From the IMG/VR virus record IMGVR_UViG_3300046740_000403, positions 1 through 33,930 of that record: DNA of 33,930 bases. One strand, 5' to 3'. The DNA is from a virus. The notes under the pieces were generated by a model. It did no database searches and had not been told where the DNA came from. It worked only from the letters and a program-made list of their open reading frames with translations. Below are positions 1 to 33,930 of the stretch, one piece after another; the first letter of the stretch is position 1, and each line of letters starts with the position of its first letter. The translations under genes were made by a program, and so were the position numbers.

Positions 1-184
1 CCTCGGCACGGATTCGATCGCGTTCAAGTGCCGTGTCAGCAAGCCGCATTCGTTCAGCACCAGCTCGGAAAGTCTTCTCGGCCACTCCGAAGGCGATGGC
101 GCACTCGTCCCAGCCTTGGAGCTCGACCTCGAGGTCATCTCGATGTGGTCCATCGCCGCCGCCGCCAGCGGGCTCATCTCGCAT
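1..184 (-). CDS. partial CDS, HTH-like small protein
   Basis: The reading frame opens with ATG at 184 and stays open for 61 codons to the left edge, so the C-terminus is missing. The visible protein has a Gly/Asp-rich N-terminus and then a segment (WDECAIAFGVAEKTFRAGAERMR) that could form a helix-turn-helix. The start overlaps the end of the upstream membrane-protein gene by 11 bases, which suggests the same transcription unit. I do not recognise a family. A DNA-binding or packaging-related role is only a guess. Confidence 0.5.
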   Translation of the reverse strand, partial: MRDEPAGGGGDGPHRDDLEVELQGWDECAIAFGVAEKTFRAGAERMRLADTALERDRIRAE

Positions 185-413
185 CTCCCCCTCGGTCGCC
201 GTGCTCGTTGTCGCTGGGCCGTTGCTTCGCTCGGAGCCCCGTCCCCGCGTTGCCGAATGCCCCCGCTGCAATCCCCGTCGCGAAGGCCAGGGTGTTGGAG
301 AGGACCAACGTTGCCACCTGATCGCCTGAATGCGGGTATTTCAAGATCAGGAAAACCACGCCGAGCACGAGCCCAACGGCGAGCATGAGCGCTGCGACGT
401 GATGCCAGGTCAC
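174..413 (-). CDS. small two-helix membrane protein, possible holin
   Basis: The 79-residue product has two hydrophobic segments (about residues 5-24 and 35-54) separated by a short polar turn, and a charged C-terminal tail rich in Arg and Asp. This is the shape of a class II holin, which permeabilises the inner membrane at lysis. Holins share little sequence, so the call rests on topology and on location behind the tail-fibre genes. The GTG start overlaps the stop of the upstream gene as GTGA, indicating translational coupling. No endolysin is visible in the window, so the lysis role is unproven. Confidence 0.5.
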   Translation of the reverse strand: MTWHHVAALMLAVGLVLGVVFLILKYPHSGDQVATLVLSNTLAFATGIAAGAFGNAGTGLRAKQRPSDNEHGDRGGDAR

Positions 414-661
414 GGCCCCGAAGCCTCCTCGGGCACTGACGCCAGAGGCTTCCCGAGCTCCGGCGGGAGACGGAGGATCGTCCCGTCGACTTCTACGCGG
501 ATCTGCTCCCCCGGGTTCCCATATCGGGCCTGGAGCTGGGCCGAGAACAATCGAGATTCGAGGTCGGCGACCTTCTGGCGAAGCGTGGCGTTCTCACCCT
601 GCACGTTGAGCAGCATCATGGAGACGCGGTCGAGGTCGGAGAGCTTCTCTTGTGCGTTCAT
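410..661 (-). CDS. small coiled-coil protein
   Basis: I chose ATG 661 (protein begins MNAQEKLSDLDRV) because AGGAG lies five bases upstream; the longer in-frame version would run into the SGNH hydrolase gene. The first half of the 83 residues has a heptad-like pattern of Leu, Val and Met (LSDLDRVSMMLLNVQGENA, then LRQKVADLESRL), typical of a parallel coiled coil. The second half is short and beta-like. It sits between the hydrolase and the putative holin. The function is unknown; a structural or lysis accessory role is possible. Confidence 0.65.
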   Translation of the reverse strand: MNAQEKLSDLDRVSMMLLNVQGENATLRQKVADLESRLFSAQLQARYGNPGEQIRVEVDGTILRLPPELGKPLASVPEEASGP

Positions 662-669
662 GGGAACTC

Positions 670-1410
670 CTACAGGGGTACGACGTTGAAGTACGGGAGG
701 GCCCACGTTGCGGTAAGCACCTCACTCGTTGGGACCGTGGGGTGTGGTCCACCGCCCGCATACGGGCCGTTGACTGACCCAGGCTCCGGGGTGTTGTTCT
801 GAGACTCCCAGACGAGCAGCGGATCGCGGAGGTTCAGATAGGTTGCGTTGTACGTGACGGCGAGTCCCTGCTCCATGGTGTTGAAAGCGGCGATTGCCGT
901 GTTGATGGCGTTGACCGCCCACGCCAGCGGGGGACCTGACGACCACTGCTCGCTTCCGTAGGTCAGCAGCGAGACGATCCCGATCTGAACCGTCGAGGAC
1001 CAGGCCCGAATCTGGGTGAGGATCGATGTGTAGTTCGTAGTGCTCGTCCCGAGAGGAACGGAGTTGATCACGTCGTTGATGCCAATGAGCAGGATGATCA
1101 CGTTCGGGTTGTAGTTCGTGATCCTCGTGGCCACGTTCGCGGCAATATCGCTCGTCTGATTCCCGGCCACCCCGCTGTTCGTGTAGATGACCGGGTTTTG
1201 TACAACGACGTTGCGAACGGTAGCCGCGAAGGCTCCGGCCTTCAGCGTCCCTTGGACGCCGGAGATCACCCCGCCGTAGGGACGAGCGGGGATGATGATC
1301 TGCGTGTTGATCTGGTCGACGAGGCCGGTGGAGACTTCCCAGAGGCCATTGGCGGTGATTGAGTCGCCTACCCCGACGACGCGCTCACCGCCGTGAATGA
1401 GGATGGACAC
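670..1410 (-). CDS. SGNH/GDSL-type hydrolase, tail-associated
   Basis: The 246-residue product has the signature blocks of SGNH hydrolases: block I VGVGDSITANG with nucleophile Ser17, block II around NSGVAGNQTSD, block III GINDV (Asn112) and a C-terminal PHP with His223. The usual catalytic Asp three residues before that His is Gly here, which is odd. Such enzymes deacylate polysaccharides, and in phages they often sit on tail fibres to modify host surface glycans. The GTG at 1410 lies four bases after the stop of the upstream fibre-like gene. A longer in-frame start at 1590 would overlap that gene heavily and was rejected. Confidence 0.75.
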   Translation of the reverse strand: MSILIHGGERVVGVGDSITANGLWEVSTGLVDQINTQIIIPARPYGGVISGVQGTLKAGAFAATVRNVVVQNPVIYTNSGVAGNQTSDIAANVATRITNYNPNVIILLIGINDVINSVPLGTSTTNYTSILTQIRAWSSTVQIGIVSLLTYGSEQWSSGPPLAWAVNAINTAIAAFNTMEQGLAVTYNATYLNLRDPLLVWESQNNTPEPGSVNGPYAGGGPHPTVPTSEVLTATWALPYFNVVPL

Positions 1411-1414
1411 GGGA

Positions 1415-2170
1415 TCAAGCGAGGGTGACGCTCTTCCAGGAGGCTCCGAAACGCCCGTACAACTTGAAGTTAGTAGAATCCACAACGAAAGCGATCTTGC
1501 CCGTGCGAACGCTGTCCGGAACGCCCGTTGGTGCGCCAGCGCAGGCCGGCATGTCGAGAAACCCGAACGTTGCGGTGGTGTTGAGAGCATTGTCCTGGCC
1601 GATCTGAACGTCCTTGTTGCTGAACAGGCAGAGGTTCATCGCGCCCGCGCTGGCGTCCGCCGCGGCATAGCCCATCCCGCGAAGGTGATCGGTCCCGAGG
1701 TAATAGAAATACCCCGACCCGATCGTCATCAGTCCGAACTGGTAATCGACCTGCAGGATCGGTGTCGCGTTGGCCACGACGTTGATCGCGCCCAGCGTCC
1801 CGATGCCCACGCCGGGAACAAGGCCAGCGGTGGGGAACGAGATGAACGACAGTCCCGGGTTCGCGCTGGCCCCGGTGGGCACGAGGAATGCCGCGGGCTT
1901 GAACGTGGCCGCCGTGCCTTGGGCGCCGCCGTTCAAGAGCTTGACGTCCCACTGGCTGACCTCGGCCCCCGCCGTGTTCGTGGGGAGGGTCGTGATCACC
2001 TCCAGGGCTGTCACGAGGGTGGCGACGGAGTTGGGGAGCTGGACCAGGGTGTCAGAGCCGAAGCCACCGGCGCCAGCCGAGCCCCAGGTTGATCCGCCGT
2101 TGGACGTGACCTCGAGACCGCCGTTGTTCCAGCGCATCCCGAACTTACCTTGAGAGCCAATGAAGTCCAT
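1415..2170 (-). CDS. tail-fibre-like virion protein
   Basis: The 251-residue product is rich in Gly, Ala, Ser and Thr, with short hydrophobic beta-type segments and no charged helices. It starts MDFIGSQGKFGMRWNNGGLE and ends with a compact module (KIAFVVDSTNFKLYGRFGASW), a kind of sequence often seen at the tips of phage fibres or appendages. Its ATG abuts the upstream stop (TAG then ATG). Together with its neighbours it forms a fibre and hydrolase block. The family is not recognised; assignment is from composition and position. Confidence 0.55.
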   Translation of the reverse strand: MDFIGSQGKFGMRWNNGGLEVTSNGGSTWGSAGAGGFGSDTLVQLPNSVATLVTALEVITTLPTNTAGAEVSQWDVKLLNGGAQGTAATFKPAAFLVPTGASANPGLSFISFPTAGLVPGVGIGTLGAINVVANATPILQVDYQFGLMTIGSGYFYYLGTDHLRGMGYAAADASAGAMNLCLFSNKDVQIGQDNALNTTATFGFLDMPACAGAPTGVPDSVRTGKIAFVVDSTNFKLYGRFGASWKSVTLA

Positions 2171-2569
2171 CTAGGTCTGCCCCCTTCCGTGGAACCAGGC
2201 GTCCAGGACGCCCGTGGAGCTCGTGTTGACGTAGCGGAGGCGCACGTACCGGCACCCGAGCGCCTGGGCCGTGAGCGCCATGAGCTGTGTGCTGCCCGCA
2301 CCGGCTGGATTCGTCAGGGCCGGCGTGAGCGCGGTGCCGGCGAGGGGGACGAAGGTGGCCCCCGAGTTGTTGACGGGGTCGTACTGGTCCGAGCCTTCGA
2401 AAGACAGCGTCCCCGTGGGGGTGCCGGTGATCTTCAACTCGACGCTGGCCGCCAGGTCGACGAAAAGCATGTCGATGACGTTCGACAGGACGATGGCCGT
2501 CCCCGTCATGTTGTTGGCCCCGAGCGAGTTGATGATCCGGGGGTTTGTCGGGACTGGCGATCGGCCCAT
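2171..2569 (-). CDS. small beta-rich virion protein
   Basis: The 132-residue product begins MGRSPVPTNPRIINSLGANN and continues with beta-strand-like segments (VELKITGTPTGTLSFEGSD and RYVRLRYVNTSSTGVL). This reads like a small jelly-roll or fibre-associated domain. It is the first gene of the leftward fibre block. Its ATG is embedded in a copy of the 22-bp start-overlapping motif (2566-2587), and no Shine-Dalgarno sequence precedes it. The gene diverges from the internal virion protein genes starting at 2602. The family is unknown; a structural role is inferred. Confidence 0.6.
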   Translation of the reverse strand: MGRSPVPTNPRIINSLGANNMTGTAIVLSNVIDMLFVDLAASVELKITGTPTGTLSFEGSDQYDPVNNSGATFVPLAGTALTPALTNPAGAGSTQLMALTAQALGCRYVRLRYVNTSSTGVLDAWFHGRGQT

Positions 2570-2605
2570 GACCCTGTCACCGCGATCGGCGTGACCCAGG
2601 CATGA
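2566..2605. promoter_or_regulatory. divergent pair of 22-bp start-overlapping motifs
   Basis: Two motif copies point away from each other and share the same GATC at 2584-2587. The minus copy (2566-2587) reads GATCGCGGTGAC, AGG, GTCATGG and supplies the ATG of the gene ending at 2171. The plus copy (2584-2605) reads GATCGGCGTGAC, CCA, GGCATGA and supplies the ATG at 2602. Only 32 bases separate the two start codons, so any promoters for both genes must lie in or very near this element. Confidence 0.7.
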
Positions 2606-3408
2606 CGGCGATCGCCCCTCCCCCGGACCCCCTAACCGTGGAGCTGGCCGTGGCGGCGGTGGGTATCCGCCCCTTCGTGGCCAAGGAGCTGCGCCGGGTC
2701 TTCGGCTACCACCAGGACCGGGCCCAGGGCATCCCCGCCACCATCGACCGCCAGATATACCGGTTCATCCAGCGGGACGAGCCGGAGCCCACTGCCGAGC
2801 TCCCAGACTTCGACTACGAAGAGGTCGCGGCCCTCCTGGACGCCGAGACCATACCCGCCCATGTCGAGGCCCAGATCGCCGCCTTTGGGGAGTCTGGCGA
2901 CCTCGCCCTGGCCGTCAACCTCCAGGTTCAGCGGATCGTCGCCTACCTGAAACAGAAGCTTCCCAGGAGGGTCCATCAGTCCTTGGCCGGCCCGGAGTAC
3001 ACCCGGCCCCCCGAAACCGACATCGCCCGATTTGCCCGTACCTGGGCCATCGCTTGCGACCCGATGAGCCTTCTTGACGACCTGAACGAGTACGCCGTAT
3101 CACGAGATCAAGTCGGGGCGCTGGGCGACCTCTACCCCAAGATTTACGCCCTGTTCGGCCCCTCGGTTCAGACCCAACTGGCTCGGGCCAAGTCGGTCTC
3201 CCCGTCGTTCCACCTCATGCGGCAAAAGGAGACCCTGCTGCGGGTCCTGACGAAGCAGGAGGCCCCCAACATCGCCCTCGGGAAGGCGGTGCAAGCCATG
3301 TACGCCGAGCAGGCAGCTGCAGCAGCCCCGCAAGCCCCCCCGCCGAACAACAAGAACGCCAAAGGGGCCGACTCTGAAGCCACAGCATCCCAGCGGATCG
3401 ACCAGTAG
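2602..3408 (+). CDS. probable internal virion protein
   Basis: The 268-residue product is mainly alpha-helical, with a Pro/Ala-rich N-terminus and a low-complexity C-terminus (AAAAAPQAPPPNNKN). No known domain is recognised. It is the first of three plus-strand genes that form an island against the general leftward transcription. Podovirus internal or ejection proteins are typically large, helical and Ala-rich, and lie next to nozzle genes, which fits here. The ATG sits inside a 22-bp motif copy and has no Shine-Dalgarno sequence. The stop codon overlaps the next motif copy. Confidence 0.55.
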   Translation: MTAIAPPPDPLTVELAVAAVGIRPFVAKELRRVFGYHQDRAQGIPATIDRQIYRFIQRDEPEPTAELPDFDYEEVAALLDAETIPAHVEAQIAAFGESGDLALAVNLQVQRIVAYLKQKLPRRVHQSLAGPEYTRPPETDIARFARTWAIACDPMSLLDDLNEYAVSRDQVGALGDLYPKIYALFGPSVQTQLARAKSVSPSFHLMRQKETLLRVLTKQEAPNIALGKAVQAMYAEQAAAAAPQAPPPNNKNAKGADSEATASQRIDQ

Positions 3409-3429
3409 ATCGGCGTGACGTAGGCATGG
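3408..3429 (+). promoter_or_regulatory. 22-bp start-overlapping motif (plus copy)
   Basis: The sequence reads GATCGGCGTGAC, GTA, GGCATGG, and its ATG is the start codon at 3426. Its first base is also the last base of the preceding stop codon. It is identical over all 22 bases, and one base beyond, to the minus-strand copy at 8798-8819. No Shine-Dalgarno sequence is present. Confidence 0.7.
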
Positions 3430-5225
3430 CGCACATCGATCCCACCTCGGGAGACTGGGTCGAGGACGACAACGGCCCCCCAATGATGCCCCCTGGGCTC
3501 GGGAGCATCGGCCAGCAGCTCAACGCCCCGGTGGCCCCTCCAAGCCTCCCCCCGGGCCCGCCGATGATCAAGATCGACGAGCCGATCAACATCAGCGCGA
3601 AGCCCGAGCCCCCGCCCATTCCCGGGCCGGCGGCGATCCCCCAGATTCCCGCCGTCGGGCCGATGACTCCGACTCCCCTCGGGCCGGCCCCGGTTCCCGG
3701 CCCCCGCCAGGTGATCACCAAGCAGGAACTTCAGTCACCCGGCGAGGTGGCCGCGCGCCAGGACCGCGCAAATGCCGTAGCCGGTCTCCGGGAGACCGCT
3801 GGGCAACAAGGGGAGGTAAACGCCGCCAAGGCCACAAACGAGGCCACCCAAGCCGATGAGTACCAGAAGCTTCTGGCACAGCAGCAGGAGGCCGCAGCCA
3901 AGGAGAAGGCCGCTTGGGACGCCCGGAAGGCCAAGGACGCGCAGATCGTCGCCCAGGCCCGCGAGGATGGGCTGAAGGACCCCAACGCGGGGGAGAGCTT
4001 CGGGCACAAGTTGCTTTCAGCTCTCGCCATCGGCCTGGGCCAGTATAGCGCGGCGATGACCCACACCGACAACGCCGCGGCCCGCATCTTCGAGGACGCG
4101 CGCAAGGAGGCCCTGGGGCGTCAGCAGGCGAAGATCACGGCAGCCGAGAAGGCGGGCGAGCTCACCCACGAACAGGCCCGGGAGGCGATGTCGGACCTCC
4201 AAGCGAAAGACCTGGGTCAGATCCAAGCCTTCAACGCGCGGTGGAAAGCCGAATCCGCGAAGCTGGGCATCCCCCAGGCCAGGATCGACGCGAACAAGAA
4301 CACCCAGACGCTCGACAAGGCCGAGGCCGAGGCCACGGCGAAGCTGGACCAGGCTGACCGGATCACGGTTCGCGACCTGACCCCGAAGGAGTTGAAGGAA
4401 GGCAAGCCGAAGGGAACAGGCGGCGGTGGCGGGGCGATCTCCGAGCTGGCGCAGATGAAGCAGGACGGGGCCGATCCCGCGGCGATCCAGCGGCGCGCCG
4501 AACAGCTGCACATCAAGCCGAAGGATTACCTCCCCGTCATCAAGGACGTCGAGGCTGGCAACAAGCCCGGCGGTGGCGGGATCGGTAGCGTGCGGCAAAA
4601 TGCCGTCCTTGGGAACCTGGCCGAGGCCGAGAAGGCCGCCAAGGACATCACTCCCGGCGGCGTCTCGATGGACTCGATCCAGAAGCTCCAGACGAACGAA
4701 GAGACGTCGAAGGCCGCGCACCACTCGGCCGAGGGCGGCGTGTTCGGGAACCTCGCCGCTCGAGCTGCGCGGATGACGGGGGCCGCGGCCCGAGGCAGGT
4801 ACGACGGCATCCCGGAGGACCAGCAGAAGAAGATCACGGCAGCCGAGCAAGTGATCACCCACCTCACCGAAATGCAGCAGGGCAAGAACATCGAGACGCT
4901 CGAGCAGTACCGCGATCGGTATTCCCCCTACGTCCCCGGCCTGTCCGAGGCCGAGGTCCGCCGGCGGGAGAAGGCGCTCCCGGGGCTCGTGAAAGAACAG
5001 CGCGCGATTCAGGATCCGGCGGGCGTCGGCCTAAAGCGCCAGAAGGCCGCAGAGGGCCCCGATCCGCGCATTGAGCAGGCCAAGGCGGTGCTGGCCGACC
5101 CGAAGGCGTCCGCGCGCCTCTCCCCCGCGGAGCGGGCGTATCTGCTCAAGGTGACGCGGCCCCAGAAGAAGACGGCCGCGCCCGCCGACAACGGCGGTAA
5201 CCCCCTCGACGACATCACCCTCTGA
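3426..5225 (+). CDS. large helical internal virion protein
   Basis: The 599-residue product has a Pro-rich N-terminal third (repeated PGPP, PPIPGPAAIP, PLGPAPVPGP) followed by long Ala/Glu/Lys-rich helices (KEKAAWDARKAKDAQIVAQA, then ITAAEKAGELTHEQAREA) likely to form coiled coils. There is a Gly-rich hinge (GTGGGGGAIS) near the middle. The C-terminus is NPLDDITL. Size and composition resemble podovirus ejection proteins, which leave the capsid with the DNA to form a conduit across the envelope; this is inference. The stop overlaps the next start as TGATG, so the two are coupled. Confidence 0.6.
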   Translation: MAHIDPTSGDWVEDDNGPPMMPPGLGSIGQQLNAPVAPPSLPPGPPMIKIDEPINISAKPEPPPIPGPAAIPQIPAVGPMTPTPLGPAPVPGPRQVITKQELQSPGEVAARQDRANAVAGLRETAGQQGEVNAAKATNEATQADEYQKLLAQQQEAAAKEKAAWDARKAKDAQIVAQAREDGLKDPNAGESFGHKLLSALAIGLGQYSAAMTHTDNAAARIFEDARKEALGRQQAKITAAEKAGELTHEQAREAMSDLQAKDLGQIQAFNARWKAESAKLGIPQARIDANKNTQTLDKAEAEATAKLDQADRITVRDLTPKELKEGKPKGTGGGGGAISELAQMKQDGADPAAIQRRAEQLHIKPKDYLPVIKDVEAGNKPGGGGIGSVRQNAVLGNLAEAEKAAKDITPGGVSMDSIQKLQTNEETSKAAHHSAEGGVFGNLAARAARMTGAAARGRYDGIPEDQQKKITAAEQVITHLTEMQQGKNIETLEQYRDRYSPYVPGLSEAEVRRREKALPGLVKEQRAIQDPAGVGLKRQKAAEGPDPRIEQAKAVLADPKASARLSPAERAYLLKVTRPQKKTAAPADNGGNPLDDITL

Positions 5226-6697
5226 TGGACCTCGACGAGATCCTGGCCAAGGCCGGCGGGAGCCCCGCCCCCAGGAAGGCCGCGCCCGAAGCGCCGGCAG
5301 GGCCCGATCTCGACGCCATCCTGGCGAAGGCGGGGGGAGCGCCCGCGGCCCCTGCCGCGGCGCCAGTCGCCCCCAGAACCGCGCCACTCGCCCCCGCCAT
5401 CCCCGAGCCGTCGCTGTGGGAATCGGCAAAGGCCGGACTTCGCGACGTAGCCCGGCCCTTCGTGGACCTAGGCAAAGGGGCCCTGGCCGCCAACGATTTC
5501 GCGGCGCGGTCGATGTTCCATCCGGTCGACACCCTCGGGACGCCAGAGAAGCGCGCGGCGGCCCTTAGGGAGGGGATGCGGGGGGTGAATTCGAACATCC
5601 CGTTCGCGAACACCGCCGTCCAGGCGATGGGGGGACCGGCGGCCGAGTCGCCAGAGGATGCCGCGGCAGCGCCTGGCGCGCGCGCCTTCGGTTCGGTGGC
5701 TGGTATCCCCGTCGGCGGCATGGTGGGGAGCGTCGCGGGGAAGGTGGCGGGGCCGTTGGTCGAGAAGGTCGCCGAGGCCAAGGCGGCGCGCGCGGAGCGG
5801 GGGCTGTACAAAGACCTCGGCAAGAACACGGGAAGCGTCGGAAAGGCGAAGCTCGAGAACCTGGGGCCCGAGGCGATCGGCAAGGTGGACCGCGAGTTTG
5901 GGATCAGCAAGGCGTCCGATCCGCGGGCTGCGCTCAAGGCCGCGCAGACCCAAGTTGGAGCAGTCAGGAGCGCCGCGTACGACACGATCAGCAAGGCCGG
6001 CGGGGACGCCGACATGGGCGCGGTAGCGCGTCGCCTCGATGACCTACAGGCGGACTTTGGCCAGCGTGCGGGCACTCGCCCCTTTGCCGAGGACGTGGCG
6101 ACGCTTCGGGGCAGTCTGCTGGAGCGATACGGCGGAACCGGGAAGGTGAGCGTGAAGGCGCTTCAGGACGAGATCAGCGCGATCGACGAGGGCGCTTACG
6201 GCGGGAACTACTCCAATCCCAAGACGGCCGCGATCGTCAAGCGGCGCACAGCGGGGGCACTCCGAGACGTGCTCAACAAGAACCTCGACGCCGTGGCCCA
6301 GCTCGGATCCGAGGAAGCCGATGCGGTGGCGACCGCTCGAGAGGCAAACCAGAAGTTCGGCGTGCTCAAGACCATGGAGCCGATCGTCAAGGCGAAGGCC
6401 GTCAAAGCCACGTTCGCTCCGTCGTTCACCGAGCAGTTTATCAAGGCGCCCGTGAAAACCATGGTGCATGCCGGGGCCGACGTGGCCAAGAACGCCCGCG
6501 AAGCCGCGTCGTCCCTGCCCATCCGCGCAGCCCAGGCAGTCCAGAACGTGGCGCCCACGGCTAACCCCGCCGCCGTGGCCAAGCTGATCCAGGCGTCCCG
6601 CCTCGGAGCCTCGAGGATGCAGCTACAGGCCCAGGCTCAACAAGACGGCGTCCCCGTCGAGATCGCCATGAACATCGCCCAGCAGGCCGGGCGCTAA
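5225..6697 (+). CDS. internal virion protein with N-terminal tandem motif
   Basis: The 490-residue product opens with two copies of a short motif, DLDEILAKAGGSPAP and DLDAILAKAGGAPAA, joined by Ala/Pro linkers. The body is helical and Ala-rich, with a Gly-rich hydrophobic stretch (FGSVAGIPVGGMVGSVAGKVAG) that could insert into a membrane. This mix is common in phage ejection proteins, but no family is certain. Its ATG overlaps the upstream stop. It ends at TAA 6695-6697, directly against the stop of the converging lipoprotein gene, with no terminator between them. Confidence 0.6.
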   Translation: MDLDEILAKAGGSPAPRKAAPEAPAGPDLDAILAKAGGAPAAPAAAPVAPRTAPLAPAIPEPSLWESAKAGLRDVARPFVDLGKGALAANDFAARSMFHPVDTLGTPEKRAAALREGMRGVNSNIPFANTAVQAMGGPAAESPEDAAAAPGARAFGSVAGIPVGGMVGSVAGKVAGPLVEKVAEAKAARAERGLYKDLGKNTGSVGKAKLENLGPEAIGKVDREFGISKASDPRAALKAAQTQVGAVRSAAYDTISKAGGDADMGAVARRLDDLQADFGQRAGTRPFAEDVATLRGSLLERYGGTGKVSVKALQDEISAIDEGAYGGNYSNPKTAAIVKRRTAGALRDVLNKNLDAVAQLGSEEADAVATAREANQKFGVLKTMEPIVKAKAVKATFAPSFTEQFIKAPVKTMVHAGADVAKNAREAASSLPIRAAQAVQNVAPTANPAAVAKLIQASRLGASRMQLQAQAQQDGVPVEIAMNIAQQAGR

Positions 6698-6961
6698 CTA
6701 CTTCGCCAGCGCGGCCTGGAGTTCGCGGTTGCGCTGGTTCATCTGGTCGATGTCGCGCTGATTGTCCGTCCGGCGTTCACTCGCGGCGATGTCCTGCTGC
6801 CAGTCGTGGCGAAGCTTCGTGTCGTGACACCAATCGTACTCGCCTTGCGTCTTGGGGGCTCCGCAGGCCTGCCAGTACCAGGCGTCCCACTCGGCATGTT
6901 CCTGCCGTCGCTGTTGCGCCGCGCATCCCACGAGAACCGCCGCCAGGATGATCCATCGCAT
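6698..6961 (-). CDS. small lipoprotein
   Basis: From ATG 6961 the 87-residue product has a short basic start, a hydrophobic segment and a lipobox (IILAAVLVGC) with the modified Cys at about residue 14. The mature part is Trp- and Gln-rich and ends in a charged helix (DIDQMNQRNRELQAALAK). This predicts an outer-membrane-anchored lipoprotein, which would imply a Gram-negative host. Outer spanins look similar, but no inner-spanin partner is visible. A longer in-frame start is possible because no clear Shine-Dalgarno precedes ATG 6961. Confidence 0.6.
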   Translation of the reverse strand: MRWIILAAVLVGCAAQQRRQEHAEWDAWYWQACGAPKTQGEYDWCHDTKLRHDWQQDIAASERRTDNQRDIDQMNQRNRELQAALAK

Positions 6962-7019
6962 GAGCCAAAGCGTGCGACTGACGCGAACCGTCCGCAATAC
7001 TGGACGTTTGCGCAGCGAG

Positions 7020-8801
7020 TTAGAGCAGTTTGGCGACGCCCGCACTGACGCCGCCGATGACCGCCGCGTCCTTGATGGCCTGGGCCTTCGCCAGCTCGGT
7101 CTGTGCGTTGGTCGCTGCTGCGGCGCCCGTGGTCGAGGTGGCCGCGCCCTGAAGAGCGTTCTGGGCTAGATTTTGCTGGGCCGTCTTGTCGATCTGTTCC
7201 TGCGTCATGGCCGCGCCCTGGTTCGCCAGCCCCACCTGATTCGTGGCGGCGGTGTTCGTCTGGCTGACGCCCGTTTGCGCCGCGGCATTGGCCAGATTGA
7301 CCTGATTCGCCAGCTGGGCCGATGCGGTGTTGGCCCCGGTGACGTTCCCCGCGTTGGAGATGCCAGCCTGATTCGTCAACTGGCCTTGGGCCAGGTTGGC
7401 GGCGTTCGCCTCGGTGGCGTTCTGGAGGTTCGCCCCCTGTGCGAGGCTCGCTTGCTGGGCGGCCTGGGTGTTCTGGGCGGCGGCGTTCGCCAGGGCGATC
7501 TGTTGCGCAAGGGTGGCGTTGGTGGTCCCGGCCTGGAGGTTCGCGCCCTGGTTCGCCTGGGCGATGGTGTTCTGCGCCCCGACGTTCAATGCCTGCTGGG
7601 CGGCGTCCAGCTGGGCCTGGGTCACCGTCGAGGTGTTCTGTGCGGCCTGGTTCGCGAGGCCCGTCTGCTGGCGGTAGCCGGCTTGCGTCGAGGCAATGCC
7701 GATGTCCTGTCCCCCGATGGTCCCGAGGTTCTGGCCGAGCAGACCTTGGGCCTGAGAGATCTCCTGAGCCCGCAACAGGGCCTTCTGCCCGATCGATTGC
7801 TGGTTCGCGTCGGCGGCGTTGATCATGGCCTGCCGTTCGGCGAGGCCCGTGTTCATGCCGGATGCCCCTTGGGCCAGGGCGTACTGGTTGGCGATGTTCC
7901 GCTCGGTCTCCTGGCGCAGCATGATGGCCGCGACGCTCGGGTTCGTGCCGGCGATCGTCCCCTGGAGGCTGCTGACCAACCCCTGCTGCTGGGCCCTGGT
8001 CTGGTCGGCGTTGGCCAGGTTGAGCTGGGCGGCGTCCGAGAGGGTCGTCGGGCCGATCTGGGTGCGCCCGGCCTGGGCGGCCTGAATCTGTTGGGCCGAC
8101 AGTGGCGCCTGCCCCAATGCTTGCACCGCGGGAGCCACCTGGGCGGCCTGCGCTGCGGCGACGGGGCCGAGTTGGGCCCCGGCATAGGTCCCGGCCTGGA
8201 TCGGGGCGCCTTGGGCAGCCAGGGCGGCCTGGGCCTGTGCTGCGGTGACGGTCGGGGCCGTGCCGGGCTGATAGTTCAGGCTGGCTTGGTTGTTCTGGTC
8301 CCGGAGGGCTGCGGCGGCGGCGATCTGGGCGTTGAGGCTGGTCAGGTCGAGGTTGCCCACTGAGCCCCCGCCCATGCTCGGGCTTCCCGGTAGGCCGGTC
8401 GAGTTGGGCAGGTTTGGATCCACCGCCTTGATCGCCGGGGCAGCTGTGTTGACGACGGGCGTCAGGACGTCCTTCGAGGTGTCGCTGATGGTGTCCGTGA
8501 CGGGGTTTCCGTTTCCCCCAACAGAAACGATGTTGTTGACTTGGTCGGGGGATACCGGGTTCCCCTGCGAGTCGATGTAACCCCCGCGGCCGTCCGAGGT
8601 GATCCCCGCCGCCTTGAGCTTTGCATCGGCCGCCGAAAGCCCGTTCCATCCCGCCTGTTGAAACGGATCCTGGGTGGTCAGGACCACATTCCCAAGCTGC
8701 TGGCCCGTCGATGGGTCGATCTGCTCCCCTGACGTGTCGAGCGTGGTGCCAGAAATGGTCGCCGCCTGCTTGGGCGTGGGGGCGATGTTCTGGAGGGCCA
8801 T
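7020..8801 (-). CDS. Ala/Gln/Asn-rich hendecad-repeat internal virion protein
   Basis: The 593-residue product has a normal-looking N-terminal 130 residues and then a very long Ala/Gln/Asn/Leu-rich stretch. Similar words recur at multiples of 11 residues: AAQNT to GAQNT is 22, GAQNT to the next AAQNT is 33, and LANAAAQ to the next LANAAAQ is 66. An 11-residue period predicts a slightly right-handed helical rod. It lies directly behind the nozzle gene, where podoviruses keep internal proteins. The C-terminus (AAVIGGVSAGVAKLL) is hydrophobic. The start lies in a 22-bp motif copy. Confidence 0.65.
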   Translation of the reverse strand: MALQNIAPTPKQAATISGTTLDTSGEQIDPSTGQQLGNVVLTTQDPFQQAGWNGLSAADAKLKAAGITSDGRGGYIDSQGNPVSPDQVNNIVSVGGNGNPVTDTISDTSKDVLTPVVNTAAPAIKAVDPNLPNSTGLPGSPSMGGGSVGNLDLTSLNAQIAAAAALRDQNNQASLNYQPGTAPTVTAAQAQAALAAQGAPIQAGTYAGAQLGPVAAAQAAQVAPAVQALGQAPLSAQQIQAAQAGRTQIGPTTLSDAAQLNLANADQTRAQQQGLVSSLQGTIAGTNPSVAAIMLRQETERNIANQYALAQGASGMNTGLAERQAMINAADANQQSIGQKALLRAQEISQAQGLLGQNLGTIGGQDIGIASTQAGYRQQTGLANQAAQNTSTVTQAQLDAAQQALNVGAQNTIAQANQGANLQAGTTNATLAQQIALANAAAQNTQAAQQASLAQGANLQNATEANAANLAQGQLTNQAGISNAGNVTGANTASAQLANQVNLANAAAQTGVSQTNTAATNQVGLANQGAAMTQEQIDKTAQQNLAQNALQGAATSTTGAAAATNAQTELAKAQAIKDAAVIGGVSAGVAKLL

Positions 8802-8819
8802 GCCTACGTCACGCCGATC
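8798..8819 (-). promoter_or_regulatory. 22-bp start-overlapping motif (minus copy)
   Basis: On the minus strand it reads GATCGGCGTGAC, GTA, GGCATGG, and its ATG starts the hendecad-repeat protein at 8801. It overlaps the stop codon of the nozzle gene (8818-8820). It is identical to the plus-strand copy at 3408-3429, so the two form a perfect inverted repeat around about 5.4 kb. Confidence 0.7.
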
Positions 8820-11814
8820 AGGTCATCCGCTTGGTGTAGGGGATGTTGGTCCCCTGCTTCATGGCCGCCAGGACCATGACCCCGGTCAGCGCGAACGCCC
8901 CCGAGCCCGCGGCGAGAACCGAGGTCCGGAGCGTGACCTTGATCGCGGTGCACTTCTGCTGCGCGACCTTGACCTCGAATTGGAAGTTGCCCGAGGTGAC
9001 GGGGATAGTGCGAGTCTCGGTGACGCTCCCGCTGTAGTCGTACTCGAAGTCCGCGGCCAGGGTGTGGTCGCCGATGTAGGTCCCGAGGATTTCGATCCCC
9101 TTGATCCGCTGGAAGCCGTTGATCCCGGCGAGGTCGAGGGCAGGCAGTCCCACCCTGGGAACAATTGCCAGGGTCGTGACGTTCACGTCCGAGAAGACGC
9201 TCACCGTCTCCTTCATCAGCGAGCCGTCGGCGAGCAGGTAATACCAGGCATCGCCCGGGATAGTCGCGCAGGCAACGATCGTCGAGGCGACCCCGTTGGT
9301 GTCCACCCGCAGCAGAAACGTGGTCCATTTCTTGACGTGGAAATCCCACACAACGCAGCGCCCGTTTGCCTGGACAAAGCGCACTTGCGGATAGGACTCG
9401 ACGAGCGAGGCGTCCACGATGGGGAGCGACGACGTGTAGAACCTGACGGGTTGCCCGATGGGCTGCAGTCCGAGGCCGCGATCCAGCAGGTAGATCCCCC
9501 TGCGCGCGGCGGCATGGAACATGATCCCGTCGGGCGTCGCCACGACGGACCCGGGCTCGACGGTCCCGATGGAGTTGGAGACCAGCTGCGGGTTGTTGAA
9601 CGAGCCTTGCCCGAGATCGTTCGGCCCGTCCCCCGTCACGACATAGATCGCCCCCGCCTTGAAGACGATGAGCCGCCCGTCCATCTGGGCGAGGGCCGTG
9701 ATGTCCCCGTACCCGTCGCCCGTGATCGAGAACGCCAGCCCTTGGTTGAACTTCACCCCCAGTCGAGTCTTGTACTCGCCCGAGGGCCAGAGCTCGGTCG
9801 GGTTCTCGGCGTTGACCACCCACACCCGCCTATTGCAGACCTCCAGCAGGTTGCAACTCGGGGCGGTGAAGTTCTCGAGGACGTTCCCGGTGGAGTACAG
9901 CAGCTCCCCAAGCTCGGAGTTGGCGTCCGACATGGTGTCGAGGAAGTTGGTGGTATCCCCGCCCGAAACCTGATCCGGTGCGGCCTCGCCCACCTTGTTG
10001 TAATTGGTGTCCCCCGAGGCTGCGGGCCCGGCCCGATATACCTCGCACGCCAGGCTTTCGATCCCCACCATGTCCAGGCAGACCCGCGGCGTCTGAAACG
10101 TCACCGTCACCTGTGCATCGCCAGCCCCGAGGGTGATGGAGACCGGCACGCTGGCGGCAGAGCGGGAGACCCTGCCCCCAGAGTCCGTTCGCCGGATGAC
10201 CATCCGATAGGAGTACGTCCCCGATGGGGTCATCCCTCCCGTGGCGGCGCTCGCGAGTGCCACGTTCTCGATGTAGAACGGGAACGTGGCCATGGAGGCA
10301 TAGACCCCGTCGTACTTCATGAGCGAGCCGGCGGGGATGAAGACGGTTCCCCCGAGCTCGCGGGGTCGCATGAAGTTCCGAACCTGCCACTTGAGCGCGC
10401 ATCTCTGGATGGTGCGCAGCTGATTTGCCCCCACGCCGCTTGCAGTTGTGAGCTTGGTTCGTCGGGAGATCGCGCAGATGAAGTCGGAGCCCGTGGCGTA
10501 GACGTTCGTCAGCGACGAGACATTGACCCTCCGTCCCCCTCCCTCGCCCGCGGCGATCACACACACCACGGAAGGCGCGCGGACGTTCGCCACGAGGTAA
10601 GCCGCGACGACCACGTAAGCCCCCTGAAGCGTAGAATCGTAGGCCCCCACGAAGTAATAGCGCCCGTCGGTGGCTTTGAAGGTGCGGCTGTAGAGGCTGA
10701 AGCTCTGCGCGAGCGTGGTCAGCGTCGCGGCTCCCGTCCATCTACCAAAACGAACCTTGTCGTACTGCGTGGTTGCGTTGGAGAGATCCCAAAGCACGGC
10801 GTAGTCGGTGGCACTGGCGACGATGTGCCCGGTGATGTTGCGAACGTTGGCCACGGCGCCGGCATCGATCACGTTCGTGGCAGTCACGGCCAGCGCGCCG
10901 ATCGACATGGTCCGAACGACGACGCCAGGGCCAGCACCGGCGGTGGCCAGGTACAGATTCCCCGTCGAGAGCGTGTCATCCATCCAGCCGAGACACATGG
11001 AGGCATCCGCTCCGGCGGTGTTGACCGGACCAGTCACCACGGCCAGCGTCGATACGTTCACGATCGCGCACGACACCCCGCCCGCGTTCGCCCGCCAGGC
11101 AATCGCGACGTTCGTGGTGGATCCAGGTACGGGGATGATGTCGAACCAGGGGCCCGCGCCCAATATCCCCGCAACCACGGGCGAGAAGCCGGTCACGACC
11201 CCCGTGGTGGTGTTGAATATGAAGAGACTGAGAGTGGCGGGGGCGGCGGTGCCGATTGTGCCCCCCACCAAGAACACCCCAACGGCCGCCATGACCGGGG
11301 GCCGAGTGCCTACGCCGTTCGTCGTCGTAACCATCGCGCCGGTCGCCCAGTTGCGGATATAGGTCGAAGGGACACCCTGGACCGAGCCGTCAATCTCGTA
11401 ATTCCCAGCCGTCGCAATGGTTGGATCGACGCTGTCGAGGTTGCCGGCGATGCTTTGCGACAGGGACGTGAGCTTTGCCGTGAATTGCGGATAGACCGCG
11501 GGCGTGGCCTGGACAAATGCCGAATCCCAGACCTGGAGCGTTGGATCGTAGACGCTCGGACTGGCTTGGGCGCTCGCCACCGGGGACGTCGTCATCAGCC
11601 CGCCCAGGCTATTGGGGAACAGGTTGTCACCGCTCGTCAGGGTTCCGGTCTGCTTGGCGAAGCCGTTGCGCAGCCTCAACTCCCCCGTGCGGAGGTAGTA
11701 CATGTTCTCGACCTCGACCAGCTCGCCCGAGGGCATGAGCTTCGGGTCGACCTTGGTGTCGACGCCTCCCCCGACGAAGACGGGGATCTTTCGGACAGGG
11801 AGACCGCGGCTCAT
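8818..11814 (-). CDS. tail nozzle protein (gp12 / tail tubular B-like)
   Basis: The 998-residue product starts with KIPVFVGGGVDTKVDPKLMPSG followed by VEVENMYYLRTGELRLRNGF. This opening (a Gly-rich turn, then 'expected few parameters, list of names, training on a rough object') is typical of the large beta-rich nozzle proteins of podovirus short tails. Repeated beta-propeller-like segments follow, for example DGRLIVFKAGAIYVVTGDGP and GIMFHAAARRGIYLLDRGLG. The nozzle forms the distal tail tube through which DNA leaves. The ATG overlaps the upstream stop as ATGA. Large size relative to T7 gp12 suggests extra domains. Confidence 0.72.
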   Translation of the reverse strand: MSRGLPVRKIPVFVGGGVDTKVDPKLMPSGELVEVENMYYLRTGELRLRNGFAKQTGTLTSGDNLFPNSLGGLMTTSPVASAQASPSVYDPTLQVWDSAFVQATPAVYPQFTAKLTSLSQSIAGNLDSVDPTIATAGNYEIDGSVQGVPSTYIRNWATGAMVTTTNGVGTRPPVMAAVGVFLVGGTIGTAAPATLSLFIFNTTTGVVTGFSPVVAGILGAGPWFDIIPVPGSTTNVAIAWRANAGGVSCAIVNVSTLAVVTGPVNTAGADASMCLGWMDDTLSTGNLYLATAGAGPGVVVRTMSIGALAVTATNVIDAGAVANVRNITGHIVASATDYAVLWDLSNATTQYDKVRFGRWTGAATLTTLAQSFSLYSRTFKATDGRYYFVGAYDSTLQGAYVVVAAYLVANVRAPSVVCVIAAGEGGGRRVNVSSLTNVYATGSDFICAISRRTKLTTASGVGANQLRTIQRCALKWQVRNFMRPRELGGTVFIPAGSLMKYDGVYASMATFPFYIENVALASAATGGMTPSGTYSYRMVIRRTDSGGRVSRSAASVPVSITLGAGDAQVTVTFQTPRVCLDMVGIESLACEVYRAGPAASGDTNYNKVGEAAPDQVSGGDTTNFLDTMSDANSELGELLYSTGNVLENFTAPSCNLLEVCNRRVWVVNAENPTELWPSGEYKTRLGVKFNQGLAFSITGDGYGDITALAQMDGRLIVFKAGAIYVVTGDGPNDLGQGSFNNPQLVSNSIGTVEPGSVVATPDGIMFHAAARRGIYLLDRGLGLQPIGQPVRFYTSSLPIVDASLVESYPQVRFVQANGRCVVWDFHVKKWTTFLLRVDTNGVASTIVACATIPGDAWYYLLADGSLMKETVSVFSDVNVTTLAIVPRVGLPALDLAGINGFQRIKGIEILGTYIGDHTLAADFEYDYSGSVTETRTIPVTSGNFQFEVKVAQQKCTAIKVTLRTSVLAAGSGAFALTGVMVLAAMKQGTNIPYTKRMT

Positions 11815-12206
11815 ACGTTCGCCAGCCAGCGGGCGTTGCCGTCGCTCACCAGGAGGGCCAGGACCCCGGTTGCAACGGACAGGGACTTGGCCCCGTTGAT
11901 CGTGTCGGTCCCGCTCGGGAGAAGCGTCACGGCCGAGGTCGAGAAGTTGGAGAAGGCGATCATGCTCGAGACGCCCTGTCCTTGGGACTTCGCGGCGGGA
12001 AGCGTGAGCTTCTGGCCCGTGATCCCGGTGAAGATGACCGCCGAGACCCCGGTCTGGATGGCGCCCGTTGCCACCAGGGTGACCACCGGGGACGAGATCA
12101 CGTCGTGGTCACCCGAGAGCGTATCGACCGCGGCACTCAGGTTGCGGCGAAACTGGTTCTCCTCGGCGTCGTCCGAATAGCCGAGCTTGAGCAGGCCCGG
12201 CCTCAT
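11811..12206 (-). CDS. small virion protein between adaptor and nozzle
   Basis: The 131-residue product begins with a charged segment (GYSDDAEENQFRRNLSAAVDTL) and then becomes beta-rich (TLVATGAIQTGVSAVIFTG, VTLLPSGTDTINGAKSLSV). The second part looks like a small fibre-type or decoration domain. It sits between the gp11-like adaptor and the nozzle and overlaps both, so a tail role is likely. The family is not recognised. Confidence 0.55.
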   Translation of the reverse strand: MRPGLLKLGYSDDAEENQFRRNLSAAVDTLSGDHDVISSPVVTLVATGAIQTGVSAVIFTGITGQKLTLPAAKSQGQGVSSMIAFSNFSTSAVTLLPSGTDTINGAKSLSVATGVLALLVSDGNARWLANV

Positions 12207-12862
12207 GGCCTCACCAGATAGTTCCAGCCTCCACCGGTGCGGTCCACGTCGACGATCGTCTCCCCCACGGCGGCGTTGCGGATGTGGGCGATCGCTTCGA
12301 TCTCCGTCCAGATGTCGACGAGCTCCTGCATGAGGTCGGCCGTGTTGGACTCCTCCTTGGCCAGTCCCTTGATCGCCATGTACGTCTCGACGTATTCGAC
12401 GTAGGGCTCCAGCTGGGCGTCAACCGGATCGCTGAGCCCGACCAGCGGCGTGGGGCCGCTCACGGTGTACAGCCGATAGACCCCGGCGGCGTACTCGAAC
12501 GGCTGGACGTTGACGTTCAGGCCCAGGACATCGAACGAGCGCATGTATTGCTCGTCGCGCTCGTCGAAGTTGCGCTGACGGATGGTCATCCGAAGCGCGG
12601 GATTGTCGGGGTCCTTGGTCAGGCCACGGATGATCCGCACGCCGGCCGGGATGGCCATGGTGTTACCCGCGGTTCCCCCGGCGATCGTGAAGTCCGAGCT
12701 ACCGAAGTAGAAGTCTTGGAGGACCGGGAGCAGCTTGCGCCACAGCTTCTCCTGCCCCCGGTTCGCCCAGCGGGTCCAGGTGGCGGTGGAGACGTGCGGA
12801 TCGCTCTGAAGGTCGGACAGGTCCGACGCCGCATCGATCAGGTTCTGCGTCGTCACCGCCAT
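12203..12862 (-). CDS. head-tail adaptor (gp11 / tail tubular A-like)
   Basis: I chose ATG 12862 (MAVTTQNLIDAASDLSDL), just after the upstream stop at 12873-12875; upstream extension would run through that gene. The 219-residue product shows the layout of podovirus adaptors: an N-terminal helical bundle (STATWTRWANRGQEKLWRKL), a beta-rich middle (DFTIAGGTAGNTMAIPAGVRII) and a C-terminal helical region (YVEYVETYMAIKGLAKEES). Adaptors join the portal to the tail nozzle. Position immediately upstream of the nozzle gene supports the call. Confidence 0.65.
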   Translation of the reverse strand: MAVTTQNLIDAASDLSDLQSDPHVSTATWTRWANRGQEKLWRKLLPVLQDFYFGSSDFTIAGGTAGNTMAIPAGVRIIRGLTKDPDNPALRMTIRQRNFDERDEQYMRSFDVLGLNVNVQPFEYAAGVYRLYTVSGPTPLVGLSDPVDAQLEPYVEYVETYMAIKGLAKEESNTADLMQELVDIWTEIEAIAHIRNAAVGETIVDVDRTGGGWNYLVRP

Positions 12863-12872
12863 GGGCGGGGCC

Positions 12873-13100
12873 TCAGCAGTGCGAGTAAGCCGTCTTGAGC
12901 GCCTCGAACATGGCGGCGCTATCGCCGTCCTTGAACGCCTGGCGGAAGTCGTCCATGGCCATCTCGCCGGCCTTGTCGTCCGAGGATTCGGTATCCTCGT
13001 CGCCGTCGGTGTTGTCCATCGGAGCGCCCTTCTTGAGGCGATCGGGCGGGGGAAGGCCCCCCACCACGATCGCCGCAAGCTTCTTGCTGTCCGCGCTCAC
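12873..13100 (-). CDS. small acidic protein
   Basis: The 75-residue product has a basic N-terminus, a highly acidic middle (DNTDGDEDTESSDDKAGE) and a C-terminal amphipathic helix (MDDFRQAFKDGDSAAMFEALKTAY). It starts at GTG 13100, overlapping the stop of the upstream gene as GTGA. Small acidic proteins of this kind often lie in phage head-tail operons, sometimes as assembly helpers. I do not recognise a family. Confidence 0.6.
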   Translation of the reverse strand: MSADSKKLAAIVVGGLPPPDRLKKGAPMDNTDGDEDTESSDDKAGEMAMDDFRQAFKDGDSAAMFEALKTAYSHC

Positions 13101-13519
13101 AGGCTGTCACTCACCAGCATGATCCAGCTGATGAAGTCCCCCGACTTCGGGTTGGTGGCGGTGGCCACGCCCGTTGGCAGCTGACACTGGATCGTGAAGG
13201 TGGAGAGCGGCGTGGTGCCGTTCATGTTCGCGGCAGCCAGGCCGTTGACGTAGGCCGTGTTGCCGTCGGTGGCCACCATGACGTTGCCCGCCGTGGTGGA
13301 GTTGACGGTGGCCCAGGCCCCGAAGCACCGCTTGTAGCCGCGGTGAATGACCCCGTCGTACCTGCCGGCGGTGGCGTTCTTGGTGAACGTCACGCCGCAC
13401 TTGGCGACTCCGCTCTGCGTGGTGATTGCCCCGGAGGCGCCAATCTCGATCGTGCCCGACAGAGGGATCCAGTTTGGCTGGATCGTTCCCGGCATCCTCG
13501 ACTTCATCAATTCGCCCAT
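13097..13519 (-). CDS. capsid-associated beta-rich protein, possible decoration protein
   Basis: The 140-residue product is beta-rich (SGTIEIGASGAITTQSGVAK, then STFTIQCQLPTGVATAT) with little charge. It lies directly downstream of the major capsid gene, where phages often encode head decoration or stabilisation proteins. An AAGGAC sequence precedes ATG 13519. The family is not certain; the call depends on position and composition. Confidence 0.55.
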   Translation of the reverse strand: MGELMKSRMPGTIQPNWIPLSGTIEIGASGAITTQSGVAKCGVTFTKNATAGRYDGVIHRGYKRCFGAWATVNSTTAGNVMVATDGNTAYVNGLAAANMNGTTPLSTFTIQCQLPTGVATATNPKSGDFISWIMLVSDSL

Positions 13520-13579
13520 TTTCGTTGTCCTTTTCGGGAGAGCCGGGGACCGTTAAGCCCCCGGCTCAACCCAGGTGAA

Positions 13580-14848
13580 TCACGCGAACTTCAGGACCGC
13601 GGTGGCGGCGGGGTTCTCGTTCGAGAAGCACTCGAACGCCTCGTAACGCACCTCGATGCCCGAGGCGCTGGACTGACGAAGGACGGTGTTCCCGTCGTCG
13701 TCGTCGATGTGGGGCGCGTCGCCGATCGAGGGATGGTGGATGGCCCCCGGGTCGATGACGTATCCCTCGCTGTCGGGGCAATACTGGTCGGAGATGACCG
13801 GCAGCTCCACGCCGTCGGCGTAGATAACGATCGTCTTGTAGCCCACGCCACCGCGCCCGGTGATCAGGGTGTACTGCTTGTTGTCCAGCGCGGCCGAGAG
13901 CTCGATGAACTTCGCCACGCTGAGGACCGCCACCAGCCGCGTGGCATGCCCCACGGTGGAGACGTAGTTCGCCGCGGTGACGAGCCCCTGCATGAGCGAG
14001 ACGCCCGTGCTGGTGCAGTCCACGATCCAGCCGTAGAGAAAGCTGTTCGTGGTGCGGTCCTGCCCGAAGAACGACTCACCGCCCGAGGGGGCCGTGGTCG
14101 GGATCCAGGCCGGGAGGCCGGCGGGGCGGAGGCGGGCCGGGGAGCCCGAGTCCTGACGATCACCCTTGGTGAAGATGATGTCGTTTTGGGCCAGGCCGGT
14201 GATGGCGTTGAGCGCGGTGTCCAGCGTGATCGTCCCGGCCGAATAGTCGACCTTCGTGATCACGGCGGACTGACCGGCCCGGAGCGCGTTGGCCGAGATG
14301 CTGGCCGAGAACACCAGCTTCATTCCCTTCACGAAGCGATAGACCACCGAGCGGTCCACGGCCCCGGTACGGGGGTTGCCGAGGGTGATGACGAAAGCGC
14401 CGGTGATGGTGTTCGTCACCGAGGCCAGCTCGCCGAAGCCCGTGGTGAAGAGCGCGACCGACCGCCGGTGCGCCGAGTAGCGCAGCGACGAGTCCATCTC
14501 GTTCTTCAGCTGGGGGATCCACCCACCCTGCTTGTTCTTCGTCTTCGCGATGATGTCCTTCCCGACGGAAGGCACCTGGAAGTCGTTGACCCACGTGACC
14601 TTGAACTGAGCGCCGCCGCTCATGCTGTTCTGGCCGCGGTCCTGGGCCTCGACGAAGTCCTGGCTACCCGACGGGTTGTCACCGTAGAGGTTCAGGAAGT
14701 TGTAATCGTCGCCGGTTCCCTTGGTGTCGTGGGTGATGAGGTTGAGCGTGCGAGACTCGACCTTGGAGATGGTGTTGACGGTGAACTGCGGCGTGTAGTA
14801 CCGCTTGATGAAGTTCGCCGCGGTTGCGGTAGTTGCGCCTGAGGGCAT
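13580..14848 (-). CDS. major capsid protein
   Basis: The 422-residue product has the order and texture of a HK97-fold capsid protein: an N-terminal arm (NFIKRYYTPQFTVNTISKV), a long middle alpha/beta domain (VVYRFVKGMKLVFSASISA) and a C-terminal segment (GIEVRYEAFECFSNENPAA) similar to those ending many capsid proteins. It directly follows a scaffold-type gene and precedes a decoration-type gene, the standard arrangement. A GGGAG sequence lies upstream of ATG 14848. The exact capsid family cannot be fixed without a search. Confidence 0.85.
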   Translation of the reverse strand: MPSGATTATAANFIKRYYTPQFTVNTISKVESRTLNLITHDTKGTGDDYNFLNLYGDNPSGSQDFVEAQDRGQNSMSGGAQFKVTWVNDFQVPSVGKDIIAKTKNKQGGWIPQLKNEMDSSLRYSAHRRSVALFTTGFGELASVTNTITGAFVITLGNPRTGAVDRSVVYRFVKGMKLVFSASISANALRAGQSAVITKVDYSAGTITLDTALNAITGLAQNDIIFTKGDRQDSGSPARLRPAGLPAWIPTTAPSGGESFFGQDRTTNSFLYGWIVDCTSTGVSLMQGLVTAANYVSTVGHATRLVAVLSVAKFIELSAALDNKQYTLITGRGGVGYKTIVIYADGVELPVISDQYCPDSEGYVIDPGAIHHPSIGDAPHIDDDDGNTVLRQSSASGIEVRYEAFECFSNENPAATAVLKFA

Positions 14849-14871
14849 AGCGGATCACTCCCGCGGTGAGG

Positions 14872-15831
14872 TCAGCTGAGGCTGCCCATCAACCGCTTGA
14901 ATCGTTCTTGCGGGTCCAGCGGCAGGTCTTCCTCCGACGGAGGAAGCTCGCTGGAGTGGACGCTCGAAAGCGTCGTGCCTGACCCGCTCTTACGAGCGGA
15001 GGGTGCCGTGGTCCCTTTTGCCGGCTGCGCGTTGATACCGGGGGCGCGCGCCCCGAACTTTTTGGACTTCGCCAGGCCCTTGGCCAGCGTGTCCTCGACG
15101 GCTTGGGCCGCCGTTGCGACGTCCAGCGCCGCCCCGCCGTATTTCACGGCGTATGCGGTGATCGTGTCGATGACCGCCTCGTGATGGTCGAGCGAGTTGA
15201 CGAGGTCGTACTTCTCGCCCGCGTCCTGGACCGCCTTGACGATGTTGGCCTTCCAGTTGGAGACCAGCTGCTCGGTGTCCCGCTGGGCGGCCGCCTGCTT
15301 CTCGTCGTCCAGGCGCTTCTGGAGGGCTTCCACCTGGCGCTCGGCGGGGGACTTCTCCGAGGCCACGATGTCGTCGAGTAGCTTGTTGACCAGCTCGTCC
15401 CCGCCGTGCTCCCGGATGAGACCCAGGGGGTCTTTGACGATCCGATCCTTCACGCCGCGGAAGGCGGTGGCGTCCGTCTCCCACGCCTTGGCGCGGGTCT
15501 CGAGTTGCTGGGCGGCGGCTTCCCGGTCCCGGAGCTTCCCGCGGTCTCGAGCCAGTGCAGCGAAGCCCGCGCGCAGCTTCTTGGCCTCCGCATCCTCGGC
15601 GGATACCTCGGGCTCGGGCTTCTTCTCGTCCTTCTTCGGCTCGGCCGGCTTCTCGGTGCCCTCGTCGGGCTTCTCGACCGGGGCGGAGGGCTCCGGGGCT
15701 ACCGCGTCGGGCTCGACGGGCGTACCCTCGGCCACGTCGTCGGCCATGGCGGCAGACATCGCGGCTTCGAAATCACCACCGGCGGCCTCGGCCTCGGCGG
15801 TGGCGTTCGCGGGAGTTTCGCCCTCGGCCAC
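14872..15831 (-). CDS. scaffolding protein
   Basis: The 319-residue product has an acidic, Ala/Pro/Glu-rich N-terminal third (EKPAEPKKDEKKPEPEVSAE), a long charged helical middle (KKLRAGFAALARDRGKLRDR and VEALQKRLDDEKQAAAQRD) and a basic to mixed C-terminus ending DPQERFKRLMGSLS. This is the usual composition of podovirus scaffolds, which organise capsid subunits and are then lost. It lies immediately upstream of the capsid gene. The GTG start overlaps the preceding TAG (TAGTG). Confidence 0.82.
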   Translation of the reverse strand: MAEGETPANATAEAEAAGGDFEAAMSAAMADDVAEGTPVEPDAVAPEPSAPVEKPDEGTEKPAEPKKDEKKPEPEVSAEDAEAKKLRAGFAALARDRGKLRDREAAAQQLETRAKAWETDATAFRGVKDRIVKDPLGLIREHGGDELVNKLLDDIVASEKSPAERQVEALQKRLDDEKQAAAQRDTEQLVSNWKANIVKAVQDAGEKYDLVNSLDHHEAVIDTITAYAVKYGGAALDVATAAQAVEDTLAKGLAKSKKFGARAPGINAQPAKGTTAPSARKSGSGTTLSSVHSSELPPSEEDLPLDPQERFKRLMGSLS

Positions 15832-16046
15832 TAGTTACCCTCGGGCGGGGCCGGCAGCTGGCCGGACTTCTGATACTTCGCGATCGCCTCGGGCGGGAGC
15901 TTGCCCAGGCGCCAAAACCGCTCGATGTCGTGCGGGTGGGTGAGGGCCATGTAGTTCACGTCCTGCGCCGCCTCGGACGCGGTGGCGTCCCGGGGCATGG
16001 GGGTGTGAACGGCGGCCTCGACGGGGGTGGTCGGCTTCTGTGCCAT
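15831..16046 (-). CDS. small protein upstream of scaffold
   Basis: The 71-residue product (MAQKPTTPVEAAVHTPMPRD) has a Pro/Ala-rich N-terminus and a more structured C-terminal half (HDIERFWRLGKLPPEAIAKY). Its ATG is part of a 22-bp motif copy and there is no Shine-Dalgarno sequence. It is the first gene of the scaffold and capsid unit, so the motif here would head the most strongly expressed virion genes. The function is unknown. Confidence 0.6.
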   Translation of the reverse strand: MAQKPTTPVEAAVHTPMPRDATASEAAQDVNYMALTHPHDIERFWRLGKLPPEAIAKYQKSGQLPAPPEGN

Positions 16047-16064
16047 ACCCCAGTCACGACGATC
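16043..16064 (-). promoter_or_regulatory. 22-bp start-overlapping motif (scaffold/capsid unit)
   Basis: On the minus strand it reads GATCGTCGTGAC, TGG, GGTATGG, with the ATG at 16046 as start codon. It lies in the short gap after the stop of the small gene ending at 16069. Confidence 0.7.
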
Positions 16065-16068
16065 GCGA

Positions 16069-16218
16069 CTACTCGGGCGGCCTCATGATCCGGATGTGCC
16101 AGTACCCGCGAATCCGCTCGAACCCGAGCACCTTGCGCCCCTCGGCCTTGAGCTGGATCAGGGCCATGTCGAGGAACGACTGGTCAGCGTCCGAGTAGGC
16201 GTCACGGACCACGGCCAC
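16069..16218 (-). CDS. small protein behind portal
   Basis: A short frame between portal and scaffold unit encodes about 49 residues (VAVVRDAYSDADQSFLDMAL and QLKAEGRKVLGFERIRGYWH). It has an Asp-rich helical start and a beta-like basic end and reads as genuine coding sequence. The start is uncertain: GTG 16218, GTG 16212, or a TTG at 16239 overlapping the portal stop and giving 56 residues. The stop TAG at 16069 lies just before the motif at 16043-16064. The family is unknown. Confidence 0.55.
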   Translation of the reverse strand: MAVVRDAYSDADQSFLDMALIQLKAEGRKVLGFERIRGYWHIRIMRPPE

Positions 16219-16228
16219 CTCGCACTTA

Positions 16229-18151
16229 TCAGGCTGCAAGCGCCATCCCTGGGGGCTGCTGGGTGGGCATCGGCTGCGCCGGCGGGGGAGCGCCGAGTCC
16301 TGCCCCGGGAACGGGTGCCGCGGGGGCTGGGCCCTGGATCAACCCCTGGAGGGCCGTGACGTCGTCCAGGAAGCGGTAGAGTAGGTCGAGGTGTTTGGGC
16401 GGGGCGCCCTGGTTGCGGCCGTCGGAGAGGTACGAGGAGGCGATCGTCAGCGCCTGCTTGAGGTTCATGGTCGGCTCGGGGCCCTCGTACTTCCCGTCCA
16501 TCAGCATGTTTTCACACATGCGCTCCAGGTCGAGCTCGGGGGCCTTGTCGCGGTTGACGCCCGAGTCTGGATCCATGTCGTCGAGCTCGGCCTCGCCCCG
16601 CTGGGGGCTCCAGATGCCCTTGTCCACTAGCTCTGTCACCCGATCCACCCTGCCCTGCGGGGTTGTCGGCAGGAGGGATGCCGGGTACGGCTGAATCACG
16701 TACTCGTCCTCTTCCATGTTCACGTCGGCCCAGTCGATGGTCTCGAGGAGGCTCGTCCCCGGGGCCGAGACCTGCATCTCCTTGTTGTCGGCGTAGATGT
16801 CGCGGGCGATGTCGACGCACCGGCGGGCAATGTCCATGTGCAGCTGCTCCCACCGCTGGGACAGGACCGAGAATCGGGCCGTCTGGATGTCGAGGGATTC
16901 CCGGATGGCAACAGCCGCAGTGACGCCCGCCTCCTTCTGCCCCGCGGCGATCTGGGCGTTGACGCCGTAGAGGGCGAACGCCTTTTCGTAGTGCCGCTCC
17001 AGCTGCTGGTAGACCTCGGGGCTGAGGGCCTGAGGACTCCAGAAGATCGGGGGGCTGTTGCCCTGGAAGCGGATGACGCTCCCGATGCCGTTGGGCATCT
17101 GTGCGACCTTCGCCGACATGGGCAGGCCCACCCGGGGGACGGCGGCGAGGTGTTGGGCCCGGGTGATCTTGTCCAGTCCGGTGTTGATCGCCATCTGAAT
17201 GGGCATGAGCGTCTGGGCCGGGCTCACGCCGTAGGGGCCAGCTGCCGCGGGGTCGATGCTGAACAGGATGATCGGGAAGTAGTCGCGCTCGAACGGCTCA
17301 TCGATGAGCGTCCCACCCTGCCCGTCCACCGCGATGACGTGGCGGCCGTCCTTGGCCTTGCGGCCTGACCGAAGGTGCCACGCCTCATACAGCTCGATGA
17401 GGTTCGACGCAGCGCCGTCGTGTACTGGGTCGGCGGTCTTGGCGTTCCAGATCGCCGCCGTCTTCTCGTCGGCGGCCTGCATCTCGCCTTTGTTGTCGCC
17501 TGGCTTGAGCTTCCCGAACTTGGCCAGGGCCACGCCCCGGTCCACGAACTTCCGCCGGTACATCGAGCGGGGCTTGCCCTTGATCCCGTCGTTGGCGTCG
17601 ATCATCAGCTCGTTGCAGAGCACCCGCTCCACGCCCACCCGGTCATCGTCCCGGAAGACCTCGATCCCAGCGATGTCCCCCCACCCGGCGTCCAAGAAGC
17701 ATTGTTGGGTGGTCTCGTACACCCGGGCAGCCGAGAACAACCCGTCGCAGAACGTCGTCAGCTTCTTCGCCTTGCGCTTTTGCTTGTAGTTGCCCCCCGA
17801 GGTCAGGAAGCGGGCCCGGGGCCGCGTACGGCTCACCTGGGAGGCCACCGTCTGCACCACGGAACGGACCACGTTCCACGTCACGTCTCCACCGGTGGCG
17901 GGCATCCCGTCGATGGAGACCGCCGCCTGCCCCCCGTAGCGATAGAGGCTGGTCAGCTGGCGGCCCTCATACATCGAGCCATAGAGCAGGTTGAGGTCCT
18001 GGCGCGTCGTCTCCAGCTGGGAGACCTCGATGGACCGGGCCGTGTCGACCATGGCCTGGCCTGGCTCGTCGGGGGCCGGGAGCGCGGCGCTCGGCCACCA
18101 CTGACGGGGGGTGCCGGGACGGGAGTTGCCGGAGAAGTCGAAGCTCGACAT
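16229..18151 (-). CDS. portal protein
   Basis: The 640-residue product has portal-type features: an N-terminal helical part (LETTRQDLNLLYGSMYEGRQ), a wing region, a long central helix near ALSPEVYQQLERHYEKAF, and a Pro/Gly/Gln-rich C-terminal tail. The segment AFALYGVNAQIAAGQKEAGVTAAVAIRESLD resembles the region before the crown in podovirus portals. Portals form the dodecameric channel at one capsid vertex, where the terminase docks. Its position between terminase and scaffold supports this. The ATG overlaps the upstream stop (TGATG). Confidence 0.85.
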   Translation of the reverse strand: MSSFDFSGNSRPGTPRQWWPSAALPAPDEPGQAMVDTARSIEVSQLETTRQDLNLLYGSMYEGRQLTSLYRYGGQAAVSIDGMPATGGDVTWNVVRSVVQTVASQVSRTRPRARFLTSGGNYKQKRKAKKLTTFCDGLFSAARVYETTQQCFLDAGWGDIAGIEVFRDDDRVGVERVLCNELMIDANDGIKGKPRSMYRRKFVDRGVALAKFGKLKPGDNKGEMQAADEKTAAIWNAKTADPVHDGAASNLIELYEAWHLRSGRKAKDGRHVIAVDGQGGTLIDEPFERDYFPIILFSIDPAAAGPYGVSPAQTLMPIQMAINTGLDKITRAQHLAAVPRVGLPMSAKVAQMPNGIGSVIRFQGNSPPIFWSPQALSPEVYQQLERHYEKAFALYGVNAQIAAGQKEAGVTAAVAIRESLDIQTARFSVLSQRWEQLHMDIARRCVDIARDIYADNKEMQVSAPGTSLLETIDWADVNMEEDEYVIQPYPASLLPTTPQGRVDRVTELVDKGIWSPQRGEAELDDMDPDSGVNRDKAPELDLERMCENMLMDGKYEGPEPTMNLKQALTIASSYLSDGRNQGAPPKHLDLLYRFLDDVTALQGLIQGPAPAAPVPGAGLGAPPPAQPMPTQQPPGMALAA

Positions 18152-18438
18152 CAGGCGAATGCCTCCTCGACGGCGCGGGCGGCGGCCATGGCCTCGTCGA
18201 GGTCAGTGCGGCAGTACTTGACTCGATTGGCAGCATCGCTGCGCAATTCCGCCTCGGCCTGTTCGAGGATCTGCGTCAGCGACGACCCGGTCCATGTGCC
18301 CTTGCCGAACTTGCCAGAGATCAAGCCATGGCTCAGCACCGTGATTGCGAAGCTTCCCCCGATGCCGTCTGCGGCTGGGATATCGCTGAACTTTCGGCTC
18401 GCCTTGATCAGCCGCTCCATGCGCTCCACCTCGGTCAT
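18151..18438 (-). CDS. small protein upstream of portal
   Basis: The 95-residue product starts with a helix (EVERMERLIKASRKFSDI), has a Gly-rich central part (DGIGGSFAITVLSHGLISGKFGKG, shown as two stretches around residues 24-47) and ends in a charged helix (DLDEAMAAARAVEEAF). It overlaps its neighbours on both sides and is coupled to the portal. The family is not recognised. Confidence 0.6.
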   Translation of the reverse strand: MTEVERMERLIKASRKFSDIPAADGIGGSFAITVLSHGLISGKFGKGTWTGSSLTQILEQAEAELRSDAANRVKYCRTDLDEAMAAARAVEEAFA

Positions 18439-18674
18439 GACGCCCTCCCCTGCTTGCGCCGGTTCAGCTCGGCGATGACCTTGCGCGGGTCGATCACGCC
18501 CTCAGGCAGCTGGAGCCCGTCGTCTTCGGGCTCGGCCGCCACCGGGGCCAGCACGAACGCCTCCCCGAACGTCACCGAGGCCAAGCCCCCGTCGGGATGA
18601 AAGCTGGCTTGCGCTACTCCGAGGCCCTTGAGGGTGCGCAGCTGCACCGCAAGCGACGTCTTCCGGTGTCCCAT
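18435..18674 (-). CDS. small protein heading the portal unit
   Basis: The 79-residue product begins MGHRKTSLAVQLRTLKGLG and ends with a basic helix (RKVIAELNRRKQGRAS). The middle holds a beta-like segment (SFHPDGGLASVTFGEAFVL). Its ATG is embedded in a 22-bp motif copy, so it heads the portal transcription unit. The stop overlaps the next start as ATGA. The function is unknown. Confidence 0.6.
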   Translation of the reverse strand: MGHRKTSLAVQLRTLKGLGVAQASFHPDGGLASVTFGEAFVLAPVAAEPEDDGLQLPEGVIDPRKVIAELNRRKQGRAS

Positions 18675-18692
18675 GCCGTGGTCACGGCGATC
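18671..18692 (-). promoter_or_regulatory. 22-bp start-overlapping motif (portal unit)
   Basis: On the minus strand it reads GATCGCCGTGAC, CAC, GGCATGG, with the ATG at 18674 as start codon. The 107 bases from 18675 to 18781 carry no gene that I can support. They do hold a 7-bp inverted repeat, CGTTGCG with CGCAACG, around 18743-18775. Confidence 0.7.
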
Positions 18693-18781
18693 GTGATAGG
18701 CTCTGCATCGATTCGGGTGCGGATGCCCACCGCCGCAAGCGTTGCGAATAGCGAGGGATGTACACGCAACGGCCCGACTCC

Positions 18782-18919
18782 CTATTTCGGCTTCTTCCGC
18801 CCCTTGCGGCGCGTCTTGTACGCGATGGCCACTGCCTGGGCCTTGGGCCTGCCCGAGCGGATCAGCTCCGCGACGTTGTTCGAGAACGCTTTCGGGGTGT
18901 CCGAGTAGTCGAGGGGCAC
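18782..18919 (-). CDS. short basic protein (KAFSNNV...KPK)
   Basis: The GTG at 18919 opens a 45-codon frame: VPLDYSDTPKAFSNNVAEL then IRSGRPKAQAVAIAYKTRR, ending in a Lys-rich tail. The pattern 'F-x-N-V-x-E-x-G-x-P-x-K-Q-A-V-A-I-A' is one I associate with short phage and bacterial proteins of unknown function. The start sits in a degenerate 22-bp motif copy. It overlaps the 3' end of the upstream gene by 58 bases in another frame. It is easily missed because of the GTG start and size. Confidence 0.7.
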   Translation of the reverse strand: MPLDYSDTPKAFSNNVAELIRSGRPKAQAVAIAYKTRRKGRKKPK

Positions 18920-19239
18920 GCTCTAGTCACGTCGGTCGGGCCGTAGTCCCACCAGGGAGGGGCCTCGACATCGGCGTAGAGGGCGGCGGCCTCCCGGTTG
19001 GCGGCGTAGGTTTGCCAGCAGCGGCGGGCGAATTGCTCAACTTGCGCAACCAGCACGATGCGAGGCCTCATCATGTCGCGCTGACTGTCCTCGATGGCAA
19101 CCTTGAGGCGGTTGACCTCGACCCACACCCAGCAGATCGAGATCAAGCGGAAAATGTCGAACGGGGCATTTTCCGCCCGCGCCGGGAACTCAAGGATCCC
19201 GTGCCGCTGGTCCCACACAAACGCACCTTCTACGCCCAT
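18862..19239 (-). CDS. hypothetical protein downstream of terminase
   Basis: ATG 19239 lies inside the last codons of the terminase gene (10-base overlap), a coupled start. The first 100 residues look like real protein (FRLISICWVWVEVNRLKVAI then EDSQRDMMRPRIVLVAQVEQ). The last 20 (ACPSTTRTPRKRSRTTSRS) look like out-of-frame reading and overlap the motif and gene at 18782-18919. The gene may really end here, or may have lost an earlier stop by a frameshift. The function is unknown. Confidence 0.55.
   Translation of the reverse strand: MGVEGAFVWDQRHGILEFPARAENAPFDIFRLISICWVWVEVNRLKVAIEDSQRDMMRPRIVLVAQVEQFARRCWQTYAANREAAALYADVEAPPWWDYGPTDVTRACPSTTRTPRKRSRTTSRS
18916..18937 (-). promoter_or_regulatory. 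22-bp start-overlapping motif (degenerate copy)
   Basis: On the minus strand it reads GACCGACGTGAC, TAG, AGCGTGC, with a GTG start codon at the usual ATG position. It is the most divergent of the seven copies, keeping GA, CCG-like ends and the invariant GTGAC. It lies within the 3' end of the upstream 125-codon gene. Confidence 0.55.
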
Positions 19240-20774
19240 GGGTCATCTCCATCGGCGAACACCGCCGCTTCTTCGTCCTCTTCCAGCCTGCGGCCCATCT
19301 TCATCGCCCGCCGCCGTTTCTCTGCAAGCTCCGCAGCTGCCCGCCTTGCCACGGCGTAGGGGGTTTCGGGCTCTGGCTCCACGTAGGCGTCAAAGTAGCC
19401 AGCAAGCGCGTAGCGGGCCGCTTCGCTCGGGTCCGGGTGCCACTGGCTTGACCAGGAGAAACGGCCCTGAGCGCGGGCCTGTGCGTCCCAGCGGGCCTTC
19501 TGGTAGTCCTCCTCGAGCCCGCTCCCGACCATGACCTTGGCCCACCCCTTCACGAGCAGGTCGGAGTTGCGGCGGACCTGGCCGGGGAGGTCCACCTTGT
19601 TGGCGGCCTTGATCACCGGTACCCCGTAATCCTGGGAGAACGTATCGAGTTCCATCTTTCCCGAGCCGGGGTCCCAGTACCAGCAGTCCGGGGCGAAGTG
19701 CTGCTGGATCACGGCCAGGACCGACGCGATCTGCCCGAGCGAGGTATGCGCCTTGCGGTCGGACACCCACTCGAACACATGCTGCACGCCCGGACGCGAC
19801 GGGCCCCAGCCCCAGACCTCCACGGCTGTCCGGTCGGAGCTGCCGGGGTCGATGCCCACGGAGAAGGAGTCGATCCCGGGCCAGGGCTTCGAGGCCATGA
19901 CCCTGCCACTCGCTGGAACCACCGATGCCAGCCAGTCGGGGACCTCGGCCTCGTATCCGTTCTTTTCCCGCTCGTAACGGTAGGCGGTGGCGTTGACGTC
20001 CCAGACGCGCTTGAGATACCAGTCGCGTTGAATCTGGGGATCGCTTTCGTCGATGCCGTGGGCTCGCAGGTACGCCGCCAGCTGTCCCATGGCCTCCGGG
20101 GTGTGGACGTTGGCGGCACGGGCCCATTCGTGGTGGCTCCATCCCTTCGACTTAGCTAGGTGCGGCGCTTCGGCCAAGGAGCGATCGGCGGCCAGTTCGT
20201 AGAAATACCCCGCTGGCACGTCGGGTAGGACGCCCGATAAGATCACCCGACTCGTGGGCGTGAGCATCGGGGGCAGGAGCACCTTCAGGATGTACCGCAG
20301 CACCTCATCGGGCTGATCCTGGCTTTCGTCGATGATGACCACGCCATGATCCAGGCGGTTTCCCAGGTACTTCTTGACGTTCGAGAGATCGTCCGTGCCC
20401 GCGAACATCACCCGGGACCCTCCGGGTAGGCTCGTCAGCATCGTGGTTTCGTTGTGCCAGTCATCGGGGACGCTCGCCCGCTCGCATACCCCGCGCTTCC
20501 AGATCGGCACCCAGTTGTTGACCTTGACCCCTGTCCCCTTGAGGCCGAGCAGGAGGCCGGTAGACCCAGGCCAGGCCAAGCCGTTGTCCAAGAGGATCCC
20601 GTCATCGATCCAGCTCTTGCCGGATTGCCGAGAGGTCATGAGGTGGATCCACTGGCTGGGGTCCGTGGCCACGGCCACCTGATGGGTGTGATCCCCAGCC
20701 ATCTCCACCGCCGAGAAGCGCAGAGGGGCCTGTGCCAGGATTGCAGTTACGAGGGAGCGGGCCGGGACCGTCAT
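19230..20774 (-). CDS. terminase large subunit
   Basis: The 514-residue product has the packaging ATPase motifs: Walker A TSRQSGKS at residues 47-54 and Walker B GVVIIDE at 144-150 with Asp149 and Glu150. A C-terminal nuclease domain begins at SVGIDPGSSDRT, with the first metal-binding Asp near residue 309. It pumps DNA through the portal into the procapsid and cuts concatemers. The ATG overlaps the stop of the upstream small gene as ATGA. The length is normal for the family. Confidence 0.9.
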   Translation of the reverse strand: MTVPARSLVTAILAQAPLRFSAVEMAGDHTHQVAVATDPSQWIHLMTSRQSGKSWIDDGILLDNGLAWPGSTGLLLGLKGTGVKVNNWVPIWKRGVCERASVPDDWHNETTMLTSLPGGSRVMFAGTDDLSNVKKYLGNRLDHGVVIIDESQDQPDEVLRYILKVLLPPMLTPTSRVILSGVLPDVPAGYFYELAADRSLAEAPHLAKSKGWSHHEWARAANVHTPEAMGQLAAYLRAHGIDESDPQIQRDWYLKRVWDVNATAYRYEREKNGYEAEVPDWLASVVPASGRVMASKPWPGIDSFSVGIDPGSSDRTAVEVWGWGPSRPGVQHVFEWVSDRKAHTSLGQIASVLAVIQQHFAPDCWYWDPGSGKMELDTFSQDYGVPVIKAANKVDLPGQVRRNSDLLVKGWAKVMVGSGLEEDYQKARWDAQARAQGRFSWSSQWHPDPSEAARYALAGYFDAYVEPEPETPYAVARRAAAELAEKRRRAMKMGRRLEEDEEAAVFADGDDPWA

Positions 20775-21115
20775 TCTTGCTGCAGCAGCTCCTTGAACTC
20801 GGGCACCCGCTCCGCTGCCTGTCGGATCAACTCCGGGAGACCAAGCTTACCAAGGGCGCCGTTTGCGGTGATCCGGTTCCTGGCCTGGGCGATCCCTCCA
20901 AGCGCGCGGACGTAGTCGGCCACCATCTGGGCTTGCCCGGGGCGCAACTCATCCACGCCGGAGAGCGTCACGAGGTGCTTTCGGATGATCTCGAGGCCGA
21001 GGTTCAGGATGCTGTCTGCATCAGGGACCGAACCAGCACCAACGCCAGCTTTGCCGCTGTTTCCAGGGTCAGCGGGCGGTACTGTCGAGCCCGCCTGTCC
21101 TTTCGCGCGCGCCAT
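20771..21115 (-). CDS. small helical protein, candidate terminase small subunit
   Basis: The 114-residue product has a low-complexity N-terminus (GQAGSTVPPADPGNSGKAG) and a helical C-terminal part (LNLGLEIIRKHLVTLSGVDE, ADYVRALGGIAQARNRITA). A strong Shine-Dalgarno (AAGGAG, five bases before ATG 21115) fixes the start inside the upstream gene, giving an unusually long 112-base overlap. It is coupled to the terminase large subunit, the usual place for the small subunit. The upstream HTH protein is the alternative candidate. Confidence 0.6.
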   Translation of the reverse strand: MARAKGQAGSTVPPADPGNSGKAGVGAGSVPDADSILNLGLEIIRKHLVTLSGVDELRPGQAQMVADYVRALGGIAQARNRITANGALGKLGLPELIRQAAERVPEFKELLQQE

Positions 21116-21489
21116 ACCGTCTCCTTACTTTGGCTACTTTGGTTAATCCGCGCCTTGACGGCGTTCACCGCGTCCCGGGCTGAATGATACGTGATCCCGA
21201 GTGCCTGGGCCGTGGTGGCCAGCCCGTCGCCGTCAGCATGGCGCTCCCAGATGCGGCGCTCGAGCGAGCTTCGGAAGCGGTGAGAGTGGAGGACGCCAGA
21301 GGCCCAGGCGCTATAGGCGCTCCCGGTGGCGATCCGCTGGCGCAGACGTTCATGCTCATGGTCCGTCTCAGTCACAGCATGCAGGTTGCCGCGGTCGGAG
21401 AGGGGGCCGTCGCGATCAGAGCCTTCCAGGTCGGCGAAGCCGCTGGCCTTGAGCTTGGCTCGCCATTCGGCCTCGAGGCGGCGGTTCAT
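21004..21489 (-). CDS. HTH protein, candidate terminase small subunit
   Basis: ATG 21489 overlaps the upstream stop as ATGA and gives 161 residues. A sigma-70 region 4-like helix-turn-helix is visible near GLATTAQALGITYHSARDAV (residues 105-125), preceded by a helical region (LERRIWERHADGD). The N-terminal segment MNRRLEAEWRAKLKASGFAD is charged. DNA-binding HTH proteins just upstream of the large terminase subunit are typically small subunits that choose the packaging site. The 3' end overlaps the next gene by 112 bases. Confidence 0.6.
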   Translation of the reverse strand: MNRRLEAEWRAKLKASGFADLEGSDRDGPLSDRGNLHAVTETDHEHERLRQRIATGSAYSAWASGVLHSHRFRSSLERRIWERHADGDGLATTAQALGITYHSARDAVNAVKARINQSSQSKETVWRARKDRRARQYRPLTLETAAKLALVLVRSLMQTAS

Positions 21490-21755
21490 CGAGCCCGAAT
21501 GCCCTTCCAATAGCGCACGTTGTCCGTCCTTACGGAGCGCCACCCAGCTGAACGGAGGGCGCTAGTGAGGTCTGCCCTGAACCATGGGCTATCCTCGACG
21601 TCCAGGGCATCCGAGACTGAGCGGGCGACCAGGGAGGCCCGGATGCGGGCCGTGAGCTCGCCGGCGGTGTACCGCTCGAGGGCGGTGTCTCGGAGCTTGG
21701 CCAGGTAGAGCAGGCGCTCCAGGACCGCGGCGAGGTGCTGGGCGGTGTCAGCCAC
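21486..21755 (-). CDS. small basic protein, possible winged helix
   Basis: GTG 21755 (VADTAQHLAAVLERLLYLAK) gives 89 residues and avoids overlap with the upstream micro-gene beyond a few bases. The N-terminal half is helical. The C-terminal half (SALRSAGWRSVRTDNVRYWK) resembles the end of a winged helix or other small DNA-binding domain. No family is certain. It is coupled to the HTH gene downstream. Confidence 0.55.
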   Translation of the reverse strand: MADTAQHLAAVLERLLYLAKLRDTALERYTAGELTARIRASLVARSVSDALDVEDSPWFRADLTSALRSAGWRSVRTDNVRYWKGIRAR

Positions 21756-21828
21756 GGCGCCACCGACACCAACTCGTGTGCCCGTAGAACATCCCACACT
21801 GGGGGCACTTGGACCCCTCGGAGATCAT
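21748..21828 (-). CDS. 26-residue Cys-pair microprotein
   Basis: ATG 21828 overlaps the stop of the gene ending at 21825 as ATGA. The frame encodes MISEGSKCPQCGMFYGHTSW and then CRWRRG before TGA. It has one CxxC pair, a further Cys and a His, enough for a minimal zinc knuckle, and a basic tail. The coupled start on one side and close junction on the other argue that it is translated, but it is very short. Confidence 0.45.
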   Translation of the reverse strand: MISEGSKCPQCGMFYGHTSWCRWRRG

Positions 21829-22193
21829 CGGCGGCTCCCGGGGCCGAAGGTCCAGGAGTAGGCGGCGCTCTCAAGGACCTGATTCAGCTCGTCTTTCCCT
21901 TTGATTCCCGCCGTATCGTTCCACTGACACCGTGGGCAGCCCCAATTCCCATCGTGGCCGCCCGCGAAGCGCAGCAGCACCCGGCGCTCCTCCCGCTCTG
22001 CTGGGGTAGGGGGGCGGCGAGGGTCGTGGGCTAAGCAGCGGCCCGATATCCATTGGTCGGGGCCGCAGGGAGGCGCACCGGCGTCCCAGCAGCCGACTAC
22101 GGCCTTTCGCGAGCATCGGCCACCCTTGACTAGCGCGGTGCATTGGACGGCCAGCCCCTTCACCCACCTGTGATGGTGAGGGGTCGCCTTCAC
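21825..22193 (-). CDS. Cys-rich small protein
   Basis: The 122-residue product has many Cys and His residues: an N-terminal group with Cys at about 18, 27, 35 and 43, then CLAH, then CPRC near residue 86. This suggests one or two zinc-binding sites. It ends in a helical part (GKDELNQVLESAAYSW). The family is not recognised. It belongs to a run of Cys-rich small genes in this operon. Confidence 0.6.
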   Translation of the reverse strand: MKATPHHHRWVKGLAVQCTALVKGGRCSRKAVVGCWDAGAPPCGPDQWISGRCLAHDPRRPPTPAEREERRVLLRFAGGHDGNWGCPRCQWNDTAGIKGKDELNQVLESAAYSWTFGPGSRR

Positions 22194-22381
22194 GGCTTGG
22201 CCTCGTCGATAGGGACAGAGCGCAGGTTGGGCGTGGGGGCAGCGACGGGGCGCACCTCGATAGTCGCGTAACCGGTGGGGCTGATGCGAACGTCTACCGT
22301 GATGTCTCCTTCGGGCAGGCCATGAGCATCGGACGCGACGAGTCGGCCGAGCGAATCGAACAGGCGAACGAACGCGGTCAC
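22190..22381 (-). CDS. small beta-rich protein
   Basis: GTG 22381 overlaps the upstream stop as GTGA and gives 63 residues (VTAFVRLFDSLGRLVASDAH). The sequence alternates beta-like segments (DITVDVRISPTGYATIEVRP). No motif is recognised. The start was preferred over a longer frame that would overlap the upstream gene. Confidence 0.5.
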   Translation of the reverse strand: MTAFVRLFDSLGRLVASDAHGLPEGDITVDVRISPTGYATIEVRPVAAPTPNLRSVPIDEAKP

Positions 22382-22620
22382 GGCTTCACGTCCTCTGGGG
22401 GGAGAGCGCGGATGCATGCCTCAATGCGGTAGGCGGCTCGGCGGGGCTCGTGTGCGTCCAAGGTCCAATTACCGGCCTCGCGCTCGGCCTCCCGGGCGCA
22501 CCTCTCGATAGTGTCGCTCTGGGCGGCGAGGATCAGCGTCTCCAGGTCATCGACTGACACGCGGTCGTCGGGGTCGTCGAAGCCAGACAGAAACGCCTCT
22601 GCTCGCTCCCTCGCAGTCAT
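22378..22620 (-). CDS. small acidic helical protein
   Basis: The 80-residue product begins MTARERAEAFLSGFDDPDDR and continues with charged helices (DLETLILAAQSDTIERCARE and EPRRAAYRIEACIRAL). ATG 22620 overlaps the upstream stop as ATGA. The composition resembles many phage early small proteins of unknown function. Confidence 0.6.
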   Translation of the reverse strand: MTARERAEAFLSGFDDPDDRVSVDDLETLILAAQSDTIERCAREAEREAGNWTLDAHEPRRAAYRIEACIRALPPEDVKP

Positions 22621-22904
22621 GGCTTGCCGCCGACGGGATTCAGATCAGCATCTGGGCCTTGCCCAGCCACCACGGCGCTGGGAGCGCCTTCCCGCAGAGC
22701 AGAATGGCAAGCGGCGTCGTGCTCACACTTGCTGCAGCGGCCTGGGTCGTATCCCGCCTCGACGAATGCCTTGCAGACGAAAGGAACGGAATCGCAGAAG
22801 CGCCACCCGTCGCCCTCGCATTTACAGCCGGGCGGCGGCTCCGTGAACTCGTGATGCTCGCTCTCCTCGCGACCGCACAGGATGCACTCGACGCCGTTGC
22901 TCAT
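22617..22904 (-). CDS. zinc-ribbon-like small protein
   Basis: ATG 22904 (MSNGVECILCGREESEHHEF) follows a clear GGAGGGG Shine-Dalgarno. The 95 residues contain CILC, then GCKCEGDGWRFC, then CSKCEHDAAC. That is enough Cys for two or more zinc sites. The tail is Pro/Ala-rich. A nucleic-acid or protein-binding role is plausible but not shown. The longer in-frame start has no ribosome-binding site. Confidence 0.62.
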   Translation of the reverse strand: MSNGVECILCGREESEHHEFTEPPPGCKCEGDGWRFCDSVPFVCKAFVEAGYDPGRCSKCEHDAACHSALREGAPSAVVAGQGPDADLNPVGGKP

Positions 22905-22950
22905 CTCCCCTCCATTCTGCAGGCAGGTGTTGGCAGGGTATGGAACCGGC

Positions 22951-23226
22951 TCATGCAGGCTCTCCTCTACGAGTAGGGCCGCTCTCGTCGGCGGGTTCAC
23001 CTTCGCAGCCAGCGGCTAGGCAGCGCGGGAACTGGCACTCGCCGTCGAAGTCATCGCATCGGACTACGCCGTGTTGCGCGGCCACGACTTCCAAGGCCGC
23101 ATAGCACGCCCTGACGAGCGGCGTGTCCATCGCCTTGCTCGCGGCCTCCATGAGCGCGTCGCCGTTGGGTCCAAAGGCATCGTCCTCGTCGACCAACTGT
23201 TCTCCATGCTTGCGCGTTGTGCTCAT
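22951..23226 (-). CDS. small early protein
   Basis: The 91-residue product has a helical middle (GDALMEAASKAMDTPLVRAC, YAALEVVAAQHG) and a Cys-containing end (CDDFDGECQFPRCLAAGCEG). It ends GPTRRGEPA, and that end matches the end of the next upstream protein through a 16-bp DNA repeat. Its start overlaps that gene's stop as ATGA. The function is unknown. Confidence 0.55.
   Translation of the reverse strand: MSTTRKHGEQLVDEDDAFGPNGDALMEAASKAMDTPLVRACYAALEVVAAQHGVVRCDDFDGECQFPRCLAAGCEGEPADESGPTRRGEPA
22966..22981. repeat. 16-bp repeat, copy 1
   Basis: TCTACGAGTAGGGCCG occurs here and again at 23238-23253. In each case it encodes the shared GPTRR-type C-terminal end of an early small protein, on the minus strand. 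Confidence 0.6.
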
Positions 23227-23435
23227 GCCCCACCGTCTCTACGAGTAGGGCCGAGGTCGGGACCGGTGAGCCCGTCGAACACCTGCGCACCGCTTAGCCC
23301 CACGTCGTGGTCAATGGATACTCCGACCTCACGCACTCGGACTGCTCTCGCTCGAATGCGGTCGGCAAGCGCGGGCCAGCGACCAGCGAGATAGTTCCCG
23401 ACTTGCTCAAGCTCCTCAACCAGCGTCGTCGTCAT
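23223..23435 (-). CDS. small early protein
   Basis: ATG 23435 follows the leader AACGGAGCCGAGCC and gives 70 residues: MTTTLVEELEQVGNYLAGRW, PALADRIRARAVRVREVGVS. The ending GLTGPDLGPTRRDGGA matches the neighbour's C-terminus. The leader is repeated before the next upstream gene. No domain is recognised. Confidence 0.58.
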   Translation of the reverse strand: MTTTLVEELEQVGNYLAGRWPALADRIRARAVRVREVGVSIDHDVGLSGAQVFDGLTGPDLGPTRRDGGA

Positions 23436-23452
23436 CGGCTCGGCTCCGTTTC

Positions 23453-23665
23453 TCACCATCGCCTCGCCTTCGCCGCCGCAGCCTTTCGCTCCAGTGCCTC
23501 ATCAGCTAGCACCTCAAGTGCCTTCGCGATTCTATCCAACGGGCGCAGCGCTGCTAGCTCGGCATCACGGGCCTTGATGGCGCTCACTCGACGGCGCCAC
23601 AGCATCCCCCGCTCGCGGCCTTCCTGTTCCGATGCCATTTCGTCGGCGAATTCCTCGGCGGTCAT
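23453..23665 (-). CDS. small charged helical protein
   Basis: The 70-residue product is almost wholly helical and charged (MTAEEFADEMASEQEGRERG, LRPLDRIAKALEVLADEALE). ATG 23665 overlaps the upstream stop as ATGA and has the leader AACGGAGCCGAGCC. The function is unknown. Confidence 0.58.
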   Translation of the reverse strand: MTAEEFADEMASEQEGRERGMLWRRRVSAIKARDAELAALRPLDRIAKALEVLADEALERKAAAAKARRW

Positions 23666-24810
23666 CGGCTCGGCTCCGTTCCTGGGGCGGGGTGAAGGGG
23701 ACGGCCAGCGTCGGCGCAGTCCTTCGTGCAGTAGTGGCTACGGTCGCCCGAGTGATGCCATGCCCTTCCCAGGAGGTCACGGCCCCGTTCGTCTCCGCAC
23801 CACGTCTCGCACGTCGGCCCATCGGCTGGCGCTGCCTGGGGAATCCACGGGCCGTTGATTGCGGGGATGACCTCGGGCGGCGCTCCCTGTACGGCTGGCG
23901 CTGCCTGGGCGCTCGCCATACCCGTTGTCGGCAGCGGTCCTACGCGTTTCACCAGCTCCTCGAATGTCGGCGCTCCCTGTACGGCCGGCGCTGCCTGGGC
24001 GGGAACGTTGCGGCACTTCCGGCACCGGCCCATCACCGACAGCGTGTGAGGCGGCACGCGGTCCTTGCACTCGACGCACGTCTCCAGCGGCGGCGCTCCC
24101 TGTACGGGGGTAGCCGCAGGGGCCTCGTCGGGGTCCGTTGCCGAAAGCGCGCGGGCGACGAGAGCGATTCCCTTGGGCGTGTTGCGTTCGACCCAAGTCA
24201 GCGCCGCCGCCAAGTGCTCGCGCGAATGGTACGCCGGGGGAGCAGCCTGGGGGGAGGCTACGACAGCCTGCCTAGGTCCCCTCCCTGGGTCCACGAATCG
24301 GGGCCGGTCAGCCTGGGAGGAGGCGTCGAGCGCCGGCAGGCCTAGAACTTCCCGTGCCTTGCGGCCTAGTGCCAGCCGTTCGCTAACGCCGAACGAGTAG
24401 AGCGGGTCGGCGAGGTTGGCAGCCCATCCTAGCGTCTCTCGGAGAGCGGCGACCTCGCCGGCCAGCGAGAAGATTTGGTTTGCCTGGGTCATCACGTGTA
24501 GGTTTCGTGCTACCGCCTCGGCCTCCAATGCAGCGACCTCGGCCCGGGTCTGGTCACGCTCGGTCATAAACCGCTCGTCATTGGCGGTCTTGTAGGCGGC
24601 GAGGTCTGCGTCGCGCTGGCCCTTCAATTCATCGGTGTCTTCTCGGTGGCATTCCTCAAGGAGGCGTACTTCGAGTCGAAGACTATCCCGCTCGCCCTCC
24701 AACTCAGCCACCCGAGTACGGGCGGCGGTGAGGTCGGCTTCGGCTCGGGCCGCCCTCCGAAACTGGATGCACCAGTGATGCACGCAATCAGCGCACGCTA
24801 GCTCGCTCAT
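23662..24810 (-). CDS. coiled-coil, zinc-binding protein with internal repeats
   Basis: The 382-residue product starts with a Cys cluster (MSELACADCVHHWC). A coiled coil follows (residues about 20-110, EADLTAARTRVAELEGERDS). Then come Ala/Pro/Gln-rich spacers containing near-copies of AQAAPAVQGAP, around one zinc ribbon (CVECKDRVPPHTL with GRCRKCRN). A last group has C-x3-C, HH and a final C-x3-C (CETWC, HYCTKDC). It is the largest gene of the early array. No family is recognised. The domain order suggests a scaffold or adaptor with several metal sites. Confidence 0.6.
   Translation of the reverse strand: MSELACADCVHHWCIQFRRAARAEADLTAARTRVAELEGERDSLRLEVRLLEECHREDTDELKGQRDADLAAYKTANDERFMTERDQTRAEVAALEAEAVARNLHVMTQANQIFSLAGEVAALRETLGWAANLADPLYSFGVSERLALGRKAREVLGLPALDASSQADRPRFVDPGRGPRQAVVASPQAAPPAYHSREHLAAALTWVERNTPKGIALVARALSATDPDEAPAATPVQGAPPLETCVECKDRVPPHTLSVMGRCRKCRNVPAQAAPAVQGAPTFEELVKRVGPLPTTGMASAQAAPAVQGAPPEVIPAINGPWIPQAAPADGPTCETWCGDERGRDLLGRAWHHSGDRSHYCTKDCADAGRPLHPAPGTEPSR
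23823..24120. repeat. intragenic direct repeats
   Basis: Four related stretches lie inside the coiled-coil gene. Copies at 23878-23911 and 23968-24001 are the closest, sharing CGGCGCTCCCTGTACGGC and GGCGCTGCCTGGGC. Partial copies lie at 23823-23840 and 24091-24115. They encode the AQAAPAVQGAP spacers and point to repeat expansion or shuffling of zinc modules. Confidence 0.7.
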
Positions 24811-25010
24811 CGGCGCACCGGGAGAGCTACGGGGGATGCTGGTACCTTACCCTCCACGCTCGCTTCGCGAGCTTCCCCGGGAGCAGAGCGGACGAAGATG
24901 ACCGCTGGTGTTTTGATCGTGAGTTGCGTGTCGCACTTCGGGCAGAACGTCTCGCGGTCCTCTTGCAGCATGACCTTGGCTCGGCACCCGTGGCACATCA
25001 TCACGCTCAT
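24807..25010 (-). CDS. zinc-ribbon small protein
   Basis: ATG 25010 (MSVMMCHGCRAKVMLQEDRE) gives 67 residues. CHGC and CPKC, about 18 residues apart, make a treble-clef or ribbon-type zinc site, followed by a Pro/Ala-rich tail. The stop overlaps the next start as ATGA, and the start overlaps the micro-gene stop. The leader belongs to a duplicated sequence also found upstream of 27939. Confidence 0.62.
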   Translation of the reverse strand: MSVMMCHGCRAKVMLQEDRETFCPKCDTQLTIKTPAVIFVRSAPGEAREASVEGKVPASPVALPVRR

Positions 25011-25084
25011 GGCTTCCGCTCCGTTTCTGCGGCAGGGGCAGGTTGGGTAAGGGAAACCAAAATCCGCTCTCGTTCTCTCACCAC
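25007..25084 (-). CDS. 25-residue leader-type micro-gene
   Basis: A frame opened by GTG 25084 or GTG 25081 encodes VVRERERILVSLTQPAPAAE and ends TERKP. It overlaps the upstream stop on one side and the downstream ATG on the other (CCATGAGC), so ribosomes could pass through it. Its ERILV...PAAE...ER sequence resembles the C-terminal end of the membrane protein at 27936-28127. It may be a real micro-gene or a relic carried by the duplicated leader. Confidence 0.4.
   Translation of the reverse strand: MVRERERILVSLTQPAPAAETERKP
25026..25071. repeat. duplicated gene-boundary sequence, copy 1
   Basis: This stretch shares TCTGCGGCAGGGG (25026-25038) and ACCAAAATCCGCTCTC (25056-25071) with copy 2 at 27958-28000, in the same order and spacing to within a few bases. 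Both copies lie just upstream of a small minus-strand gene and include its ribosome-binding region. Confidence 0.65.
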
Positions 25085-25524
25085 TCCACCCCCTTCCTCG
25101 CCTGTGCTGCGTGGGCCGTCGTGTGATGGGGGCCGGCACACGGAAGCAACAGCCCGCACGGCCCGCCGCTGACCATGCGCTCCTGGCACCTGGGGCCGCC
25201 GTCCTTCCCCTCGTCGCGGCCGCTCCCGATGTAGTTCAGCTTCAAGCGCACCGCCTCCGTTGATCTGCCGATGACCGCCCCGATTTCCCGGTGTGTCCTC
25301 CCCGCCGCAAACATCCGCGTGGCCGTGTCCAGCTCGCTGTCGGTCCAGCCGAGGGGGCGGGGGATGCCAGCCCGGGAGACACCCAGGACGGCGAGCGTGT
25401 CCCCTCGTAGGAGCTGCTTGTAGTGCCCAGGGCAGTAGCCACGAGCCCCGCCGCTGGCGTCGGGCCTACCGACACACCCGGGGAACTTGCAGACCTTCGT
25501 GCGATGTCCAGCGCCTAGGCTCAT
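25078..25524 (-). CDS. zinc finger plus HTH protein
   Basis: ATG 25524 has a near-perfect Shine-Dalgarno (GGAGGTATCACG). The 148 residues contain an N-terminal zinc motif (VCKFPGC with GYCPGHYKQL). A GcrA/Myb-like helix-turn-helix follows (WTDSELDTATRMFAAGRTHR, EIGAVIGRSTEAVRLKL). A second Cys/His group ends the protein (CQERM, CGLLLPCAGPHH). The zinc-then-HTH order is common in phage regulators and in HNH-associated domains. A transcriptional regulator of phage genes is the simplest reading. Confidence 0.68.
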   Translation of the reverse strand: MSLGAGHRTKVCKFPGCVGRPDASGGARGYCPGHYKQLLRGDTLAVLGVSRAGIPRPLGWTDSELDTATRMFAAGRTHREIGAVIGRSTEAVRLKLNYIGSGRDEGKDGGPRCQERMVSGGPCGLLLPCAGPHHTTAHAAQARKGVEW

Positions 25525-25739
25525 CGTGATACCTCCATCTGGCAGTCCTGGCATCCCAGGTCATGGGGCGGCGGCCGCTCCCCTCGGATCACCCAGCCAG
25601 ACGCGATGCGCGCCTCCAGGTGGCGTCCGCAGAGCCAGAGCCAGGTCTGTACCCCCTTCTTGCTCTCAAGGCTGTAGATGCCCACCTGTTGCGCCTGGGG
25701 GAGCTTGGCGAGGCGTTCGAGCTGCGCGGCGTGGTTCAA
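25521..25739 (-). CDS. small protein with TTG start
   Basis: The TTG at 25739 follows AAGGAG by eight bases and overlaps the upstream stop, so it is a credible rare start. The 72-residue product has a helical N-terminus (LERLAKLPQAQQVGIYSLES), a Trp-rich middle (TWLWLCGRHLEARIASGWVI) and a CQDC pair near the end. The function is unknown. Confidence 0.6.
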   Translation of the reverse strand: MNHAAQLERLAKLPQAQQVGIYSLESKKGVQTWLWLCGRHLEARIASGWVIRGERPPPHDLGCQDCQMEVSR

Positions 25740-26335
25740 AATGGCGGCTCCTTCCCGTCGGCCAGATCGCGGATCATCTTCGTGATCTCGGAACGTCCGG
25801 GGCTCTCGAGCTGCGGTCGCTGCTCGGGTTGACCCGGGATCTTCACCTGGACGTCGCCGCCGGCCGGGAACGCGCCCCGTAACGCCTCCCCGTGCAAACC
25901 CTCAGAGGGAAGCTCCGAGAACGCCACATAGAGCCGCTCGAACTCCTTGCGAGCCCACACGTCGAGCTCCGTGACCTTCATCTGGCAGAGCCGATCCCAG
26001 CCCCCCATGTTGCGGAGGCAGGCGTTCACCCGGGGGCCAAAGTCGATCGAGCGGACGGTGTAGTCGTGCTGGTCGACGGCCCGGCGCACGTAGTCCCATG
26101 CCTTGGCGATCTCGGCCTCGACGTTGCGGCCGCGCCCGGCGAGCGTCAGCAGTTCGGACGGCGCCGGCATGAACTTGCACGACTTGACCGCCCGCTCCGT
26201 TGCGGCTGCGAATTCCTGCTCGGTCAAGTCCTTGAGGGCGAGCCAGTACCCCTCGATCGCCGGGGGCGAGAGCCGGCGGTCGAACGTCGCCCCGAGCACT
26301 CCGAGGGCCGTGATGAATGCGTCCTTCTCGTTCAC
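25736..26335 (-). CDS. replication protein, DUF6475/helicase-loader-like
   Basis: The 199-residue product has the layout of phage helicase-loader-type proteins: N-terminal helices (AFITALGVLGATFDRRLSP), an aromatic segment (YWLALKDLTEQEFAAATERA) and the typical SCKFMPAPSELLTLAGR. The C-terminus is Pro/Gln-rich with KMIRDLADGKEPPF. Such proteins help load the host replicative helicase at the phage origin. GTG 26335 follows AAGGAGG. It lies directly after a replication-initiation-type gene, which supports the call. The family name is from memory of motif pattern, not a search. Confidence 0.6.
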   Translation of the reverse strand: MNEKDAFITALGVLGATFDRRLSPPAIEGYWLALKDLTEQEFAAATERAVKSCKFMPAPSELLTLAGRGRNVEAEIAKAWDYVRRAVDQHDYTVRSIDFGPRVNACLRNMGGWDRLCQMKVTELDVWARKEFERLYVAFSELPSEGLHGEALRGAFPAGGDVQVKIPGQPEQRPQLESPGRSEITKMIRDLADGKEPPF

Positions 26336-26946
26336 CGCGCTGCCTCCTTCGCTCGCCAGTCGAGCAAATCGTCCAAGTTGCCGTCATGTCGGGCCGGGCG
26401 ACCGACCGGCCGCGGGCGGCGGTCAACCTCGTCCTTCCACCGCTCCCCGTTCAGCCAGGTCGCGGCGTGCGGCACCTTATCGGGATCGCGCAGCCGGAAC
26501 TCGATCGCCTGATCTCGAATCGCGGAGATAATTAGATCGGCCGAGTGATCCAATTCGCGACTGATCCACATTTTCAGCGCGGCCGCGCGGGCTACCTTCC
26601 TCGGGTATTCGGCCCAGAACTCCCCAAACCTGGGGGGCTCGTCCTTCAACGCGCGCGCTCCGGAAGGCTTCGAAGAAGCCGATCCGGGAAGAACGGACAG
26701 ATCAACCAGAGCAGAGGGAGAGCCCCCCAAACCCCCCAAAGTCTGCCTGTCGGCTGCCTGTCGGCTGCCGCCGTTGCCGGCAGAGTCTGTAGCCGTTGCC
26801 GGCAACCATTGATCCAATTTCTCTGGAGGGGTCGAAGTCCAAAACCGGCCGTCCACGTCACAGCGTCGAAGCCGGGCGATCCCGCCTGCCTTGGTTGGTT
26901 CCGTCTTGAGCACGCGCGTTCGTCCTTTGCAGGTCGGGCAGACCAC
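26332..26946 (-). CDS. replication-initiation-type protein with zinc ribbon
   Basis: The 204-residue product has an N-terminal zinc ribbon (VCPTCKGRTRVLKTEPTKAG, RLRRCDVDGRFW) like that of NrdR. A linker follows. The C-terminal block FGEFWAEYPRKVARAAALKM with HAATWLNGERWKDE is the pattern seen at the end of many phage replisome-organiser proteins. The start is GTG 26946. With the adjacent helicase-loader-like gene it forms a replication pair. Fusion of a NrdR-like ribbon to this block is unusual to me. Confidence 0.66.
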   Translation of the reverse strand: MVCPTCKGRTRVLKTEPTKAGGIARLRRCDVDGRFWTSTPPEKLDQWLPATATDSAGNGGSRQAADRQTLGGLGGSPSALVDLSVLPGSASSKPSGARALKDEPPRFGEFWAEYPRKVARAAALKMWISRELDHSADLIISAIRDQAIEFRLRDPDKVPHAATWLNGERWKDEVDRRPRPVGRPARHDGNLDDLLDWRAKEAAR

Positions 26947-26948
26947 GG

Positions 26949-27122
26949 CTACGGGCAGGCTCCAGCGGGCCAGATTTCGATCTGCGGCTGCATCGCCTTC
27001 AGGTCATGCTCCGGACACGCGTGGCACTCCTCCTGATCCACCTCGTCGTACCAGCTTCGCCAGCCCGTCGTCCCCTTGGGAGCAGAGCGGCGGCAGCCAG
27101 ACCAGCAACAATCAGGATTCAT
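26949..27122 (-). CDS. 57-residue Cys-rich protein
   Basis: ATG 27122 has a GAGGAGG sequence upstream. The frame encodes MNPDCCWSGCRRSAPKGTTG, WRSWYDEVDQEECHACPEHD and an end ...WPAGACP. Cys at 5, 6, 10, 34 and 37 with a His at 35 could hold one zinc. It overlaps the upstream gene by 11 bases and its TAG lies just before the replication gene start. The function is unknown. Confidence 0.6.
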   Translation of the reverse strand: MNPDCCWSGCRRSAPKGTTGWRSWYDEVDQEECHACPEHDLKAMQPQIEIWPAGACP

Positions 27123-27369
27123 GGGCCTTGCCCTCCTCGGCGCCTACGGCGCCTTCCCCCGCAGAGGCGGATTGCTCGTACTCCACGAACGCACGCCAGG
27201 CGTCGGCCACCTCGACGTAACCACCAATCCATCCGATGCCGCACATTGGGCAGAATAGGTTCGCGTCCGCGCGGCCATGCCACCGCCCAGGCTCGACGCC
27301 ACACTCCACGTTGATCGGTGTGCCGAGGGGCTGCTTGCACTCGGGACAGGGAGGCGCCTCGGTGCTCAT
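27112..27369 (-). CDS. zinc-ribbon small protein
   Basis: The 85-residue product has CPEC near residue 8 and CPMC near residue 40, spacing typical of a zinc ribbon (Lar-like or restriction-alleviation-like proteins share it). A helix follows (EVADAWRAFVEYEQSA), then a Gly/Ala/Glu tail. ATG 27369 overlaps the upstream stop. Small Lar-type proteins carry a similar ribbon plus a tryptophan-containing C-terminal segment, which is only loosely matched here. Confidence 0.6.
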   Translation of the reverse strand: MSTEAPPCPECKQPLGTPINVECGVEPGRWHGRADANLFCPMCGIGWIGGYVEVADAWRAFVEYEQSASAGEGAVGAEEGKAHES

Positions 27370-27530
27370 GAACCAAGCCCCCGCTTCAGGGCCTTGTTGG
27401 TGGCACGGCAGACCGCCCGCATGATGAGCGTGCCGGGGTCAATGCCGAGCTCCCGCGCCCGGTTCTTGATGTGGTCTCGGATTAGGTCCGGGAGGCGCAC
27501 CGTCATGCGGACCATGCCGGCAGGCTTCAC
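27366..27530 (-). CDS. ribbon-helix-helix (CopG/Arc-like) protein
   Basis: The frame from GTG 27530 encodes 54 residues. The strand MVRMTVRLPDLIRDHIKNRA then helix RELGIDPGTLIMRAVCRATN is the classic ribbon-helix-helix layout: a beta strand with alternating residues, then two helices with a G-x-D/S-x-S/G-x-I/L turn. Such proteins bind DNA as dimers and often repress their own operon. The start overlaps the upstream stop as GTGA. Confidence 0.72.
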   Translation of the reverse strand: MKPAGMVRMTVRLPDLIRDHIKNRARELGIDPGTLIMRAVCRATNKALKRGLGS

Positions 27531-27727
27531 TGCCGAAACCTCACAGGCAGCCCGTGGATCAGCCTGGGGACGCCCCCCACGAACCTCACGGCGCCCTCCC
27601 CGGCCTCCTCCCGGTCCAGCATGGCCTCGAGGCTCTCCGCTTCTTGGCGGGCCTCCTGGATGAGCCCGCGGGCTACCTCAGCGGCTTCGTCGGCAGCGAG
27701 AGAGAGGAGACGGTCGCGGGCGGTCAC
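27527..27727 (-). CDS. small helical protein
   Basis: GTG 27727 overlaps the upstream stop as GTGA and gives 66 residues. They form two helices (VTARDRLLSLAADEAAEVAR, LIQEARQEAESLEAMLDREE) and a beta-like end (GAVRFVGGVPRLIHGLPVRF). It precedes the ribbon-helix-helix gene directly, so a partner role is possible but unproved. Confidence 0.55.
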   Translation of the reverse strand: MTARDRLLSLAADEAAEVARGLIQEARQEAESLEAMLDREEAGEGAVRFVGGVPRLIHGLPVRFRQ

Positions 27728-27939
27728 GCGCACCACCGTCCGAAGTCGATGCCGTTCGTCGAGAGAGCGATGCCCGCGAACTCCCGGGCCCGACTTCCAG
27801 CTATCTCACCGTCGAAGATGGCCTGTAGAACATCCTCCCGAAGCTTGTCCTCAGCCCTATGGGCGGCCTCGTCATCCTGATCTCGGTAGGCGAGGCGCTT
27901 GATGTTCTCGACCCGCGCCGTCAGCACTGCGCGCGTCAT
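27724..27939 (-). CDS. small charged helical protein
   Basis: The 71-residue product is helical (RVENIKRLAYRDQDDEAAHR, AEDKLREDVLQAIFDGEIAG) with a short hydrophobic end. ATG 27939 follows a GGAGGGG sequence and the duplicated boundary sequence (copy 2). The function is unknown. Confidence 0.58.
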   Translation of the reverse strand: MTRAVLTARVENIKRLAYRDQDDEAAHRAEDKLREDVLQAIFDGEIAGSRAREFAGIALSTNGIDFGRWCA

Positions 27940-28127
27940 CGTTCCCCTCCGCTCTGCTCTGCGGCAGGGGTGGCTGGGTTAGGTACCAAAATCCGCTCTC
28001 CAACTCCTACGACTACGTACCCAACCGTCACCGCCAGCACGACGATGGCCACAACCTGACCCACGAAGCCCAAGCTCTCCCGGGGCTCCCCCAGGAAGGC
28101 TTCGAGGCGGATGGGGCGGCGGCTCAT
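27936..28127 (-). CDS. single-pass membrane microprotein
   Basis: The 63-residue product has one transmembrane segment (FVGQVVAIVVLAVTVGYVVV, about residues 21-42), a basic N-terminus and a polar tail. The tail (ERILVPNPATPAAEQSGGER) resembles the micro-gene at 25007-25084. The ATG overlaps the upstream stop as ATGA. The function is unknown; small membrane proteins like this can act in superinfection exclusion, but nothing here proves it. Confidence 0.58.
   Translation of the reverse strand: MSRRPIRLEAFLGEPRESLGFVGQVVAIVVLAVTVGYVVVGVGERILVPNPATPAAEQSGGER
27958..28000. repeat. duplicated gene-boundary sequence, copy 2
   Basis: This is the partner of 25026-25071, sharing TCTGCGGCAGGGG (27958-27970) and ACCAAAATCCGCTCTC (27985-28000). 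It overlaps the 3' end of the membrane microprotein gene and includes the region before ATG 27939. Confidence 0.65.
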
Positions 28128-28360
28128 CGGGACAGCTCAGCGATCTTCTTCCACGCCATTTCCTTCACGCGGTTCAGTCCCCGCGGCCAGCGGTTGCGGA
28201 TCGCCGCATTCATCCGCGCCCAGTCGACGGCCACGAGGCTTTCATCGCGGAGCGCGAGCGCGTACGTCAACGCAACGTCGGCTTGCTTCGTCTCGCGCAT
28301 GCCGCATTCCATCTCCATCGTCCCGCACGGGTCGGCGAGCATCATCCGCAGGTCGCTCAT
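28124..28360 (-). CDS. small helical protein heading the replication array
   Basis: The 78-residue product (MSDLRMMLADPCGTMEMECG, MRETKQADVALTYALALRDE) is helical with a basic end (RVKEMAWKKIAELSR). It is the first supported gene after a gene-free stretch of about 400 bases, so its promoter probably lies there. A purine-rich GGGG sequence precedes ATG 28360. The family is not recognised. Confidence 0.6.
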   Translation of the reverse strand: MSDLRMMLADPCGTMEMECGMRETKQADVALTYALALRDESLVAVDWARMNAAIRNRWPRGLNRVKEMAWKKIAELSR

Positions 28361-28435
28361 CGCCCCATCCCCCTACGTACCGGCCCCCCGAACATGGCGA
28401 CCACCCTCACCAAGGCAGCCCGTACCCGGGAGGGG

Positions 28436-28478
28436 GTGACGCCGGGGTTATCGGAAAGGCGCCGAAGTGACGCCGGGG
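28436..28478. repeat. 31-bp spaced direct repeats
   Basis: GTGACGCCGGGG occurs at 28436-28447 and again at 28467-28478, one unit 31 bases after the other, close to three helical turns. They lie about 75 to 120 bases upstream of the replication-array start at 28360, so they may be binding sites for a regulator or initiator. This is inference from spacing. Confidence 0.55.
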
Positions 28479-28479
28479 G

Positions 28480-28497
28480 GCGGTTTTTGGAAACCGC
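28480..28497. other. perfect short hairpin
   Basis: GCGGTTT and AAACCGC form a seven-base-pair stem around the loop TTGG. There is no T-run after it on either strand, so a rho-independent terminator is not clearly supported. Confidence 0.45.
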
Positions 28498-28758
28498 GAG
28501 CCTTCGGGGTCTTAGACGCTGGGCGTCGAGATGTCCTTGATCCAGACTGCGGGACGATGCCATCGAACGGCTCCTCGCTCCGGAAACCTACCCGGTGCGT
28601 GCCTCTCGAGCTGCAAAGCCCCCCTCGCCGCTACGTCTGACAGCGAATTGCGAGACCCGACGCCGGACGAATGCGGGAGAGGCTTTGTGGCTCGAGAGAG
28701 TCATGGGTCTCGCATCGACCATATGCGCCCAATTCCGTCCTTGCGTCTAGAAAAAAGT

Positions 28759-29853
28759 TTACGCCTTGTTGCTTTTTTCAAGCGATGCGTTAGGCGTCGC
28801 GCGTTGTGGTCCGCGGCGCTCGGCTTCCGATCCATCCGCCATCAGTTTCGCCAGGTCGCGCGCGCCCGTCTCTCGGTGGCGGTGGAGATAGCGCTCCGTC
28901 GTGGCGAGGCTCGCATGCCCGAGGGCTTCTTTTACGGCGAGAGCCGAGGCCCCGCGGGCGTCCGCTGCGCTCGCCCCGGAGTGCCGGAGGCTGTGAGGGA
29001 CCACCCGCTCCCCGTCTGCGGCTCCTGCGTCGACTCCGCTCGCCACACATGCAGTCCTGAACCACTGGCGAAGGGTGATTTCCCCGAACAGCTTCCCCGT
29101 GGCGGGATTCGTGAAGATGTGGGGCCGACCCAACACCGGAGGGATCGCCGCGATGGCTTCGAGGGCTCGAGGAGTGAGGGCGACCACCCGGCGCCGGCGC
29201 GACTTCGTCTCCCGAGCTGACAGCTCCACCACCCCGTCGGGCGCGATGCGGTCTCGCCGCAGCTTGCGCACCTCGTTAAATCTGAGCATGGCGTCCGTTG
29301 CACATAAGACGAAGACCCGCATCAAGAGGCGGCCCAGGTCGGAGGGGACCGCGGCGCACCCGTCGAGAAGCCGCTGAATCTGCGGCTCCGCCAGCCAGGT
29401 CTCGCGGGCCGAGATGGTCTTGACCGCGCGGGCGGCCTTCAAGGGGTTGTGCTCGAGAAGCTTCGCCGAGACCCCGAAGTCGAGTAGCTCTTTCGCCCGC
29501 TGGAGCTCGATGTTGAGGGTGTGGGCGCCCGGTGGCTTCTCTCGGATCGTGGGCTCCGAGGCTCGCGCCGCTCGGTGCTCGGCCCACAGCATGGGAGTCA
29601 GGTCCACGGCCCGGCGATCCCCCAGCCGCCGCACCAGGGGGCGGAGGCGGTTGCGGATCCACACCCACGAATGATCCGCGCGCCTGGCCTTCTCGAACTC
29701 GACGTAGAGGGCAGCGATTGTGATGGTGGGGCGCGGGGCCGCTGCCTCGGCAAGGATCGCCAGGGAGCGAGCCTGCTGCGCGACGAGGGCCGTTAGCTCG
29801 GTGACTTGAGCGGAGAGCCGAGTGATCAGCTTACGATCGTCGTCCTCGGACAT
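28759..29853 (-). CDS. int: tyrosine-type integrase
   Basis: I chose ATG 29853 (MSEDDDRKLI); ATG 29901 in frame is possible. The 364-residue product has an N-terminal arm-type and core-binding part, then the catalytic domain. Visible catalytic residues are Arg191 (MLRFNEVRKL), Lys217 or nearby in ETKSRRRR, His287 and Arg290 (PHSLRHSG), His313 (LGHASLATTERY) and Tyr322. It would recombine phage and host attachment sites. It sits in the early region, upstream of the gene-free stretch. This supports a temperate lifestyle. Confidence 0.85.
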   Translation of the reverse strand: MSEDDDRKLITRLSAQVTELTALVAQQARSLAILAEAAAPRPTITIAALYVEFEKARRADHSWVWIRNRLRPLVRRLGDRRAVDLTPMLWAEHRAARASEPTIREKPPGAHTLNIELQRAKELLDFGVSAKLLEHNPLKAARAVKTISARETWLAEPQIQRLLDGCAAVPSDLGRLLMRVFVLCATDAMLRFNEVRKLRRDRIAPDGVVELSARETKSRRRRVVALTPRALEAIAAIPPVLGRPHIFTNPATGKLFGEITLRQWFRTACVASGVDAGAADGERVVPHSLRHSGASAADARGASALAVKEALGHASLATTERYLHRHRETGARDLAKLMADGSEAERRGPQRATPNASLEKSNKA

Positions 29854-29939
29854 GGCGGGACTTCCCGACAGTGCTGCGAGGAGGGGGATCAGCCGGCGCA
29901 CCGGCTCGAACGTAAGGGAAGCTGGGGCGTACGAACAAG

Positions 29940-29990
29940 CGCAAAGTGCTTATTTTACAGTGTTGTACAACATTTCGACCATACGTTACG
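29940..29990 (-). promoter_or_regulatory. A+T-rich int upstream region with palindrome
   Basis: This is the most A+T-rich stretch nearby. It contains the perfect 12-bp palindrome TGTTGTACAACA at 29961-29972. On the minus strand, TAAAAT downstream of the palindrome could be a -10 hexamer, with a poor -35 (TGGTCG-like) on the other side. The palindrome would then lie between -35 and -10, a normal operator position. The palindrome is clear; the promoter is weak. Confidence 0.45.
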
Positions 29991-30020
29991 AAACTCACGC
30001 AATCACACTCGCGAGTTTCG
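29989..30020 (-). terminator. inverted repeat after early operon segment
   Basis: CGAAACTC (29989-29996) and GAGTTTCG (30013-30020) form an 8-bp stem with a 16-base loop, beginning four bases after the stop of the gene at 30024. Position suggests a terminator separating the ERF/exonuclease segment from int. There is no clear T-run, so an operator or processing site is also possible. Confidence 0.4.
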
Positions 30021-30023
30021 AAG

Positions 30024-30200
30024 CTAGCCCCGGCGCTTCGGTTTCTTCGAGGCTCTTGGCGGCTTCTTCGGTTCTTCCGGGAGGTCGATCCAGTGGAACG
30101 GCTCGCCCGGTCCCGTGAACTTCTCGGCGAGAAGGCCCGAGGTCGTCACGACGTAGATTTTCCCGTCGATGGGGGCTACCTGGCGGATGCGGACCTTCAC
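30024..30200 (-). CDS. small basic protein
   Basis: GTG 30200 overlaps the exonuclease stop as GTGA and gives 58 residues: VKVRIRQVAPIDGKIYVVTT, SGLLAEKF and a Lys/Pro-rich end (EEPKKPPRASKKPKRRG). The first half is beta-like, the tail strongly basic. It may bind nucleic acid or the exonuclease, but no family is recognised. Confidence 0.58.
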   Translation of the reverse strand: MKVRIRQVAPIDGKIYVVTTSGLLAEKFTGPGEPFHWIDLPEEPKKPPRASKKPKRRG

Positions 30201-30874
30201 GCCGCCACCGCGCAATTCTTCCGTTCCCAACAGGCCCCGCAGTGCGGGCCGGGGTGCGGCTGATCGTCCAGTGCTGCGGCCGTCTCGATCGCCTCAGCCA
30301 TGATTGACGCCCCGGGGGAGCGTAGATCCACCTCCTCACCCATATCCCACCGCCCTTCCCTGGCGTAGTAGATTCCCGGCTGGTAGGCGCGGGCCTTCCA
30401 TTTCTGAGCCAGGGCAACCCCGGCGGCATTCACCTGGAGGTTGTCCCAGGCCGGGGGCGCCAGCGTCCGCCCGGTCTTCCAATCGACCGAGACCAACACG
30501 TCGCCGACCATCCAACAGGCGTCAGCCCGGCCAGCGGTGATCAGCGGCTCACCGTCGAGGGATACGTAGACGTGCGACCCTTCGGGCTTCTCCTCGACGG
30601 GCGAGAACATCCCCCACTTATTCAGCCCCCACGCGACTTCGAGCTCGACCCCGTCGGGCCACGTCCACCCGTTCTCGATCATGATGTCGAGCCATCCGAT
30701 GACGTCCCCGTCGACCTGCGGTGGGATGCGCCCGGTGTCGTGCCACTCCTTGAGCGCGGCATGAAAGGCTGTCCCCTTCGCCGCCGCCTTGTCTCGCGTC
30801 GGGCGGGGGTTGAGGTTGGACAGCAACCGATGATGCGCGCAGAAGCGGGAGAGCTGGGAGGCGGTCCACATCAT
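30197..30874 (-). CDS. PD-(D/E)XK exonuclease, Cas4/RecB-like with probable Fe-S site
   Basis: The 225-residue product has the motif order of Cas4/RecB-type nucleases: His38 (GTAFHAAL), Asp118 (AGRADACW) and Asp131-x-Lys133 (SVDWKTG). Cys12 plus Cys212, Cys215 and Cys221 (CGACWERKNC) have the spacing of a 4Fe-4S cluster. It would resect DNA ends 5' to 3' or process ends for annealing. It is coupled to the ERF annealing gene, giving a two-component recombination module. The family is clear in type, not in subgroup. Confidence 0.75.
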   Translation of the reverse strand: MMWTASQLSRFCAHHRLLSNLNPRPTRDKAAAKGTAFHAALKEWHDTGRIPPQVDGDVIGWLDIMIENGWTWPDGVELEVAWGLNKWGMFSPVEEKPEGSHVYVSLDGEPLITAGRADACWMVGDVLVSVDWKTGRTLAPPAWDNLQVNAAGVALAQKWKARAYQPGIYYAREGRWDMGEEVDLRSPGASIMAEAIETAAALDDQPHPGPHCGACWERKNCAVAA

Positions 30875-31530
30875 GCCGCCGCCAGGAGCTTAATCGCTTT
30901 CTCAGCCTCGAACTTCGTCAGCCTCTCGGGGTTGTCGGTGCCGAAGTATTCCTTGAGCCACTTCTTGGCCTCCGTCCCCTTCGGGTACTTCGCCAGCGCA
31001 GCCGATCGGAGGCTGTGAAGCGTGACCTCGTCGATGGCCTCACCAGGGTCCGCCGGATCGGCGGGTTTGTTCGCCGGCTTCCCCCAACTCGACCCCGGGG
31101 GTTTCGCGTCCCGGCTTCGGCCTTCCGCCTTCTCCCCGTCGTCGTCCTCGGTGGCCACGCCCGTCATGCCGGCAAGCGAGTACCGACGGAGGTAGGTCCA
31201 GACCGATCCGATCGCCTGGGGCCCGTTATCCTTCGGCTGAGCCAGCGCCGTGCACGCCATCCACTGCCCCGACGAGTGAGCGAGCATCGTTCGCACGCCG
31301 CACCTTCCCTCGCGGTTCACGGTCCCCTGAATCACGGCGATCCCGTTCTTCGTCAGCGGGGCGCGGCATGCCTCGGTGACCTCGGCCAGGTCGGCATACT
31401 TGCTTTTGAAGAAGGGATTATCAGCCGACTTCTTGGCGTTCTTCACTTCGGCCTGGGCCTTCGCCAGCGCCCCGGCGATCTCGTTGATCTGCTCGCTCTG
31501 TTCCCACTCGGTCGTGACTACATCGCTCAT
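30871..31530 (-). CDS. erf: ERF-family single-strand annealing protein
   Basis: ATG 31530 overlaps the upstream stop as ATGA and gives 219 residues. The core NPFFKSKYADLAEVTEACRA with LTKNGIAVIQGTV and the later SVWTYLRRYSLAGMTGVATE is the hallmark of ERF recombinases. A Pro/Lys-rich linker and small C-terminal helical domain follow (KYPKGTEAKKWLKEYFGT). ERF anneals complementary strands and aids genome circularisation and recombination. A longer upstream frame has no ribosome site. Confidence 0.85.
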   Translation of the reverse strand: MSDVVTTEWEQSEQINEIAGALAKAQAEVKNAKKSADNPFFKSKYADLAEVTEACRAPLTKNGIAVIQGTVNREGRCGVRTMLAHSSGQWMACTALAQPKDNGPQAIGSVWTYLRRYSLAGMTGVATEDDDGEKAEGRSRDAKPPGSSWGKPANKPADPADPGEAIDEVTLHSLRSAALAKYPKGTEAKKWLKEYFGTDNPERLTKFEAEKAIKLLAAA

Positions 31531-31823
31531 GTGATGACCCTCCGCATGATGTCGAACTCCAATAGGATGAATTGCGCGAGTTGCCTCGCCTGGTCCTCGG
31601 GCTCCCGCGGCGTTCCCAAGATTCGGGTGAATCCCTCGACGAGCTGCTCCCCTAGGGGACGGGGGAGGGCCGCCGAGTCCGTGTCTCCCCTGAAGAACAC
31701 GGTGTCGCCCTGGCGTAGCCTGTCCGGGGGCAGGCACTCCATGCAGATGCCGGTCCCCGCGAGACGGGAGGCCAGCGGATGGGAGCAAGAGGCTTCGAGG
31801 CGGGGAAACGATACGTCAGCCAC
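31527..31823 (-). CDS. small early protein
   Basis: GTG 31823 gives 98 residues: MADVSFPRLEASCSHPLASR and a helical end (EDQARQLAQFILLEFDIMRR, first residue Met by translation rule). Two Cys pairs or singles (CMEC, SCSH) could bind metal. It overlaps the upstream zinc gene by 8 bases and is coupled to erf. The function is unknown. Confidence 0.55.
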   Translation of the reverse strand: MADVSFPRLEASCSHPLASRLAGTGICMECLPPDRLRQGDTVFFRGDTDSAALPRPLGEQLVEGFTRILGTPREPEDQARQLAQFILLEFDIMRRVIT

Positions 31824-32043
31824 GGGGAGCCTCCGCGGTCATCCTGGCGTTGCAGGCGGGGCACACCGTGCAGCGCGGGACCCCTCGCTTGAGCGCGACT
31901 CCCGGGGAGCCATGTAGCGGACAGGGGAACGCGTATTGCGTGAGGTCCGTTCGCGTGTTGCGCTTGATCCTCTCGCCGCAATGAGCGCATCGTCCGTTCC
32001 GCTCTGCGGGCAGGGGCAGGGCAAGGCCCATTTCATTTTCCAT
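31816..32043 (-). CDS. zinc-finger small protein
   Basis: ATG 32043 (MENEMGLALPLPAERNGRCA) has GGAGGATACAG upstream. The 75 residues hold CAHC, then CPLH, then CTVCPAC, enough for two zinc sites. Basic residues between them (GERIKRNTRTD) suggest nucleic-acid binding. It overlaps the upstream gene by 11 bases. The family is not recognised. Confidence 0.62.
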   Translation of the reverse strand: MENEMGLALPLPAERNGRCAHCGERIKRNTRTDLTQYAFPCPLHGSPGVALKRGVPRCTVCPACNARMTAEAPRG

Positions 32044-32233
32044 CTGTATCCTCCAGAGGCACAACCTCGACCCTCAGGCCGAGAAGGGTTCCAAGATTCT
32101 GAGCTTCGAGAGCGTGAGGGGCGCAGAAGTCCCACACGCGGGTGATGTCTGGCGCGCGAACGCGGGACGTGGCCTCGGCGTCGCAGCCTTCTCGCGTGCA
32201 GCGCTTACCCACGGGGAATGACCTCGGTGACAT
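32033..32233 (-). CDS. small Cys/His protein
   Basis: ATG 32233 follows GGGGAG by a normal distance and gives 66 residues: MSPRSFPVGKRCTREGCDAE, ATSRVRAPDITRVWDFCAPH. The CxxxxC and CAPH groups could hold one zinc. The end is hydrophobic and acidic (LLGLRVEVVPLEDTDGK). It overlaps the upstream gene by 29 bases; GTG 32212 is an alternative start with less overlap. Confidence 0.52.
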   Translation of the reverse strand: MSPRSFPVGKRCTREGCDAEATSRVRAPDITRVWDFCAPHALEAQNLGTLLGLRVEVVPLEDTDGK

Positions 32234-32414
32234 CGCGCTCCCCGCTCCCGTTGCACGTGGGGCACGTCGTGTACTCGAGCCCCTTCCCGGCATGACCGCC
32301 GAAGCCGTCACAGTCGGGGCAGGCATTCGGATCGGCCGCGTCGTCAAGGGCCTGCTCGTGCTCATCCGTCGACAAGTCCAGATACGAAAGGGAGCCGTAG
32401 TCACGTCCGCTCAT
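32205..32414 (-). CDS. DnaJ-type zinc-finger small protein
   Basis: The 69-residue product starts MSGRDYGSLSYLDLSTDEHE and has two CxxCxGxG units: CPDCDGFGG and CPTCNGSG. These are the repeated units of the DnaJ cysteine-rich domain, here without a J domain. It is the first gene after the operator-containing promoter, so it should be among the first expressed. A GAGG sequence lies upstream of ATG 32414. A chaperone-like or RNA/DNA-binding role is open. Confidence 0.68.
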   Translation of the reverse strand: MSGRDYGSLSYLDLSTDEHEQALDDAADPNACPDCDGFGGHAGKGLEYTTCPTCNGSGERDVTEVIPRG

Positions 32415-32432
32415 CTCGTCACCTCGTTGAAC

Positions 32433-32461
32433 AATCTAGTTGAACGTTCAACGGCTGTCCA
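32433..32461 (-). promoter_or_regulatory. early leftward promoter with operator in spacer
   Basis: On the minus strand TGGACA (-35, one mismatch to TTGACA) and TAGATT (-10, two mismatches to TATAAT) are separated by exactly 17 bases. The perfect palindrome TTGAACGTTCAA (32440-32451) lies inside that spacer. A half-site TTGAAC (32427-32432) sits just downstream, and GTTCAA (32482-32487) upstream. A repressor bound here would block RNA polymerase. The first gene starts at 32414. Confidence 0.7.
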
Positions 32462-32491
32462 CAAGTATTTTCACCTGGGGCGTTCAAGGGT

Positions 32492-32983
32492 CTATTCCTC
32501 GACGAAGCCGCCCGGCCAGTGGGCGCGGTCGGCGGGCCAGTCGATGAGGGTGGCGATCTTGTTCGCGAAGCTACGCCGAATCGGCGTGTCCCGCCGGCAC
32601 ATGCTCAAGAGGGCCTGTGACATCCCGACCTTGTCGGCCATCTCGTTTTGCGAGATCTTCTTGGCCTTGAGGGCGCGCCGCCAGGGCGTTTGTCTGCGCC
32701 CACCCGAGATCGCAAGTCGCTGGTGATCTTCCATGTCTCGACTGTTCAAGGTAGACGACGTTGAACGTTTATGCAAGACTCTCGGCGGATGAATCACCTT
32801 CGGCCAAGCAGCGGCGCCCAGCTCGGGGAACGTGGGCTCAAGGGCGGTCACCCACTCGGCGGGGATGCCGTTGGCGTGGAAGGCGGCCAGCATCTCGTCG
32901 GTGAGCCCGACCTCATCCTGGAACGCGGCGCGGAGCTTCTTCTCGATGGCGGCTTTGATCTCGTCGAGGGTGAGCGGCTTCAT
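32492..32983 (-). CDS. XRE-type HTH regulator; possibly two products in one frame
   Basis: One open frame spans 163 codons from ATG 32983. The C-terminal part from internal ATG 32734 (MEDHQRLAISGGRRQTPWRR) is an 80-residue Cro/CI-like domain. Its helix-turn-helix is ISQNEMADKVGMSQALLSMC. The N-terminal part (MKPLTLDEIKAAIEKKLRAA) uses typical G+C-rich codons and looks like another protein. The joint between them (about 32735-32785) has poor coding character and contains operator-like sites. The short form, from an internal promoter, is the likely repressor or Cro. The long form may be a real fusion or a lost stop. Confidence 0.6.
   Translation of the reverse strand: MKPLTLDEIKAAIEKKLRAAFQDEVGLTDEMLAAFHANGIPAEWVTALEPTFPELGAAAWPKVIHPPRVLHKRSTSSTLNSRDMEDHQRLAISGGRRQTPWRRALKAKKISQNEMADKVGMSQALLSMCRRDTPIRRSFANKIATLIDWPADRAHWPGGFVEE
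32744..32772. promoter_or_regulatory. operator-like sites at regulator start
   Basis: GTTCAA (32744-32749) and TTGAACGTTTAT (32761-32772, two mismatches to the palindrome TTGAACGTTCAA) lie just upstream of ATG 32734. On the minus strand TTGCAT, 17 bases, TACCTT could be a weak promoter overlapping them. Binding here would allow autoregulation of the HTH gene, or control of rightward transcription. Confidence 0.55.
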
Positions 32984-33000
32984 TGGGCGGGAACCCTAAC

Positions 33001-33327
33001 ATGAGCCGTTGCCCGTCGATGTCTCCCGTGGGCTCGCCGAACCGCGGCCAGACGCGAGCCCCGTGGAAAGAGATGATCGAGCGTCGGTCCCTGCCCTGCT
33101 ACCATGAGGCTGGTCACGCTGGTCCCCATGAAGCTGAGGACCGCATCGCCGAGTGGGAAGATGCCGCGACGTATCCGTCTCTCGTGCTCCGGGAGCGCGC
33201 CCTCCATGGGACAGCAGCGAGAAAGCTGAGGCTGTGGGGGTCGAGCAAGCTGACAGCGCGTGACGTGCTGGCAGCGGTGTTGGAGTGGGAGGGGGTAGCG
33301 AGTAAACTGGAGGAGGCTGGAAAATGA
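33001..33327 (+). CDS. rightward early protein
   Basis: ATG 33001 begins 17 bases from the divergent ATG 32983. The 108-residue product has an N-terminal half with PCYHEAGHAGPHEAEDRIAE, which could bind metal through Cys and His, and a helical C-terminus (LTARDVLAAVLEWEGVASKL). The next gene overlaps its stop as ATGA. That coupling supports this frame over the antisense one. The family is unknown. Confidence 0.58.
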   Translation: MSRCPSMSPVGSPNRGQTRAPWKEMIERRSLPCYHEAGHAGPHEAEDRIAEWEDAATYPSLVLRERALHGTAARKLRLWGSSKLTARDVLAAVLEWEGVASKLEEAGK

Positions 33328-33930
33328 GGGACAAAGAGATAGGGGCCTTGCCCACCACGCCGAGGACGGCTTCCCCACAGAGCAGAGTGGGAGAGCGGTG
33401 GTCATGGGTGTCGCCGTACCTCAAGCATCATTGGGCCAAGGACTTCACCGTCGGCGGGCTGCACTTCGAGGACGGAGAGCCGGCGGGCTGGGACGTCGAG
33501 GGACACCCCGGGGAATGGTTTCGCTTCTCATCGTTTACCGACGGCACGCTCGAACCGGTCGGCCCCTCTACGGCGCCTATAGCGCCTCCCGTGAGACCGG
33601 AGCGGATTGAGGTTGGGCAGATGTGGCGACTAGACGGCTTGGAAAAGGTCCCGCACGCTATTGTTCGACTCGACGCTGAAAATGAATTCGCGTGGTTCGA
33701 TGACGGTGGATCTGGCGTGATGGGAAACATGTTGCGCGGCGGTGACTGGAAATTTCACGGCTGGGCCGACGGCTACGGTCCCCGCGCTCCAGTCCCTTCT
33801 CCGGGGGTAGCGCCGGGAGATTTGGCATTTGGCCCCGGTTCGCGCGATGACTCGGCGATGCCGAACAAGTGCGAGTGGAATATCCACAACGGGATGCGTC
33901 CGTGTGGCGCGTCCGATTGCATTCATCTGG
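33324..33930 (+). CDS. partial CDS, beta-rich protein running off the edge
   Basis: From ATG 33324, preceded by GGAGGAGG, the frame stays open for 202 codons to the window edge. The N-terminal part has short linkers, then an aromatic and Asp-rich segment (GWDVEGHPGEWFRFSSFTDG), then another (VGQMWRLDGLEKVPHAIVRL) and (WFDDGGSGVMGNMLRGGDWK). The visible end has Cys and His (NKCEWN, RPCGASDCIHL), suggesting a zinc site. The family is not recognised; the C-terminus is missing. Confidence 0.6.
   Translation, partial: MRDKEIGALPTTPRTASPQSRVGERWSWVSPYLKHHWAKDFTVGGLHFEDGEPAGWDVEGHPGEWFRFSSFTDGTLEPVGPSTAPIAPPVRPERIEVGQMWRLDGLEKVPHAIVRLDAENEFAWFDDGGSGVMGNMLRGGDWKFHGWADGYGPRAPVPSPGVAPGDLAFGPGSRDDSAMPNKCEWNIHNGMRPCGASDCIHL

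Follow-up and report, generated by a model that had tools for sequence, protein, structure and literature searches.

The 163-codon frame and its two coding segments

The window, by which we mean the whole stretch of DNA that was analyzed (33,930 nt; IMG/VR record IMGVR_UViG_3300046740_000403, positions 1-33,930), contains a minus-strand open reading frame that the ORF list places at exactly 32492-32983 and that encodes 163 residues, with in-frame start codons including ATG 32983, ATG 32893, and ATG 32734. Scoring this frame for codon usage, with a score trained on the phage's own other genes, resolved it into two coding segments that share one frame and are separated by ~80-100 bp without coding character, in agreement with an earlier note on this DNA that had read the frame as two protein-like parts with a poorly coding stretch between them. 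The upstream segment (MKPLTLDEIKAAIEKKLRAAFQDEVGLTDEMLAAFHANGIPAEWVTALEPTFPELG..., 32983-32813, minus strand) scored +31.6 in frame 0 against about -28 in each remaining minus frame, had a GC3 of 0.92, and has no stop codon of its own. The linker that follows it (32812-32735, minus strand) is open in frame and bears a putative internal control region; it scored -10.1, was positive in none of the minus frames, and had a GC3 of 0.41 over 32735-32802. The remaining segment (32734-32492, minus strand), which encodes the regulator described below, scored +18.9 in a frame identical to that of the upstream segment.

Because the upstream segment runs stop-free into the regulator, a ribosome starting at 32983 should yield a 163-residue fusion, and given the open frame it is possible that such a long form, with the upstream segment as its N-terminal part, can also be made. 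The 29-codon linker was stop-free by chance in ~33% of shuffles. The predicted structure of the 163-residue form had a pLDDT of 47, which is too low to interpret, and searches that included IMG/VR found neither a family nor a relative for the upstream segment (32813-32983). A consensus scan of 32200-33930 called no promoter on the minus strand upstream of 32983. On the opposite strand, an ORF with the motif CYHEAGHAGPH (33001-33327, plus strand) opens 17 bp away from ATG 32983; a promoter driving the long form would therefore have to fall inside that plus-strand ORF.

The probable short regulator and the only relative found

From ATG 32734 to 32492 on the minus strand the frame encodes 80 residues (MEDHQRLAISGGRR...WPGGFVEE). 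This protein matched Pfam HTH_3 with an E-value of 1.8e-4 at 22 bits, just below the curated cut-off of 23, and it matched the phage regulator families phrog_8 (E-value 2.9e-6) and phrog_7241 (2.1e-5). AlphaFold2 run on a two-sequence alignment predicted four helices with a confident core (pLDDT 83.6), and Foldseek placed C.BclI, SinR, CylR2, and lambda repressor at the top of the PDB matches to the predicted fold, all with E-values above 0.1; these matches are consistent with a common small helix-turn-helix fold and not with a close relative. Judged by its family matches and predicted fold, the 80-residue protein is probably a Cro/CI-type helix-turn-helix regulator of the ordinary phage repressor kind set in an unusual gene layout.

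The only relative that we found lies on a 55-kb IMG/VR contig, IMGVR_UViG_3300033475_000029 (loci L002-L004, L087, and L217). Its regulator, in locus L002, begins at ATG 4025; aligned to the window protein from the first Met, it shows 46% identity across 83 columns, the two sharing the residues M....RLAIS.GR at the aligned start. BLAST found no similarity between the window and L002 upstream of the regulator Met. Since the only relative found aligns from that Met on and not before, 32734 is very probably a real start. The internal ATG to which the earlier note had drawn attention is in frame and equivalent to the first Met of the homolog, with operator-like sites at that position in both phages. 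That note had also held that conservation of the same fused frame in relatives would count against its reading. In L002, 84 codons in frame ahead of the regulator are indeed free of stops, and positions 3833-4012 score weakly positive for coding (+3.2), while the upstream sequence itself is unrelated to that of the window. Eighty-four stop-free codons arose by chance in 14% of shuffles of L002; given this figure, the ~33% for the linker, and the weak L002 coding score, the shared fused frame is suggestive of a long form and not proof of one. The relative's neighbors resemble those of the window, with a small Cys-rich ORF followed by a larger ORF that is exonuclease-like as read from its sequence.

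IMG/VR searches with the full frame, the short form, the two-sequence alignment, and both upstream parts returned no further relative beyond that one contig. A DNA pattern for WPxDRxHWP matched 12 IMG/VR contigs, a relative being present in G001 alone; in genome contigs it matched at least 120, with none convincing among the matches listed. Tblastn found no relative of the regulator in phages and one weak match in plasmids (E-value 0.5), and a profile search of 50 viral records, mostly Erf-bearing, gave short weak matches only.

Operator-like sites, promoters, and neighboring genes

The earlier note had described operator-like sites within the frame. The sequence GTTCAA/TTGAAC occurs six times in the short stretches flanking the regulator on either side (143 positions together) vs ten times across the rest of the 34-kb window, far above chance (Poisson P about 1e-11, a descriptive value because the flanks were chosen after the sequence had been read). 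The longer GTTCAAC occurs four times locally vs twice elsewhere. Of all positions in the window, 32439 (0 mismatches) and 32760 (3 mismatches) match GTTGAACGTTCAAC most closely, and both flank the regulator. At the internal start the sites occupy 32744-32773, with GTTGAACGTTTATG at 32760-32773 and GTTCAA at 32744-32749; downstream of the regulator they occupy 32426-32487, with the perfect palindrome GTTGAACGTTCAAC at 32439-32452, a half site at 32426-32432, and GTTCAA at 32482-32487. In the relative the sites are of a different type, GTAACCA/TGGTTAC rather than the GTTGAACGTTCAAC type, with four occurrences locally vs none elsewhere in the 40 kb examined. At 4009-4040 of L002 the regulator ATG itself lies within operator repeats (TGTAACTGGTAACATGGTTACAG). 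Clustered sites thus lie in both phages just upstream of or over the regulator start, with a second group ahead of the next gene, and the differing site sequences are as expected for two repressors of differing specificity. Autoregulated phage repressors are laid out in this way.

The sole sigma-70-like promoter that the consensus scan called in 32200-33930, where 0.3 were expected, is TGGACA-17-TAGATT (32461-32433, minus strand). It lies downstream of the regulator, 18 nt before the ORF that begins at 32414, and has the perfect palindrome in its spacer. The earlier note had in addition proposed a weak promoter inside the frame. A candidate, TTGCAT-17-TACCTT (32776-32748, minus strand; 3+3 consensus bases, a weak match made by eye), does exist 13 nt before ATG 32734; it is absent from the calls of the scan. 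A similarly placed counterpart in L002, TTGCGC-17-TACTGT, lies 10 nt before ATG 4025 and is likewise a weak, by-eye match. Inspection of the sequence found no clear Shine-Dalgarno before 32734, so the regulator mRNA would probably be near-leaderless if the internal promoter is used.

The ORF beginning at 32414 (32205-32414, minus strand; Shine-Dalgarno GAGGTG) encodes a 69-residue zinc-ribbon-like protein and is the first gene of a leftward unit that also comprises an Erf-type annealing protein, a PD-(D/E)XK exonuclease, and an integrase. At 30197-31530 on the minus strand the exonuclease (phrog_69) adjoins a protein to which 339 stretches in IMG/VR are related; one of its distant DNA matches, in phage Pq0, was annotated as an Erf-like annealing protein. 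Further along the minus strand, 26332-26946 encodes a replication-initiation-like protein (phrog_270, 9474) whose N-terminus weakly matches an NrdR-type zinc ribbon.

Interpretation and comparison with known systems

We think it probable that the locus holds a short repressor gene whose own operator-controlled promoter lies inside an upstream open frame, and that this repressor controls both itself and the leftward unit. The 80-residue regulator would be transcribed from the internal promoter and would bind GTTGAACGTTCAAC-type sites there and at the called promoter that follows the gene (32461-32433); binding at both would place the regulator and the leftward unit under its control, with repression of each in the manner of an immunity repressor. 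The upstream segment would be a small coding sequence without a stop of its own, and translation from 32983 would give the 163-residue long form. The phage is likely of the temperate type and the regulator its likely immunity regulator, which would give the protein a role in lysogeny. Counting against a short gene are the single relative and the weak consensus match of the internal promoter; moreover, if the short gene were wholly separate, this would not explain why the upstream segment, strongly coding and in frame as it is, has no stop.

That same strongly coding segment, open into the regulator, suggests instead that both forms are used, a 163-residue protein from an upstream promoter and the 80-residue protein from the internal one, sharing a DNA-binding domain and differing in their N-termini and possibly in their roles. 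The open, weakly coding frame upstream of the L002 regulator and the known precedents in phiC31 and pIGRK point the same way, but the upstream parts of the two phages are unrelated, the openness of both frames is attainable by chance, the linker lacks coding character, and no promoter was called upstream of 32983, and we regard this reading as unlikely. Somewhat less likely still is that two separate genes were fused through mutation or sequencing error, either by a lost stop or by a one-base change hiding a TAA. The earlier note had the first part ending naturally at a +1-frame TAA near 32776; the TAA is actually at 32771-32769, in the -1 frame. That frame does offer a plausible C-terminus (LAEGDSSAESLA*, 10-12 codons), and the upstream segment has no stop of its own; a stop between the upstream small gene and the regulator may have been lost or never present. 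However, over 32803-32772 the -1 tail scored no better than frame 0 (-3.3 vs -4.2), which leaves a natural end at this TAA unsupported, and the one-base frameshift is likewise unsupported, because the two coding segments share a frame and the alternate-frame tail lacks coding signal; the upstream frame of the relative is open as well. A single 163-residue protein, with the internal ATG and the sites incidental, would account for a frame that is open throughout, but homology begins at the internal Met, the linker is noncoding, and operator-like sites cluster at the internal start in both phages, which makes it very improbable.

The short repressor gene that we favor would mean that a likely immunity regulator and its candidate operators have been identified for an otherwise unstudied phage, and that a gene caller would probably assign the wrong start (163 rather than 80 residues). 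A long form, if real, would make the locus a compact repressor with two products whose operators lie inside the coding frame. We hold it doubtful that, beyond this, promoter and operators embedded in the upstream frame let the short form block synthesis of the long form, in a small regulator family whose N-terminal parts are exchangeable between phages.

The regulator resembles Cro/CI-type (HTH_3, XRE) phage repressors in its predicted helix-turn-helix fold, in its place beside recombination and integration genes, and in its putative operators, which in both phages are specific and clustered at its own and at the neighboring early-type promoter. Unlike them, it is small and has no C-terminal oligomerization domain, it shares its direction with the operon it would control, and its family score falls just below the Pfam curated cut-off. 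Among solved structures, the controller (C) proteins of restriction-modification systems (C.BclI, C.AhdI) gave the closest matches in sequence and in fold, all of low significance; they are small autoregulators of helix-turn-helix fold whose transcripts are often leaderless (PMC4824078), and the window regulator would share their autoregulation. Restriction and methyltransferase genes, which neighbor C proteins, were absent from beside the regulator among the ORFs and families examined, where its neighbors are zinc-ribbon, exonuclease, and integrase genes. In Streptomyces phage phiC31 a single in-frame locus gives repressor forms that differ N-terminally (Smith and Owen 1991, as cited in PMC4557955). 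The window frame permits N-terminally nested forms of this kind, a likeness that rests on the open frame; the upstream extension is not conserved between the window and L002. The repR gene of plasmid pIGRK yields full-length RepR and the internally started RepR' from one frame, both DNA-binding and both autoregulating (PMC6854812); RepR is a plasmid replication protein and the window protein a putative phage repressor, and the likeness drawn between them is one of layout.
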